A stretch of DNA of 64,000 nucleotides from Candidatus Omnitrophota bacterium (lineage in GTDB: Bacteria > Omnitrophota > Gorgyraeia > Gygaellales > Profunditerraquicolaceae). The stretch is taken from NCBI GenBank assembly GCA_026387315.1, contig JAPLLY010000015.1, forward strand, positions 1 to 64,000, given 5' to 3'. This document shows positions 1 through 64,000 of the stretch, one piece after another (the first letter of the stretch is position 1; every line of letters begins with the position of its first letter). The position numbers and the translations under genes are program-made. The notes below the pieces were generated by a model. It made no database searches. It was not told where the DNA came from and saw only the letters and a list, made by a program, of their open reading frames with translations.

Positions 1-2
1 AG

Positions 3-206
3 CTCCAGAAAGCAGGGAAGTTAAGGGTAGAAAATAAGCAAAATGGAGTTATTGATGCCAATGTAAACGGCGCCGCTGTAACCCTTAAGCTTAAAAAAGT
101 CACAGATAATAAAACGCATATTGTTGTTTCAGCGCGTAAATTTGGATTGCCGCAACAAGAAATTAGCGCCGGAATTTTGTATCGGATTTCCGATGAACTT
201 AATTAA
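3..206 (+). CDS. C-terminal fragment of a DUF3568-like small protein (5' end outside window)
   Basis: Open frame from the window edge to TAA at 204-206: LQKAGKLRVENKQNGVIDANVNGAAVTLKLKKVTDNKTHIVVSARKFGLPQQEISAGILYRISDELN. Confidence 0.5.
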   Translation, partial: LQKAGKLRVENKQNGVIDANVNGAAVTLKLKKVTDNKTHIVVSARKFGLPQQEISAGILYRISDELN

Positions 207-436
207 GCACAGAGGAAATTACCTCTCTAAAGTTGCAGTATTGGGCATATATTAAAGTAATCCCTATATATAAGCGTTATTTGGAATCAGAGAGGTTTTC
301 ACTCGGCTCATACGATAGGGACCCCATATTTTCCTATGCAGTAAGCTACAAAAAGTCCTCGACGGGAAACATGTCGGGGATTTTGTCTTGAGGCTGCCAA
401 TGATGGTAGTATGATATTCTTTCGGAACTATTTAAT

Positions 437-1468
437 ATGCAAAAGACAATTACTCTGCGGAACAAAGTTTATCCCTACCTGATAAGCGTAGGACTTGTTT
501 TTGTTATGACCTTGTTGGGTGAGTTTATTAAAAGAAAACTTGAGCCGACAAATATCGTGATGCTTTATCTTTTGGCCGTAGTAATAGTTGCTATTCGTTG
601 GGGGCAGGGGCCTGCGATTATAACTGCAGTACTTAGCGTTCTGGTTTTTGATTTCTTTTTATTCCCGCCATATCTTACCCTTAATGTTCATGATTTTGAG
701 TATCTTTTTACCTTTGGGGGTTTTCTGGCAGTTGGTCTTATTGTGAGCACGCTTACTTCGAAAGTCAGAGCTCAAATTATTCAACGGCAAACAGAAAAAC
801 TTCATTCAGCGCTTTTAAACTCGATTTCTCATGATTTAAAAACACCGCTTGTATCGATCACCGGAGCATTGAGTGCTCTTTTGGATAATACATCAAAGCT
901 TAATGAACAACAAAAAAATGGGCTTTTGGAAACTGCCCGGGGAGAATCCGAGAGGTTGAATCACATAGTAAATAATATTCTGGATATGACGAGGTCTGAA
1001 TCCGGCGTATTGCGGATTTCTAAAAAGCCATGCGATTTGAGGGATTTTATAGGAGCTTGTTTTGAACAGCTAAAAGATAAGATAGGTAGTCGAAATATAA
1101 AAATAAACATTCCAAAACAGATGCCTGAAGTAAACGTAGATTTTCCGTATATGCTCAAGGCGTTCTCGAATGTTATCGATAATGCTTTAAAGTATTCTCC
1201 GGATGGTTCGGCGATTGAAATCGGAGCTTCTTGTATTGACCAAAAGGCGTGTATTTTTGTGCGGGATTATGGTTATGGAATTCCCAAGGAAGACCTGGGA
1301 CGTATTTTTAACAAGTTCTATCGGGTCCAGCGAGCTCAAAATGTATTGGGAACCGGTTTGGGGTTAAGTATTTCAAAAAATATTATTGAGGCTCATGGCG
1401 GCCAGATTAGCGCGGAAAGTGTTCTTGGTAAAGGCGCTACGTTTATTATAAAACTTCCCCTGGAGTAA
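437..1468 (+). CDS. kdpD: KdpD-like sensor histidine kinase lacking the N-terminal KdpD/Usp domain (DUF4118 TM region, HisKA, HATPase)
   Basis: Four TM segments, then SISHDLKTPLVSITGAL H-box and DNALKYSP...GTGLGLSI ATPase motifs; followed by a KdpE-like regulator. Confidence 0.8.
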   Translation: MQKTITLRNKVYPYLISVGLVFVMTLLGEFIKRKLEPTNIVMLYLLAVVIVAIRWGQGPAIITAVLSVLVFDFFLFPPYLTLNVHDFEYLFTFGGFLAVGLIVSTLTSKVRAQIIQRQTEKLHSALLNSISHDLKTPLVSITGALSALLDNTSKLNEQQKNGLLETARGESERLNHIVNNILDMTRSESGVLRISKKPCDLRDFIGACFEQLKDKIGSRNIKINIPKQMPEVNVDFPYMLKAFSNVIDNALKYSPDGSAIEIGASCIDQKACIFVRDYGYGIPKEDLGRIFNKFYRVQRAQNVLGTGLGLSISKNIIEAHGGQISAESVLGKGATFIIKLPLE

Positions 1469-1475
1469 AAGCATA

Positions 1476-2177
1476 ATGGCAGAACAGAATAATTTAAGAA
1501 TTCTGGTTGTTGACGACGAAAAATCCATACGTAGTTTTCTTAAGACATCTCTTTCGGCGTACGGTTACGAGGTTTTTGAAGCAGCAAAAGGCAAAGAGGT
1601 TCTAACAGAGTCGGTTAGTGTCCATCCGGATGTTATCATTCTTGACTTAGGGCTCCCGGATATGGAGGGAAGAGAAGTCATTGTAAAAATCCGTAAAAGG
1701 ACAAAAACCCCGATAATCATTTTATCAGTAAGGGATGATCCGCTGGAGAAGATCGCCGCGCTTGATGCCGGAGCGGATGACTATCTTACCAAGCCTTTTT
1801 CTGTCGGAGAGTTGCTGGCGCGCTTGAAGGCGGTGATGAGGCGTCTTTTGCCTTTAGAAAAAGATCAAATCCTACGAACAGGCAAGCTTATGGTGGATAT
1901 TACTAACCGTCGGGTTACGGTCGAAGATAACCAGATTGATTTGTCTCCTACTGAATATGATACTCTCAAACTTTTTCTTTTAAACTCCGGTAAAGTTCTT
2001 ACGCACAAACAAATTCTGCGTGAGATTTGGGATAAAACAGAAGATTATGAAGGTATTTTACATCTTTTACGCGTAACGATGAGTAATTTGCGCGGCAAAA
2101 TTGAACCTAATCCGGATCGCCCTATGTACATCCTCACGGAGCCGGGCGTAGGCTACCGTTTAAGTTCCGATGATTAA
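1476..2177 (+). CDS. kdpE: KdpE-like OmpR-family response regulator
   Basis: Receiver (VVDDEKSIR, ILDLGLPD, KPFSVGELLARL) plus winged-helix output domain. Confidence 0.85.
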   Translation: MAEQNNLRILVVDDEKSIRSFLKTSLSAYGYEVFEAAKGKEVLTESVSVHPDVIILDLGLPDMEGREVIVKIRKRTKTPIIILSVRDDPLEKIAALDAGADDYLTKPFSVGELLARLKAVMRRLLPLEKDQILRTGKLMVDITNRRVTVEDNQIDLSPTEYDTLKLFLLNSGKVLTHKQILREIWDKTEDYEGILHLLRVTMSNLRGKIEPNPDRPMYILTEPGVGYRLSSDD

Positions 2178-2276
2178 ATCTTCGTTTTGACCTTTTTTTG
2201 ACTTGCCTTCTTTATCCGCCAGGCGTATCGTAATCCCATAGAATAAATATCAAAAATAAGTTGATTTTACATAGTG

Positions 2277-2307
2277 CCAGAGTGTTTCATTCTCTGGTTT
2301 TTTGTTA
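2277..2307 (+). terminator. Intrinsic terminator after kdpDE
   Basis: CCAGAG-tgtttcatt-CTCTGG followed by TTTTTTGTT. Confidence 0.65.
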
Positions 2308-2313
2308 AATGCT

Positions 2314-2433
2314 ATGAAGAAAATAACTATTTTTTATACTGTTACGCTGGGAATATTCTGGGAAGCGGTGTATGTAATGGTAATTATCGTTATAGGTTCA
2401 CTATTTGCGTTAGTCTTTCGGTATATACGATGA
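2314..2433 (+). CDS. 39-aa hydrophobic membrane micro-protein overlapping the trkH start
   Basis: ATG..TGA frame MKKITIFYTVTLGIFWEAVYVMVIIVIGSLFALVFRYIR; its stop overlaps the TrkH start as ATGA. Confidence 0.55.
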   Translation: MKKITIFYTVTLGIFWEAVYVMVIIVIGSLFALVFRYIR

Positions 2434-3935
2434 TACTTAGGCCCCAAGTAAATGATATTAAGAACATCGGTTTTTATCTGGGAAGAATAATCCTCGGTAT
2501 TGGCCTGGTAATGTTTTTGCCGTTTATTACGGGGCTGGTTTTATTTAGAGAGCTTAATCCTGCTTTGGATTTCTTGATCAGCGCTAATATTGCTATATTT
2601 ACCGGCTTGGCTTTAAGCTGGCTGTGTAAAACAGATCAGGAGCTAAATACCGGCCAGGCAATGGTGGTGATTGCTCTTTCGTGGTTGGCGGCGATGGCGC
2701 TTAGCGCCATACCGTTATTATTAAGCGGCCATTATAAGTCGTTTCTGGACGCTTGTTTTGAAACCATGTCCGGTTTTACCACAACCGGGCTGACTCTGGT
2801 GCAGGATTTGGATCACCTTTCCCGAAGCCATAATTTATGGCGTCATTTAGGGCCTTTTCTGGGAGGGCAAGGGATCGCGATTATCGCGATTTCATTTTTG
2901 GTCAAAGGCGCTAGCGGGACGTTTAATCTGTATCTTGGGGAAGGGCGGGATGAAAAATTAGTCCCCAATGTTATTAACACCGCGCGGTTTATTTGGGTGA
3001 TTAGCCTAGTCTACTTAATTTTAGGGACCATTGCGTTAGGCCTGGTAGGGATATCTATTGGACTGGCGCCCCAAAGCGCGTTTTTTCACGGCGCCTGTAT
3101 TTTTATGGCCGGATTTGATACCGCGGGTTTTTCCCCGCAATCACCAAACATTCTTTATTATCACAGCCTGATCTATGAAATTGTCATAATTTTCTTTATG
3201 GTTATCGGCTCATTTAACTTTAATTTGCATTATCAAATCTGGAAGGGAAATTTTAAAGAAATTTGGAAGAATATCGAAACGCGGACCCTTTTGTTTGTGA
3301 TTATGATGGTTACTTTGATTACCATGGCTGGCTTGAGGCGCTGGGGTGTTTATTCGGATGGCTTGATACTTTTCCGCAAGGGATTTTTCCAGCTTATTTC
3401 CGGACAAACCACAACCGGCTACATGACGATATATGCGCAGCAGTTTATTAAGGAGTGGGGAAGTTTGGCGTTAACCGGGATAATCCTTGCTATGGCTTTG
3501 GGAGGTTGCGCTTGTTCTACGGCCGGGGGTATCAAAATGCTGCGCGTGGGAATTATCTATAAGGCATTCAGGCAAGATATAAAAAGAATGATGCTTTCGC
3601 CACACGCTGTCGTGGCGCAAAAATTTCAGCATATAAAAACGATGTTTATTGAAGATAAGCAGGTCCGGGCAGTTTTGATTGTTACTTTAGGGTATCTTTT
3701 CCTTTACGGATTAGGTACTCTTGTGGGTGTAGGTTTGGGATATCCTTTTTTGGAAGCTCTTTTTGAGTCAACCTCCGCGGCTGCTAATGTTGGGCTTTCC
3801 TGCGGGATAACCGATACCAGTATGCCGGCAATATTAAAAGTGACCTATATCATTGAAATGTGGGCGGGAAGGCTGGAGTTAATGTCGGTTTTTGCGTTAT
3901 TTGGTTTTTTTGTAGCTTTTGTGAAAGGTAAATGA
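2430..3935 (+). CDS. trkH: TrkH/KtrB-family potassium uptake protein (start revised from 2274)
   Basis: P-loop motifs SGFTTTGLT, FDTAGFSP, SGQTTTGY, AANVGLS; the 2274 start lies in the preceding terminator. Confidence 0.85.
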   Translation: MILRPQVNDIKNIGFYLGRIILGIGLVMFLPFITGLVLFRELNPALDFLISANIAIFTGLALSWLCKTDQELNTGQAMVVIALSWLAAMALSAIPLLLSGHYKSFLDACFETMSGFTTTGLTLVQDLDHLSRSHNLWRHLGPFLGGQGIAIIAISFLVKGASGTFNLYLGEGRDEKLVPNVINTARFIWVISLVYLILGTIALGLVGISIGLAPQSAFFHGACIFMAGFDTAGFSPQSPNILYYHSLIYEIVIIFFMVIGSFNFNLHYQIWKGNFKEIWKNIETRTLLFVIMMVTLITMAGLRRWGVYSDGLILFRKGFFQLISGQTTTGYMTIYAQQFIKEWGSLALTGIILAMALGGCACSTAGGIKMLRVGIIYKAFRQDIKRMMLSPHAVVAQKFQHIKTMFIEDKQVRAVLIVTLGYLFLYGLGTLVGVGLGYPFLEALFESTSAAANVGLSCGITDTSMPAILKVTYIIEMWAGRLELMSVFALFGFFVAFVKGK

Positions 3936-4429
3936 AAGTGAAAAGTTTTTTCTTTTTCGCGATCTTGTGTTTGGTACTGCTTGTGGTTAGTTATAACTGC
4001 TATGCTCAGACATCTACGAGTTTGGAATTGATAAATAATGCCAAACAGTATGACGGTAAAACTATTAACTATAAAGGAGAGGTTATAGGAGATGTAATGA
4101 TCCGCCAAGATTACGCATGGCTGCAGGTGAATGATGGTATTATTGCAATCGGTATTTGGGCTCCTAAGACGATGATCCAAGATATTCTCTATGCCGGGAA
4201 TTATCATAAAAAAGGAGATATCGTAGAAGTTTCCGGGATATTTCATCGAAGCTGCTTAGAGCATGGGGGTGATTTGGATATTCATGCCTCTGAAATAAAG
4301 AAAATAACTTCGGGAAGTCCGGTTATTCAGCCTATCAGCAGAAAAAAAGCTTATTTTGGAGCCTATTCTTTAGTAATCGTTTTGTTATTTTATGCATTAA
4401 AAAAATTTTTTCAAAGTAGAAAGAAATAA
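3932..4429 (+). CDS. Signal/TM-anchored OB-fold-like protein
   Basis: N-terminal signal-like segment, GKTINYKGEVIGDV...VNDGIIAIGI OB-like pattern, C-terminal TM. Confidence 0.5.
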   Translation: MKVKSFFFFAILCLVLLVVSYNCYAQTSTSLELINNAKQYDGKTINYKGEVIGDVMIRQDYAWLQVNDGIIAIGIWAPKTMIQDILYAGNYHKKGDIVEVSGIFHRSCLEHGGDLDIHASEIKKITSGSPVIQPISRKKAYFGAYSLVIVLLFYALKKFFQSRKK

Positions 4430-4476
4430 GCAGACACTTTCCTGATTAGGATGAAAACTATTTAGTTGCATGTCTC

Positions 4477-4512
4477 AAGCGTCACGGCTTGTAACCGTGG
4501 CGCTTTTATTTT
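4477..4512 (+). terminator. Intrinsic terminator
   Basis: AAGCGTCACGGC-ttgtaa-CCGTGGCGCTT followed by TTATTTT. Confidence 0.75.
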
Positions 4513-4656
4513 GACCTATTTATAGAGAGGTCGCCCCTCTGTCGAATATTACTGTTTCTCCTTAGAAGGGGTGCCTTGGAATGTCATTGCTTTGTGGTTA
4601 ATTGTTTGATAAAATAATTAATCGTAAGAAATTGCTTAATGTTCCTAGGAGACAGA

Positions 4657-5349
4657 ATGAAGGAAACCATCCTAATTGTAGAAGATGAAAAAGATATAGT
4701 CAAGATGTTGGATTATAATTTAAAAAAAGAAGGGTATAAAACTTTAGTTGCCCATGATGGAGAAGATGCCCTGGATATGGCGAATACAAAACTACTGGAT
4801 CTTATTCTTCTGGATTTGATGTTGCCTGGAGTAGATGGCCTGGAAGTTTGTAAGGAGCTAAAATCAGAAAGAAAAACAGCATCCATTCCGGTCATTATGC
4901 TTACAGCAAAAAGCCAGGAATCGGATAAGATTGTAGGCCTGGAATTAGGCGCTGACGATTACGTGACTAAGCCTTTTAGCCCTAGAGAGCTTATTGCTCG
5001 GATAAAAGCAGTGCTTCGCCGCGGTAAAGAGAAAGAAAAGCTTCCTGAAGTTATAAAGATAGGAGGCCTGGGCCTGGATTTTTCTAAAATTGAGGTAACC
5101 GTAAAGAATAAGCCGGTTGAGCTTACTTCCAAGGAATTTGAACTTTTAAAAACTTTGATTAAAGCTAAAGGCAGAGTCTTGTCTCGAGATTACCTTTTGG
5201 ATAATATCTGGGGCTTTGACCACGCGATGGAAATTCAAACTCGCACCGTGGATGTGCATATTAGGACTTTGCGCAAGAAATTAAAATCCGCAGCAAAATA
5301 TATCGTTACTGTTAAAAATTATGGATATAGGTTTGAATATGAAGATTAA
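4657..5349 (+). CDS. phoP: PhoP/PhoB-like response regulator
   Basis: Receiver VEDEKDIVKMLDYNLKKEGY and Trans_reg_C domain; directly upstream of a PhoR-like kinase and the pst operon. Confidence 0.85.
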   Translation: MKETILIVEDEKDIVKMLDYNLKKEGYKTLVAHDGEDALDMANTKLLDLILLDLMLPGVDGLEVCKELKSERKTASIPVIMLTAKSQESDKIVGLELGADDYVTKPFSPRELIARIKAVLRRGKEKEKLPEVIKIGGLGLDFSKIEVTVKNKPVELTSKEFELLKTLIKAKGRVLSRDYLLDNIWGFDHAMEIQTRTVDVHIRTLRKKLKSAAKYIVTVKNYGYRFEYED

Positions 5350-6556
5350 AAGTTTAAAATTAAAGTTAATCTTTTCTTATGTGTTTGTAATCTTATTTAC
5401 ATTTGGCCTAGTCGCGTTTTTCTTAGATAAGAATTTAGAAGAGAATTCCTTACGTGACCTTAAATCTTCTCTAGTTAATCAGGCGCAGTTAATTCAAAGC
5501 CAGTTATCTCCTAAGCCAATTATCCAGGCGGAAATACCCGCCTTGGAAACCCTAATTAAAAATTTAAGCTTAAAAATAAAATCTCGCATTACCATTGTGG
5601 ATACTAAAGGACAAGTTTTGGCCGATTCTCAGAAGTTGCTAAAAGATATTTCTGATATGGAGAATCACGCTGCCCGTCTGGAGATAAAATCAGCTTTGGC
5701 CGGTATGGTCGGGGAAGAGATACGTTATTCATCGACACTCAGAATTAATATGCTATACGTTGCAGTTCCAATTAAGTCTAAGGAAAACATAATCGGGGTT
5801 ATCCGATTAGCTTTACCCCTGGCGAATGTGGAGAAGATGCTAAAGGGTGTCAGAAACGCGATTATCTTCAGCATTATTTTTGCTTTGTCTATGGCCTTTG
5901 TTTTAGGCTCGTTAATTACATCAGGGATTATTAAACCGGTTAATAAGATTATTCGTGTTTCAAGGAAATTCTCTGCCGGAGATTTTTCGCATAAGATATA
6001 CTGTGACTCCAAGGATGAGATTGGCGAGTTAGCGGATACCCTGAATAAGATGGCTTCTGATATTGAAGAAAAGATTAAAGATGTCAGCAGCCAGAGCCAG
6101 CAACTAAAGGCTATTTTTAACAGCATGATTGAAGGGGTTATACTTACGGGCCGAAAAGGCCAGATAGTTTCTGTTAATCAGGCAATTGAGAGAATATTCC
6201 AAGTCGCGAAACATGACGTGGAAGGCAGGACATTCTTAGAGGCAATCCGCAATAACGATATTGCCGAAATTATTACCGAGGTACTTAACGCCGCCAAATC
6301 GGTTTCCAAAGAAATAACGCTTGTCTATCCGGTGCAGAGTATTTTTGAAGTTAACGCTGCTCCAATTTTTGAGAGTGGTTTTGTAAGCGGGTGCCTTGTG
6401 GTTATACATGATGTAACCGAAATAAGGCGTCTTGAGACAATGCGCCGTGATTTTGTGGCCAATGTTTCTCATGAATTAAAAACTCCGCTTACGGATTTGT
6501 GGAGACGCTTCTTGAAGGTGCTTTGGAAGATAAAGAAAATAATCGTGATTTTCTAA
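5339..6556 (+). pseudogene. phoR: PhoR-like sensor kinase, N-terminal part (TM, HAMP, PAS, H-box), frame lost after the H-box
   Basis: FVANVSHELKTPLT then out-of-family DLWRRFLKVLWKIKK; the rest continues in another frame at 6499. Confidence 0.75.
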
Positions 6557-7101
6557 AGATAATTCAGGAGCACGCTGACCGGCTGGATAAGCTTGTAAAT
6601 GATCTATTATCATTGTCGCATCTTGAGTCAAAGGGAATAGTTATCGAAAAGAGTGAGTTTAACTTAAATGATCAGGTTAAAGAGGTGGTTGCAGGATTTA
6701 AGTCTCAGCTTAAAAGCAAAGGTATCGAAGTTACAAATCAATTGCCGAAAGAATTCATAATTAATGGTGGTAAGGATAGGGTGGAGCAGGTATTAGTTAA
6801 TCTGATTGATAATGCTATAAAGTTTAATAAAGATAAAGGTTCTATTAAAATATATAATCAGGATGATAGCGGTAATATAAAAGTTATAATTGAAGACTTT
6901 GGAATGGGTATTCCTCAAAAAGATATCTCGCGTATCTTTGAACGATTTTACCGTGTTGACCAAGCGCGCTCGCGTGAACTCGGCGGAACCGGCCTTGGGC
7001 TTTCTATTGTAAAGCATATTATCGAACTGCATAATGGCAGTGTTGGCGTAGAAAGTACCGAAGGCCTGGGCTCAAAGTTTTGGTTTATCCTTCCTAAATA
7101 G
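6499..7101 (+). CDS. phoR: PhoR-like kinase, C-terminal part (rest of HisKA plus HATPase)
   Basis: (GF)VETLLEGALEDKENNRDFLKIIQEHADRL...DNAIKFN...GGTGLGLSIVKHI. Confidence 0.75.
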   Translation: METLLEGALEDKENNRDFLKIIQEHADRLDKLVNDLLSLSHLESKGIVIEKSEFNLNDQVKEVVAGFKSQLKSKGIEVTNQLPKEFIINGGKDRVEQVLVNLIDNAIKFNKDKGSIKIYNQDDSGNIKVIIEDFGMGIPQKDISRIFERFYRVDQARSRELGGTGLGLSIVKHIIELHNGSVGVESTEGLGSKFWFILPK

Positions 7102-7118
7102 AAAACAACACTGCGAAA

Positions 7119-7173
7119 GTTTACTTACATTTTACTTACTCTTGAAGTAGATTTAATCTCTTCATTATATAAT
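7119..7173 (+). promoter_or_regulatory. Candidate Pho-box promoter upstream of the DUF2490 gene
   Basis: TTTACTTACAT TTTACTTACTC direct repeat with 11-bp period, then TATAAT at 7168-7173. Confidence 0.5.
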
Positions 7174-7239
7174 CCTTTTGAGGATAGAAAGAAAACAATT
7201 ATTCTAAAAAGCCTGCCTGCCGGCAGGCAGGGAGAGAAA

Positions 7240-7896
7240 ATGAAGAAGGCGATTTTTGTAGCAATCGGATTAACCTTTGTTTTAGCGGCAAGAGTTTATG
7301 CTTATGATGACGGAGATTTTCAGGTATGGAATACGGATATAGAGGAATATAAAATAAATAAGGATCTTAAAGTTGCCCTTGAGGAAGAGTTTCGCTGGGG
7401 AGGCAATGTTCATGAATTCTATTATCAGCACTATGATGTTGGGTTGTCTTATGCATTAAGCAAATGCTGGAGTATTGGAGGCGGGTACCGTCAGGTTTAT
7501 GAATTGAGCAAGGGTAAGTTTAAAATGGAGAACGAACCGTATTTAACTGCTACGTTGTTATTATCTAAAGGAGGGTTCACATTTGAAAGCCGCAATCGCC
7601 TAGAGTATAGGTATTTTGAATCTAAGGCTGATTCTGGCCGCTATCGCCATAAATTCACGCTCAAGTATCCTTTAAAGTTCGCGAAAATAGAAATTCAGCC
7701 TTTTGTGGCTGATGAAGTATTTTTTGGTTTTGGAGGGGCAAACCAGTTTAATCAAAATAGGCTATCTTCTGGTTTAGGGGTTAACCTTACCAAGAATATA
7801 AAGGCGGAAGTTTATTATATGCTGGTTACCGCTAAAAGCTCCGGCAAGTGGATTGATTCTAATGTATTAGGAACTAAACTAAAAATAGCGTTTTAA
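7240..7896 (+). CDS. DUF2490-like outer membrane/periplasmic protein
   Basis: Signal peptide; DFQVWNTDIEEYKINKDLKVALEEEFRWG...YEL beta-barrel-like pattern. Confidence 0.6.
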   Translation: MKKAIFVAIGLTFVLAARVYAYDDGDFQVWNTDIEEYKINKDLKVALEEEFRWGGNVHEFYYQHYDVGLSYALSKCWSIGGGYRQVYELSKGKFKMENEPYLTATLLLSKGGFTFESRNRLEYRYFESKADSGRYRHKFTLKYPLKFAKIEIQPFVADEVFFGFGGANQFNQNRLSSGLGVNLTKNIKAEVYYMLVTAKSSGKWIDSNVLGTKLKIAF

Positions 7897-7937
7897 GATT
7901 TTACACAGATTTTACATTAGTTTCATATAGGTATAAT
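7897..7937 (+). promoter_or_regulatory. Candidate Pho-box promoter of the pst operon
   Basis: GATTTTACACA GATTTTACATTA GTTTCATATA repeats at ~11-bp period, then TATAAT at 7932-7937. Confidence 0.55.
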
Positions 7938-7963
7938 ATAGATAGAATATTTTATAAATAAAA

Positions 7964-8016
7964 GACACCCGGCGCTAATTGGAATTGCGCCGGTGTTGTC
8001 TAGGTAGACAAGGAGG
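7964..8016 (+). ncRNA. Two-hairpin 5'-UTR element, copy 1 (pstS leader)
   Basis: ACACC-C-GGCGC taattggaatt GCGCCGGTGT then TGTCTAggTAGACA directly before AGGAGG. Confidence 0.6.
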
Positions 8017-8021
8017 AAGAA

Positions 8022-8876
8022 ATGTTTAAGAAATGGTTATTAGTTTTAATAGTAGTTATGTTCGCGGCTTCCGCATTCGCGGGGAAAGATAAAAATTCAA
8101 TACAGGTCAAAGGCTCGGATACAATGGTGAATCTAGGCCAAGCCTGGGCTGAGAAATATATGGAGAAGAACGCAGGTGATTTTGTAGCAGTTACAGGCGG
8201 TGGTTCTGGCACAGGGTTATCAAGTCTTATAAGTGGCAGTTGCGATATTGCTATGAGCTCAAGAAACATCAAAGAAAAAGAAATTGCTATTGCCAAACAG
8301 AAAGGAATAAACCCCAACGAAATAAAAGTTGCATTAGATGGGCTTGCAGTGGTAGTAAACCCGGGTAATCCTATCGGCAAACTTACTTTATCCCAACTCG
8401 CAGATATTTTTACCGGGAGGGTAACCAATTGGAAGGAAATTGGTGGTAAAGATGAGAAGATTGTTATTCTCTCACGCGAAGTCAATTCCGGAACCCATGT
8501 CTATTTTAAGGAGCATGTATTAAGAAAGAATGATCCTAACAGTAAAGAAGAATTTGCGCCAAGAGCGTTAATGCTTTCATCTTCTCAGGCAATTGCTGAT
8601 GAAGTGGCTGGAAATCCTGCCGCTGTTGGATATTATGGAATGGGTTACATATCAAAGAAGCAAAAACCCGTAGCTATAGCTAAAGATGAAAAATCGGAAT
8701 ATGAAGCACCGACAATAGAGAATGTCATAAACGGTAAGTATCCTATTTCAAGGCCGTTATTTATTTACACCAATGGTACGCCAGTTGGTTTGGTAAAGAA
8801 ATTTGTAGATTTTACGCTTTCTAAGGAAGGCCAGGATATTGTTTTGGCAACTGATTTTGTGCCAGTTAATAGATAA
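8022..8876 (+). CDS. pstS: Phosphate ABC transporter substrate-binding protein
   Basis: IQVKGSDTMVNLGQAWAEKY...TGGGSGTG...SSRNIKEKE; pst operon context. Confidence 0.9.
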   Translation: MFKKWLLVLIVVMFAASAFAGKDKNSIQVKGSDTMVNLGQAWAEKYMEKNAGDFVAVTGGGSGTGLSSLISGSCDIAMSSRNIKEKEIAIAKQKGINPNEIKVALDGLAVVVNPGNPIGKLTLSQLADIFTGRVTNWKEIGGKDEKIVILSREVNSGTHVYFKEHVLRKNDPNSKEEFAPRALMLSSSQAIADEVAGNPAAVGYYGMGYISKKQKPVAIAKDEKSEYEAPTIENVINGKYPISRPLFIYTNGTPVGLVKKFVDFTLSKEGQDIVLATDFVPVNR

Positions 8877-8926
8877 AATCTATCCCGCTTTGCGGGATTC
8901 CACTAGATCAAAACATAAGGTGTTCA

Positions 8927-9790
8927 ATGCGCAAGTTTAAAGAGTTTATTATTGAAAAACTCGTTTTAATTTGTGGATTAGCTTCCATATTTTTTGTGGC
9001 GTTGATTTTTCTTTTCTTGCTCAAAGAAGGGCTTGCGGTATTTAAGACTGTAAGCCCTTTTAAGTTTCTCTTTGGTCAGAGTTGGTATCCCATTTCAGAA
9101 CCGGCCCAGCTGGGGATACTTCCGTTAATTCTGGGTTCTCTACTGGTTACTGTTGGCGCGGCAATCATTTCTATCCCTATAGGAGTTGGCTGCGCAATTT
9201 ATATAGCCGAGATAGCCCCATTAAAAATCAAAGAGACTCTTAAAGCAGGAATCGAATTATTGGCAGCTATTCCAAGTGTTGTATTAGGGTTTATTGGCAT
9301 GATAACCCTGGTACCTTTAGTCAAGAATATTTTCCATCTTCCAACTGGCCTAACTGCCGTATCCGGCTCAATAATGCTGGCATTTATGGCTATGCCGACA
9401 ATAGTTTCAATTGCTGAAGATGCATTATATTCGGTCCCAAGAACATATAAGGAAGGCGCTTTGGCGCTAGGAGCAACACATTGGCAGGTGATATGGCGAG
9501 TAATGCTTCCGGCAGCATCAAGCGGCATACTGGCAGCAGTTATGCTGGGAATAGGCAGAGTAATCGGTGAAACAATGGCGGTGATGATGATCACCGGAAA
9601 CGCCGCGGTCATGCCCAATAGCATTTTAGCGCCGGTTAGAACCCTGACTGCTACTATTGCCGCTGAAATGGGTGAAGCAGTGGTGGGGGCGGAGCATTAT
9701 TTTGCTTTATTTGCTATTGGTATAGTTCTGTTTATTATTAGTTTTGCGATTAATGTAACCGCGGATATGTTTTTACATAAAAGAGAATGA
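8927..9790 (+). CDS. pstC: Phosphate ABC transporter permease PstC
   Basis: GSLLVTVGAAIISIPIGVGCAIYIAE...EGALALGATHWQVIWRVMLPAASSGI. Confidence 0.9.
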   Translation: MRKFKEFIIEKLVLICGLASIFFVALIFLFLLKEGLAVFKTVSPFKFLFGQSWYPISEPAQLGILPLILGSLLVTVGAAIISIPIGVGCAIYIAEIAPLKIKETLKAGIELLAAIPSVVLGFIGMITLVPLVKNIFHLPTGLTAVSGSIMLAFMAMPTIVSIAEDALYSVPRTYKEGALALGATHWQVIWRVMLPAASSGILAAVMLGIGRVIGETMAVMMITGNAAVMPNSILAPVRTLTATIAAEMGEAVVGAEHYFALFAIGIVLFIISFAINVTADMFLHKRE

Positions 9791-10635
9791 AAAATCCTCA
9801 CCGAACACAAAATATCGCGTTTTTCTTTTTATTCTTAGCGACGCTTTTAATCGTGGTCCCTGTAGGTTTAATTGTTGTAATTATTATCCAGAAAGGGTTA
9901 CCCGCAATTAATTGGCAGTTTCTTTCGGATATGCCGCGGCAAGGAATGCGCGCCGGCGGAATATTCCCGGCAATTGTTGGAACAATATATTTAGTTACCG
10001 GCGCGATTATCTTTGCTTTGCCAATAGGGCTTCTAGCGGCCATTTACTTAAGCGAATATTCAAAAGATAATTTACTTACCCGGCTCATAAAATTAGCAAT
10101 CGTGAATTTGGCAGGTGTGCCTTCAGTGGTTTATGGGCTTTTCGGCCTGGCCATTTTTGTAGTATTTTTCAAATTCGGCGCGTCAATTCTTTCCGGTTCA
10201 CTTACCCTTGGGATAATGATTCTTCCTGTAATTATCACTACCTCACGCGAAGCCCTGGAAAGCGTTCCATATTCTTTTCGCGAGGTAAGTTTATCTTTAG
10301 GCGCGAGCAAATGGCAGACCATCAGGCACATTGTTTTTCCTAATGCCATACCGGGCATATTAACCGGAACCATATTAGGTTTAGGAAGGGCAGCCGGAGA
10401 AACAGCTCCCATTCTTTTTACGGTCGCGGCTTTTTATTTGCCGCGGCTGCCTGATTCTATCTTTGATCAAGCAATGGCATTGCCATATCATCTTTATGTT
10501 ATTTCAACACAAGTTCCTAATGTTGATGAGAAGATAAGGTATGGGACAGCTTTTGTTTTGTTAGCACTTGTTTTAATTATGAACTTAGTGGCTATAATAA
10601 TACGTTATAAGTTCAGGAAGAGGAAGAAATGGTAA
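9787..10635 (+). CDS. pstA: Phosphate ABC transporter permease PstA
   Basis: GIFPAIVGTIYLV...EVSLSLGASKWQTIRHIVFPNAIPGILTG. Confidence 0.9.
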   Translation: MKNPHRTQNIAFFFLFLATLLIVVPVGLIVVIIIQKGLPAINWQFLSDMPRQGMRAGGIFPAIVGTIYLVTGAIIFALPIGLLAAIYLSEYSKDNLLTRLIKLAIVNLAGVPSVVYGLFGLAIFVVFFKFGASILSGSLTLGIMILPVIITTSREALESVPYSFREVSLSLGASKWQTIRHIVFPNAIPGILTGTILGLGRAAGETAPILFTVAAFYLPRLPDSIFDQAMALPYHLYVISTQVPNVDEKIRYGTAFVLLALVLIMNLVAIIIRYKFRKRKKW

Positions 10636-11375
10636 AATTCGAGATACACGATTTAAATATCTGGTTCGGCTCTATACACGCTATAAAGCAGGTAAGTATG
10701 GGAATACAGGCTAATGAAATTTTAAGCGTGATTGGCCCGTCAAATAGCGGTAAAACAACTTTCTTAAGAATGCTTAATCGTTTAAATGGCCTTAATCAAA
10801 ATTTTAAAATGACCGGGGTAATAAAGCTTGAACAGGAAGATATTAAAAATATTGATACGGAATTATTGCGTAAGAGGGTAGGCATGGTATTCGCGTTACC
10901 GCTGCCGCTTCCATTATCTATTTTTGATAATGTGGCTTATGGTATGAGAATGCACGGCATTAAAAATAAAAAGGTATTGGGAGAAATAGTAGAAGAATCA
11001 TTAAAAGAAGCCTATCTTTGGGAAGAGGTAAAAGATAGATTAAGTGAGCCGGCTTTTAAATTGTCCGGGGGCCAACAGCAGCGTTTGTGTATAGCTAGAA
11101 CTTTGGCTGTCCAACCAGAGGTAATTTTATTTGATGAGCCTTGTTCAGGGCTGGATCCTATATCTACCGCCAAAGTAGAAGATGCGATGGTTAAGCTTAA
11201 AGAAAAATACACAATAGTTTTAGTAACTAACAATGTAAAGCAAGCGGCTAGGGTTGGTGACAGGACAGCTTTCTTTTTAAGCGGTGAGCTTATTGAGCTG
11301 GATAAAACAGACAAGATTTTTACCGCGCCGCAAGACAAACGCACGGATGGTTATATTAGAGGAAAATTCGGATAA
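10629..11375 (+). CDS. pstB: PstB-type ATPase, copy 1 (Q-loop Gln and H-loop His lost, signature kept)
   Basis: [58 protein letters not shown]. Confidence 0.9.
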
Positions 11376-11416
11376 TCCCCTGCGGGGAGGGAGTAGTACA
11401 GAAAAAGGAGTCTCCA

Positions 11417-12172
11417 CTGGCTAAGATAGTAACTAAAAATCTAAATCTTTGGTACGGATCATTCCCAGCCTTAAAAAATGTCAACTCAAAGATAGAGGCA
11501 AACAGGATTACCGCGATAATCGGGCCCTCGGGGTGCGGCAAATCTACTTTGCTTAGAGTCTTTAACCGCATGAATGACTTAATTGAAGGTGTGCGTACAG
11601 ATGGAGAAGTTTTAATTAACGGTACTAATATTTTGAATTTTCACACAGACTTAGTAGTTTTGCGTAAAAAAGTAGGGATGGTCTTTCAGAGGCCCAATCC
11701 ATTTCCGCTATCAATTTATGAAAATATCGTTTTCGGAGAGAGAATTCATGCCGATGGTATTACTAGAGACAAATTAGATGAAATTGTTGAGAGAAGCCTA
11801 AGGGGTGTTCTTTTGTGGGATGAATTAAAGGACAGGCTTAATGAACCAGCTCTAAGGTTATCACTAGAACAGAAACAGAGGCTTTGTATAGCCAGGCTTA
11901 TTGCTGTTAAACCTGATATATTGTTAATGGACGAGCCTTGTTCCACCTTAGATCCGCAGGCAACCGCAAGAGTCGAAGAATTAATGCGTGAATTGAAGAA
12001 CAGGTATACTATAATAATAGTTACGCATAATATGCAGCAGGCCGCGCGCGTTTCAGATGATACGGGTTTTATGCTATTGGGCGAACTAATAGAATTTGGG
12101 AAAACACAGGAAATTTTCACCGCGCCGCATGACAAACGCACAGAAGATTATATTACCGGAAGGTATGGATAA
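11417..12172 (+). CDS. pstB: PstB-type ATPase, copy 2 (signature degenerate, other motifs canonical); probable CTG start
   Basis: Frame extended upstream of track start 11549: [22 protein letters not shown]...[54 protein letters not shown]. Confidence 0.85.
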
Positions 12173-12262
12173 AAAATATGTAAAATAATTCTCCCCCTCG
12201 CGGGAGCTCGGGGTCATTTTTCCCCAAGCGCCGGAGGCTGGGGAAAAATGAGGAGGTTTCAA

Positions 12263-12931
12263 ATGGAAAGGCATGTTGATCAAGAGTTAAAAGAATTGAA
12301 TAAAGATATCCTAAAGATGGGCGCTTTGGCCGAGGAAGCCATCTATAAATCCATTGAAGCGCTGAAGAATCGGGACAAGGAGATGGCAAAAAGCGTAATA
12401 GACAATGATTCCAGCGTTGATAAATTAGAGCTAACTGTAGATGAAAAGTGCATTGATTTGATAGCCCGCTATCAGCCTATGGCTAAAGATCTTCGCTTTA
12501 TCACAACTGGCATGAAGATAAACGCGGAGTTAGAAAGAATAGCGGATATCGCAGTGGATATTGCCCAGCGCGCGCTTGAGATAGTGGATAAGCCTCTCTT
12601 AAAACCATTAATTGATATACCTAAGCTTGCGGCAGTCGCCCAAAACATGATAAAGATGTCCATAGATGCGTTTGTGAGAGGTGATATTGCGTTAGCTAAA
12701 AAAGTTTTATCATCTGATTCCCAAGCCGATCAGCTCCGCAATGTTATACAAGAGGAATTGATTGAGGATTATATGGTTAAAGATGGCGCGACTGCCCCTA
12801 GAGCGGTTCAGTTATTATTGATAGCTCGTTTCTTGGAACGTATATGTGACCATACTACCAATATCGCAGAAGACGTGATCTACATGGAGCAAGCAGAAGT
12901 TGTAAGGCATCATCCAGAAAAAATTAAGTAA
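12263..12931 (+). CDS. phoU: Phosphate transport system regulator PhoU
   Basis: MERHVDQELKELNKDILKMGALAEEAI...LERICDHTTNIAEDVIYM; SD AGGAGG at 12251. Confidence 0.9.
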   Translation: MERHVDQELKELNKDILKMGALAEEAIYKSIEALKNRDKEMAKSVIDNDSSVDKLELTVDEKCIDLIARYQPMAKDLRFITTGMKINAELERIADIAVDIAQRALEIVDKPLLKPLIDIPKLAAVAQNMIKMSIDAFVRGDIALAKKVLSSDSQADQLRNVIQEELIEDYMVKDGATAPRAVQLLLIARFLERICDHTTNIAEDVIYMEQAEVVRHHPEKIK

Positions 12932-13086
12932 TTATGGAGAAACTTTTTAGATAATAAGTATCTCCATCATTAAAAATGCTCATTTTAATAGTTGCTGGAA
13001 AACAATTTTTAAAAGAATAATTGACAAACATAGGATTTATGGTAACCTAATATTTGCTTACAGAGAGGTAGTAGAAATAAAATATA

Positions 13087-13130
13087 GACGTCCTAAATCC
13101 AGTATTGGATAGAAGACGTCAATTTTTTTT
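13087..13130 (+). terminator. Leader terminator/attenuator hairpin ahead of the ATP synthase operon
   Basis: GACGTC..ATCCA-gta-TTGGAT..GACGTC followed by AATTTTTTTT. Confidence 0.6.
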
Positions 13131-13137
13131 AGGTCTG

Positions 13138-13368
13138 ATGCAGAAAGAAGATTTTTATAAAGGGGTAAAAACTGTAGGTTTTGTTACTTTTATTCCATTT
13201 ATTTTAGCTGCCGGGCCGCTTTCAGGTTACTTTGCGGGTGCTTTTTTGCAGAAAAGATTTAATTTATCTTCTTATTGGGTGTTCTTAGGTATTATTCTTG
13301 GTTTCTTAGTAGCAGTCACCGAGATTGCCAAGATTTTAAAAGCCGTAGCCAGGATGAATAAAAAATGA
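13138..13368 (+). CDS. AtpI/AtpZ-like small F0 accessory subunit
   Basis: Two TM segments, MQKEDFYKGVKTVGFVTFIPFILAAGPLSGYFAGAFL, directly upstream of atpB. Confidence 0.6.
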   Translation: MQKEDFYKGVKTVGFVTFIPFILAAGPLSGYFAGAFLQKRFNLSSYWVFLGIILGFLVAVTEIAKILKAVARMNKK

Positions 13369-14120
13369 GCCAGAATATGGGTGTTCCAGAGTTACCGAAT
13401 ATCTTTGCTATTCTAGCGGCAAAATTTCCCGAGAATCATTTTTTTAAATTTATTCATCTTTGGGAAAATGCCGGCTATTCTTTGGTTATTGTATTGGTTT
13501 TGGGAACCTTGGCTTTTTTTGCTTGTAGAAAAAAAAGTTTAATTCCCGGCAGCCGGCTGCAGGCAGCTGTTGAGCTGATTGTTGGAGGTTTGGATGATTT
13601 TGTCCGGGGAATTATCGGGCCAAAGGGGAGAAAATATACCCCCTTTATCGGTACCTTGTTTATTTATATCCTTTTTATGAATCTTTCCGGATTAATCCCT
13701 TTTTTGAAAGCTTCTACCGCCAGTTGGTCGACAACTTTGGCTCTGGCGCTGTGCGTATTTTTTTATGTGCAGTATACGGCAATCAGGGAATTGGGTTTTT
13801 TGGGTTATTTAGATCACTTAGCCGGCAAACAGCGCGGGGTTTTGGCTTGGACGGTAATTCTGCCGCTATTTATGTTAATTTTGCATATTCTTACCGAATT
13901 AATCCGGCCGCTAAGCTTATCTTTGCGTTTGCGCGGCAATATTTGGGGGGATGAAGTTTTGATTGTTTTGCTTGCTGGTTTTGGAATTAAAGGCCTGCCG
14001 CTGTTAATTTTTAATACGATGATGGGAATATTAACGTCGGTGGTTCAGGCCGCGGTTTTTTGCCTGTTAACTACAATTTATCTGGCGCTGGTTTTAAATC
14101 ATGAAGAAGAAATTGCATAA
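13365..14120 (+). CDS. atpB: F0F1 ATP synthase subunit a
   Basis: ELIRPLSLSLRLRGNIWGDEVLI and operon position. Confidence 0.9.
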   Translation: MSQNMGVPELPNIFAILAAKFPENHFFKFIHLWENAGYSLVIVLVLGTLAFFACRKKSLIPGSRLQAAVELIVGGLDDFVRGIIGPKGRKYTPFIGTLFIYILFMNLSGLIPFLKASTASWSTTLALALCVFFYVQYTAIRELGFLGYLDHLAGKQRGVLAWTVILPLFMLILHILTELIRPLSLSLRLRGNIWGDEVLIVLLAGFGIKGLPLLIFNTMMGILTSVVQAAVFCLLTTIYLALVLNHEEEIA

Positions 14121-14137
14121 TAAAGAGAGGAGCTAAC

Positions 14138-14365
14138 ATGGATTCAAAAACAGTAATGGATTTAGGCGTAGCCATAGCCTTGGGTGTGGCGGCATTTGCT
14201 TCGGCAATTAGTTTAGGTATCGCGGTAGCCGCGGCTATGGGGGCAATCAGCAGGCAGCCGGAGGCCTCTAATAAAATAATGACCAGCATGATTATCGGCT
14301 GTGCTTTTATCGAAGCCATTACCATTTACGTTTTGGTATTTGCTTTTATGTACGCCGGTAAGTAA
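14138..14365 (+). CDS. atpE: F0F1 ATP synthase subunit c
   Basis: Two-helix hairpin with ISRQPEA loop and GCAFIEAITIY carboxylate. Confidence 0.9.
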   Translation: MDSKTVMDLGVAIALGVAAFASAISLGIAVAAAMGAISRQPEASNKIMTSMIIGCAFIEAITIYVLVFAFMYAGK

Positions 14366-14388
14366 GGCTCAAAGGGAGAGAAAATAGC

Positions 14389-14886
14389 GTGGAACTTTTA
14401 AAGATGCTTAGCGGAAGTGAAATTCTGGCGCAGGTTTTAAGTTTTTTCCTATTATTATTTCTGTTAAGAATATTCGCCTGGAAAAAAATCCTGGGGCTGC
14501 TGGATCAGCGCAAGGAAAAAATCAGCTCTGAGCTTAGCGGAATAGAGAATACTAAGTTTGAGATTGCCAGGTTAAAGAGCGATTATGAGTTTAAGATTTC
14601 TAACATTGCCAATGAAGCTCAGGCAAAAATTAATCAGGCGGTTGAGCAGGCTAAGATAGTAACCGCGCAGACGCGCAAGAAAGCCTATGAAGAGGCCCAG
14701 GATATTATTACCGACGCGCGAGCGCAGGTAAAGTATGAGGTTTCTAAGGTTCAGGAACAGCTTAAAGAGAAAATCGTGGATATTGCTTTGGGCGCTGCCA
14801 GGACGGTAATTCAGGAGAAGCTTACCGGGGATGGCGATCGCAAGATAGTTGAGGATTTTATCCGGGAGGTCCAGAAAGCGGAATGA
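14389..14886 (+). CDS. atpF: F0F1 ATP synthase subunit b
   Basis: N-terminal TM plus long charged helix; operon position. Confidence 0.85.
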   Translation: MELLKMLSGSEILAQVLSFFLLLFLLRIFAWKKILGLLDQRKEKISSELSGIENTKFEIARLKSDYEFKISNIANEAQAKINQAVEQAKIVTAQTRKKAYEEAQDIITDARAQVKYEVSKVQEQLKEKIVDIALGAARTVIQEKLTGDGDRKIVEDFIREVQKAE

Positions 14887-15431
14887 TCAAAGATAAAGCG
14901 GTAGTCAGCAGGTATGCCGAAGCTTTTTTAAGTTTTGCCCGGGACAATTGCGGGGAAAATAAGGCTTTGGAAGATTTGGTAACTGTAAAAAATATCATTC
15001 GCGATAATCCGGGCTTTGGAGAGTTGTTGAATAACCCGAAGATCTCTTATCTTGAAAAGTGCGCGATTATTGATGAAGTAATCCAGGACGGCCCAACGGA
15101 AGAGATGCGTAATTTTTTGAAAATTCTCTTGGAAAAGAAGCGGTTTAATATTTTTCTGGAGGTGGCGGAATATTTGCGCGCCAAATACAGCCATCAGGGC
15201 CAGGTGGATGTGCTGCTTAAGACGGCTTTTCCGCTGGAATTGGATTTAATTAAAAGAATAGAAGAGGCTCTGAAAAATAAGTTTAAACAAAGTTTACGGT
15301 TTTATATTGATTTAGATGGTAGTTTATTAGGCGGAGTGCAGGTGGTGATTGGCAATACGATTATTGACGGTTCAGTGAAAAAACGCCTCGCGGAGCTAAG
15401 AGACAAACTGATCACAGTGAGAATGGGTTAA
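14883..15431 (+). CDS. atpH: F0F1 ATP synthase subunit delta
   Basis: [13 protein letters not shown]...[25 protein letters not shown]. Confidence 0.88.
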
Positions 15432-15447
15432 TTTAGGAAGGGTTAAG

Positions 15448-16980
15448 ATGGTTTTAAAACCGGAAGAAGTTACCTCGATAATTAAGAAGGAGCTGGAGAA
15501 ATATCAATTCCGGCTGCGCACCGAATCTATTGGCACGGTAATTCAAGTTGGAGATACCATTGCCCGGGTTTACGGTCTGGATGATGTGATGATGGGTGAG
15601 TTGGTGGAGTTTTCAGGCGATATTATGGGGATGGTTTTAAATTTGGAAGAAGACAGCGCCGGAGTAGTAATTTTCGGCACGGATAATCCGGATAAAACTA
15701 TCCGGGAAGGTGATTTGGTTAAGCGCACGGGTAAAATTGTGCAAGTTCCGGTAGGAGAGGCTTTGGTGGGCAGAGTAGTTAATGGTTTGGGCCGGCCAAT
15801 TGACGGCAAAGGGCGGATTGATGCGCAGAAGTCCAGGCCGATAGAATCCAGCGCTCCGAATGTCATAGAAAGACAGCCGGTAAACCAGCCGCTGCAGACC
15901 GGAATTAAAGCTATTGACGCGATGACTCCTATTGGCCGCGGCCAGCGTGAATTGATTATCGGAGACCGCCAGACCGGAAAAACCGCTATTGCTATTGATA
16001 CGATCATTAACCAAAAAGGAAAAGATGTTTACTGTATTTATTGCGCGATTGGCCAGAAATTATCCAGCGTGGTGGCGGTCAACGAAGTGCTTAAAAAGTA
16101 TGGGGCGATGGAATATACCACCATTGTCAGCGCCTCCAGCCGGGCTTCGGCCAGCCTGCAATATCTTGCTCCTTATTCTGCTTGCGCCATGGCCGAAGAG
16201 TTTATGTATTCAGGAAAACATGTTTTAGTAATTTATGATGATCTGTCCAAGCACGCTCAAGCTTATCGGCAGTTATCCTTACTGCTTAGGCGCCCTCCGG
16301 GCAGGGAGGCTTATCCCGGGGATATTTTTTATTTGCATTCCCGGCTCCTGGAGCGTTCGGCCAAATTAAATGACGCCTTAGGCGCAGGCTCAATCACCGC
16401 TATTCCGATTGTGGAAACTCAAGCCGGAGATATCTCTAGCTATATTCCTACTAATGTTATTTCAATCACTGATGGCCAGATTTATCTGGAAAGTGATTTA
16501 TTTTACGCGGGTATCCGGCCGGCGGTGAACGTGGGATTGTCGGTTTCTCGCGTGGGAGGCAAGGCCCAGAGTCAAACCATGCGCCAGGTAGCTTCAAAGT
16601 TAAGATTAGATTTGGCGCAATACCGGGAACTGGTAACTTTTACTCAATTCGGAACGGATTTGGATAAGACCACCCGCGCGCAATTAACCCGCGGTGAAAG
16701 AATGGTGGAGGCTTTAAAGCAGGCGCAGTATGAGCCGCTGGAAGCAGTCAGGCAGGTAATTATTATTTACGCTGGTACTCATGGTTATTTGGATGATTTA
16801 GCGGTAGGCAGGATTAAACAATTTGAGCAGCAATTATATAAATTTATCGACGCGAAATTTCCGGAAATTCAGGCAGAGATAGTGTCAAAGAATGATTTAG
16901 ATTTAAGTCTAAAGAGTAAACTGGATATCCTGATTACTGATTTTAAGAAAGAATTTTTAGTACCGCCAAAAGTTCTATGA
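15448..16980 (+). CDS. atpA: F0F1 ATP synthase subunit alpha
   Basis: [37 protein letters not shown]. Confidence 0.95.
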
Positions 16981-16990
16981 AGTAAAACAC

Positions 16991-17042
16991 GGGGACGGTT
17001 CTATTTTTACTATTTTTAAATTTTAAAAATAGAACCGTCCCC
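16991..17042. repeat. GGGGACGGTTCT palindromic element (1)
   Basis: GGGGACGGTTCTATTTTT...AAAAATAGAACCGTCCCC between atpA and atpG. Confidence 0.9.
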
Positions 17043-17085
17043 TGATTTTAAAATATGTTATGGTTGTTAAGCCTTAGGGGGCTCA

Positions 17086-17940
17086 ATGCCGCAATCTATA
17101 AAACAGATAAAAAACCGTATTCGCAGCGTAGAAAATACCAAAAAGGTGACCGGCTCCATGCAGATGATTTCCGTGGCTAAGTTGAACCGGATTCAGGGGC
17201 AGCTGTTGGTTCTGCGGCCGTACGCTTTAAGATTGGAAAATCTTATGCATAATCTTGCCGGTTTAGCTGAAGAAAATTTATCCGAATATTTTAAAAAAGG
17301 ATCCGCCCAGGCGCCTGCCGCGCTTTGCCTGATTAGCTCGGATAGCGGATTGTGCGGAATGTATAATCAGAATGTCCTGGCTGCCGCGCAGGAATTTTTA
17401 GGAAAAAATAACTTTAAGAAAATAAAATTAATTTTAGTCGGCCAGAAAGGATTAAGTTATTTTAGGGCAAGCTCGCTGGAAATAGTGAATTCATATATCG
17501 GGTTAAACGCGAAATTTAAGCAGGATTTTTGCGATAAGCTTACATTAGAGTTAACTAATTTATTCTTAAGCGGGCAGGCGGGGTCGGTTTATCTGGCTTA
17601 TACTAGTTTTGAAAACTCCCTTACTCAGAAACCGGTTATTGAACAGTTGTTAAACATCCAGTCAAGGATAGTTCAACCGATAGAGTATATCGCTGAACCG
17701 GATTTAAAAAGTATACTGGAGGATTTAGTTCCGCGGTATCTTAAGATTAAAATGCAGCTGGTTTTATTAGAGGCGTTTACTTCCGAACATGCTGCCAGGA
17801 CGGTGTCGATGAAGACAGCCACGGATAATGCTAAAGACCTTTTAGAAGGCTTGGTGCTTTTTAGAAATAAGGTTAGGCAGGCGGGGATTACTCAGGACAT
17901 TTTAGAGATTACTTCATCAGCGGAAGCATTGAGGGGATAA
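17086..17940 (+). CDS. atpG: F0F1 ATP synthase subunit gamma
   Basis: IKNRIRSVENTKKVTGSMQMISVAKL; SEHAARTVSMKTATDNA. Confidence 0.92.
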   Translation: MPQSIKQIKNRIRSVENTKKVTGSMQMISVAKLNRIQGQLLVLRPYALRLENLMHNLAGLAEENLSEYFKKGSAQAPAALCLISSDSGLCGMYNQNVLAAAQEFLGKNNFKKIKLILVGQKGLSYFRASSLEIVNSYIGLNAKFKQDFCDKLTLELTNLFLSGQAGSVYLAYTSFENSLTQKPVIEQLLNIQSRIVQPIEYIAEPDLKSILEDLVPRYLKIKMQLVLLEAFTSEHAARTVSMKTATDNAKDLLEGLVLFRNKVRQAGITQDILEITSSAEALRG

Positions 17941-17965
17941 TAGCATACTGTTATATTATTATTAA

Positions 17966-19381
<1,416 letters not shown>

Positions 19382-19382
19382 A

Positions 19383-19631
19383 ATGGTTAAAACTTTCCAA
19401 GTGGGTATTTACTCTACTGATCAAACCCTGTATGAGGGAGAAGCGATTTCCCTGATCGTGCCTTCAGCATCAGGTTTTTTGGGCGTTTTAGCGGATCATG
19501 CCCCCCTGGTGGCTAAGCTAGCGGGAGGTAAGATTACCATACGTACCCGCCAAGGAAATACCATCGTAATCTACTCACGCTCAAGCGGATTTCTTGAAGT
19601 TCTAAAAAATCAAGTTACACTGCTTTTATAA
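19383..19631 (+). CDS. atpC: F0F1 ATP synthase subunit epsilon, N-terminal beta domain only (82 aa)
   Basis: LYEGEAISLIVPSASGFLGVLADHAPLVAKL...GFLEVLKNQVTLLL then stop. Confidence 0.85.
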   Translation: MVKTFQVGIYSTDQTLYEGEAISLIVPSASGFLGVLADHAPLVAKLAGGKITIRTRQGNTIVIYSRSSGFLEVLKNQVTLLL

Positions 19632-19636
19632 AATCA

Positions 19637-19752
19637 AGGGGAGGAGTTCTATTTTTCCCGAAAAACATGGGGACGGTTCTATTTTTTACTATTTTTAAAT
19701 ATGAAAAAATAGAACCGTCCCCACGATTCTTGAAAAATAGAACTCCTCCCCT
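19637..19752. repeat. Nested palindromic repeats: GGGGAGGAGTTCT outer, GGGGACGGTTCT inner (2)
   Basis: Outer AGGGGAGGAGTTCTATTTTT/AAAAATAGAACTCCTCCCCT; inner 19669-19722 GGGGACGGTTCTATTTTTT/AAAAAATAGAACCGTCCCC. Confidence 0.9.
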
Positions 19753-19778
19753 TTGTTTTAAAATAGGAAATAAAACGT

Positions 19779-19812
19779 TTGACAAGAACAGTTTTTGTGA
19801 TAATATTCACAA
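19779..19812 (+). promoter_or_regulatory. Hydrogenase operon promoter with an overlapping Rex operator
   Basis: TTGACA (19779-19784), 16-nt spacer, TAATAT (19801-19806); TTGTGATAATATTCACAA at 19795-19812. Confidence 0.8.
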
Positions 19813-19832
19813 TATACAATTTATATCCGTAA

Positions 19833-19899
19833 ACCCCGTTAGAGGCAGGACGCCAGAGGCGTCCGACGGTTGCCTTCGGCAACCTGCCTCTAACGGGGT
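19833..19899. repeat. Three-way-junction palindrome in the hydrogenase 5' leader
   Basis: ACCCCGTTAGAGGCAG/CTGCCTCTAACGGGGT outer stem with GGACGCCagaGGCGTCC and GGTTGCCttcGGCAACC arms. Confidence 0.85.
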
Positions 19900-19923
19900 A
19901 AACTTGTAAATAAATTTCTCCCC

Positions 19924-20958
19924 ATGCAGCATTTTGTTATACTTGCGAAAAAAGATTTAGACGCGTTTATCAGCGCGTTAGCGCAATCTCAAAAAGTGGT
20001 TGCTCCGGTTGCCCGGGGGTATAATAATTTCTCTTTTGGCGAAGTTTCATCGGCAAAAGATGTTGCCCTTAAGTATATCCCTACCATTTTACCTCCCAAA
20101 AAATATTTTCTTCCTACTCAGGAAACCATAACTGCTTATAATAAACGCCAGAATACGTTAAATGCTATTCTAGAATATGAAAAGATGGTTATTTTTGGCG
20201 TACATACCTGTGATCTGGCTGGCATACAATGCCTGAATATGGTTTTTGCGGATAAGCCTAAAGATATTAACTATATTATACGCAAGAATAAAATTGCGAT
20301 TATTGGTTTAGAGTGCAATGATTATTGTGATGAATATGCCAGTTGTTGTGTTGTGGGCAATCATTTACCCAACGGTGGTTATGATTTATTTTTTACTGAT
20401 TTAGGAGATGTTTTTATTGTGCACATTAATACCATGCTGGGGGATGAGTTAGTAAGTAAAGCGTCAGTTTTTAAGCCTGCGGACGCCAAGATGCTCAAGG
20501 CGCTTGAATCTTTGCGCCAAATGAAGCGTTCTATTTTTAAAGATGAGGTTAACGTAAAACACGAAAACCTTAAAGTCCTTTTTGATTGTTCATTGAATAG
20601 TAAAGTTTGGGAAGATTTGAATAAGCGTTGTGTTGTTTGTGGTAATTGCACCAATGTTTGCCCGACTTGTTATTGTTTTGATATTATTGATGAGCCGAAT
20701 CTTGATTTAAATACCGGAGCCCGATACCGGCGTTGGGATTCATGTCAAAATGAACCATTTGCTAAGGTGGCGGGTAATGAGAATTTCCGCAAAGAACGCG
20801 GCCAACGCCAGCGTCATCGCTATATGCGTAAGTTTAAATATCCGGTTGATAAATATAGCCGTTATTTTTGTACTGGTTGTGGCAGGTGTTCGCGTGCTTG
20901 CATGGCGAATATTAAACTTAAAGAAACAATTAATGATTTAGCGAAAGAAGCCAAATGA
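19924..20958 (+). CDS. hydB: Sulfhydrogenase/group 3b [NiFe]-hydrogenase beta subunit (4Fe-4S)
   Basis: CVVCGNCTNVCPTCYCFD and CTGCGRCSRACMANI; gene order. Confidence 0.8.
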   Translation: MQHFVILAKKDLDAFISALAQSQKVVAPVARGYNNFSFGEVSSAKDVALKYIPTILPPKKYFLPTQETITAYNKRQNTLNAILEYEKMVIFGVHTCDLAGIQCLNMVFADKPKDINYIIRKNKIAIIGLECNDYCDEYASCCVVGNHLPNGGYDLFFTDLGDVFIVHINTMLGDELVSKASVFKPADAKMLKALESLRQMKRSIFKDEVNVKHENLKVLFDCSLNSKVWEDLNKRCVVCGNCTNVCPTCYCFDIIDEPNLDLNTGARYRRWDSCQNEPFAKVAGNENFRKERGQRQRHRYMRKFKYPVDKYSRYFCTGCGRCSRACMANIKLKETINDLAKEAK

Positions 20959-21791
20959 AACGTATTGAATTAAAAGAGTCAGAATATATTGTCATGCCGG
21001 CTAAGATTCTTGAGGCGCGCATGATGACTGCCCAAGAAAAATATTTCAAGATTGCTTTAGAGGAAGGAATCAGCCTCGATCATGAGCCGGGGCAGTTTGT
21101 GATGATTTCTCTTTTAGGCATCGGAGAGGCGCCCATATCCATTTCTTCTTCGCCCACTAAGCGCAGTTATTTTGAGTTGGTAGTGCGCAATGCCGGCAAA
21201 GTAACTAATGCTTTGCATAAAATGGAGGCAGGGGATTCCTTGGGGATTCGCGGGCCTTTTGGGCGCGGATTTCCGGTGCAGATATTAGAAGGTAATGACC
21301 TTCTATTTGTAGCGGGTGGATTGGGAATCGTGCCCTTGCGTTCGTTGATTAACTTTGTAATTGATAATCGCCGTGATTTCGGCAAAGTGCACATTCTTCT
21401 GGGTTGTAAGAAACCCGCGGACCTGCTTTTTGCCAATGAGATCAAGGAGTGGGGCAAGAGGCTGGATGTTAACTTCAATTGTACGGTGGATAAAGCCGAT
21501 CCTGATTGGAAAGGCAATATTGGCTTAATTACTTCGCTTATCCCCGGAGTGAATCTTAATCCCAAGAGAACCTTCGCGGTAGTGGTTGGCCCGCCGATTA
21601 TGTATAAGTTTGTTTTAATTGAAATACTCAAGAAACAGATTCCTGAAAAACAGATTTACGTGTCTTTAGAAAGGCATATGAAATGTGGTATTGGAAAATG
21701 CGGCCATTGCCAGATCGCGCAATATTATTGTTGTAAGGATGGCCCGGTATTTTCATACGATCAAATTAAAGGTAACCCAGAAGCTTTATAA
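20955..21791 (+). CDS. hydG: Sulfhydrogenase gamma subunit (FAD/NAD(P) reductase, 2Fe-2S)
   Basis: EPGQFVMISLLGIGEAPISISS...VAGGLGIVPLRSLI...CGIGKCGHCQI (sulfhydrogenase HydG, not the radical SAM maturase). Confidence 0.8.
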   Translation: MKRIELKESEYIVMPAKILEARMMTAQEKYFKIALEEGISLDHEPGQFVMISLLGIGEAPISISSSPTKRSYFELVVRNAGKVTNALHKMEAGDSLGIRGPFGRGFPVQILEGNDLLFVAGGLGIVPLRSLINFVIDNRRDFGKVHILLGCKKPADLLFANEIKEWGKRLDVNFNCTVDKADPDWKGNIGLITSLIPGVNLNPKRTFAVVVGPPIMYKFVLIEILKKQIPEKQIYVSLERHMKCGIGKCGHCQIAQYYCCKDGPVFSYDQIKGNPEAL

Positions 21792-21800
21792 TACAATAGT

Positions 21801-22532
21801 ATGCGTAAACCTAAAGTTGCATTCTTTGATTTTTCATCTTGTGAAGGCTGCCAGCTGCAAGTGGCTAACTTCGGCGAAGCGCTTTTAGATATCCTTGGCC
21901 TGATTGATGTGGTCATGTTTCGTGAAGCGATGTCTGAAAAAAGTGATGATTATGACGTGGCGATTGTTGAGGGCAGTATTACAACTTCCCATGACCTAGA
22001 AAGGATTAAGAAGATTCGCGCTACCGCTAAAGTTTTGATTGCTTATGGATCTTGCGCTACTATCGGCGGGATTAATGGGATGAAGAATAATTTTGATCTT
22101 GAAGATATCAAGAAATACGTCTATAAGAATGCCGCTAAATATTTTGAATCTATTCCCACGCATCCATTACATCAGATAATTAAAGTTGATTACTATCTAC
22201 ACGGTTGCCCGGTTTATCAGCCGGAATTCGTAAAAGTTTTAAAATGCGCCTTAGCCGGCCTAGCATATGTTGTGCCGGATTATGCGGTTTGTGCCGAATG
22301 CCGTTTTAACGAAAATGTCTGTATGTATGATAAGGGGGTTACTTGCCTGGGGCCGGTGACTCGCGCTGGATGCAACTCTTGGTGTATTAATAATGGCAAT
22401 ATCTGTTATGGCTGCCGCGGGATGCTCAGTAATCCCGCTAAAGATGGGCAGATGGACATCTTGAAAAAATATAATATTTCTTTAGATTGGGTTGAGAATA
22501 AAATGAATATGTATAATAAGCCACGGGAGTAA
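21801..22532 (+). CDS. hydD: [NiFe]-hydrogenase small (delta) subunit
   Basis: SSCEGCQLQVANFGEALLDIL; C..C FeS pattern. Confidence 0.82.
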   Translation: MRKPKVAFFDFSSCEGCQLQVANFGEALLDILGLIDVVMFREAMSEKSDDYDVAIVEGSITTSHDLERIKKIRATAKVLIAYGSCATIGGINGMKNNFDLEDIKKYVYKNAAKYFESIPTHPLHQIIKVDYYLHGCPVYQPEFVKVLKCALAGLAYVVPDYAVCAECRFNENVCMYDKGVTCLGPVTRAGCNSWCINNGNICYGCRGMLSNPAKDGQMDILKKYNISLDWVENKMNMYNKPRE

Positions 22533-22537
22533 TGTAA

Positions 22538-23863
22538 ATGAGCAAAAACATCAAGGTTAATGTCGAATATTTGACCCGCGTAGAGGGCCATGGCAATATC
22601 GTGGTGAATGTGAAGAACGGCAAACTTGAGGAATGCCGTTTAGATATTGTTGAATCTCCCCGATTTTTCGAAGGGATGCTGCGCGGCCGTTCGATCTTTG
22701 AGGCCCAGCATATTACTTCACGTATCTGCGGTATCTGCGCTTGCGGGCATACCCTGGCTTCTATCCAGGCGGCCGAGGATGCCTTAGGATTTATCCCTTC
22801 AGAGCAAACGATCAAGTTGCGCAAGTTTCTTCTGCATCTGGAGAATCTGGATAGCCATATCTTACATATTTATTTATTGGTTGCCCCGGATCTTTTGGGA
22901 GTAAAAAGTTTTGTTCCTTTAATTGAAACACATAATACGGTTGTGCGCAGGGCGTTACGCATGAAAAAGGAATGTAATGATGTTTGTGATATTCTGGTTG
23001 GGCGCCACGTGCATCCGATCTCCTGTATTGTCGGCGGGTTTACCAAGCTCCCGCGGGAAAAAGATTTGCTCCGTATGCTCAACATTTTAATTGGCCTGCG
23101 TCCGGATATGGAAGCGACTTTAGAGTTAGCCAAGGCCCTTAAATTTCCACAGTTTAGCCGTGAAACTGAATATGTGAGCCTGGTTAATGATAGCAGTGAA
23201 TATCCGATGCTTTCAGGAGACTTAGGCTCAACTGATGGATTGCGAATGGCTAAAAAAGACTACCGTAAACTTACCAACGAATTTGTAGTTAGCCATTCTA
23301 GCGCTAAACACACCAAGGCTACTCGGCAATCTTATGCGGTTGGGGCGCTGGCGCGTTTTAATCTTAACCAGCATAAACTTCATCCCAAGGCTAAAGAAGC
23401 AGCTAAGGCTTTGGGGATGAAACCAATAGTAACTAACCCATACTTAAATACTGCTGCCCAGCTGATTGAATGTGTGCATTCGCTGGAGGATGCTATTGAG
23501 ATCTTGGAAAGGCTTAAAGATAAAGGTGTGGATTATTCCCAGGAGATTGTGGTGGGCTTAAATGAACGGGGTACTATTCCAGTTAAGGCGGGTTGCGGCA
23601 TTGGGGCAGTTGAAGTTCCCAGAGGAATTCTATTCCATGAATATGAAATTGATAATCAAGGTAAGATTGTCAACGCTAATTGCGTTATTCCTACCGGGCA
23701 GAATTTGAATAATATCGAACATGATATGGCCTCATTAGTTCCTCAAATACTTGATAAGAGCCAAGAAGAGATTACTCTCCTGCTGGAGATGCTGGTACGC
23801 GCTTATGACCCGTGTATCTCCTGCTCCGCGCATTTTTTGAATGTCAAATTTGTTGGCCGGTAA
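22538..23863 (+). CDS. hydA: [NiFe]-hydrogenase large (alpha) subunit, group 3b-like
   Basis: SRICGICACGH and DPCISCSAH Ni-binding motifs. Confidence 0.88.
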   Translation: MSKNIKVNVEYLTRVEGHGNIVVNVKNGKLEECRLDIVESPRFFEGMLRGRSIFEAQHITSRICGICACGHTLASIQAAEDALGFIPSEQTIKLRKFLLHLENLDSHILHIYLLVAPDLLGVKSFVPLIETHNTVVRRALRMKKECNDVCDILVGRHVHPISCIVGGFTKLPREKDLLRMLNILIGLRPDMEATLELAKALKFPQFSRETEYVSLVNDSSEYPMLSGDLGSTDGLRMAKKDYRKLTNEFVVSHSSAKHTKATRQSYAVGALARFNLNQHKLHPKAKEAAKALGMKPIVTNPYLNTAAQLIECVHSLEDAIEILERLKDKGVDYSQEIVVGLNERGTIPVKAGCGIGAVEVPRGILFHEYEIDNQGKIVNANCVIPTGQNLNNIEHDMASLVPQILDKSQEEITLLLEMLVRAYDPCISCSAHFLNVKFVGR

Positions 23864-24422
23864 TACTGGCTCAGTAACCAATCTTTTAACTCCCCAAGAA
23901 TTTTCTCACACACTGATTATCACTGTAGGTAATTGTTTTCGCGCTGATGATGGAGTGGGGCCATATATCGCCTCTGGTCTAAAACCGAGCGTTAAGCTTT
24001 CGGTGATTGACGCCGGATCTACTCCGGGAAATATCATTGATCAGGCGATAAAGTTATTTGCGCAGCAGGAGGCCTTACTTGAGAGGCCGGTACGCGCCTC
24101 TGCGCGGCACCCGGCCTTATCTGAGAGGCCGGTACGCGCCTCTGCGCAGAGGATTATCTTTATTGATGCGGCGGATTTTGGGGGAGCGCCCGGAGAATTG
24201 CGCCTCATTGATGCCGAACATATTCCCGAGTCAACTTTAAGCACGCACAGTATGCCATTGCCGGTGATTAGCCGTATTTTGTATGAAGATACTCAGGCCG
24301 AGATTTATTTTATCGGTATTCAGCCTAAAAGCGTAGAACATAAAGATGGCCTTTCTAAAGAGGTAAGTTCTACTGCCGACGCGCTGATTAAGCATATTAA
24401 TCAGGAGTTTAAGGATGCATGA
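23841..24422 (+). CDS. hycI: Hydrogenase maturation protease with an in-frame palindromic repeat insertion
   Basis: TVGNCFRADDGVGPYIA, IDAGSTPGN, IIFIDAADFGGAPGELRLID; insertion LERPVRASARHPALSERPVRASA. Confidence 0.78.
   Translation: MSNLLAGNTGSVTNLLTPQEFSHTLIITVGNCFRADDGVGPYIASGLKPSVKLSVIDAGSTPGNIIDQAIKLFAQQEALLERPVRASARHPALSERPVRASAQRIIFIDAADFGGAPGELRLIDAEHIPESTLSTHSMPLPVISRILYEDTQAEIYFIGIQPKSVEHKDGLSKEVSSTADALIKHINQEFKDA
24071..24147 (+). repeat. Tandem 35-nt palindromic unit inside the maturation protease CDS
   Basis: GGCCTTAyyTGAGAGGCCGGTACGCGCCTCTGCGC at 24071-24105 and 24113-24147, period 42. Confidence 0.9.
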
Positions 24423-24660
24423 AATTCATTTTCTGGAGGATTTATTTAAAGATATCCTACATCATCTTAGCCAGCATAATGCCAAAAATGTAACGCAGGT
24501 GTTTTTGGAATTAGGCGAGTTTACTGAGATTAATGAGGAGTGCTTAAGGTTTTTCTTTAAAGAAAAATCTCAAGGCTCAGCATTAGAGAATGCTTTATTC
24601 AGTATAAAACATATTCCGCAACAGCGCGTTTTGCGCCTGGTTTCATTTGATTATGATTAA
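24415..24660 (+). CDS. hypA: HypA-like protein lacking the zinc-finger region
   Basis: MHE start, VTQVFLELGEFTEINEECLRFFFKEKSQGS...FSIKHIP; no CxxC pairs. Confidence 0.65.
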   Translation: MHEIHFLEDLFKDILHHLSQHNAKNVTQVFLELGEFTEINEECLRFFFKEKSQGSALENALFSIKHIPQQRVLRLVSFDYD

Positions 24661-24687
24661 ATTGAAAATTTTCTCTAATGGAAACAA

Positions 24688-24731
24688 GGGGACGGTTCTG
24701 TTTTTTATATATAAAAAACAGAACCGTCCCC
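24688..24731. repeat. GGGGACGGTTCT palindromic element (3)
   Basis: GGGGACGGTTCTGTTTTTT...AAAAAACAGAACCGTCCCC. Confidence 0.9.
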
Positions 24732-24752
24732 TAGATTCTAATTAATATTTGT

Positions 24753-26060
24753 ATGTGTTATGCAATTCCCGGAAAAATAGAGGCGATTAATAATAAGATG
24801 GTGGTTGTAGACTACTTCGGCGAGAAGAAGAAAGCCTATAATGAACTAGATGGTTTGTCTGTCGGTGATTATATCTACGCCCAGGGTGGTTATGCTATTG
24901 CGAAAATTCCCGAAGATGAAGCCAAAAGCATTCTGGCTGTTTGGAAGGAGACTTTTTTTGAGCTTCAGGAAGTTGACCTAAAGCTTTCCCGCCTGGACCT
25001 TAATCAGAAATCTGTATCCGGCGAATTCTTGAGAATATTGGATAAGGCAGCCGAAGGCAAGAAACTTTCGCCGGAAGAACTCCTGATTTTGATTAAGGAA
25101 AAAAATAAACCCGCCCTGGAGCTTCTTTTCAAAACGGCAAATTTCTTGCGTCAGAAACACCATAAGAATTCTTGCTGCGTGCATGGGATTATTGAAATTT
25201 CCAATTACTGCCGCTGTAATTGTGATTATTGCGGTATCGCTAAGGGTAACCAAAATATTACGCGTTATCGCTTAACTTGCGGCCAGATACTTGAAGCTGC
25301 CCGGCAAGCAATACAGGAGCATGGTTTTAAGGCGCTGGTGTTGCAATCCGGTGAAGATAGTGGATATAGTATAGAGGAGCTTGCCGAGATTATCCGTAAG
25401 ATAAAAGTTAATTGGCCGGCTCTAATTTTTATTAGCTTCGGAGAAGTGGGGCTGGATAATTTAAAGATTCTTTATGATGCCGGCGCGCGGGGATTGCTTT
25501 TGCGATTTGAAACATCTAACCCCAAGCTTTATCAACAGGTCACCGCGGGTAAAGATCTGGCTAGCCGCATTGCGCATTTAAAAAAAGCTTATGAGTTGGG
25601 CTATATGATTATTACCGGAGGTTTGATTGGCTTGCCGCAACAAAGCCCAGAAGATCTTTTAAATGACATACTTTTAACTAAAGAGTTGCATGCCGAGATG
25701 TTTAGTTTTGGCCCATTTATTAGGCATCCGCAAACCCCGCTGGCTAAATATCCATCGCCCGAAGTAGAAACTGTGCTTAAGGTTATTGCTATTTCGCGCA
25801 TCATTGATGCGGCGAATGCTAAAATTCTAGTTACTACTGCCTTGGAGACACTTAATCCTGATGCTAGGAGAGAGGCGCTGCTTAGCGGAGCGAATTCCGT
25901 GATGCTTAATGTAACTCCGCTTGAATACCGGTCCTTTTATAACATTTATCCTGCGCGCGCTCATGAAAAAGAGAGCATCGCAGTTCAGATTAAAGATACT
26001 ATCGGGCTTCTAATGTCTCTAGGACGCTCACCTACTGATTTAAGTGTGTTATCCCCGTGA
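24753..26060 (+). CDS. HypC-HydE fusion protein
   Basis: N-term MCYAIPGKIEAINNKMVVVDYFG...LSVGDYIYAQGGYAIAKI (HypC); C-term NYCRCNCDYCGI (CX3CX2C), VLQSGEDSGYSIEELAEI, GGLIGLPQQSPEDLLNDILL, FGPFIRHPQTPL (HydE). Confidence 0.88.
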   Translation: MCYAIPGKIEAINNKMVVVDYFGEKKKAYNELDGLSVGDYIYAQGGYAIAKIPEDEAKSILAVWKETFFELQEVDLKLSRLDLNQKSVSGEFLRILDKAAEGKKLSPEELLILIKEKNKPALELLFKTANFLRQKHHKNSCCVHGIIEISNYCRCNCDYCGIAKGNQNITRYRLTCGQILEAARQAIQEHGFKALVLQSGEDSGYSIEELAEIIRKIKVNWPALIFISFGEVGLDNLKILYDAGARGLLLRFETSNPKLYQQVTAGKDLASRIAHLKKAYELGYMIITGGLIGLPQQSPEDLLNDILLTKELHAEMFSFGPFIRHPQTPLAKYPSPEVETVLKVIAISRIIDAANAKILVTTALETLNPDARREALLSGANSVMLNVTPLEYRSFYNIYPARAHEKESIAVQIKDTIGLLMSLGRSPTDLSVLSP

Positions 26061-26097
26061 AAACGGGGATCCAGATTTCCGCTTTCGCGGGAATGAC
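26051..26097. repeat. REP-like palindrome TGTCATTCCCGCGAAAGCGGAAATCTGGATCCCCGTTTTCACGGGGATAACA
   Basis: ATCCCCGTgaaaACGGGGAT plus TTCCGCtttcGCGGGAA. Confidence 0.75.
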
Positions 26098-26140
26098 ACA
26101 CGATTAATTTTGACAGTTATGAGTAGAAATAAAAAATAAT

Positions 26141-26773
26141 ATGAAAACGAACAAACTTTGTATTATGCGGCTTTCTAAGTATAAGAGCGCGCTTTATCGC
26201 CTTAAATCACTGGGTTTTGTGCGGATTTTTTCGGATAATTTAGCGGATGCCGTAGAGGTAACTTCGTCTCAGGTGCGTAAGGATTTTTCTATTTTTGATA
26301 TATCGGGAAATAAACGCGGCGGCTATAAGATTGATGAACTGATTGAAAAGATTAATACTATTCTTGGTAAAGATGAATTGCAAAAAGTGGTGATTGTTGG
26401 TTTAGGAAAGCTGGGATCCGCTCTTACGCATTATACTGGTTTTGAGAAAGAGGGGATAAAGGTTGTCGCTGCTTTTGATATAGACGCGTTAAAATTTAAA
26501 CCCAAAGAGAAAACCCCGGTTTTCCCCTTAGCCGGCCTGCCGGAGTTTGTGCGTAAGAATAATATTAAAATTGGAATTATTACGGTCCCGGCTGCGGCCG
26601 CCCAGCCAGTAGTTGATATTATGCTTTCGGCAGGAATTAAAGGGGTATTAAATTTTGCCCCAATACAACTGCGGGGAAATGATGATTGCCTGATAAACAA
26701 TGTGAATCTTGAGGTAGAGCTGGAAAACCTTATTTATTTCGTTAATGCCTTAATTAAGGCAAAAGGAAAATAA
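26141..26773 (+). CDS. rex: Redox-sensing transcriptional repressor Rex
   Basis: ADAVEVTSSQVRKDFSIFDISGNKRGGYKIDELI; VVIVGLGKLGSALTHY Rossmann fold. Confidence 0.9.
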   Translation: MKTNKLCIMRLSKYKSALYRLKSLGFVRIFSDNLADAVEVTSSQVRKDFSIFDISGNKRGGYKIDELIEKINTILGKDELQKVVIVGLGKLGSALTHYTGFEKEGIKVVAAFDIDALKFKPKEKTPVFPLAGLPEFVRKNNIKIGIITVPAAAAQPVVDIMLSAGIKGVLNFAPIQLRGNDDCLINNVNLEVELENLIYFVNALIKAKGK

Positions 26774-26780
26774 GCAGTAA

Positions 26781-28169
26781 ATGAAGCAGATTAATGAAGA
26801 GAGAATAAATAACTTATTATTGTCCACTGCCGATAGCGATAGCCGTAAAATTGACAGGATTATTAATAAAAGCAAATCCTTAAAAAGGCTTACGCTGGAA
26901 GAATCAGCCATCCTGCTGGCAGTTCAGGATGCCGGCTCTCTTGAAAAAATATTTGCCGCGGCTAGTTTTGTTAAAGATGCAATTTACGGCAGGCGAGTGG
27001 TATTATTTGCCCCGCTTTATATCAGCAATTTCTGCGTAAATAACTGCCTTTATTGCGCGTTTAAATCCGATAACTTGGCAATTAAGCGTAAAGCCTTAAG
27101 CGCAGCTGAAATTAAATCGCAAACTGAATGGCTCTTAGGCCGTGGACATAAAAGAATACTGATGGTTTGCGGGGAGGAAGCGCCTGGTGGGGAATCTAAT
27201 GTAGATTATTATGTCCAAGCAGTGAAAGCTATTTATGCTGCGGAAGTGGGTAAGAATAAGATTAAAAGGGTTAATGTTAATTGCGCGCCGCTGAGTATTG
27301 ATGATTTTAAAAAGCTTAAATCAAGCGGTATAGGGACTTACCAGATTTTTCAGGAAACATATCATCAGAAAACTTATCTGCGTATGCATCCTAAAGGGCC
27401 AAAAAGTGATCCTGATAATAGGATTGATGCGGTTGATCGGGCATTTAAAGCCGGGATAGATGATATAGGGATTGGCGCGCTTTATGGTTTATTTGACTGG
27501 CGTTTTGAGACATTAGGATTGCTTTCCCATATTGAGCATATGGAGGAGAAATTTAAAGTCGGGCCGCATACTATTTCTGTGCCGCGTATTGAGCCGGCAG
27601 AGGGCGCGGAGCTGTCCCTGAGGCCTCCCCATAAAATTTCTGATGATGAATTTAAAAAGGTGGTGGCGATTTTAAGGCTTTCTGTGCCCTATACCGGGAT
27701 CATTATGACTACCCGTGAGAATGCTTTGATGCGCGATGCCTTGATTAGCCTGGGGGTTTCCCAGATTAGCGCTGAATCTAATACCTCTCCCGGAGGGTAT
27801 TCTGCCAGCCGTGCCGAGCAGGCAGGCGGTCAGTTTTCGCTTGGTGACCAGCGCAGCCTGGATGAGATCGTGGGGACTTTGATTGCCCATGATTATATCC
27901 CCAGTTTTTGCGCTGCCTGTTATCGCATGGAAAGAACCGGCGAAGCCTTTATGCAATTAGCTAAACCCGGAATGATCAAAGGTAAATGTAGTATGAATGC
28001 TTTAATTACTCTGCAAGAATATCTCGATGATTTTGCATCAGTTAAAGTTAAGCAGGCCGGGTACAAAATGATTGAGCGTTATTTTAACAAACTGGATAAT
28101 GTTGATCAGGATATGCTAAAGTTCTTCTTTAGCCATGTAGATTCCGGAATAAGGGATGAGTATGTTTAA
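26781..28169 (+). CDS. hydG: [FeFe]-hydrogenase H-cluster radical SAM maturase HydG
   Basis: CVNNCLYCAFKSDN (CX3CX2C) and C-terminal CAACYRMERTGEAFMQLAKPGMIKGKC. Confidence 0.9.
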   Translation: MKQINEERINNLLLSTADSDSRKIDRIINKSKSLKRLTLEESAILLAVQDAGSLEKIFAAASFVKDAIYGRRVVLFAPLYISNFCVNNCLYCAFKSDNLAIKRKALSAAEIKSQTEWLLGRGHKRILMVCGEEAPGGESNVDYYVQAVKAIYAAEVGKNKIKRVNVNCAPLSIDDFKKLKSSGIGTYQIFQETYHQKTYLRMHPKGPKSDPDNRIDAVDRAFKAGIDDIGIGALYGLFDWRFETLGLLSHIEHMEEKFKVGPHTISVPRIEPAEGAELSLRPPHKISDDEFKKVVAILRLSVPYTGIIMTTRENALMRDALISLGVSQISAESNTSPGGYSASRAEQAGGQFSLGDQRSLDEIVGTLIAHDYIPSFCAACYRMERTGEAFMQLAKPGMIKGKCSMNALITLQEYLDDFASVKVKQAGYKMIERYFNKLDNVDQDMLKFFFSHVDSGIRDEYV

Positions 28170-28177
28170 GATAAAAC

Positions 28178-28206
28178 TTGACAGATATGCTAATTGATAA
28201 TAATAT
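28178..28206 (+). promoter_or_regulatory. Consensus sigma-70-type promoter
   Basis: TTGACA, 17-nt spacer, TAATAT. Confidence 0.8.
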
Positions 28207-28235
28207 ACCCCAGATTTGGTTCAACGCTGGGACAA

Positions 28236-28270
28236 AGACGTCCGAACAGTTGTTCGGGCGTCTTTTTTTT
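28236..28270 (+). terminator. Intrinsic terminator ~30 nt after the promoter (short RNA or attenuator)
   Basis: AGACGTCCGAACA-gttg-TTCGGGCGTCTTTTTTTT. Confidence 0.8.
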
Positions 28271-28306
28271 ATTTTTGCATAAAATTTAGGCAAAATTAGA
28301 TATGAA

Positions 28307-28382
28307 CCCCGCACCTTCTTTGTATTTAGATATTAGAAGGCGTAGGGTTAAAAATTAACTAATAAGAAGAAGGTGCGGGGTG
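28307..28382 (+). promoter_or_regulatory. SD/start-sequestering leader element, copy A
   Basis: CCCCGCACCTTCT (28307-28319) pairs AGAAGGTGCGGGG (28368-28380), containing the SD and first base of the GTG start. Confidence 0.7.
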
Positions 28383-29204
28383 AAAATACTCAACAAACAG
28401 ATTATTAATGATGTGGCAGGGGTAAAGATTACGCAATTGGATATTCTTTCTCCGGATATCGCCGCGAAGGCCCAAGCCGGACAGTTTGTGATGTTAATGG
28501 CTAGCGAAAAGGGGGAGCGCATCCCCTTGACCTTAGTGAATACGGATAAAATAAAAGGTACTCTGAGCTTGATTTTTCAGGAGGCAGGTTTTACCACTCG
28601 GAGTTTAGGTGGATTAAATCCCGGAGATTCACTTTATTCTTTAGTCGGGCCTTTAGGGCATCCTACCCAGATTAAGAAATATGGAAAAATAATTTTGGTT
28701 GGCGGAGGAGTGGGGATTGCCGAGATTCTGCCGGTTGCCCGCGCCTTAAAGCAGGCAGGTAATCAGATTACTACTATTCTGGGTTCTCGGAATAAAGACC
28801 TGCTCATTTTGGAAGCTGAACTTAAAAGCGCATCTGATCAAATTTATATTATGACTGATGATGGTTCTTACGGAAGGAAAGGCTTTACCACTGACATGTT
28901 AAAGGAACTTTTGAGTAAAGGTAAATATGATTTGATTTATTCTGTGGGCCCTATTCCGATGATGAAGAGAGCGGCTTTAGCTAGCAGTGAATATAAGATT
29001 AAAACTTTAGTTTCGCTTAATGCGCTGATGGTGGATGCCACCGGAATGTGCGGTTGCTGCCGGGTGACTGTTTTTGGCCAGGTAAAATTTAGTTGTGTTG
29101 ATGGGCCGGATTTTGATGGCCATGGCGTTGATTGGGAAGAACTCCAAAAGAGAAATAAGGTGTATAGCATTCAGGAGAAACACATTTGTAATCTGAAGAT
29201 ATAG
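28380..29204 (+). CDS. nfnA: NfnA/SudB-like ferredoxin-NADP+ reductase subunit
   Basis: AGQFVMLMASEKGERIPLT...VGGGVGIAEILPVARALK...MCGCCRVTVFG; followed by GltD/NfnB-like subunit. Confidence 0.8.
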   Translation: MKILNKQIINDVAGVKITQLDILSPDIAAKAQAGQFVMLMASEKGERIPLTLVNTDKIKGTLSLIFQEAGFTTRSLGGLNPGDSLYSLVGPLGHPTQIKKYGKIILVGGGVGIAEILPVARALKQAGNQITTILGSRNKDLLILEAELKSASDQIYIMTDDGSYGRKGFTTDMLKELLSKGKYDLIYSVGPIPMMKRAALASSEYKIKTLVSLNALMVDATGMCGCCRVTVFGQVKFSCVDGPDFDGHGVDWEELQKRNKVYSIQEKHICNLKI

Positions 29205-29207
29205 AAT

Positions 29208-29341
29208 CGTCATTCAGACTGTGTCGCAATGTCATTGCGAGGAGCCGTAGGCGGCGAAGCAATCTCAAAACCGAGATTGCTTCGCCCCTGCGGGGCTCGC
29301 AATGACGCACGTTTTGTTATTGCGACACAGTCTGAATGACG
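29208..29341. repeat. 134-nt nested palindromic (MITE-like) repeat
   Basis: CGTCATTCAGACTGTGTCGCAAT/ATTGCGACACAGTCTGAATGACG enclosing CATTGCGAG../..CTCGCAATG and GGCGAAGCAATCTC/GAGATTGCTTCGCC. Confidence 0.9.
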
Positions 29342-29354
29342 GAAATTTTAAATT

Positions 29355-30776
29355 ATGAAAAAAGAACCGGTAAAAGTTAGAGAAGTACCTGCGGTAACCA
29401 GAACGGGGAATTTTCAGGAGGTAGTCCTGGGGTACTCTGAAGAAGAGGCTTATGTAGAAGCCTCCCGCTGTCTGCAGTGTAAGAACCCGGTTTGTATCAG
29501 CGGTTGTCCGGTAGGCATTGATATCAAGAAGTTTATTTATCAGATCACGCGAAAGGATTATAATCTGGCGTATTTTACGATTAGAGAAAAAAATAATTTT
29601 CCTTCGATCTGCGGAAGAGTCTGCCCGGCGGAATACCAATGCCGTAAAACCTGTATACTGACTAAGAAAGACGCGCCTTTTGCTTCCGAAAAAGCGATCA
29701 ATATTCATTTTTTAGAACGTTTTGCCGGGGATTATGGCAAGAATAACAATTTGGATGTTAAGGAAGAAAAAGGCCAAAAGTTTTCTAAATTTAAAGTGGC
29801 GGTAGTGGGTTCTGGCCCGGCTGGTTTATGCTGCGCCGGAGAATTAGCGCGCCAGGGAATCCAAGTTGATATTTTTGAAAGCCTGCATAAAACCGGCGGG
29901 GTTTTAAGATATGGCATCCCTCCTTTTAGGCTGCCTTGGGATGTTTTGGATTTTGAGATAAATTATCTAAAAAAATTAGGGGTTAATTTTATTACTAATT
30001 TTCTTGCAGGCAAAGCTAAAACCATTAAAGAATTATTCACCCAAGGGTATTCTAATGTATTTTTGGGGCTGGGCGCGGGGGTGCCATCTTTCTTGGGAAT
30101 TAATGGCGAAAATCTTTGTAATATTTATTCAGTAAATGAATTCTTGACTAGGGTCAATTTAATGTCTGCTTATAAATTCCCCGAGTTTCATACTCCGGTT
30201 AATATTGGAAGAAACGTTTTGATTGTTGGTGGAGGCAATACGGCTATGGATTCTGCCAGAGTTGCTTTGAGACTGCAGAAGTTAAATGGTTTGCCGCTTA
30301 ACACTACAATTATTTATCGGCGCACGGAAATTGAAATGCCGGCAAGACGCTTGGAACTGGAGCATGCCCGGGAAGAAGGAGTAAAGTTTGAATTTTTGGT
30401 GCAGCCAAAAGAGTTTATTGGAGATGGCCGGGGGTTTGTTAGGAAGTTAATTTGTCTTAAGTCTAAATTAAAAGAACCGGACAGCTCAGGCAGGAGGAGG
30501 CCGGTGATTATAGAAGGAAGTGAATTTCAACTTGATTGTGATTTATGCGTGATTGCCGTGGGGTTAAAAGCAAATCAAATTTTAATTAACGCCACCCCGG
30601 AATTAAAAACAGATAAGTATTCAGATGTCATTGTTGACGCTGAAACTATGGAGAGTTCGATTAAAGGGGTTTTTGCCGGTGGGGATATTGTGGGTGGAGA
30701 AGGCACGGTTATTGAAGCGATGGGGATGGCCAAAAAGGCAGCCCAGTCAATAATCGGCGAGCTTTCTAAAAAATAA
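29355..30776 (+). CDS. nfnB: NfnB/GltD-like NADPH oxidoreductase
   Basis: CLQCKNPVCISGCPVGIDIKKFI; VAVVGSGPAGLCCAGELA; GGVLRYGIPPFRLP. Confidence 0.85.
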   Translation: MKKEPVKVREVPAVTRTGNFQEVVLGYSEEEAYVEASRCLQCKNPVCISGCPVGIDIKKFIYQITRKDYNLAYFTIREKNNFPSICGRVCPAEYQCRKTCILTKKDAPFASEKAINIHFLERFAGDYGKNNNLDVKEEKGQKFSKFKVAVVGSGPAGLCCAGELARQGIQVDIFESLHKTGGVLRYGIPPFRLPWDVLDFEINYLKKLGVNFITNFLAGKAKTIKELFTQGYSNVFLGLGAGVPSFLGINGENLCNIYSVNEFLTRVNLMSAYKFPEFHTPVNIGRNVLIVGGGNTAMDSARVALRLQKLNGLPLNTTIIYRRTEIEMPARRLELEHAREEGVKFEFLVQPKEFIGDGRGFVRKLICLKSKLKEPDSSGRRRPVIIEGSEFQLDCDLCVIAVGLKANQILINATPELKTDKYSDVIVDAETMESSIKGVFAGGDIVGGEGTVIEAMGMAKKAAQSIIGELSKK

Positions 30777-30828
30777 CACCCCGCGCTTATAAGGTCTTGC
30801 GCGGGTGTGCCCTTATGGGCAAGGAGGA
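30776..30828 (+). ncRNA. Two-hairpin 5'-UTR element, copy 2 (gdhA leader)
   Basis: ACACCCCGCGC ttataaggtctt GCGCGGGTGT then TGCCCttatGGGCA before AGGAGG. Confidence 0.6.
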
Positions 30829-30836
30829 GAAGAAAA

Positions 30837-32174
30837 ATGGTAAAGAAAGTCGAAGAGTTTATGGATCTGGTAGTACAGAAGAACCCGGGGGAGGTGGAAT
30901 TTCATCAGGCAGTAAGAGAGGTTGTGGAATCAGTAATGCCTTTTATTGAAAAAAATCCTAAATATCAGAAAGCTAAGATATTGGAAAAAATGATTGAACC
31001 GGAAAGAACAATAATATTTCGTGTTCCTTGGCTTGATGATCAAGGAGAAGTTCAAATTAACCGTGGTTACCGTATTGAAATGAGCAGTGCCATCGGGCCG
31101 TATAAAGGCGGGTTGCGCCTTCATCCCAGTGTGAACTTGGGTATATTGAAATTTTTGGCTTTTGAGCAGGTTTTTAAGAATGCGCTTACTACTTTGCCTA
31201 TGGGGGGCGGAAAAGGCGGCTCGGATTTTGATCCTAAAGGGAAGTCGGATAATGAAGTAATGAAGTTTTGCCAAAGTTTTATGACTGAGCTTTCCAGGCA
31301 TATTGGCCAGAATACCGATGTTCCAGCCGGGGATATCGGTGTAGGTGGCCGTGAAATAGGTTATATGTTTGGGCAGTATAAAAGGTTGCGCAATGAATTC
31401 ACCGGTGTCTTGACCGGTAAAGGTCTTAATTGGGGCGGGAGCTTGATCCGGCCGGAAGCTACGGGTTATGGTTGCGTGTATTTTGTAGAAGAAATGCTTA
31501 AGCTGCGCGGAGATTCTTTAAAAGGAAAAGTTTGCGCGGTTTCCGGTTCAGGTAATGTTGCTCAATACACCGTGGAGAAGCTTCTGCAGCTGGGGGCTAA
31601 AGTAGTTACGCTCTCTGACTCTGACGGGTATATTTATGATAAAGACGGTATTGACACTAAAGAGTTAAATTGCGTTTTAAATTTGAAAAATGTTAAGCGC
31701 GGCAGAATTAAAGAATGTGCCAAGGAATTTAACTGTAAGTATTTTGAAAAACAGAGGCCTTGGGGGATAAAATGCGATGTGGCATTTCCTTCCGCTACTC
31801 AGAATGAGATAGATGAAAATGATGCTAAGACCTTAGTGAAAAATGGCTGTATTGCTATTGGTGAAGGCGCAAATATGCCTACTACACCGCAAGGCGTTGA
31901 GGTATTTCAGAAGGCAAAAATTCTTTATGCGCCTGGTAAAGCCTCCAATGCCGGCGGGGTGGCTACCTCCGGATTAGAGATGTCTCAGAATAGCATGCGT
32001 TTATCCTGGTCGCGCCAGGAAGTGGATAAGAAGTTGCATGAGATTATGATTGCTATTCATGAGAGTTGCGTTAAATATGGCAAGGAAGATAAATATATAA
32101 ATTATGTTAACGGAGCCAATATCGCTGGATTTGTGAAAGTTGCTGATGCCATGCTCGATCAGGGGTTGGTGTAA
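30837..32174 (+). CDS. gdhA: NADP-type glutamate dehydrogenase
   Basis: GPYKGGLRLHPSVNLGILKFLAFEQVFKNALTTLPMGGGKGGSDFDPKGKS; start at ATG 30837 after AAGGAGGAG. Confidence 0.93.
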   Translation: MVKKVEEFMDLVVQKNPGEVEFHQAVREVVESVMPFIEKNPKYQKAKILEKMIEPERTIIFRVPWLDDQGEVQINRGYRIEMSSAIGPYKGGLRLHPSVNLGILKFLAFEQVFKNALTTLPMGGGKGGSDFDPKGKSDNEVMKFCQSFMTELSRHIGQNTDVPAGDIGVGGREIGYMFGQYKRLRNEFTGVLTGKGLNWGGSLIRPEATGYGCVYFVEEMLKLRGDSLKGKVCAVSGSGNVAQYTVEKLLQLGAKVVTLSDSDGYIYDKDGIDTKELNCVLNLKNVKRGRIKECAKEFNCKYFEKQRPWGIKCDVAFPSATQNEIDENDAKTLVKNGCIAIGEGANMPTTPQGVEVFQKAKILYAPGKASNAGGVATSGLEMSQNSMRLSWSRQEVDKKLHEIMIAIHESCVKYGKEDKYINYVNGANIAGFVKVADAMLDQGLV

Positions 32175-32189
32175 GCAGCAGAAAATCAA

Positions 32190-32224
32190 GGGGACGGTTC
32201 TCTTAAAAAAAGAGAACCGTCCCC
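32190..32224. repeat. GGGGACGGTTCT palindromic element (4)
   Basis: GGGGACGGTTCTCTT...AAGAGAACCGTCCCC followed by T6. Confidence 0.9.
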
Positions 32225-32356
32225 TTTTTTCGTAAATGGCCGCTGTTTTTATTTTGATCCCTGCTGGCTTACGCCAGCAAGGACTACGCTAAATAAAAAC
32301 TATAAGGTGCTTGATTGTAGTTGCAAGCTAAAGAGTAAAGTTGTAAAATATACTTC

Positions 32357-34276
32357 ATGGATAAAGATCAGATAGTTGAAGATTTCTTCCGCAGCTTAAG
32401 AGTTGCGCTCACCAATGCCTTTTCTTACCCTAAGGATCATCCTTATTTTATTAAATCCGTAGAGAATTTTAAGCTCAAGCTTGAGGCGCTTCTGGTTATT
32501 TTCAACCCGTTTAGAATTGGAGTAACCAGCTTAGGGTTTGTAGTTGATGGCAAGAATCTTAACCGGACCGGTTTCTATGACGAATTGGCCCGCCTGCTGC
32601 ATCAGCGTAAAATAAAAAGCATAGAAATCAGGGTCGGCTCAAACCTTGGCGAGTTAATTCAATTCCTTAGCGTTATTTCGTTACCGCAAAAGGAGTTTTT
32701 TAGAAACGGCGGCTTGGTCGCGCTTTTAGAGAAGGAACGGCTGACTCATTTTACGATTCAGGAGCTGGATTACTCCGCCTTCTTGCATGGAGAAGGACAG
32801 GAGTGTACTGATATTTGGGGATATATGCTTAAAGAGGCGGCGTATAGTAATGATGCTGTCAAAATGGACCAACTTGCTGATAGTTTTGGCTTGCTTATTA
32901 AGCGGGTTGATGAGAAAGATCTTTTTGATACCGAGGGGATTTCTACCCAGATTAATGAGTTTTTGACTTGTTTAAGGGACAAAAACAAAGAAAAGTTTGA
33001 TAAATGTTTAAATGATGTTTTTCTTTGGCTCCTGCGCAATAAGAAAACACTTAGCCATGATAAGCTGGTAAAACTCAAACCGGTATTTAATGGTTTAAGC
33101 CAGGAGGAATTTACTACTCTTCTCAAAGAGGGGTTTTTGCAGGAAGATAATTTTGACTCTTTGAGCCTGCAGCTTTTTTCCAAAATCTCTGAACAGGAGG
33201 ATTCCCCTAAGATTGCTAAAGATTTTTTTAGTAAAATGAGCCAGACACAGGAGTTAAAGGATAACCCCGTGGTGGTAAAGAAAATCCGGAATTTATTAAG
33301 CAGCTCCCAGGACGACCCGATGTCTGCGGTATACCGCAATACACTTGATTCTTTAGCTAAGAATATTTCTTTTTCCGGTAAACTGTCTTTTGACCACGCG
33401 ACGCTTAAGGAAAATTACCGTCATATAGTTTTAAGCATACTGGCAACCGATGAAAAGACAAATACCCAGCAGATGGCAGCCGCGATTTTGGAGAAAGAGT
33501 TAGCTGGCGTATTCCAGGATAATGATACCGGTTTACTAAAAGACCTTTGGAATGTGTTGGCCGAAAGAAAAAAAGAGGGCATAAAAGCATGCCTTGATCT
33601 TGAAAAGAGCCTTTCTTCTTTTATCGAGAATATTGTTTTAAATGGCAGCCTGGCTTCTGAACAGGAATTTCTTCTAGAGATGGTTTCTTTGCCTAGCCAG
33701 GAGTTGAATTTATACTTGGATAAAATATTTTCTGCTGAAAAAACAAATAAGCCGGCCCTAGGTTTATTTTTAAGATTATTTCAATTCAACCTGGATGTTT
33801 TTTATGAAAGAGTGGCCCAAAGAATTCAGGATACGGAATTTATTGTTAGTTTAATTGACGCGCTAGGCCAGATTGATGCGTCCGCAACTCTAAACATATT
33901 AGAATATATTTATTCCGGTTCTAATGAATTGGTTAAATTTGAATCGTTAAAAGCTATGCGTAAATCCAAGAAGGTGGACACCGCGTTTCTTACGCGCCAG
34001 TTAAATACGGATTCATTCCCCCTTAAGAAAGAACTAATTTCTGTTTTAATATTAGATGCGCAGGCAAAAAATGATGTTTTGAATCTGCTATTTAGAATTC
34101 CCAGTTTTCTGGGGAGTAAAAATGGACTGCTGATTAAAAATATGCAGATTGCTTTTGATCTGTATTTTATTGAAGCATCCGGCTGTATTAAGGATTTAAG
34201 CCGCAGAAGATTTTTCTGGAATAGCCAACTGCGTAATCAGGCAGCCCGGATATTAAAGGAGTGGAATGTCAGCTAA
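32357..34276 (+). CDS. HEAT-repeat-like protein with an N-terminal domain shared with the next gene
   Basis: DFFRSLRVALTNAFSYPKDHPYFIKSVENF...; helical repeats afterwards. Confidence 0.5.
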   Translation: MDKDQIVEDFFRSLRVALTNAFSYPKDHPYFIKSVENFKLKLEALLVIFNPFRIGVTSLGFVVDGKNLNRTGFYDELARLLHQRKIKSIEIRVGSNLGELIQFLSVISLPQKEFFRNGGLVALLEKERLTHFTIQELDYSAFLHGEGQECTDIWGYMLKEAAYSNDAVKMDQLADSFGLLIKRVDEKDLFDTEGISTQINEFLTCLRDKNKEKFDKCLNDVFLWLLRNKKTLSHDKLVKLKPVFNGLSQEEFTTLLKEGFLQEDNFDSLSLQLFSKISEQEDSPKIAKDFFSKMSQTQELKDNPVVVKKIRNLLSSSQDDPMSAVYRNTLDSLAKNISFSGKLSFDHATLKENYRHIVLSILATDEKTNTQQMAAAILEKELAGVFQDNDTGLLKDLWNVLAERKKEGIKACLDLEKSLSSFIENIVLNGSLASEQEFLLEMVSLPSQELNLYLDKIFSAEKTNKPALGLFLRLFQFNLDVFYERVAQRIQDTEFIVSLIDALGQIDASATLNILEYIYSGSNELVKFESLKAMRKSKKVDTAFLTRQLNTDSFPLKKELISVLILDAQAKNDVLNLLFRIPSFLGSKNGLLIKNMQIAFDLYFIEASGCIKDLSRRRFFWNSQLRNQAARILKEWNVS

Positions 34277-35597
34277 GATTGAGGTAGTTTTTAAAGAGCT
34301 GCTTACTTGTCTTCAGAGTGCTAAGATGTACGGCCTAGTGCATCCTATGTTTCAGAATTCTCTAAAGAAGGCATATGCGGCTTTTGAGGATGTTTTAAGT
34401 GATCGCCAGGAGGTAGTTCTTGGTATCGTAGGGGATGAACTGGCTTATGATAAAGAAATTTTCTTCGATTTAGGCAAGTTTTTAAGGCCGGCAATACTGT
34501 ATTTGAAAGAGAGGAATATCCAGAGGCTTGCTTTTTACCGCGGGTTAAGCAAGGAAGAGTTGGGTAAATTTGTGGGCGTGATCAGCGGTCCGAAAGAGGA
34601 TTTTAAGGCAGGCCCGCAACAACTATTGGCCTTGGCTGGAGTAGAAAATATAAGCATAGGTAAACTTAAAGTTGCCGACAGACAGGATATGGGTGTATTG
34701 GAATTTAACCAGCTTAATCTTTACGATTTTTCTATGAATAAGGTTGCCCAGGTTGTATCCAGTGTGCTTAATCTTGAAAAGATTGATCCGCAGGCGCTCA
34801 AGCTTTCCTTAAATAACATTATTGATAGTTTAAGTACACAGCGCCAAGAGCTGCTAAATTTAGCCACGGTAAAAAGATATGATGTGGAAGTTTACGTGCA
34901 TATGCTTAATGTTGCAATCTTTTCCACGTATTTTTCTTCGCGTTTAGGGTTCCAGAAGAACGATGTTTTAGATATAGGCATAGCGGCTCTTTTTCATGAC
35001 ATTGGCAAGTTGTATATTTCGCGTAAAACTTTGCGTAAACCTAATCAACTTACTGAGGAGGAGTTTAGCCGCATTAAGAGCCACACGGTTTTGGGCGCGG
35101 AGTTTATGTTTAAGTATATTGATAGTTTGGGTATTTTACCAGTGGTAGTCAGTTTTGAGCATCATTTAAAATATGATTCTTCCGGATATCCACGCATGCC
35201 TTGGTTAAGAAAGCAGCATATCGCTTCTGCAATTGTCGCTATCTGTGATGTTTATGATGCCCTTTCGCAAAGGCGCGGCTATAAACAGGATTATTCCCCG
35301 GATGTGGTTTATAATATAATGAATAGAGATAAGGGGAGCTACTTTGATCCGGAGCTGCTGGATAATTTTTTTAAATTTATGGGTCTTTGGCCGATCGGCG
35401 CAGTAGTAGGATTAAATGACGCAAGCATAGCATTAGTCAGGGAACAGAATGAATCTGATATCCGGCGGCCAAAAATTGAGATCGTTTCGCCACAAGATAG
35501 AAAACGCCTGGTGGATTTAACCCAAGATGTTACCTTAAGTATCGAACGTTATCTTAACCCTTGGAAGGAAGGAAAGGAGTATTTGCGGTTGGGTTAG
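34266..35597 (+). CDS. HD-GYP domain phosphodiesterase-like protein
   Basis: FHDIGKLYI...HTVLGAEFM...FEHHLKYDSSGYP...DVYDALSQRRGYK. Confidence 0.8.
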   Translation: MSAKIEVVFKELLTCLQSAKMYGLVHPMFQNSLKKAYAAFEDVLSDRQEVVLGIVGDELAYDKEIFFDLGKFLRPAILYLKERNIQRLAFYRGLSKEELGKFVGVISGPKEDFKAGPQQLLALAGVENISIGKLKVADRQDMGVLEFNQLNLYDFSMNKVAQVVSSVLNLEKIDPQALKLSLNNIIDSLSTQRQELLNLATVKRYDVEVYVHMLNVAIFSTYFSSRLGFQKNDVLDIGIAALFHDIGKLYISRKTLRKPNQLTEEEFSRIKSHTVLGAEFMFKYIDSLGILPVVVSFEHHLKYDSSGYPRMPWLRKQHIASAIVAICDVYDALSQRRGYKQDYSPDVVYNIMNRDKGSYFDPELLDNFFKFMGLWPIGAVVGLNDASIALVREQNESDIRRPKIEIVSPQDRKRLVDLTQDVTLSIERYLNPWKEGKEYLRLG

Positions 35598-35635
35598 ATT
35601 ATTGCGCTCCATAAGTTGTAGGGAAAGATCCCTCG

Positions 35636-35716
35636 TCCGCCACTGAATCAATGGCGGACGCGGGATTAATTCCGGCAAATAGTTTACGGTAACTAACGTT
35701 ACCGTAAACTATGCCG
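35636..35716. repeat. Two adjacent strong inverted repeats
   Basis: GTCCGCCActgaatcaaTGGCGGAC; ATAGTTTACGGTAACtaacGTTACCGTAAACTAT. Confidence 0.8.
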
Positions 35717-35729
35717 TCATTAAAATAAA

Positions 35730-35758
35730 TTGACTTTCCTGTAAACTAATGTTATAGT
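35730..35758 (+). promoter_or_regulatory. carA promoter
   Basis: TTGACT, 17-nt spacer, TATAGT. Confidence 0.75.
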
Positions 35759-35770
35759 TATTTAAACAAA

Positions 35771-35812
35771 GGCGTTTAGGAGCCGAATACTCGGCACTAA
35801 ACGCCTTTTTTT
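35771..35812 (+). terminator. Leader terminator between the carA promoter and carA (probable attenuator)
   Basis: GGCGTTTAggagCCGAatacTCGGcacTAAACGCCTTTTTTT. Confidence 0.75.
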
Positions 35813-35842
35813 GATGGTCGAGGTTATCAGAGGAAAGCAGTT

Positions 35843-36934
35843 ATGCAGGCAATTTTAGTTTTAGAAGATGGTACAGTGTTTAAAGGTAACTCTTTTGGCT
35901 CAAGCGGTGAAGCTCTGGGTGAAGTAGTCTTTAATACCAGTATGGCCGGATACCAGGAGATTATTACGGATCCTTCCTATAAAGGCCAAATTGTGACGAT
36001 GACCTATCCTTTGATTGGTAATTATGGAATTAATAAAGAGGATGTTGAAAGCCGCCGGCCTTTCTTAGAAGGTTTTGTAGTTAAGGAGTACAGCAAGATC
36101 GCCAGCAACTGGAGGAAAGAGCAGGGGTTAGGAGAATATTTGAAAGAAAATAATATTCTGGCAATTGAAGGAATTGATACCCGCCGGCTGACTCTGCATA
36201 TCAGAGAAAAAGGCTCGATGAAAGCAGTCCTCTCTACGGTAGATTTTGATGAACATAGTCTGGCCAACAAAGCCAGATCAAGCAGGGGTTTAGCCGGCCT
36301 GGATCTGGTTAAGGATGTTACTATCCCCAAAAGATATGCTTATACGCGGATTAAAGACGCTAAATTTAAGGTGGTGGTCTTAGATTGCGGGGTAAAGTAT
36401 AATATATTAAGAGAATTACTGCGTTATAAATGCAATATTACGGTAATGCCTGCGCAGACAACCGCTAAGGATATTCTTGCGGCCCATCCTGATGGAGTCT
36501 TGCTTTCTAACGGGCCGGGGGATCCGGCGGCAGTAGATTATGTGGTCAAGACGGTTGCTACTTTGATTGGCCGTGTTCCGATTTTCGGAATTTGCCTGGG
36601 GCATCAGATGCTCGGGCTTGCCTTAGGGGGTAAGACTTATAAGCTTAAGTTCGGACATCATGGCGCAAACCATCCGGTAAAAGATTTAAAGACAAATAAA
36701 GTTTATATCACTAGCCAGAATCACTCTTTCTGTGTGGACATTGATTCTTTGCCGAAAAAAGATATCCAGCTGACGCATGTAAATTTAAATGACGGTACTT
36801 TAGAGGGGTTGCGGCATAAAAAATTACCGATATTTTCCGTGCAGTTTCATCCGGAAGCAGCCCCTGGCCCGCAGGATGCCGAATATTTATTCGCGGAATT
36901 CGCCCGATTAATGCAAAAGTCAAAAAAAAGATAA
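35843..36934 (+). CDS. carA: Carbamoyl-phosphate synthase small subunit
   Basis: [48 protein letters not shown]. Confidence 0.95.
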
Positions 36935-36938
36935 ATTT

Positions 36939-38600
36939 ATGCCCAAGAGAACGGATATTAAGAAAATTTTAATTATTGGTTCCGGCCCCATTGTTATTGG
37001 CCAGGCCTGCGAATTTGATTATTCCGGTACCCAGGCTTGTAAAGTTTTAAAACAACAGGGGTATAAGATAATCTTGGTAAATTCTAATCCGGCAACCATT
37101 ATGACCGATCCGGAGATTGCCGATAAGACTTATATTGAACCGATCACCGTAGAAATAGTGGAGAAGATTATTGCTAAGGAAAGGCCGGATGCGCTCTTGC
37201 CTACTCTTGGCGGTCAGACTGCCTTGAATACCACGATCGGGTTAGCGCAGAAGGGGGTATTAAAGAAATATAAGGTTACGACTATTGGAGCGGATATTCA
37301 GGCGATAAAAAAAGGCGAGGACCGCCAATTGTTTAAGGCGGCGATGAAAAAGATCGGATTGGACCTGCCCAAAAGCGGCCGAGCTTATAATCTGGAGGAA
37401 GCAATTGCCGTTTCGCAGAAAGTCGGTTTTCCTCTGATTATCCGGCCTAGTTTTACGATGGGAGGAGCCGGAGGCTCAATCGCTTACAATATCGAAGAGT
37501 TTAAGGTTTTAGCTAAGCGCGGCCTGGAATCTAGCCTGATTAGCGAGATCCTGGTTGAAGAGTCGGTTATCGGTTGGAAAGAGTTTGAGCTGGAAGTCAT
37601 GCGTGATTTAAAAGACAATGTTGTGGTTATTTGTACGATTGAAAATTTTGATCCGATGGGCGTGCATACCGGAGACAGTATTACCGTGGCGCCAATTCAG
37701 ACCCTTACCAATAAAGAGTATCAGCTGATGCGTAATGCCGCTATTGCTTGTATCCGCGAGATTGGCGTAGCCACCGGCGGTTCCAATATCCAGTTTGCCG
37801 TGCATCCGGAAACCGGTAGGATGGTGGTCATTGAGATGAATCCCCGGGTTTCGCGCAGTTCAGCATTATCTTCAAAAGCCACAGGTTTTCCGATTGCCAA
37901 GATTGCGGCTAAGCTTGCCGTAGGGTATACTTTGGATGAGATTCCCAATGATATCACCCAGCTAACCCCTGCTTGTTTTGAGCCGGCGATTGATTATTGC
38001 GTGGTAAAGATACCGCGTTTTACCTTTGAAAAATTTGCTTTGGCAGAGAATACGCTGGGAATATCAATGAAGTCAGTGGGCGAGGCGATGGCAATCGGCC
38101 GCACATTCAAAGAAGCTTTGCAGAAAGGGCTGCGCGCATTAGAGCTTAAGAAGTTTGGTTTAGAAAGTATTATCTTTAAGAATCCGGAAGAGACTAAAGT
38201 TGAAAATGAGATTTTAGATAAAATTTATAAGAAATTAAGACAGCCTAATGCTGAAAGGATTTTTTATATTGGCGATGCTTTTCGCGCTAAATTGGATATT
38301 GAAATAGTACATGATTTAACTAAGATCGACCGCTGGTTTTTGCATAACATCAAAGAGATCGTTGATTGCGAGAGAGAGATACTTAAGAATAAGCCTAACA
38401 TTTCTGGCGAACTTCTGAAGAAGGCTAAGGAGTATGGTTTTAGCGATAAACAGTTGGCCAAGCTTTTATCAATAAGTGAGATCGAGGTTTATAATTTAAG
38501 AAGATCGATGAATATAACTGTCGATTTTAAACTGGTGGATACCTGTGCCGGAGAGTTTAAGGCGCAAACCCCTTATTTTTACTCTACTTATGATAAATAA
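36939..38600 (+). CDS. carB: Carbamoyl-phosphate synthase large subunit, N-terminal half only (553 aa)
   Basis: [29 protein letters not shown]...ends [18 protein letters not shown]. Confidence 0.92.
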
Positions 38601-38653
38601 AGGGGGCGGTTTTCTTTTCCCTGAAAATCCCGGGGACGGTTCGAACCGTCCCC
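38601..38653. repeat. Degenerate GGGGACGGTTC elements (5)
   Basis: Half copy AGGGGGCGGTTTTCTTTT then perfect loopless palindrome GGGGACGGTTCGAACCGTCCCC (38632-38653). Confidence 0.8.
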
Positions 38654-38720
38654 TTGTTTTTAAGGCGGATAAAATTTACGCGCTTTACAAAGCATGAATG
38701 GCATAATATAATGTTTTTGA

Positions 38721-38801
38721 TGGTACAGGAAAGTATAAAACACTTTCCCATACCACTGCGAAAATCGCTTCAAAGTCATCGCCGAAGGCGATTTTCTTGC
38801 G
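38721..38801. repeat. Composite structured repeat, diverged unit
   Basis: GGTAcaGGAAAGTataaaacACTTTCCcaTACC then GAAAATCGC...aaagtcaTCGCCgaaGGCGAttttcttg. Confidence 0.75.
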
Positions 38802-38820
38802 GTATAGGAAAGTATATAAT

Positions 38821-39377
38821 AACAGACCGACTATCCCCGGGCTTTAGCCCGGGGCAGTAAAGGGCTGCGAAGCGAAGCCAGAATTTTTCTGGCTGAGCGA
38901 AGGGCATTGTGGCATAATCTGGTTATGGCCAGATACTGGAAAGGCGCACATACACGGCACAAACTGCAATACCATTTGGTATGGGTACCCAAGTATCGTA
39001 AACGGGTGCTACGAGGTAAAATAGCCTATCGTTTAAAAGGGCTGCTCTACGATGGGTGCAGGATGAACCGTTGGTGGATAGGAAAGATGAGTATCCAAGA
39101 CGACCATGTGCATTTATTGCTACAGTTGCGGGCAAGTGATAGCATTGCTGAGTCAGTCCGGATATTGAAAGGCGGCACAAGCAGGATAATCCGCAAGGAG
39201 TTTCCAGAACTGGAAGAGTTTTTATGGGGCGATAGTTTCTGGGCGGATGGCTATTTTGCCGAATCGGTAGGTCATGTCGATGAAGAAGTCATCAAAAAGT
39301 ATATTGATGAGCAACGCAAATAACCAGATTATGCAGAAGGTTTGAAACCACGGGCTTTAGCCCGTGGAGTATTCATT
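38821..39377 (+). mobile_element. IS200/IS605-family element (tnpA only)
   Basis: Subterminal hairpins CCCCGGGCTTTAGCCCGGGG (left) and CCACGGGCTTTAGCCCGTGG (right) around a Y1 transposase; empty-site copy at ~43975-44114 defines the ends to within ~2 nt. Confidence 0.85.
38925..39323 (+). CDS. tnpA: IS200-type Y1 HUH transposase
   Basis: HKLQYHLVWVPKYRKRVL; DDHVHLLL; SFWADGYFAESVGHVDEEVIKKYIDEQ. Confidence 0.88.
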   Translation: MARYWKGAHTRHKLQYHLVWVPKYRKRVLRGKIAYRLKGLLYDGCRMNRWWIGKMSIQDDHVHLLLQLRASDSIAESVRILKGGTSRIIRKEFPELEEFLWGDSFWADGYFAESVGHVDEEVIKKYIDEQRK

Positions 39378-39492
39378 ACTTTCCTATACAAGCCCCCCCT
39401 GCTTCGCTTTGCGAAGCAAAGCGGGGGGGCAAGAAAATTTACTCTAAGACTTTGCCTACTAAAAAGTCATTTACCGAAGGTAAATTTTCTTG
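39377..39492. repeat. Composite structured repeat, right part after IS200
   Basis: Near-identical to ~43997-44113: TACTTTCCTATACAAGCCCCCC..GCTTCGCtttGCGAAGC..AAGAAAATTTAC...GTAAATTTTCTT. Confidence 0.9.
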
Positions 39493-39508
39493 AAATAACG
39501 AGGGGAAA

Positions 39509-41035
39509 ATGATTAAAAAAATTGGTTTTGATAACGAGAAATACCTTAAAGATCAGACGGCTGCTATTCTGGGTAGAGTAAAGAGTTTTGATAATAAGCT
39601 TTACTTGGAATTTGGAGGTAAGCTTTGTTTTGACTATCACGCCGCGCGCGTCCTGCCGGGTTATGATCCTAATGTTAAGATCAGGCTATTGCAGTGTTTA
39701 AAGGATAAGATTGATATCGTGCTTTCTATATATGCCGCAGATATTGAAAGAGGCAGGGTGCGCGGAGATTTCGGGATTACTTACGATGCCGCTACCTTAA
39801 AATTAATCGATGATTTAAGAAAATGGGGATTGGATATCTTGGCGGTTGTGATTACGCGTTTTGCTAATCAGCCGTCGGCAACAATATTCAAGAATAAACT
39901 GGAGCGCCGCGGAGTGAAGGTTTATCTGCATTATCCAATTTCGGGTTATCCGGTTGATGTGGATGCTATAGTGAGTGAAAATGGTTTTGGAAAAAATGAT
40001 TATATCCAAACTAAGAATCCCATCGTGGTGGTTACTGCTCCCGGTCCTAACAGCGGCAAGCTATCTACCTGTCTTTCGCAGTTATTTCATGAGCATAAAC
40101 GCAAGATAAACGCCGGATACGCCAAATTTGAAACCTTTCCGATTTGGAACTTGCCGCTTAAACATCCGGTTAATGTTGCTTATGAAGCAGCTACGGCCGA
40201 TATTCAGGATTTTAACCTCATCGACCCGTTCCATTTGGAGAAATATAATCAGAGCGCGGTTAACTATAACCGCGATGTAGAAAGTTTTCCTATTCTTAAG
40301 CTTATGTTAAGCAGGATTTTTACCAAGAATTATAATTTGCCTGCTTATAATTCTCCTACGGATATGGGGGTTAACCGCGCGGGCTTTGGAATTATCGAAG
40401 ATCAGGTAGTGCAGGATGCGGCTAAGCAAGAGCTTATTCGCCGGTATTTTAGATATAACAGCGAATACGTTTTAGGCATTGAGAAAAAAGAAACCGTGGA
40501 TCGGGTAGTTTTACTGATGGAGGAGATGGGGTTAAAAGTTACGGACCGGGCGGTCGTAGAAATAGCCAGGAAAGCTGCGGAAGCCGCGGAGAAGGCTGAT
40601 AAGGGGCATGACGGAATATTCTGTGGAGCAGCAATTCAGCTAAGCAGCGCAGAGATAATTACGGGGAAGAATTCCAAGCTTATGCATGCCGCATCTAGCC
40701 TGGTGATGAACGCGCTTAAGGCGCTAGCGCGCATTCCGGATGAGATACTGCTTTTGAGTCCACAGGTTATAAATCAGATTGCCAAACTAAAAAAAGATAT
40801 TTTAAAGGCGGATTCAGAGAGCTTGGATTTAGAAGAGTGTTTAATTGCCCTTGCTATAAGCGCGGCGACCAGTCATACCGCGGAGCTGGCGATGCAAAAG
40901 CTTGGCCAGCTGAAAGGCTGTGAAGTACATATGACACATATTCCTACTCCGGGAGATGAGGTGGGGCTAAAGCGATTAGGAGTAAATCTGACCACTGATG
41001 GAAGGTTCTCCTCCCGTAATCTTTTTGTAACCTAA
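39509..41035 (+). CDS. DUF1846 domain protein
   Basis: FDNEKYLKDQTAAILGRVKSFDNKLYLEFGGKLCFDYHAARVLPGYDPNVK. Confidence 0.8.
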   Translation: MIKKIGFDNEKYLKDQTAAILGRVKSFDNKLYLEFGGKLCFDYHAARVLPGYDPNVKIRLLQCLKDKIDIVLSIYAADIERGRVRGDFGITYDAATLKLIDDLRKWGLDILAVVITRFANQPSATIFKNKLERRGVKVYLHYPISGYPVDVDAIVSENGFGKNDYIQTKNPIVVVTAPGPNSGKLSTCLSQLFHEHKRKINAGYAKFETFPIWNLPLKHPVNVAYEAATADIQDFNLIDPFHLEKYNQSAVNYNRDVESFPILKLMLSRIFTKNYNLPAYNSPTDMGVNRAGFGIIEDQVVQDAAKQELIRRYFRYNSEYVLGIEKKETVDRVVLLMEEMGLKVTDRAVVEIARKAAEAAEKADKGHDGIFCGAAIQLSSAEIITGKNSKLMHAASSLVMNALKALARIPDEILLLSPQVINQIAKLKKDILKADSESLDLEECLIALAISAATSHTAELAMQKLGQLKGCEVHMTHIPTPGDEVGLKRLGVNLTTDGRFSSRNLFVT

Positions 41036-41076
41036 ACATAAACTTAAACTTCGTTTAAGTTTATGTTTTTCTGATC

Positions 41077-42471
41077 ATGCCAGTTAAAATAAAATTCTTA
41101 GGAGGCGCAAAAACTGTTACCGGCTCAAGCCATTTAGTTTCGGCGGGAAATACCGATATTCTGCTGGATGGAGGCCTTTTTCAGGGACATCGCGAAGCCT
41201 TCTATAAAATTAACACCACCTTTCATTATAATCCGCGGACGATTAAAGCTATGGTTTTGTCGCATGCGCATATTGATCATTGTGGTAATATTCCTAATTT
41301 GATCAAGCAAGGTTTACGTTGTAAGATCTATACCACTTCGGCAACCAAGGACCTGGCAGATCTGATGCTGGTGGATTCAGGAAAGATCCAGGAAGAAGAT
41401 GTGCGCTATGTAAATAAAATTAACCGGCGCCTGGGGCTGCCTCTGCGTAAAGCCTTATATACTGCTAAGGAGGCTTCCGGAGCCATCCGGATTTTCCGTT
41501 CCATTTCTTATAACCAAAAATTTTGTATTGCCAAAGATGTATTTGCTACGCTTGTCGATGCCGGGCATATTTTGGGCTCAGGGATTATTATTTTGGATAT
41601 TAAAGACGCCCAACGAACTTTACGCCTAGGTTATGCCGTGGATTTGGGTAGGAAGAATCTCCCTCTTTTGAATAATCCGGTAATTCCTAAGGGCCTGGAC
41701 TATTTAATTTTAGAATCTACCTATGGCGGCAGGCTGCATCGGCCGATTGATGAGGCGCAGTCAAAGTTAAGAGAGGCAATTTCCCGGGCGGTTAAAAGAG
41801 GAGGAAAGGTGCTTATTCCTTCCTTTACTTTGGAGCGTACCCAGGAGGTAATCTATTTTTTAAATGAATTACTTAAAGAAAAGATTATTCCCTGCGTACC
41901 GATTTACGTGGATAGCCCGTTAGCTACCAATATTACTGATCTTTTTAAATATCATTTGGATTTTTTAAATGAAAAAACCCGCCAGGCATTTAACCGGGGG
42001 GATAATCCATTTGAATTATTAAATTTACGTTTTATTCGCGAACAAAAGGAATCCAAGGTTTTAAATACGGATAAACGGCCGATGATTATTATTGCCGGCA
42101 GCGGTATGTGCGAGTCTGGAAGAATACTGCATCATTTGCAAAATAATATCGAGGATTCACGCAATATGATTTTGGTGGTCGGATATATGGCCCAGGATAC
42201 CTTAGGCAGAAAGATAGTGGAAAAGATGCCTTTTGTAAAGATATTCGGGGTGGAGTATGAGCTTAATGCGGAAGTGGTGGTGATTAACTCTTTTTCCGGC
42301 CATGCCGACCAGGCGGAACTGCTGGATTTTGTTTCCGGCTGCCTGCCACTTAAACGAATTTTTTTAGTTCACGGAGAACTTGAGCAATCCAAAATACTCG
42401 CGGATATTCTGATACAGAGGGCTCAAGAGGTATATATTCCGGATAAAGACGAAGAAGTATTGCTTAATTAA
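41077..42471 (+). CDS. MBL-fold beta-CASP ribonuclease-like protein
   Basis: LGGAKTVTGSSHLV; LSHAHIDHCGNIPNL; SFSGHADQAELLDF. Confidence 0.85.
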   Translation: MPVKIKFLGGAKTVTGSSHLVSAGNTDILLDGGLFQGHREAFYKINTTFHYNPRTIKAMVLSHAHIDHCGNIPNLIKQGLRCKIYTTSATKDLADLMLVDSGKIQEEDVRYVNKINRRLGLPLRKALYTAKEASGAIRIFRSISYNQKFCIAKDVFATLVDAGHILGSGIIILDIKDAQRTLRLGYAVDLGRKNLPLLNNPVIPKGLDYLILESTYGGRLHRPIDEAQSKLREAISRAVKRGGKVLIPSFTLERTQEVIYFLNELLKEKIIPCVPIYVDSPLATNITDLFKYHLDFLNEKTRQAFNRGDNPFELLNLRFIREQKESKVLNTDKRPMIIIAGSGMCESGRILHHLQNNIEDSRNMILVVGYMAQDTLGRKIVEKMPFVKIFGVEYELNAEVVVINSFSGHADQAELLDFVSGCLPLKRIFLVHGELEQSKILADILIQRAQEVYIPDKDEEVLLN

Positions 42472-42533
42472 TAGATTCGTGGTAGAGTAACTTTCAAATT
42501 ATATTGGGTAAAATATTATTGGAGGGCATTAAA

Positions 42534-42782
42534 ATGATTGGTGGTTTTTCCACTCCCAAAAAAGATAAAGCGCTTAAGTCTAGCGGCGGCAAACTGGTTA
42601 AGACCGGTGAGATTTTGGTCCGCGGTATTGATACCTATAAGGCGGGGGTTAATGTCCGGGGTTTAGGCACGTTATTCGCGGCTTGTTCGGGTAAGGTCTA
42701 TTTTACGCGTAAAAAAACCAGCCACGGTAAATTACGCACATTTGTAAATGTCGCGCCTCTAGCAACAGTAGTAAAGAAATAA
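42534..42782 (+). CDS. Divergent ribosomal protein L27-like
   Basis: GGKLVKTGEILVRGIDTYKAGVNVRGLGTLFAACSGKVYFTRKK resembles L27; SD GGAGG at 42521. Confidence 0.6.
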   Translation: MIGGFSTPKKDKALKSSGGKLVKTGEILVRGIDTYKAGVNVRGLGTLFAACSGKVYFTRKKTSHGKLRTFVNVAPLATVVKK

Positions 42783-42783
42783 G

Positions 42784-43878
42784 ATGTCGGATTTGGCTAA
42801 AAGCTATTCCCACCAGAAATACGCCTTTTGTATAATTGATACGGTTTACAGTATAGCCCTGCTCCTAGTTTTTTTAGGATCAGGGCTTTCTTTATGCTTA
42901 GAGAATTTTCTTAAAAGTCTTGGCTTGTCCAATTATCTATTAATTGCCGCGTATCTATTGCTTATTTCGTCTATTTTTTATTTATTGAATTTACCGCTTA
43001 ATTTTTATACAAGCTTTACTTTAGAACATAAATTCAACCTGTCTAAACAAAGGCCAAAGGCTTGGGTGGCGGATCAGCTAAAATCCGGGATATTAGCCTA
43101 TATAATTTCTTTGATTTTAATTTTATCTTTTTACTGGACTCTGGGCAAGTTTAATCAATGGTGGCTGGTGATTTCTGTTTTTTGGATAGTTTTTAGCGTG
43201 GTTTTGGCGAAATTGGCTCCGGTTTTAATTATTCCGCTATTTTTTAAGTCCAAGAAACTGGAAGATGAAGTTTTGCGCCAGAGAATTTTTAATTTAGCTT
43301 CTAAAATGCAGGTTAAGGTTATGGATGTTTTTGAAATAGATTTCAGTAAAAAAACGCTCAAAGGCAATGCCGCCTTTACGGGTATGGGTAGAACCAAACG
43401 CGTGCTTCTGGCAGATACCTTAAAAGATAAATATACTCTTGATGAGGTTGAGGTGATTTTAGCACATGAGTTTGCGCATTATCGGCTTGGGCATATGGTC
43501 AAGCTTATTGGGGTAAATTCACTGGTAACTCTAGGGTTATTTTATCTGATTTTTAAGACTAGTGTTTATACTTTAGGGGTATTTAAATTAGATTCTCTCC
43601 TGCAGTTATCCAGCTTGCCGTTGATTTTTATTTATTTTATACTTTTTGGGATTATCATGCAGCCACTGGAAGCATATGTCAGCCGTAGGTTTGAAAAAGA
43701 TGCGGACCTGTTGGCGCTTAAAGTTACCGGCGCCAAAGAGGCGTTTATCAGCCTGATGGAGAAGCTGGCCGCGCAAAATCTCGCTGACCGAAGCCCCCAC
43801 CCCATAATTAAATTCTTCTTTTTTACTCATCCACCGATTGATGAGCGGATAAAAATCGCAAGTTCTTATTTTATTTAA
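42784..43878 (+). CDS. M48-family membrane metallopeptidase
   Basis: LAHEFAHYRLGH zinc motif; multiple TM; SRRFEKDADLLAL. Confidence 0.85.
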   Translation: MSDLAKSYSHQKYAFCIIDTVYSIALLLVFLGSGLSLCLENFLKSLGLSNYLLIAAYLLLISSIFYLLNLPLNFYTSFTLEHKFNLSKQRPKAWVADQLKSGILAYIISLILILSFYWTLGKFNQWWLVISVFWIVFSVVLAKLAPVLIIPLFFKSKKLEDEVLRQRIFNLASKMQVKVMDVFEIDFSKKTLKGNAAFTGMGRTKRVLLADTLKDKYTLDEVEVILAHEFAHYRLGHMVKLIGVNSLVTLGLFYLIFKTSVYTLGVFKLDSLLQLSSLPLIFIYFILFGIIMQPLEAYVSRRFEKDADLLALKVTGAKEAFISLMEKLAAQNLADRSPHPIIKFFFFTHPPIDERIKIASSYFI

Positions 43879-43950
43879 CGGGTCCTGCCGCAGGAGCGCC
43901 TCTCGCCAAATTTGGCTCGAGGCATCTCCTGCGTCACCCGTTAAATAAAA
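43868..43950. repeat. Long nested palindrome after the M48 gene
   Basis: TTTATTTAACGGGT...GCAGGAG..CCTC..GCCAAATTTGGC..GAGG..CTCCTGC...ACCCGTTAAATAAA. Confidence 0.85.
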
Positions 43951-43974
43951 TTTTCAACTTTTGCTTTTTTATAT

Positions 43975-44114
43975 CTTGCGGTATAGGAAAGTATATAATA
44001 CTTTCCTATACAAGCCCCCCTGCTTCGCTTTGCGAAGCAAAGCGGGGGGGCAAGAAAATTTACTCTAAGACTTTGCCTACTAAAAAGTCATTTACCGAAG
44101 GTAAATTTTCTTGT
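43975..44114. repeat. Composite structured repeat, intact (IS200 empty site)
   Basis: TATAGGAAAGTAT-ata-ATACTTTCCTATA plus downstream hairpins identical in order to 39377-39492. Confidence 0.88.
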
Positions 44115-44120
44115 GATTAA

Positions 44121-44191
44121 GATAACGGGTGGCTTGGGTGTTTTCGCAGCGCGCCAGCGGCAAGAAAATACCCAAGACAGGACCCGTTATC
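44121..44191. repeat. GATAACGGGT palindrome, copy 1 (overlaps lpxB stop)
   Basis: GATAACGGGTggcTTGGGTgTTTTC...GAAAAtACCCAAgacaggACCCGTTATC. Confidence 0.85.
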
Positions 44192-45326
44192 CTTGTAAAA
44201 ATTCTAAGATTATTTTTGCGGCGCGTTCTGCGGCGCCAGGTTGGCCTAGAGAGTCTTTTACAGTCCTTAAATCTTGGCTCATACGGTTGGCAGAGGCAGG
44301 GTTTTGCAGAAGCTCGATAATGGATTTGGCAATCATTTTAGGCCGGGCGCCGAATTGGATAAACTCCGGGACTACTTTTTTTCCTGCCACAATGTTTACC
44401 ATACCGATGTAAGGAATTTTTACTTGCGGCCGATAAAGTAAATAATTAAACAGGTTAGTTTTGTATACAATTACAAAAGGTTTCTGAAGGATTGCCGCTT
44501 CTAAGGTGGCGGTTCCGGAACAGACCAGGCTTGCCTGGGCAATGTTTAAGCAATCATGAGTTCGGCCGTTGACAATTTTTAAATCTAAAGCCAGATTTTT
44601 GCACTTATTTAAGTAAATTTGCATATCGAGATTAGGGGATTTAGCGATAATAAACTGCGTTTCGCCAATTACCTTATTAACCAGCTGCGCAGCTTTAAGC
44701 ATTAAAGGTAAGATTAATTTTACCTCTTGTTTACGTGAGCCGGGAAGCAGAGCAATAATTTTTTTAGAAGGGTTTATTCCAAAGGTATCCAGAAAATCTT
44801 GTTTTACCGATGAGGGATTTACTAAATCTATTAAAGGGTGCCCTACGCAAGCCGTTTGTATTTGGCGCTGCCGGTAATATTCCTCTTCAAATTTAAAAAG
44901 CACAACCATCATCGAGATAAATTTTTTTATACAACTTATCCTGCCTTCCCTGGAGGCCCAGATCTGCGGGCTGACATAATAGACCACCGGTATGCGTTTA
45001 TTGATGGCGCAAGCTAAGCGCAGGTTAAAACCGGAAAAATCAACTAAGATTATGGCATCCGGTTTATCTTCGTCAATTTTCCTTAAAATTATTTTTTTTA
45101 ACTTAAAGAATTTCGGCAGCTTCTTTAATACATCAAAGAACCCCATGACGGAGAGTTCATTAATATCGCAGAAAATTTCGCATCCAGCTTTAGCTAAATG
45201 TGTTCCTCCGATCCCGGATATTTTTATATTCGAGTCAAGATTTTTAATTGCGTTGATAAGATTACCGGCTAAAAGGTCGCCGGAAGGCTCACCGCAAACA
45301 ATAAATATCTTCTTTATCTGTGCCAT
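44187..45326 (-). CDS. lpxB: Lipid-A-disaccharide synthase
   Basis: IFIVCGEPSGDLLAGNLI; YYVSPQIWASREGRI; LLPGSRKQEV. Confidence 0.9.
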   Translation of the reverse strand: MAQIKKIFIVCGEPSGDLLAGNLINAIKNLDSNIKISGIGGTHLAKAGCEIFCDINELSVMGFFDVLKKLPKFFKLKKIILRKIDEDKPDAIILVDFSGFNLRLACAINKRIPVVYYVSPQIWASREGRISCIKKFISMMVVLFKFEEEYYRQRQIQTACVGHPLIDLVNPSSVKQDFLDTFGINPSKKIIALLPGSRKQEVKLILPLMLKAAQLVNKVIGETQFIIAKSPNLDMQIYLNKCKNLALDLKIVNGRTHDCLNIAQASLVCSGTATLEAAILQKPFVIVYKTNLFNYLLYRPQVKIPYIGMVNIVAGKKVVPEFIQFGARPKMIAKSIIELLQNPASANRMSQDLRTVKDSLGQPGAAERAAKIILEFLQG

Positions 45327-46231
45327 ATCTGTTTTTGGATTTTCAGTGCAACTGCTAAGGCTTGCCGGGCTATGGGGCCAGAAACAAGGGGGGTAGTTTT
45401 ATTGATTACACAAGCAATAAAGGATTCCAATTCTTTTTGCAAGGGTTGTTCTTTTTCTATCGGCAGGCTCTCTTTAGTTATTCCTAAGCCAACCTTTCGG
45501 TAAACCGATGCCTCAGCGTTTTTATAATCCAGGGAGATGTAGGTGTCCTCCTGAAAGATGCGGATCTTACGCATAGAGTCCTCAGATACGCGTGAGGCAG
45601 TGAGGTTAGCCACGCAGCCATTTTTAAAACTCAGGCGGGCATTGGCGATATCTTCGAATTTAGTCAGGACATTTACTCCTACGGAATCAATTCTTTTTAA
45701 GGGAGAGTTAACCAATCCTAAGACAATATCAATATCATGGATCATAATGTCAAGCACTGCTCCCACGTCTAGAGAGCGGTTAGGGAAACTCGAAAGTCTA
45801 TGACATTCGATAAATTTCGGCGCTTTAATGATTTTCAAGGTAGCGGCAAACGCGGAATTAAATCTTTCGATGTGTCCGATCTGGAGGGTAAGTGAATTTC
45901 CAGCGGCGGTTTTAATCAGATCGTCAGCTTCTTTTAAGGTGAGGGTAAAAGGTTTCTCCACCAGGGTGTGGATGCCTGCTTTGAGGAACTCTGCGGCAAC
46001 TTTATGATGCAATGAGGTGGGTACGGCAATGCTTACCGCGTCAACTTGATTAAAAAGTTCCTGATAATCAGTATATCCGGCTACTTTTAAATTAGAACAA
46101 GTTTGGTTTAAAGATTCCTGATTGGTGTCGCATAAACCCACCAGCCGGCAATTTGGGCTTTCCTTATATATCTTAGCGTGAATACTGCCTAAATGCCCTA
46201 CCCCGATTACGCCTACTCTAAGTTTATCCAT
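45314..46231 (-). CDS. Gfo/Idh/MocA-family oxidoreductase
   Basis: LRVGVIGVGHLGSIHAKIY; VEKPFTLTLKEADDLI; QIGHIERFNSAF. Confidence 0.85.
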   Translation of the reverse strand: MDKLRVGVIGVGHLGSIHAKIYKESPNCRLVGLCDTNQESLNQTCSNLKVAGYTDYQELFNQVDAVSIAVPTSLHHKVAAEFLKAGIHTLVEKPFTLTLKEADDLIKTAAGNSLTLQIGHIERFNSAFAATLKIIKAPKFIECHRLSSFPNRSLDVGAVLDIMIHDIDIVLGLVNSPLKRIDSVGVNVLTKFEDIANARLSFKNGCVANLTASRVSEDSMRKIRIFQEDTYISLDYKNAEASVYRKVGLGITKESLPIEKEQPLQKELESFIACVINKTTPLVSGPIARQALAVALKIQKQIWHR

Positions 46232-46310
46232 ATACTAATCATAGCAAAGTGTGTGTTTTCTTTCAATCAAAATCTTATTATGGGGGTGGTAAAATCTGAA
46301 GTATTCTTAG

Positions 46311-46380
46311 GATAATGGGTCCTGTCTTGGGTATTTTCTAGCGCTGACGCGCTTCGAAAACACCCAAGCCACCCATTATC
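46311..46380. repeat. GATAATGGGT palindrome, copy 2, inverted relative to copy 1
   Basis: Reverse complement GATAATGGGTggcTTGGGTGTTTTC...GAAAATACCCAAgacaggACCCATTATC. Confidence 0.85.
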
Positions 46381-46437
46381 TAAATGAGATGCTATTCGAG
46401 CCCAAGGCTCGCCACCCGCTAATGGTATTGCTAATTT

Positions 46438-46617
46438 ATAAGATTTCCGGCTTTTGCTGGAGGCACAATTAGAAGATTCTCGGCAGCTGTGTGCAAGGAA
46501 TTACGTCGAGCGCAGGCGATGTCCTTTTAGCGTAAGGAACACGCCGTAGCGAGACGTAAACCGCGAGCACATCAGCGAAAATCTTCGTGCCGGAAGCAAG
46601 AGCCGGAAATCTTAAGA
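46438..46617. repeat. ~180-nt imperfect long palindrome
   Basis: AAGATTTCCGGC/GCCGGAAATCTT, TTGCT/AGCAA, GGCAC/GTGCC, GAAGATTcTCG/CGAaAATCTTC, TTACGTC/GACGTAA. Confidence 0.8.
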
Positions 46618-46704
46618 TAATGCAATAAAAATGCAATAAAAAGGTTTGCTATGGTTAAGGGGATATGTTAAAATACTCTTTCTAAAAGTCGAAAGAGGTA
46701 AAAG

Positions 46705-48492
46705 ATGAAGGATTATTTAAAGTTATTGCAATTTGTGAAACCTTATAAGGGGCCTTTTTTTGTGGCTACCGTTTGCATGGGGTTTTCCGCGGTGTTTGAT
46801 GGGGTATCTTTGGGAATGATAGTGCCTCTGGCGGATAAGGTTATGACGAATAAAAAAATCATTGTTCCTGCCAAATTGCCGGATTTTTTGGCGGGCCTTG
46901 TGGATAAAATCAATAATACTCCTGCGGAGATTATGATTAACTATATAGCGGTCAGCGTCCTTTTGCTTTTCCTCTTAAAAGGTTTTTTTGGGTTTTTTCA
47001 AAATTATATTTTGTCGGATATCGGCCAGCGGGTGATTCGGGACATTAAAAGCCAGCTTTACGCTAAGATCCAGTCATTATCGCTTAATTATTTTACGCAT
47101 AAACGCGGCGGTGAGCTGATGTCGCGGATTACTAACGACGTTAAAATCGTGGAGAATGCCGTATCCTATGGCTCAAGGGATTTGATCTATCAGAGCCTGC
47201 AGGTAGTTGTTTTTGCCACGGTTATTTTCTTTTTTTATTTTAGGATGGCTTTAGTCGCGTTTGTGTTTGTGCCTTTAATCAGTTTTCCGATTATAAAAGT
47301 TGGTAAGGCTTTAAGAAAGCTTTCTAAGCGTTCCCAGGAAAAAATCGCCGATACCAACTCCTTGCTCTATGAGACGATTATGGGCGCCAGGATTGTCAAG
47401 GCTTTTAATATGGAAGAGTATGAGGTTAATAAGTTTAACCGGGTAAACGCGGATTATTATAAAATCTGCATGAAGACAATTAAGCGCTCGCTCCTACTTG
47501 GCCCCTTTACGGAGTATTTAGCGGTAGTGGCCGGTATTCTGGTATTTATCTGGGGCGGCCATGAGGTTATTGCCGGGAGGGTATCTTTCGGTGTTTTCGG
47601 GTTTTGTATAGGTTGTTTTTTTTCTTTGTTCTCGCCATTTAAAAAATTAAGCCAGGTTAATGCTTTGAATCAGCAGGGCATGGCCGCTAGTGAGCGCATC
47701 CATGAGGTATTGGAGACAGAGGCCAGCGTAAAAGAGCCTCTGTCGGCCAAGATTTTGAGCGGTTTTAAGAAGCAGATCAAGTTTAATGATATTGGGTTTA
47801 GTTATGCCGATACGCAAATTTTAAAAGGCATTAACTTAGATATAGAATATGGCCAGATGCTGGCGATTGTCGGCCCGAGCGGCTCGGGAAAAAGTACCCT
47901 GGTAGATTTAATTCCGCGTTTTTACGATCCGCAAAATGGAGCGGTATTGATTGACGGAGTCAATATCCGGGAATTTAGTTTAAAGTCATTACGCAACCAG
48001 GTGGGCATCGTTAATCAGGAAACCATGCTCTTTAATGATACGATTCGGGCTAATATTGCTTACGGCAAACCTAATGCTTCTTTTGAAGAGATAGAGGAGG
48101 CAGCCAGAAAAGCGCATGCCCATGATTTTATACTTAATTGCGCGCAAGGTTATGAGACGATTATTGGTGACCGGGGGGTAATGATTTCCGGTGGAGAGCG
48201 CCAGCGGATTGCTATTGCCCGCGCCCTCTTAAAGGATGCTCCGATATTAATCTTGGATGAAGCTACTTCGCAATTGGATTCTACGTCTGAGCGTATTGTG
48301 CAGGAAGCTTTGGATCGTTTGGTTAGCGGTAGAACGGTATTTATGATTGCGCATCGGCTTTCTACAGTAAGAAATGCCAATAGAATTGTAGTTTTAGATA
48401 AAGGCTCGATTGTTGAGCAGGGAACGCATAGTCAGCTGCTGGAAAAGAACGGTTTATATAAGCGGCTGTATGATGCCCAAGAGATACAATAA
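46705..48492 (+). CDS. msbA: MsbA-like ABC transporter (TMD-NBD)
   Basis: GPSGSGKSTLVDLIPRFYDP; ISGGERQRIAIARALLKDAPILILDEATSQLD. Confidence 0.82.
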   Translation: MKDYLKLLQFVKPYKGPFFVATVCMGFSAVFDGVSLGMIVPLADKVMTNKKIIVPAKLPDFLAGLVDKINNTPAEIMINYIAVSVLLLFLLKGFFGFFQNYILSDIGQRVIRDIKSQLYAKIQSLSLNYFTHKRGGELMSRITNDVKIVENAVSYGSRDLIYQSLQVVVFATVIFFFYFRMALVAFVFVPLISFPIIKVGKALRKLSKRSQEKIADTNSLLYETIMGARIVKAFNMEEYEVNKFNRVNADYYKICMKTIKRSLLLGPFTEYLAVVAGILVFIWGGHEVIAGRVSFGVFGFCIGCFFSLFSPFKKLSQVNALNQQGMAASERIHEVLETEASVKEPLSAKILSGFKKQIKFNDIGFSYADTQILKGINLDIEYGQMLAIVGPSGSGKSTLVDLIPRFYDPQNGAVLIDGVNIREFSLKSLRNQVGIVNQETMLFNDTIRANIAYGKPNASFEEIEEAARKAHAHDFILNCAQGYETIIGDRGVMISGGERQRIAIARALLKDAPILILDEATSQLDSTSERIVQEALDRLVSGRTVFMIAHRLSTVRNANRIVVLDKGSIVEQGTHSQLLEKNGLYKRLYDAQEIQ

Positions 48493-48609
48493 TAAGTATT
48501 ATTAGGTTGCAAATAGGTAAAATTTTGCTATAATTACCCGATTAACTTTTTGCCTTACCTATAAGAAGGGCAAAAAATGCATATTAACCAATAGCGAAGG
48601 AGTAAAGAC

Positions 48610-49500
48610 GTGCCATCAGACTTAATCAAGCAACTTTTAGAAGCGGGCGTGCATTTTGGCCACCAGACTAAACGCTGGAATCCCAAAATGAAGAAGTTTA
48701 TTTTTGGCTCAAGAAGCGGTATTTACATTATCGACTTGGAAAAGACCCAGGAGTGCATTAACGCGGCCCGGGATTTTTTAATGGAGATAACCTCAAAAGG
48801 AGAATTCATCCTTTTTGTGGGAACTAAAAAGCAGGCTCAGGATGTAATTAAGCAAGAGGCTATCCGCAGCGGAATGTATTACGTTACTGACCGCTGGCCG
48901 GGCGGTATGCTTACTAATTTTGCCACTATCAAAAAGAGTATTAATCGTCTAAAGGACATTGAAAAGATGCGCACTGACGGAACATTTGAGAAGTTGACTA
49001 AAAAGGAAATCGCGCGCCTGGAAAAAGAGCTGGCTAAGCTCAATAAGAATTTCTCAGGGATTGTTGCTATGGAACGCATGCCCAAAGCAGCGTTTGTTGT
49101 GGATACCAAAAAAGAAGAGACTGCGGTACGCGAAGCGCGCAGGCTGGGGATTCCGATTATCGGATTGATTGATACTAACTCCAATCCTGATTTGGTAGAT
49201 TATCCTATTCCCGGTAACGATGATGCCGCCAAATCCATTCGCACGATAGTTTCGATTATTGCCGATACGATTATCGAGGGAAGAAAGAAATTCCTGTCCT
49301 ATCTTGCTCAGGAAGGGGTTAAAGTAGAAGAGGCTAAGAGCGATATTTCTACAGAGGTTCTTCCGGAAGAAGAGGTTAAAATTAAAGAAATCGAAGAGAT
49401 TGTTGAGGATAGCCAGCCGCCTGATGAGGCTTCAGCAATAAAAAGGGCGCACGCCAAGGCAGCCGCGGAAATTAATCCGAAACTCAGGAAAAAAGGGTAG
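48610..49500 (+). CDS. rpsB: Ribosomal protein S2
   Basis: LLEAGVHFGHQTKRWNPKMKKFIFGSRSGIYIIDL. Confidence 0.95.
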   Translation: MPSDLIKQLLEAGVHFGHQTKRWNPKMKKFIFGSRSGIYIIDLEKTQECINAARDFLMEITSKGEFILFVGTKKQAQDVIKQEAIRSGMYYVTDRWPGGMLTNFATIKKSINRLKDIEKMRTDGTFEKLTKKEIARLEKELAKLNKNFSGIVAMERMPKAAFVVDTKKEETAVREARRLGIPIIGLIDTNSNPDLVDYPIPGNDDAAKSIRTIVSIIADTIIEGRKKFLSYLAQEGVKVEEAKSDISTEVLPEEEVKIKEIEEIVEDSQPPDEASAIKRAHAKAAAEINPKLRKKG

Positions 49501-49539
49501 TTAAGAAAGTCTGCCTGCCGGCAGGCAGAAAGGTGTGAA

Positions 49540-50064
49540 GTGAAGAATTCAGTTAATGCGATTAAGGAATTAAGGGATATAACTTGTTCAAGTATCGCGC
49601 ATTGTAAAAAAGCTCTAGAGGAGGCCAAGGGCGATATCAAGCAAGCAGTGATATTATTACGTAAGCAAGGCTTGGAGATTGCCGCTAAAAAGCAGAGCCG
49701 CGCTGCCAAAGAGGGTAGGATTGATTGTTATATCCATCACGGCAATAAAATCGGAGTTTTGCTAGAAGTTAACTGTGAATCAGATTTTGTGGCCAGAAAT
49801 GAGGAGTTTATTAAGTTCACCAAGGATCTGGCGATGCAGATTGCCGCAGTCAGTCCGGAGTATATCAAAAAAGAAGATGTTCCGGAGGAAGTTCTAAAAC
49901 CTGAAAAAAATAAAGAAGACTATTATAAGAACAATTGTTTGTTAGAGCAGGTTTTTGTGAAAGACCCAAGTTTAATGATCAAGGATTATTTAGGCAGTAT
50001 TGTCGCGAAAATGGGTGAAAATATCGTTATTCGTAGGTTTATTCGCTACAAGATCGGCGAATAA
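49540..50064 (+). CDS. tsf: Elongation factor Ts (short form)
   Basis: IKELRDITCSSIAHCKKALEEAKGDIKQAVILLRKQGL; VNCESDFVARNEEF. Confidence 0.92.
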   Translation: MKNSVNAIKELRDITCSSIAHCKKALEEAKGDIKQAVILLRKQGLEIAAKKQSRAAKEGRIDCYIHHGNKIGVLLEVNCESDFVARNEEFIKFTKDLAMQIAAVSPEYIKKEDVPEEVLKPEKNKEDYYKNNCLLEQVFVKDPSLMIKDYLGSIVAKMGENIVIRRFIRYKIGE

Positions 50065-50787
50065 ATGGCCAAACCGGTTTACCAGAGAATCGTTCTTAAG
50101 CTTAGCGGTGAAGCGCTTCAGGGTAAGAAGACGCATGGTATAGATCCAGAGGTGCTTTTGTCCATCTCGCGCCAGATTAAAGAAATTAGAGATCTGGGGG
50201 TGGATGTGGCGGTGGTTTTAGGCGCGGGGAATATCCTGCGCGGTCAGGAGAACACTGCTTGCCGAGGCCTGGACCTGGACCGGAGTGTCGCGGATTACAT
50301 GGGAATGCTGGCTACGTGCATTAACGGACTTTCTCTGCAGGACGCGCTGGAGAAAACAGGCGTGCCGACCCGGGTGATGACCGCTATTGAAATGCAAAGG
50401 ATAGCCGAACCTTATATTAAAAGAAGGGCAATTCGGCATTTAGAAAAAGGCAGAGTGGTTATCTTTGTCGCCGGGACCGGAAATCCTTACTTTACTACGG
50501 ATACCGCGGCAGCCTTACGGGCGATGGAGATTAATGCCGATGTTATTTTGAAAGCCACTAAAGTTGATGGAGTTTATTCGGCTGATCCGCTGAAAGTAAA
50601 AGATGCCAGAAAGTTTACTCAATTAAAATACATTGATGTGCTTAAAAAGGGTTTAAAGGTAATGGATGCAACCGCCATCAGTTTATGTATGGATAATAAA
50701 TTACCGATTGTGGTTTTTAATCTTAATCGCGTGGGTAATATTAAGCGTGTAATTTTAGGCGAAAAGATTGGTACGGTCGTACGCTAA
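50065..50787 (+). CDS. pyrH: UMP kinase
   Basis: [50 protein letters not shown]. Confidence 0.95.
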
Positions 50788-50802
50788 ACGGAGGCAGCCA
50801 AC

Positions 50803-51363
50803 ATGTCTGTTAAGGAAACAATCCAGGGTACTGAGGAAAAAATGAAAAAGGCTTTTGAATCGATGAATCGCCAGTTTCATGAAGTAAGGACTGGTAGGGC
50901 GTCCCCGAGTTTAGTGGAAGGCCTGCATATTGATTATTACGGAACTCCGACCATGTTAAAACAGTTGGCAGCCATATCCGCGCCGGACGCGCATTTGATC
51001 GTTATCCAACCTTGGGATCTTACTGCGATTGCTGAGATTGAGAAGGCAATTTTGAAATCTAACCTGGGGGTCAGTCCTTCTAATGACGGTAAGATAATTA
51101 GAATCACTGTTCCGCAGCTATCCAAGGAGAGGCGCCAGGAGATGGCTAAGTTGCTGCATAAAATGTCTGAAGACGGGCGAGTATCTTTGCGTACGATTAG
51201 AAGAGAAGCTAAAGAATCTGTTGAGAAGCTGGAGAAGGATAAAATAATTTCTGAAGACGATAAATTTCGCGGTATTGATGAGTTGCAGAAGGTAGTGGAT
51301 AAGTATATCGCTAAGATTGATGAGCTTCTTAAGAGCAAAGAAAAAGAAGTGCTCGAGTTTTAA
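50803..51363 (+). CDS. frr: Ribosome recycling factor
   Basis: EVRTGRASPSLVEGLHIDYYGTPTMLKQLAAIS; VSLRTIRREAKESVEKLEKD. Confidence 0.95.
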   Translation: MSVKETIQGTEEKMKKAFESMNRQFHEVRTGRASPSLVEGLHIDYYGTPTMLKQLAAISAPDAHLIVIQPWDLTAIAEIEKAILKSNLGVSPSNDGKIIRITVPQLSKERRQEMAKLLHKMSEDGRVSLRTIRREAKESVEKLEKDKIISEDDKFRGIDELQKVVDKYIAKIDELLKSKEKEVLEF

Positions 51364-51444
51364 GTTATAAGCCGTAAGCCGTAAGTTTAAAGCTTAGAGC
51401 TTAAAACTTAAAGTTTTTGATAGAATTTGGAGTTTATCGGTTTT

Positions 51445-51517
51445 GGGCCTCTAGCTCATCAGGTAGAGCACCACACTTTTAATGTGGTTGTGCCGCGTTC
51501 GAGTCGCGGGAGGCTCA
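51445..51517 (+). tRNA. tRNA-Lys(UUU)
   Basis: Acceptor GGGCCTC/GAGGCTC; anticodon stem-loop CCACA-CTTTTAA-TGTGG; T-arm GTTCGAGTC. Confidence 0.9.
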
Positions 51518-51523
51518 CTTGAT

Positions 51524-51600
51524 TTAGCGTAAAGCGTTTAGCGTATAGCGTATAGCGTATAGATTTTCCTAAACGCTATTTACTATACGCTATCCGCTAA
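51524..51600. repeat. Tandem heptamer inverted repeat
   Basis: AGCGTTTAGCGTATAGCGTATAGCGTATAG ... CTAAACGCTATTTACTATACGCTATCCGCTAA. Confidence 0.8.
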
Positions 51601-51605
51601 CAAGG

Positions 51606-51687
51606 GGGCGGATGGCGAAATTGGCAGACGCGATAGCCTTAGGAGCTATTGGGGCAACCCTTGGAGGTTCAAATCCTCTTCCGCCCA
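51606..51687 (+). tRNA. tRNA-Leu(UAG)
   Basis: Acceptor GGGCGGA/TCCGCCC; anticodon loop CTTAGGA; long variable arm; GGTTCAAATCC. Confidence 0.92.
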
Positions 51688-51770
51688 TAAAAATTTTACG
51701 TAGTAAAATTTTTACTCCGAGCGATACAACAGTTTTAAATATAGGTTTGAGCGAGGAGAAGCAATGTTGC

Positions 51771-51817
51771 GGCACCCGACGCAGATTGGAATTGCGCCGG
51801 TGCGCGATAGGTATCGC
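51771..51817 (+). ncRNA. Two-hairpin element, copy 3 (upstream of tRNA-Gly)
   Basis: GCACC-C-GACGC agattggaatt GCGCCGGTGC then CGCGATAggTATCGCG running into the tRNA 5' end. Confidence 0.5.
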
Positions 51818-51892
51818 GGGAGTAGCTCAGCTGGCTAGAGCTCGACCTTGCCAAGGTCGATGTCGCGGGTTCGAATCCCGTCTCCCGCTCCA
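51816..51892 (+). tRNA. tRNA-Gly(GCC), CCA encoded
   Basis: Acceptor GCGGGAG/CTCCCGC-TCCA; anticodon loop TTGCCAA; GGTTCGAATCC. Confidence 0.93.
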
Positions 51893-52025
51893 TTTTACGG
51901 CAGTAGAGCAGGTAATTTAGATCCCGCTTCAAATTATTCGGCGGGATAAATACATCCCTTCCTTTTGGCTGCAACAGGTTTAATAATTTAGCCAAAAGGG
52001 CGGGACTCATTTAACGGAGAAGCAA

Positions 52026-52496
52026 ATGCAGATAATGGATTTTCTCTCGAAGAAGGCTATTCTCACTGATATAAAATCCACCAGCAAGGAAGACGTGATT
52101 AAAGAAATGGTGGATTTTTTGATTGAGGCTTCTGACGTGGAAAAACGTAATCGCAATAAGCTCATTGACGCGTTGATGTCCAGAGAAGCATTGGGATCAA
52201 CGGCCATCGGCCAAGGCATAGCCATACCGCATGCAAAATGCGATTGCGTGGATAGGCTGGTGGCCGCCTTTGGCCTTTCCAAAAAGGGCGTGGATTTTGA
52301 TTCCCTGGACGGTGAATTAGCTTATATTTTCTTTTTACTGGTTGCCCCGCAGGATTCCGCCGGCCCGCATCTTAAAGCATTAGCCAGAATATCCCGCCTC
52401 TTAAAGGATAAATACTTTCGCGATACCTTACGTACTTGTATGGATGAAAAATCCGTAATCAAGGTTATCACGCAGGAAGACGAAAAAAAGATTTGA
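52026..52496 (+). CDS. ptsN: PTS IIA-Ntr-like regulatory protein
   Basis: STAIGQGIAIPHAKCDCVDRLVAAFGLSKKGVDFDSLDG. Confidence 0.85.
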   Translation: MQIMDFLSKKAILTDIKSTSKEDVIKEMVDFLIEASDVEKRNRNKLIDALMSREALGSTAIGQGIAIPHAKCDCVDRLVAAFGLSKKGVDFDSLDGELAYIFFLLVAPQDSAGPHLKALARISRLLKDKYFRDTLRTCMDEKSVIKVITQEDEKKI

Positions 52497-52526
52497 CCCG
52501 CAGGGGCACATCTAATTTTTCTAAAA

Positions 52527-53768
52527 ATGAAAGCTAATACTACCGATATTTTAAAATGGTTTTATCCGGGGATAGGGATTAAGCGCTGGGTGGGCTTAAG
52601 CGCTTTTGGTGTCATACTTTTAATTTTAGGTACGGCTAATTTACGCAGTGAAGAATTCTGGTTGATTCAAATTTTGGATGCCTTGGTTGTAATTTCGGGA
52701 ATTATAATTTTAATTTTGGGCATCAAACGCTTGATGCGTTCTTTTATTGCCATATTTGTTCCATCAAGCAGGGGCACAGAGTTAATTGATATTTTGTATC
52801 AAAAGAAGCATTTAAGCCGTGGAGCGCGTATCGTTACCGTAGGCGGTGGCACAGGATTATCTGTTCTTTTAAGCGGGTTAAAAAATTATACGTCTAATAT
52901 TTCTGCCGTAGTTACGGTGGCGGATAACGGAGGCTCCAGCGGCAGGCTTAGGCAGCAGTTTGATGTTTTACCTCCCGGTGATATACGTAACTGTTTGGTG
53001 GCTCTGGCGGATGCCCCAACATTGATGCGGGATCTTTTTCAATTTCGATTTGACGCGCATTCAGAGTTTTCCGGGCACTCCTTTGGTAATCTTTTTCTTA
53101 CGGTAATGACGCGCTTGACTGGTGATTTTGAAAAGGCGATTAAGGAGACGAGTAAGGTTTTAGCTTTACGGGGACAGGTTATTCCTTCGACCTTGGGGAA
53201 TGTAACGTTGGTGGCATATTATTCAGATGGCTCAATGGTTATCGGAGAAGAGCAGATTCCTTTGGCCAGAAAGCCGATTAACAGAGTTAGCCTTACTCCC
53301 GAGGAGCCATTGGCTACGCCGGATGCCTTAAAGGCAATTAAAGAAGCGCAGATCATTGTTTTGGGCCCGGGTTCTTTGTACACTAGCATTATCCCGAATT
53401 TGTTAATCAAAGAGATTACTCAAGAGATCGCGGAATCGGAAGCGATAAAAGTTTATGTTTGCAATGTGATGACTCAACCGGGAGAAACCGATGGCTATAG
53501 CGTTTCCGATCATATTAAAGCTCTCCTGAAGCACAGCCATAAACAGATTCTGGATTACTGCGTGGTGAATAATGGCGAGGTGCCTAGTGAGGTATTAAAA
53601 CGCTACTCCCAGGATAATTCGACTTTGGTGTTTAATGACCGTAAAAAGATTGAGAATCTTGGGGTACGGGTAATCGAGGAAGATTTCATTATGATTCAGG
53701 ACGGAGTAATCCGCCATGACGCGGAAAAGTTAGCCAAGATCGTTTTAAGTTTTATTGAAGAGATTTAG
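52527..53768 (+). CDS. YvcK/CofD-like gluconeogenesis factor with N-terminal TM
   Basis: IVTVGGGTGLSVLLSGLKNYTSNISAVVTVADNGGSSGRLR. Confidence 0.88.
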   Translation: MKANTTDILKWFYPGIGIKRWVGLSAFGVILLILGTANLRSEEFWLIQILDALVVISGIIILILGIKRLMRSFIAIFVPSSRGTELIDILYQKKHLSRGARIVTVGGGTGLSVLLSGLKNYTSNISAVVTVADNGGSSGRLRQQFDVLPPGDIRNCLVALADAPTLMRDLFQFRFDAHSEFSGHSFGNLFLTVMTRLTGDFEKAIKETSKVLALRGQVIPSTLGNVTLVAYYSDGSMVIGEEQIPLARKPINRVSLTPEEPLATPDALKAIKEAQIIVLGPGSLYTSIIPNLLIKEITQEIAESEAIKVYVCNVMTQPGETDGYSVSDHIKALLKHSHKQILDYCVVNNGEVPSEVLKRYSQDNSTLVFNDRKKIENLGVRVIEEDFIMIQDGVIRHDAEKLAKIVLSFIEEI

Positions 53769-53825
53769 GAATTAGATCCTTGTTCGCTGACGATCACAAG
53801 GACTCTCGCTGGGTAAGAAACTATT

Positions 53826-54095
53826 ATGAGCTTGATTAGAAAAGAATTAATCGTAAAAAATAAACAGGGTTTACACGCGCGGCCGGCTGCTGTATTTGTG
53901 CAGATAGCTAATAAATTCGACGCGCGAATTACTGTGCGTCATGATGACGAAGAGGTTAACGGTAAGTCGATCATGGGTATTCTTATGCTTGGGGCAGAGA
54001 AGGATAGTTTGATTGTCATTGAGGCAGATGGAATGGATGCCGAAGCTGCGTTGGTAGAGTTAGAAAAGCTAATTAGTAGCGAGGAAGAGTTATGA
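53826..54095 (+). CDS. ptsH: Phosphocarrier protein HPr
   Basis: KQGLHARPAAVFVQIA (His site); GKSIMGILML (Ser site). Confidence 0.92.
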   Translation: MSLIRKELIVKNKQGLHARPAAVFVQIANKFDARITVRHDDEEVNGKSIMGILMLGAEKDSLIVIEADGMDAEAALVELEKLISSEEEL

Positions 54096-55822
54096 TTCAA
54101 CTAAAAGGAATTGCCGCCGCGGGCGGTATCAGTATCGGGCCGGCTTATATGTTGGGGAAAGAAGAGCTGGTTGTCTTACGCGAAGTGATCAACTGGGCAG
54201 ATATTCCCAAGCAGATTCAACTTTTTGAAGAAGCGCTGATTCAGACTCGCCGTGAGATTATTGAACTGCAAAAAAGGATTAGTTCGGATATGGGCCAGGA
54301 GGAGGCGCAGATTTTTGACGCGCATCTGTTGGTTCTGGAAGACCGGATGCTCATCGAAGAGGTGATTAGCCGCCTTAAAAAAGAACAGCTTAACGTTGCC
54401 TATATCTTTTCCGAGGTTTTAAAGAAATATATCGGTGTGTTTTTGAAAATCGAGGATGAATACCTTAAAGAACGCGCCGCGGATATTAACGATGTTGGTA
54501 AAAGGATATTAAGGAATCTTCTGGGGAAAGAGAAGAAGGGCTTAGATGATATCGGGGCCAAGGCGATTATTGTGGCGCATGATATCTCTCCTTCGGATAC
54601 CGTGGCAATGCATACCAAGAATGTTGCTGCTTTTGTTACGGATATCGGCGGCAAGACTTCGCATACCGCGATTATGGCTAAATCCCTGGAGATTCCCGCA
54701 GTCGTAGGGTTGGAAGGAGTTACCTCCAAAGTTAATCCGCAAGATATACTGATTGTTGATGGCAGCATGGGGATCGTGATTATTGATCCCGATGAGGAAA
54801 CGCTTAAGAGCTATCAGGCGAAACTTGAAAAGTTAAAAGGTATCGCGGATAAATTTCTGTCGGTTAAAGATTTATCGGCAGTTACTACCGATGGCCGGGC
54901 AATTTTGATTAACGCGAATATTGAATTTCCGGATGAGGTGCCCAGCGCCAAGCTGCACGGAGGCCAGGGGATTGGGCTTTACCGCACAGAGTTTTTTTAT
55001 ATGAATCGCAAGGATTCTCCCAGTGAAGAGGAGCATTATCAGGCTTATAAGTATGTGGCCCAAGAGATGAATCCGCATTCGGTGGTTATTCGTACATTAG
55101 ATATAGGTGGAGATAAATTTCTATCGCAATTTAGGATTCCGCATGAAATGCAGCCGTTTTTAGGGTGGAGGGCGATTAGATTTTGTTTAGCGCGCCCGGA
55201 TATATTTAAGTTACAGCTGCGCGCTATCCTGAGGGCTTCAGTGCATGGGAACCTTAAGCTTATGTATCCGATGATTTCCGGGGTTGAGGAGTTGCGGCAG
55301 GCAAATCAGCTTCTTGATGAAGCTAAGCAAGAGCTTAGGCAGAATGGTTTGAAGTTTAATGATAAAATTGAGGTGGGGGTAATGGTGGAGGTTCCTTCAG
55401 CGGCAATGACCGCGGATATATTGGCTAAAGAAGCAGATTTTTTCAGTATCGGGACAAATGATTTAATTCAATACTCCCTGGCAGTTGACCGCAGTAATGA
55501 GAAAGTTGCTTATCTTTATGATCCGGCGCATCCGGCAGTTTTAAGGTTGGTTAAGGGTATTATTGACGCGGCACATCAGGCTAAAATCAAGGTAGCCATG
55601 TGCGGAGAGATGGCCGGGGAACCGTCTTTGGCGCTAATTCTTTTGGGTTTAGGTTTAGATGAGTTTAGTTTACCGCCGCAAGTGATTCCGGAATTAAAGT
55701 ACGTAATTCGCGCCGTAGGTTTTAAGGCCGCGCAGGAATTGGCCGCGCAGGCAATGAAACTTTCGACTGGTAAAGAGGTTGAAGAATTTTCGCAAAATAG
55801 GTTAGCGGAGATTTTAAAATAA
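54092..55822 (+). CDS. ptsI: PTS enzyme I
   Basis: GGKTSHTAIMAKSLEIPAVVG; GVMVEVPSAAMTADILAKEADFFSIGTNDLIQY. Confidence 0.93.
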   Translation: MIQLKGIAAAGGISIGPAYMLGKEELVVLREVINWADIPKQIQLFEEALIQTRREIIELQKRISSDMGQEEAQIFDAHLLVLEDRMLIEEVISRLKKEQLNVAYIFSEVLKKYIGVFLKIEDEYLKERAADINDVGKRILRNLLGKEKKGLDDIGAKAIIVAHDISPSDTVAMHTKNVAAFVTDIGGKTSHTAIMAKSLEIPAVVGLEGVTSKVNPQDILIVDGSMGIVIIDPDEETLKSYQAKLEKLKGIADKFLSVKDLSAVTTDGRAILINANIEFPDEVPSAKLHGGQGIGLYRTEFFYMNRKDSPSEEEHYQAYKYVAQEMNPHSVVIRTLDIGGDKFLSQFRIPHEMQPFLGWRAIRFCLARPDIFKLQLRAILRASVHGNLKLMYPMISGVEELRQANQLLDEAKQELRQNGLKFNDKIEVGVMVEVPSAAMTADILAKEADFFSIGTNDLIQYSLAVDRSNEKVAYLYDPAHPAVLRLVKGIIDAAHQAKIKVAMCGEMAGEPSLALILLGLGLDEFSLPPQVIPELKYVIRAVGFKAAQELAAQAMKLSTGKEVEEFSQNRLAEILK

Positions 55823-55825
55823 GAA

Positions 55826-55918
55826 AGAAGGTGCGGGAGTGAACCCCGCACCTTCTAGATATTCCATTATTAAAGCCATAGGGTTTAAAGAATTGAATAA
55901 GAAAGAAGGTGCGGGGTG
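55826..55918 (+). promoter_or_regulatory. SD/start-sequestering leader element, copy B with a third competing arm
   Basis: AGAAGGTGCGGG (55826-55837), CCCCGCACCTTCT (55844-55856), AGAAGGTGCGGGG (55904-55916, SD plus GTG start). Confidence 0.7.
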
Positions 55919-56665
55919 AAAGCGTTAATTTTAGCTGCCGGATATGCTACCCGGCTTTATCCCTTAACTAAAAAATATCCTAAACCCCTTTTAGAGGTAA
56001 AAGACAGACCGATTATAGATTATATCATTGATAAATTAGGGTTAGTTGGCCCGATTAATGAGATTTATATCGTAACCAATAGTAAATTTATAGTGGATTT
56101 TAGAAAGTGGGCTAAGACGGTAAAGTCACCTAAGAAGATTACCCTGGTTGATGATTTGACTAAGAATAATCAGGATAGGTTAGGGGCGGTCGGGGATATA
56201 AATTTTACGATTAAAAAGAAGAAGATTCAAGAGGATCTCTTAGTGGTTGGCGGCGATAATCTATTCAGTGGTTCCCTGCGAGGATTTCTGGATGTTGCTA
56301 AGAAAAATATTGCCGCGACCTACCTGGGCTTATTTAGATTAAAGCGCAAAATTAATGCCAGCCGTTACGGCGTGGTTAAGTTGGATAAGTTAAACAGAGT
56401 AATTAGTTTTACGGAGAAGCCTAAACACCCGGAGTCAAACCTGGCAGCGATGTGTTTGTATTATATATCAAAAAATCATTTAAATTTGATTAACGCTTAT
56501 CTGCAGGATGGAAAAAGAAAAGTCGGTGAAGCCGATGCCACCGGAAGTTATATCGCTTGGTTAAAAGACAAGGTGGATGTTTACGGATATGTATTTAACG
56601 GTTCTTGGTTTGACATCGGTGATTATAAATACCTAAATATGGCAAAGAAAACATTTGCCAAATAG
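55916..56665 (+). CDS. Sugar-phosphate nucleotidyltransferase
   Basis: KALILAAGYATRLYPLTKKYPKPLLEVKDRPIIDYII. Confidence 0.85.
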   Translation: MKALILAAGYATRLYPLTKKYPKPLLEVKDRPIIDYIIDKLGLVGPINEIYIVTNSKFIVDFRKWAKTVKSPKKITLVDDLTKNNQDRLGAVGDINFTIKKKKIQEDLLVVGGDNLFSGSLRGFLDVAKKNIAATYLGLFRLKRKINASRYGVVKLDKLNRVISFTEKPKHPESNLAAMCLYYISKNHLNLINAYLQDGKRKVGEADATGSYIAWLKDKVDVYGYVFNGSWFDIGDYKYLNMAKKTFAK

Positions 56666-56712
56666 TTACCTTATGACGGCAAGCGGAAAAGTGTTTTCTA
56701 GTGATAAAACAA

Positions 56713-56757
56713 GGGGACGGTTCTCTTTTTTATATTATAAAAAAGAGAACCGTCCCC
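56713..56757. repeat. GGGGACGGTTCT palindromic element (6)
   Basis: GGGGACGGTTCTCTTTTTT...AAAAAAGAGAACCGTCCCC. Confidence 0.9.
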
Positions 56758-56785
56758 GGGATTTTTTAAACGAAAGGGGAAAGTC

Positions 56786-57955
56786 ATGGCTGCGCAGAAG
56801 CATTATTTTACTTCAGAGTCGGTAACCGAAGGGCATCCGGATAAATTATGCGATCAGATTTCAGACGGGGTCTTGGATGCTTGCCTAAAAAACGATCCTT
56901 ATTCGCGGGTAGCCTGCGAAACTTATGTTACTATGGGGCTTTTAATTGTCGGCGGCGAGATTACGACCCGTGGTTTTATCGATGTGCATGAAATAAGCAG
57001 GAAAATAATCGAAGAGATTGGTTATGATCACCCTAAATACGGTTTTGATTTTCATACCTGCGCTATTCTTAACGCGATTCATGCCCAGTCTCCGGATATA
57101 TCACAAGGCGTGGATACCGGTGGAGCGGGGGATCAGGGTATAATGTTTGGTTATGCTTGTAAGGAGACCAAGGAATTAATGCCGTTGGCTTTAATGTTGG
57201 CGCAAAAATTAGCTATGCGTTTAACCAGCGTGCGCAAAGAGAAGATTTTAAAATACCTTGGCCCGGACGGAAAGACTCAAGTTACGGTTGAATACGCTAA
57301 CGGCAAGCCCGTGCGCGTGGATTCGGTGGTTTTAGCTTCTCAGCATACCGATGATATTTTGGATAAAAGCGGCAAGCGCATTACTGAAAAATCGCGGAGT
57401 GAGATTATTCGCCAGGTTGCCGGCCCGATCCTTAAAGGTTGGGCAGACAAGAATACCAAGTACTTTGTTAATCAGACGGGAAAATTTGTTATTGGCGGCC
57501 CGCAGTCTGATACCGGCATGACGGGAAGGAAAATAATTGTGGATACCTACGGCGGAGCAGTGGCTCATGGCGGCGGGGCATTCTCGGGTAAGGATCCAAC
57601 TAAGGTTGATCGCTCCGCGGCGTATATGTGCCGTTATATTGCCAAGAATATTGTGGGGGCGGGTCTGGCGGAAGAATGCCTTATTCAGCTGGCTTATGTG
57701 ATCGGCCGGGCAGATCCTTTATCAGTTATGATAAAAACTGATGGTACCTCGGTTATTTCCGAGGAGGCCTTGGTGAAGTTAGTAAGGCAGAACTTTGAAC
57801 TTGCGCCTAAGGGAATTATTGAGTCCTTAAATTTACGCCGGCCTATATATAGGAAGACTGCTAGTTATGGGCATTTTGGAAGACCGGATCCGGAATTTAG
57901 CTGGGAGAAACTGGATAAAGTAGAGAGTTTAAAAAGACAAGCAGCGAAATTGTAG
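56786..57955 (+). CDS. metK: S-adenosylmethionine synthase
   Basis: [55 protein letters not shown]. Confidence 0.96.
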
Positions 57956-57969
57956 ATTAGCGAAAATCA

Positions 57970-58025
57970 GGGGACGGTTCTATTTTTTTTACTATTTTTT
58001 AAATATAAAAAATAGAACCGTCCCC
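57970..58025. repeat. GGGGACGGTTCT palindromic element (7)
   Basis: GGGGACGGTTCTATTTTTT...AAAAAATAGAACCGTCCCC. Confidence 0.9.
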
Positions 58026-58073
58026 CTGTTTTAATTTGAGTTCCGGATTATTTAGTTAACGATGGGAGATAAA

Positions 58074-59330
58074 ATGCAATATGACATTAAAGATATAAAG
58101 TTGGCAAAAAAAGGCGCTTTAAGAATTGAATGGGCAGCCAAAAATATGCCTGTTTTAGATTTAATTAAACAGAGATTTTCTAAAGAAAAACCTTTAGCCG
58201 GCTTTAAGGTCGCCTGCTGTTTACATGTTACTACTGAAACCGCGGTGTTGGCGGATGTTTTAAAATCCGGCGGCGCGGATGTTTATCTGTGCGCGTCCAA
58301 TCCGCTTTCTACTCAAGATGATGTGGCTGCTTCTTTAGTAAAAGATTTAAAGATGGCGGTTTTTGCGATTAAGGGCGAGGATACTAAAACTTATTATGTG
58401 CATATGAAATCGGCACTAGCCATTAAGCCGGATATTACCATGGATGACGGCGCAGACCTGGTAAGCACAATTCATCAGCGCCCCGCCCGAATGCATGCTA
58501 ATATCATTGGCGGCACAGAGGAGACTACTACCGGGGTGATCCGGCTGCGGGCTTTGGCGCAAGAAGGAAAATTGCGTTATCCGATAATCGCGGTTAATGA
58601 TGCCTTAACCAAGCATCTTTTTGATAATCGTTACGGCACGGGCCAGTCTACGCTTGACGGGATTATTCGTTCAACGAATAAATTAATTGCCGGGTCTACT
58701 TTTGTAGTTTGTGGTTATGGTTGGTGCGGTAAGGGCATGGCCATGCGCGCAAAAGGTATGGGGGCAAAAGTGGTGGTTATCGAAGTTGACCCTTTGCGGG
58801 CCTTAGAGGCGACCATGGATGGTTTTGAGGTTATGCCTCTTCGCCAGGCAGCCAAAGTTGGAGATATTTTTGTCACGGTTACCGGTGACATTAATGTAAT
58901 TCGAAAAGAGCATTTTAGTTTAATGAAGGATGGCGCGATTGTGGCTAACTCCGGGCATTTTAATGTCGAAATTGATATCCCGGGTTTAGAGGCAATTACA
59001 AAATCTAAACGGGCAACTCGCGATTTTGTGGATGAATATACCTTAAAAAATAATCGTAAGATTTATCTTTTAGGCCAGGGCCGTTTGATTAATTTGGCAG
59101 CCGCCGAAGGCCATCCGGCCAGCGTGATGGATATGTCTTTTGCTAACCAGGCTTTTTCCGCGGAATACATGGCCAAGAATTACTCTAAATTGCAAAAACA
59201 GGTTTATGCGGTTCCTGAGGATATTGATAAGAATATCGCCAGGCTTAAGCTTGAGTCTATGGGGATTAAGATAGATGTTTTGACGCCAGAACAGAAGAAA
59301 TATCTGGCGAGCTGGGAGATGGGGACGTAA
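58074..59330 (+). CDS. ahcY: Adenosylhomocysteinase
   Basis: [59 protein letters not shown]. Confidence 0.95.
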
Positions 59331-59345
59331 AAAAATAAAAAACCA

Positions 59346-59399
59346 GGGGACGGTTCTATTTTTCAGATAGAATCGTCCGGGAAAAATAGAACCGTCCCC
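59346..59399. repeat. GGGGACGGTTCT palindromic element (8), with an internal partial copy
   Basis: GGGGACGGTTCTATTTTTcagATAGAATCGTCCgggAAAAATAGAACCGTCCCC. Confidence 0.88.
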
Positions 59400-59423
59400 A
59401 TGTTTCTATCGGGAGAAATTAGC

Positions 59424-60389
59424 ATGGCGATTAAAAAAATTGCGGTATTAACCACAGGAGGTGACGCCCCGGGAATGAATCCGGCAATTCGTTCTGTGGT
59501 GCGCTATGGGATTAGTCAGAAGCTTGAAGTGATGGGGGTATTTCGGGGCTGGTGGGGCCTGATTAATGAGGAGCTTAAACCTTTAAGCCATCGCTCTGTT
59601 TCTGGCATTATCGGCCAGGGTGGAACTATTCTTAAGACCGCGCGTTGTCCTGAGTTTAGAACCGAAGAAGGGCAGAGCCGGGGAGCTGAGACGATTAAAA
59701 AATATAATATTGATGGTTTAATCGTTATTGGTGGTAATGGTTCTTTTGCCGCGGCCCATGATTTTTATAAGAAATACAGGGTTCCTTCTGTAGGCATAGC
59801 TGCTTCGATTGACAATGATGTTAATGGCATAGAGTATACTATAGGAACAGATACCGCGGTGAATACCGCGCTGGACGCCATTGATAAGATTCGCGATACG
59901 GCGACGAGTATGGAGCGGATTTTTGTGGTGGAGGTGATGGGCAGGGAATCCGGATTTATTGCTTTAACGGTTGCCCTTGCCGGAGGGTGTGAAGATATAA
60001 TTATTCCTGAAAGAGAAATTAATCTGGATGCAATCTGTCATGATATAGTCCATGGCAATCTGATCGGGAAAATGAGCTGGATTATTATAGTTGCCGAAGG
60101 CGCTGGTAAAGCCGAGGATATCGCCAAAAAGATTACCGATATTACTGGATTAGAAACGCGGGCAGTAGTTTTAGGCCACGTACAAAGAGGCGGCAGCCCA
60201 ACTGCTCTTAGCCGGGATCTTGCTTTAAATCTTGGTAAAATTGCAGTGGATTGCTTAATCGCGGGTAAAACTGATATTGCCGTAGGATTAGCTGGTGGTA
60301 GAATTATTGAAGTAGCTTTTGAGGTTGCGATACAGAAAAAAGAATTGAAAATTGATAATTTTTATAAACTAATTAAAATTTTGACTTAA
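59424..60389 (+). CDS. pfkA: 6-phosphofructokinase
   Basis: KIAVLTTGGDAPGMNPAIRSVVRYG; GGNGSFAAA; IDNDVNGIEYTIGTDTAVNTALDAID. Confidence 0.93.
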   Translation: MAIKKIAVLTTGGDAPGMNPAIRSVVRYGISQKLEVMGVFRGWWGLINEELKPLSHRSVSGIIGQGGTILKTARCPEFRTEEGQSRGAETIKKYNIDGLIVIGGNGSFAAAHDFYKKYRVPSVGIAASIDNDVNGIEYTIGTDTAVNTALDAIDKIRDTATSMERIFVVEVMGRESGFIALTVALAGGCEDIIIPEREINLDAICHDIVHGNLIGKMSWIIIVAEGAGKAEDIAKKITDITGLETRAVVLGHVQRGGSPTALSRDLALNLGKIAVDCLIAGKTDIAVGLAGGRIIEVAFEVAIQKKELKIDNFYKLIKILT

Positions 60390-60442
60390 GACACCCCGCG
60401 CTAATTGGAATTGCGCGGGTGTTGTCTAGGTAGACAAGGAGA
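60390..60442 (+). ncRNA. Two-hairpin 5'-UTR element, copy 4 (aldolase leader)
   Basis: ACACCCCGCGC taattggaatt GCGCGGGTGT then TGTCTAggTAGACA before AGGAG. Confidence 0.6.
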
Positions 60443-60451
60443 AAGTTAAAA

Positions 60452-61777
60452 ATGGGAAGGAAGCCGCTGGAAATTGATAAAATTGTAATGAATTTAATTA
60501 TGACCGATGATGTACTCTTAAAGAAAAAATTAGCTAAGAAGATTCGCGATATTGCTTATAAGAAAGGGATTTATCCTTCCAGCATCCAGGATTACTATAT
60601 GGCGCAAGGTAAAGAAGAGTTTAGCGGCTCAACTGTGCCGGCAATCAATATCCGCAGTTTAACTTATGATTTGGCCCGGGCAATATTCAGAGTGGGTAAA
60701 AAGAATAACTCTAAGGCTTTTATCTTTGAAATTGCTAAATCTGAAATGGGTTACACCGCGCAGCCGCCGGTAGAGTATTCCGCGGTAATCCTGGCGGCGG
60801 CCATCAAAGAAAATTATACTGGCCCGGTATTTATTCAAGGCGATCACTTTCAGGCTAACCTGAAAAAATACCAACAGAACCCGGATCAAGAGATAGAGGC
60901 GCTGCAGGCAATCATTACCGAAGCCATCGGCGCGGGTTTTTATAATATCGATATTGATTCCTCAACGCTGGTAGATTTAACCAAGCCTAAAGTAAGCGAT
61001 CAGCAGTATTTAAATTACCAAGTATGCGCCAAGTTGACGCAATTTATCCGCCGCATTGAGCCTAAAGGCATAACGGTTTCGGTCGGCGGAGAGATCGGCG
61101 AGGTAGGGCATCAAAATTCTACGCCTGAAGATTTGCGGGCGTTCATGGTTGGTTTTAAGCAGCGCCTGCGTAAAGGTTTGGCGGGAATCAGCAAGATCTC
61201 TATTCAGACCGGTACTTCTCATGGCGGAGTGGTTTTACCTGATGGTTCAATTGCTCAGGTGAGGTTAGATTTTGAGACTTTAAAAAATCTTTCGCTGCTT
61301 GCGCGCAAAGATTTTGGTTTGGCCGGCGCAGTGCAGCATGGCGCCTCAACTTTGCCGGAAGAGGCATTTCATAAGTTCGCGGAATGCGAAGCTTGCGAGG
61401 TACATCTGGCGACGCAATTTCAAAATATGATTTTTGATTCCAAACATTTTCCCGTGGATTTAAAGAATAGAATTTATGATTGGCTCAAAATTAATGCTGC
61501 CAATGAGGCCAAGCCTGAGGAGACCCAGGAGCAGTTTTTTTATAAGATCAGAAAGAAAGCATTAGGGGCGTTTAAGAAAGAGATAATGAGCTTGGCCCAG
61601 CCAATTCGCGATGCCATTGCCGCGGAGATTGAAGCCAAGTTTGATTTTCTCTTTAAGCAGCTAAACGCGGTAAATAACGCGGCTTTAGTCGATAAATATG
61701 TTACCTTAAAGCGGGTAATTACGCGTAAACGTCAGGCGGCTTTCGGAGTGGTTCATAACGGAGAGGGCGCCGACTAA
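60452..61777 (+). CDS. Class II aldolase (fructose/tagatose-bisphosphate type)
   Basis: IQGDHFQAN; FYNIDIDSSTLVDL; GGEIGEVGHQNSTPEDLRAF; QHGASTLPEEAFHKF. Confidence 0.75.
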   Translation: MGRKPLEIDKIVMNLIMTDDVLLKKKLAKKIRDIAYKKGIYPSSIQDYYMAQGKEEFSGSTVPAINIRSLTYDLARAIFRVGKKNNSKAFIFEIAKSEMGYTAQPPVEYSAVILAAAIKENYTGPVFIQGDHFQANLKKYQQNPDQEIEALQAIITEAIGAGFYNIDIDSSTLVDLTKPKVSDQQYLNYQVCAKLTQFIRRIEPKGITVSVGGEIGEVGHQNSTPEDLRAFMVGFKQRLRKGLAGISKISIQTGTSHGGVVLPDGSIAQVRLDFETLKNLSLLARKDFGLAGAVQHGASTLPEEAFHKFAECEACEVHLATQFQNMIFDSKHFPVDLKNRIYDWLKINAANEAKPEETQEQFFYKIRKKALGAFKKEIMSLAQPIRDAIAAEIEAKFDFLFKQLNAVNNAALVDKYVTLKRVITRKRQAAFGVVHNGEGAD

Positions 61778-61783
61778 AAACTC

Positions 61784-61816
61784 GGGGACGGTTCTCTTTT
61801 TAAGAGAACCGTCCCC
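61784..61816. repeat. GGGGACGGTTCT palindromic element (9)
   Basis: GGGGACGGTTCTCTTTTTAAGAGAACCGTCCCC. Confidence 0.9.
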
Positions 61817-61846
61817 GGGATTTAAATTATAACAGGGAGATAATAT

Positions 61847-63499
61847 ATGCGTTCAGATCAGATTAAGAAGGGTTTGGATAGAGTGCCGCATCGGGCGCTT
61901 TTGCATGCCACCGGCCTCTCTAAAAAAGATTTAGGACGGCCGTTTATCGGCGTGGCCACATCATTTACCGATCTTATTCCCGGGCATATCGGGATGCGTG
62001 ACTTGGAGAGATTTATTGAGCGGGGGGTCTGTTACGGAGGAGGGGTGCCGTTTTTATTCGGCGTGCCGGGTATTTGTGACGGGATCGCCATGGGGCATTT
62101 GGGGATGTGTTATCCTTTAGCTTTACGTGAGCTGGTTGCGGATATTATCGAAACAGTAGCTAACGCGCATCAATTAGACGGGATTATCTGCCTGACTAAC
62201 TGTGATAAAATTACTCCGGGCATGTTGATGGGGGTAGCGCGTTTAAATATTCCGGCGATCATGGTTACTGCCGGGCCAATGCTTTCTGGGCGCTTTAATC
62301 AACGAAAATTAGCTTTTGTGCATGATACTTATGAAGGTATGGGCCGGGCTAAAAAAGGAGATATTTCTCAGGAAGAATTATCTTGCCTGGAGCTAGAGGC
62401 TTGTCCGGGACAAGGGGCTTGTCAGGGGCTCTATACTGCTAATACCATGGCTTGTCTTACCGAGACGATGGGGATGTCTATTCCGGGTTGCGCGACAGCT
62501 TTAGCCGGTTCAGCCAAAAAACGCAGGATTGCCCAGGCCAGCGGCGAGCGAATTGTGGAATTAGTTAAGAAAGATATTAAACCGCGGGATATTATCACGG
62601 CGCGATCTTTAGAGAATGCGATTGTGGTAGATATGGCTTTAGGCGGCTCAAGCAATACAGTTCTGCATTTGATGAGCATTGCTCATGAGGCAGGTATAGA
62701 TTTGGATTTAAAGGATTTTGACAGAATCAGTAAGACGGTGCCGCATATTACGGCTATCGAGCCGGCCGGCGAGCATTTTATGGAAGATCTTGAATACGCA
62801 GGAGGAATCCCTGCGGTATTAAAGAGATTAAAATCTAAATTAAATAATACTTTAAATGCCGGCGGCCGGAAAACTTTCCAGATTGCGGATAGCGCCGTTA
62901 TTTTTGATTCTGAGGTGATCCGTCCGTTAAACCAGGCGTATCATAAGCAGGGTGGGATTGCGGTTTTATATGGCAACCTTGCTCCCAATGGGGCAGTGGT
63001 TAAGCAGTCCGGGGTCAGCGCCAAGATGATGCGGTTTGTTGGCCGGGCCCGGGTATTTAATCGTGAAGAGCAAGCCATGCAGGCGATTATGAGCAATAAA
63101 ATAAAAAAAGGTGATTGTGTGGTTATCCGTTATGAGGGCCCCTCAGGTGGGCCGGGAATGCGTGAGATGCTGGCGCCCACCGCGGCGATTGTGGGTTTGG
63201 GCTTAGAAGACCGCATAGCCTTAATTACTGATGGCCGTTTTTCAGGGGGGACCAAAGGCCCGTGTATCGGCCATATTTCGCCGGAGGCTTCCGCGCGCGG
63301 GCCGATTGCAATTATTCAAGATGGTGATACAATTATTATTGATATTCCAAATCGTAAATTGGAAGTTAAATTAAGCCAGGAAGAAATAGAAAAAAGATTT
63401 AAGCATTACAAGAGCGTGGAACCAAAAATTAAAACCGGGTATCTAGCCAGGTATTCGAAGCTGGTTAGTTCGGCGGATAAGGGAGCAATATTAAGCTAA
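61847..63499 (+). CDS. ilvD: Dihydroxy-acid dehydratase
   Basis: [64 protein letters not shown]. Confidence 0.95.
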
Positions 63500-63500
63500 G

Positions 63501-64000
63501 ATGATCGGCGCCAGGATATTATTAGAGTCTTTAAAACGCGAAGGTGTCGAGGTAATCTTTGGTTACCCCGGAGGCCAGGTTCTGCCTATATTTGATCAGC
63601 TTTATGATTTTGATATTAAATTTATTTTAACGCGCCATGAGCAGGGTGCGGCGCATGCCGCGGATGGATTTTCCCGCGCCACCGGTAAAGTAGGGGTTTG
63701 CTTGGCAACCAGCGGCCCGGGAGCAACGAATCTGGTTACCGGAATTGCTACCGCTTATATGGATTCTATTCCGATGGTGGCGATCACCGGCCAGGTTGGC
63801 ACGCACTTAATCGGTAATGATGCTTTTCAGGAAGCGGATGTTACCGGGATCACCCGGCCGATAACCAAACATAATTTTTTGGTTAAGGATGTAAAAGACC
63901 TGGCGCGTACTATCGCGGAGGCCTTTTATATCGCTTCCAGCGGGCGCCCCGGCCCGGTGCTGGTTGATATTCCTTTGGATGTGCAGCGGGCAGACACGGA
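63501..64000 (+). CDS. ilvB: Acetolactate synthase large subunit (3' end outside window)
   Basis: [34 protein letters not shown]...[39 protein letters not shown]. Confidence 0.93.

Follow-up and report, generated by a model that had tools for sequence, protein, structure and literature searches.

A HypC-HydE fusion protein and HydG as a probable HypDEF-independent maturation pathway for [NiFe] hydrogenases

Results and Discussion

A gene encoding a HypC domain fused to a HydE-like radical SAM domain was found in a [NiFe] hydrogenase operon on a 64,000-nucleotide stretch of DNA (hereafter the window) from a Candidatus Omnitrophota bacterium. We consider it likely that this fusion acts with HydG in a pathway that supplies [NiFe] hydrogenases with their Fe-CO/CN group independently of HypD, HypE and HypF, a proposal for which no biochemistry is available. 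The replacement of HypDEF by the fusion and HydG is a strong inference from genome comparison, and the predicted chemistry is untested. The proposal is supported by the operon linkage of the fusion to [NiFe] hydrogenase, maturation protease and HydG genes, by a natural HypC-HydE-HydG protein in one near-closed genome, and by a set of residues private to the clade formed by the fusions. One fusion genome in which HydG was not detected (G109) and one that carries both systems (G146) count against it, as does the ligand stoichiometry discussed below.

The Fusion Gene and Its Domains

24753–26060, + strand: HypC-HydE fusion gene, a single open frame of 435 aa with an ATG start
24753–24944, + strand: HypC domain, aa 1–64 (Pfam)
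25173–25184, + strand: fusion-specific motif C141 C142 V H144, where the first barrel strand begins
25209–25232, + strand: radical SAM [4Fe-4S] motif C153-x3-C157-x2-C160, invariant among fusions

In translation, the frame contained MCYAIPGKI, CRCNCDYCG, VLQSGED, GGLIGLPQQSPEDL and GPFIRHPQTPL. A preliminary description made from the sequence had read it as one frame joining a complete HypC-like domain to a HydE-like radical SAM protein and had proposed profile searches as a check; this reading was confirmed. The N-terminus did score as HypC, with 53.2 bits for HupF_HypC (PF01455; cut-off 28.5, E 3e-14) over aa 1–64, and was missed only by the narrower NCBIfam profile hypC_hupF (TIGR00074; 41.7 bits, cut-off 48). 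The HydE-like radical SAM part extended over aa ~96–430 and included a Pfam Radical_SAM match at aa 147–304 (58.4 bits). HydE (TIGR03956) was the best NCBIfam match of the fusion (aa 96–407), and its 247.9 bits fell about 7 bits short of the equivalog cut-off of 254.6, which suggests that HydE chemistry may not be performed by the fusion.

An AlphaFold2 model built with 43 relatives had a pLDDT of 93.4 and a pTM of 0.92, and its top Foldseek match was Thermotoga maritima HydE (3ciw; TM-score 0.93 by target length). As modelled, the radical SAM barrel has the HydE fold with the CX3CX2C motif.

The fusions formed one clade separate from canonical HydE (SH-aLRT 100), in a tree that included only 11 canonical sequences. 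Five proteins from a plasmid search, in which every match listed was either a relative of canonical HydE or another radical SAM protein, served as controls in the clade and residue comparisons. The motif C141 C142 V H144 was present in all 46 fusions and in none of the 11 canonical HydE, which have V/I, a variable residue and R at the positions of C141, C142 and H144. Other invariant residues private to the fusions were R246 (D/N in canonical HydE), F252, F319, E365 and S382; the SAM cluster cysteines and most HydE-conserved residues were retained. Within the HypC domain, Met1-Cys2 was invariant in full-length fusions, and the usual His of the VHxG motif was replaced by Gln44 in 46/46 fusions, compared to His in all 12 standalone HypC proteins matched.

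Gene Context in the Window

19924–20958, + strand: sulfhydrogenase beta-type Fe-S subunit for electron transfer (ORF; orthologues precede the fusion in longer loci)
20955–21791, + strand: sulfhydrogenase gamma-type FAD/NAD(P) reductase subunit (ORF; synteny)
21801–22532, + strand: [NiFe] hydrogenase small (delta) subunit (Pfam Oxidored_q6, NF040836)
22538–23863, + strand: large subunit of a group 3b-type [NiFe] hydrogenase (PF00374; NF040832 is the top match, below its cut-off)
23841–24422, + strand: HycI/HyaD-type hydrogenase maturation protease (TIGR00072, above cut-off)
24415–24660, + strand: short HypA-like protein of 81 aa with the N-terminal Ni-binding MHE and without Zn finger (PF01155, above cut-off)
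26141–26773, + strand: Rex redox-sensing repressor (NF003996, above cut-off)
26781–28169, + strand: HydG, tyrosine lyase (TIGR03955, 482 bits, cut-off 312)

This arrangement bears out the earlier placement of the fusion downstream of a [NiFe] hydrogenase and two genes before HydG, with Rex, a likely regulator of the hydrogenase operon, in between. The large subunit showed both features checked for group 3b, the two CxxC Ni ligands and a cleavable C-terminal tail (RICGICACGH and DPCISCSAHFLNVKFVGR). Its Ni-binding CxxC motifs lie in RICGICACGH and DPCISCSAH, the PRG/PTxQN pocket is also present, and the tail is the part expected to be removed by the protease. In HydG, both the CX3CX2C motif and the C-terminal CX2CX22C cluster motif were intact.

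The protease gene contained two in-frame tandem copies of 42 bp (24059–24142) and encodes 193 aa, compared to about 150–170 aa in relatives. The short HypA form was also kept in relatives. Such Zn-finger-less HypA proteins (~80 aa) were common in the phylum and adjoined both the fusion and standalone HypC (24415–24660; L196, L197, and L202). A role of the short HypA as a fusion-specific part was therefore rejected, since it also occurs beside standalone HypC and the Zn form is present in G002, a genome with the fusion.

Distribution of the Fusion

The same architecture was found in 46 distinct homologous proteins. Among relatives and GTDB contigs, the carriers belonged to Omnitrophota and Saganbacteria and also included two Spirochaetes, an uncultured sediment bin and one deltaproteobacterial MAG; relatives that matched only over the HydE part likewise started with HypC. 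The usual gene order was large subunit, protease, short HypA (in some loci), fusion, Rex (in some loci) and HydG, with HydG followed by the fusion as an alternative. Since certain loci listed under two handles lie on the same contig, we counted by genome and not by locus.

With 46 distinct homologues conserved across phyla, an assembly artefact, raised in the preliminary description as a possible refutation, was ruled out, as was chance. The other refutation considered there, that homologous genomes carry the two parts as separate unrelated genes, applied only in an informative sense: the relatives concerned carried standalone HypC accompanied by HypDEF, or canonical HydE accompanied by HydF and [FeFe] HydA.

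In the near-closed genome G092 (1.8 Mb, 2 contigs, 96% complete), HypC, HydE and HydG were found as a single protein of 915 aa. It is encoded in the sole [NiFe] operon of this genome, together with a membrane [NiFe] hydrogenase of the Mbh/Mrp-like kind, a protease and a short HypA; profile searches of G092 detected no HypD, HypE, HypF, HydF or HydA. This natural three-part fusion argues that the steps of HypC, HydE and HydG are consecutive.

Replacement of HypDEF

The comparison set comprised 68 distinct genomes, 49 of them with the fusion. A [NiFe] large subunit was present in 56 genomes, of which 47 contained the fusion without HypD and seven contained HypD without the fusion; one (G146, a fragmented MAG) carried both systems, and in one (G090) the HydE-like match lay in a short frame of 278 aa that is probably truncated by a contig end. 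G116 was [NiFe]-negative by profile, yet a partial large subunit adjoins its fusion. HypD was absent in 48/49 fusion genomes. Clear HypE and HypF matches were obtained only alongside HypD, i.e., in the HypD genomes and G146; G032 showed HypD and HypF and no HypE match. Except for G146, the HypC domain of the fusion was the sole HypC domain in fusion genomes. Genomes of the same genus with only canonical HydE contained [FeFe] HydA, no [NiFe] hydrogenase and no fusion, and all but G010 also contained HydF.

On the phylum scale, in 384 Omnitrophota genomes, HypC of the fusion class and HypD hardly ever occurred together. Strong standalone HypC was present in 137 genomes, 136 of which contained HypD, and weak HypC of the fusion class was present in 60 genomes, 59 of which lacked HypD; the exception was G263 with an 82-bit fragment. 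Frames of 402–499 aa were available for the better-scoring part of these 60, and frames of about 390–460 aa, plus one of 917 aa, for others; the class of the remainder is inferred from the score. The association of HypC class with HypD (Fisher p 3e-48) ignores relatedness and is descriptive only. All genomes are MAG-grade, and absences rest on profile searches and are not absolute; the genomes are also related to each other, so that the counts are not independent.

Unlike other fusion-class genomes, G259 and G407 showed two HypC matches each. Besides, the HypD frame of G405 reads through two TGA codons and that of G258 through one TAG.

HydG Without an [FeFe] System

HydF and [FeFe] HydA were both missing in 35 of the 49 fusion genomes, and in 33 of these 35 HydG scored above its cut-off. 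The retention of HydG without an [FeFe] system implies that its tyrosine-derived CO and CN need another customer, for which the [NiFe] hydrogenase is the obvious candidate. The preliminary description had suggested a hybrid route in which an Fe-CO/CN species from HydG/HydE chemistry reaches a HypC carrier, or else a mere fusion of a carrier domain to HydE; the phyletic pattern, with HypD, HypE and HypF replaced and HydG kept, favours the hybrid route over the latter, its chemistry remaining unproven.

The source genome alone would not settle the question. In this MAG (1.80 Mb, 62 contigs, 93% complete), the fusion was single-copy, and genome-wide profile searches detected no HypD, HypE, HypF, HydF or second HydE. 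The absence of these genes from the window thus held for the whole assembly, but that of an [FeFe] catalytic gene did not: one [FeFe] HydA was found, its gene cut by the end of a 5,958-bp contig on which Rex and HydC/HydB-like genes are also located (L170, G000:C33). The case therefore rests on the relatives.

The HydA of the source genome and of 13 fusion genomes, together with the HydE fold and the HydE best family match, would be compatible with a fusion that is simply a HydE for [FeFe] H-cluster assembly, its HypC-like part being a docking or carrier module. We consider this highly improbable, since it is already contradicted by the 33 genomes with HydG and without HydF and HydA. Moreover, genomes with a HydF-containing [FeFe] system usually have a separate canonical HydE, and the fusion is located in [NiFe] operons and missing from [FeFe]-only genomes of the same genus.

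Several genomes with both the fusion and an [FeFe] system had a single HydG above cut-off (e.g., G007, G011, G012, and G021), which by inference would supply both HydE and the fusion. A split of HydG into [NiFe]- and [FeFe]-dedicated clades was not seen, and HydGs from [FeFe] clusters nested among the fusion-linked ones in this small sample. The C-terminal CX2CX22C motif was intact in 30 of 32 HydG sequences. In those of G092 and G145 (L157 13651–16398; L168), which formed a deep separate branch, it was replaced by C-x5-C-x19-C. In G109 (96% complete, 10 contigs), which contains a sulfhydrogenase and the fusion (L156), HydG was not found at E 1e-40.

The [NiFe] Client Enzymes

The 3b large subunit of the HypD genome G083 showed 86.4% identity to that of the fusion genome G103 and 79–86% to those of eight other fusion genomes, with identical PRG and CVIPTNQN motifs. 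In the large-subunit tree, the two HypD-type sequences were scattered among the fusion-type sequences and did not group together. Adaptation of the large-subunit pocket to a different set of ligands was not supported, as no difference between the maturation systems was seen. That the client switches maturation system with its pocket unchanged suggests the same final cofactor. No activity data exist for any of these hydrogenases, and it could be argued that they remain immature or hold a different metal site, the role of the fusion being unrelated. We give this almost no credence, since the four Ni-binding cysteines, the PRG and PT/PS pocket, the protease and the 3b C-terminal tail are all kept and the large subunits are 79–86% identical to those of HypDEF genomes.

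One hydrogenase large-subunit gene (G146:C8, L071) contained an in-frame TGA and perhaps encodes a selenoprotein.

Proposed Pathway

HypC delivery and protease processing are established in other systems. HydG makes CO and CN from tyrosine, and its Fe(CO)2(CN)(Cys) synthon is handed directly to HydE, where it is adenosylated and reduced (PMC12752695). HypC-family chaperones bring Fe(CN)2CO to large subunits (PMC12134894, PMC8692609).

In the proposed pathway, HydG would split tyrosine into CO and CN and use its C-terminal cluster to build the Fe(CO)2(CN)(Cys) synthon, which is known chemistry for HydG. The radical SAM domain related to HydE is inferred to accept this synthon, a step known for HydE itself, and to release the iron from cysteine by adenosyl-radical chemistry; its altered pocket (CC-x-H, R246/G247, and E365) may suit a mononuclear [NiFe] product over a dinuclear [2Fe] one. 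The iron species would then move to Cys2 of the fused HypC, and C141/C142 might also hold the iron, replacing the HypD cysteine. Finally, HypC would hand the iron species to the apo-large subunit, and HypA and the protease would complete maturation as usual.

The HydG synthon carries two CO and one CN, compared to one CO and two CN in [NiFe] hydrogenases; if the cofactor is canonical, a conversion is needed that is unexplained, which counts against the pathway. A cofactor in which all CO/CN ligands are tyrosine-derived and the iron at the same time retains Fe(CO)2(CN), rather than the Fe(CN)2CO reported for [NiFe], is a combination that we regard as unlikely. Part of the stoichiometry problem would be resolved if HydG gave CO only and CN came from another, unrecognised source, with the HydE-like domain taking the place of HypD as a scaffold. 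Where the CO comes from in anaerobic [NiFe] maturation is not known (PMC12134894), and the invariant C141/C142 could serve as a HypD-type second ligand. However, HydG produces CN as well as CO, no fusion genome except G146 has a true HypF or HypE, and the invariant radical SAM motif indicates that catalysis is kept; a CO-only role of HydG is thus very unlikely.

Comparison With Known Systems

The proposed route from HydG through the fusion matches neither HypCDEF nor HydEFG, since each fails a tested defining feature. It shares with HypCDEF a HypC domain with Cys2, the [NiFe] client, a HypA-like protein and a maturation protease, but HypD, HypE and HypF are absent, the HypC His is changed to Gln, and the source of CO and CN is predicted to be tyrosine instead of carbamoyl phosphate. 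With HydEFG it shares an intact HydG, the HydE-like radical SAM fold with its SAM cluster and, probably, the Fe(CO)2(CN)(Cys) synthon, whereas most carriers lack HydF and [FeFe] hydrogenase, the HydE-like domain stands apart as a separate clade with residues of its own, and the client is a [NiFe] enzyme. The HmdB/Hcg radical SAM proteins of [Fe]-hydrogenase are also HydE relatives outside [FeFe] systems; however, the HmdB score of the fusion (75.6 bits, NCBIfam) was far below cut-off, and HmdB/Hcg have a different client and no HypC. HypX likewise is a dedicated enzyme that provides CO for [NiFe] hydrogenases, but its substrate is formyl-THF and it acts alongside HypCDEF in the presence of air (PMC6802093).

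The novelty lies in the pathway; the domains themselves are all of known families. Neither a HypC-HydE fusion nor HydG-dependent [NiFe] maturation was found in the open-access literature searched, preprints excluded. If confirmed, this would to our knowledge be the first HypDEF-free route to the [NiFe] cofactor. It would place HydG, a known maker of CO and CN, in the position of HypDEF and so provide an anaerobic CO source for [NiFe] maturation; the oxygen-free origin of this CO was called the most pressing question in the field in a 2025 review. It would also connect two maturation systems usually regarded as unrelated, in mostly uncultivated bacteria whose HydG and HydE parts appear to be borrowed from the [FeFe] pathway, and could offer a three-domain, possibly one-polypeptide tool to produce [NiFe] hydrogenases.

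A Repeated Element in the Window

The element GGGGACGGTTCTNTTTTTTATA was present in 12 copies in the window, at sites from 16991 to 61805, compared to 0 expected by chance. An IS200-like transposase ORF (38907–39323) is possibly related to it. One copy, at 24688–24731, is a perfect 44-bp palindrome located between hypA and the fusion gene.
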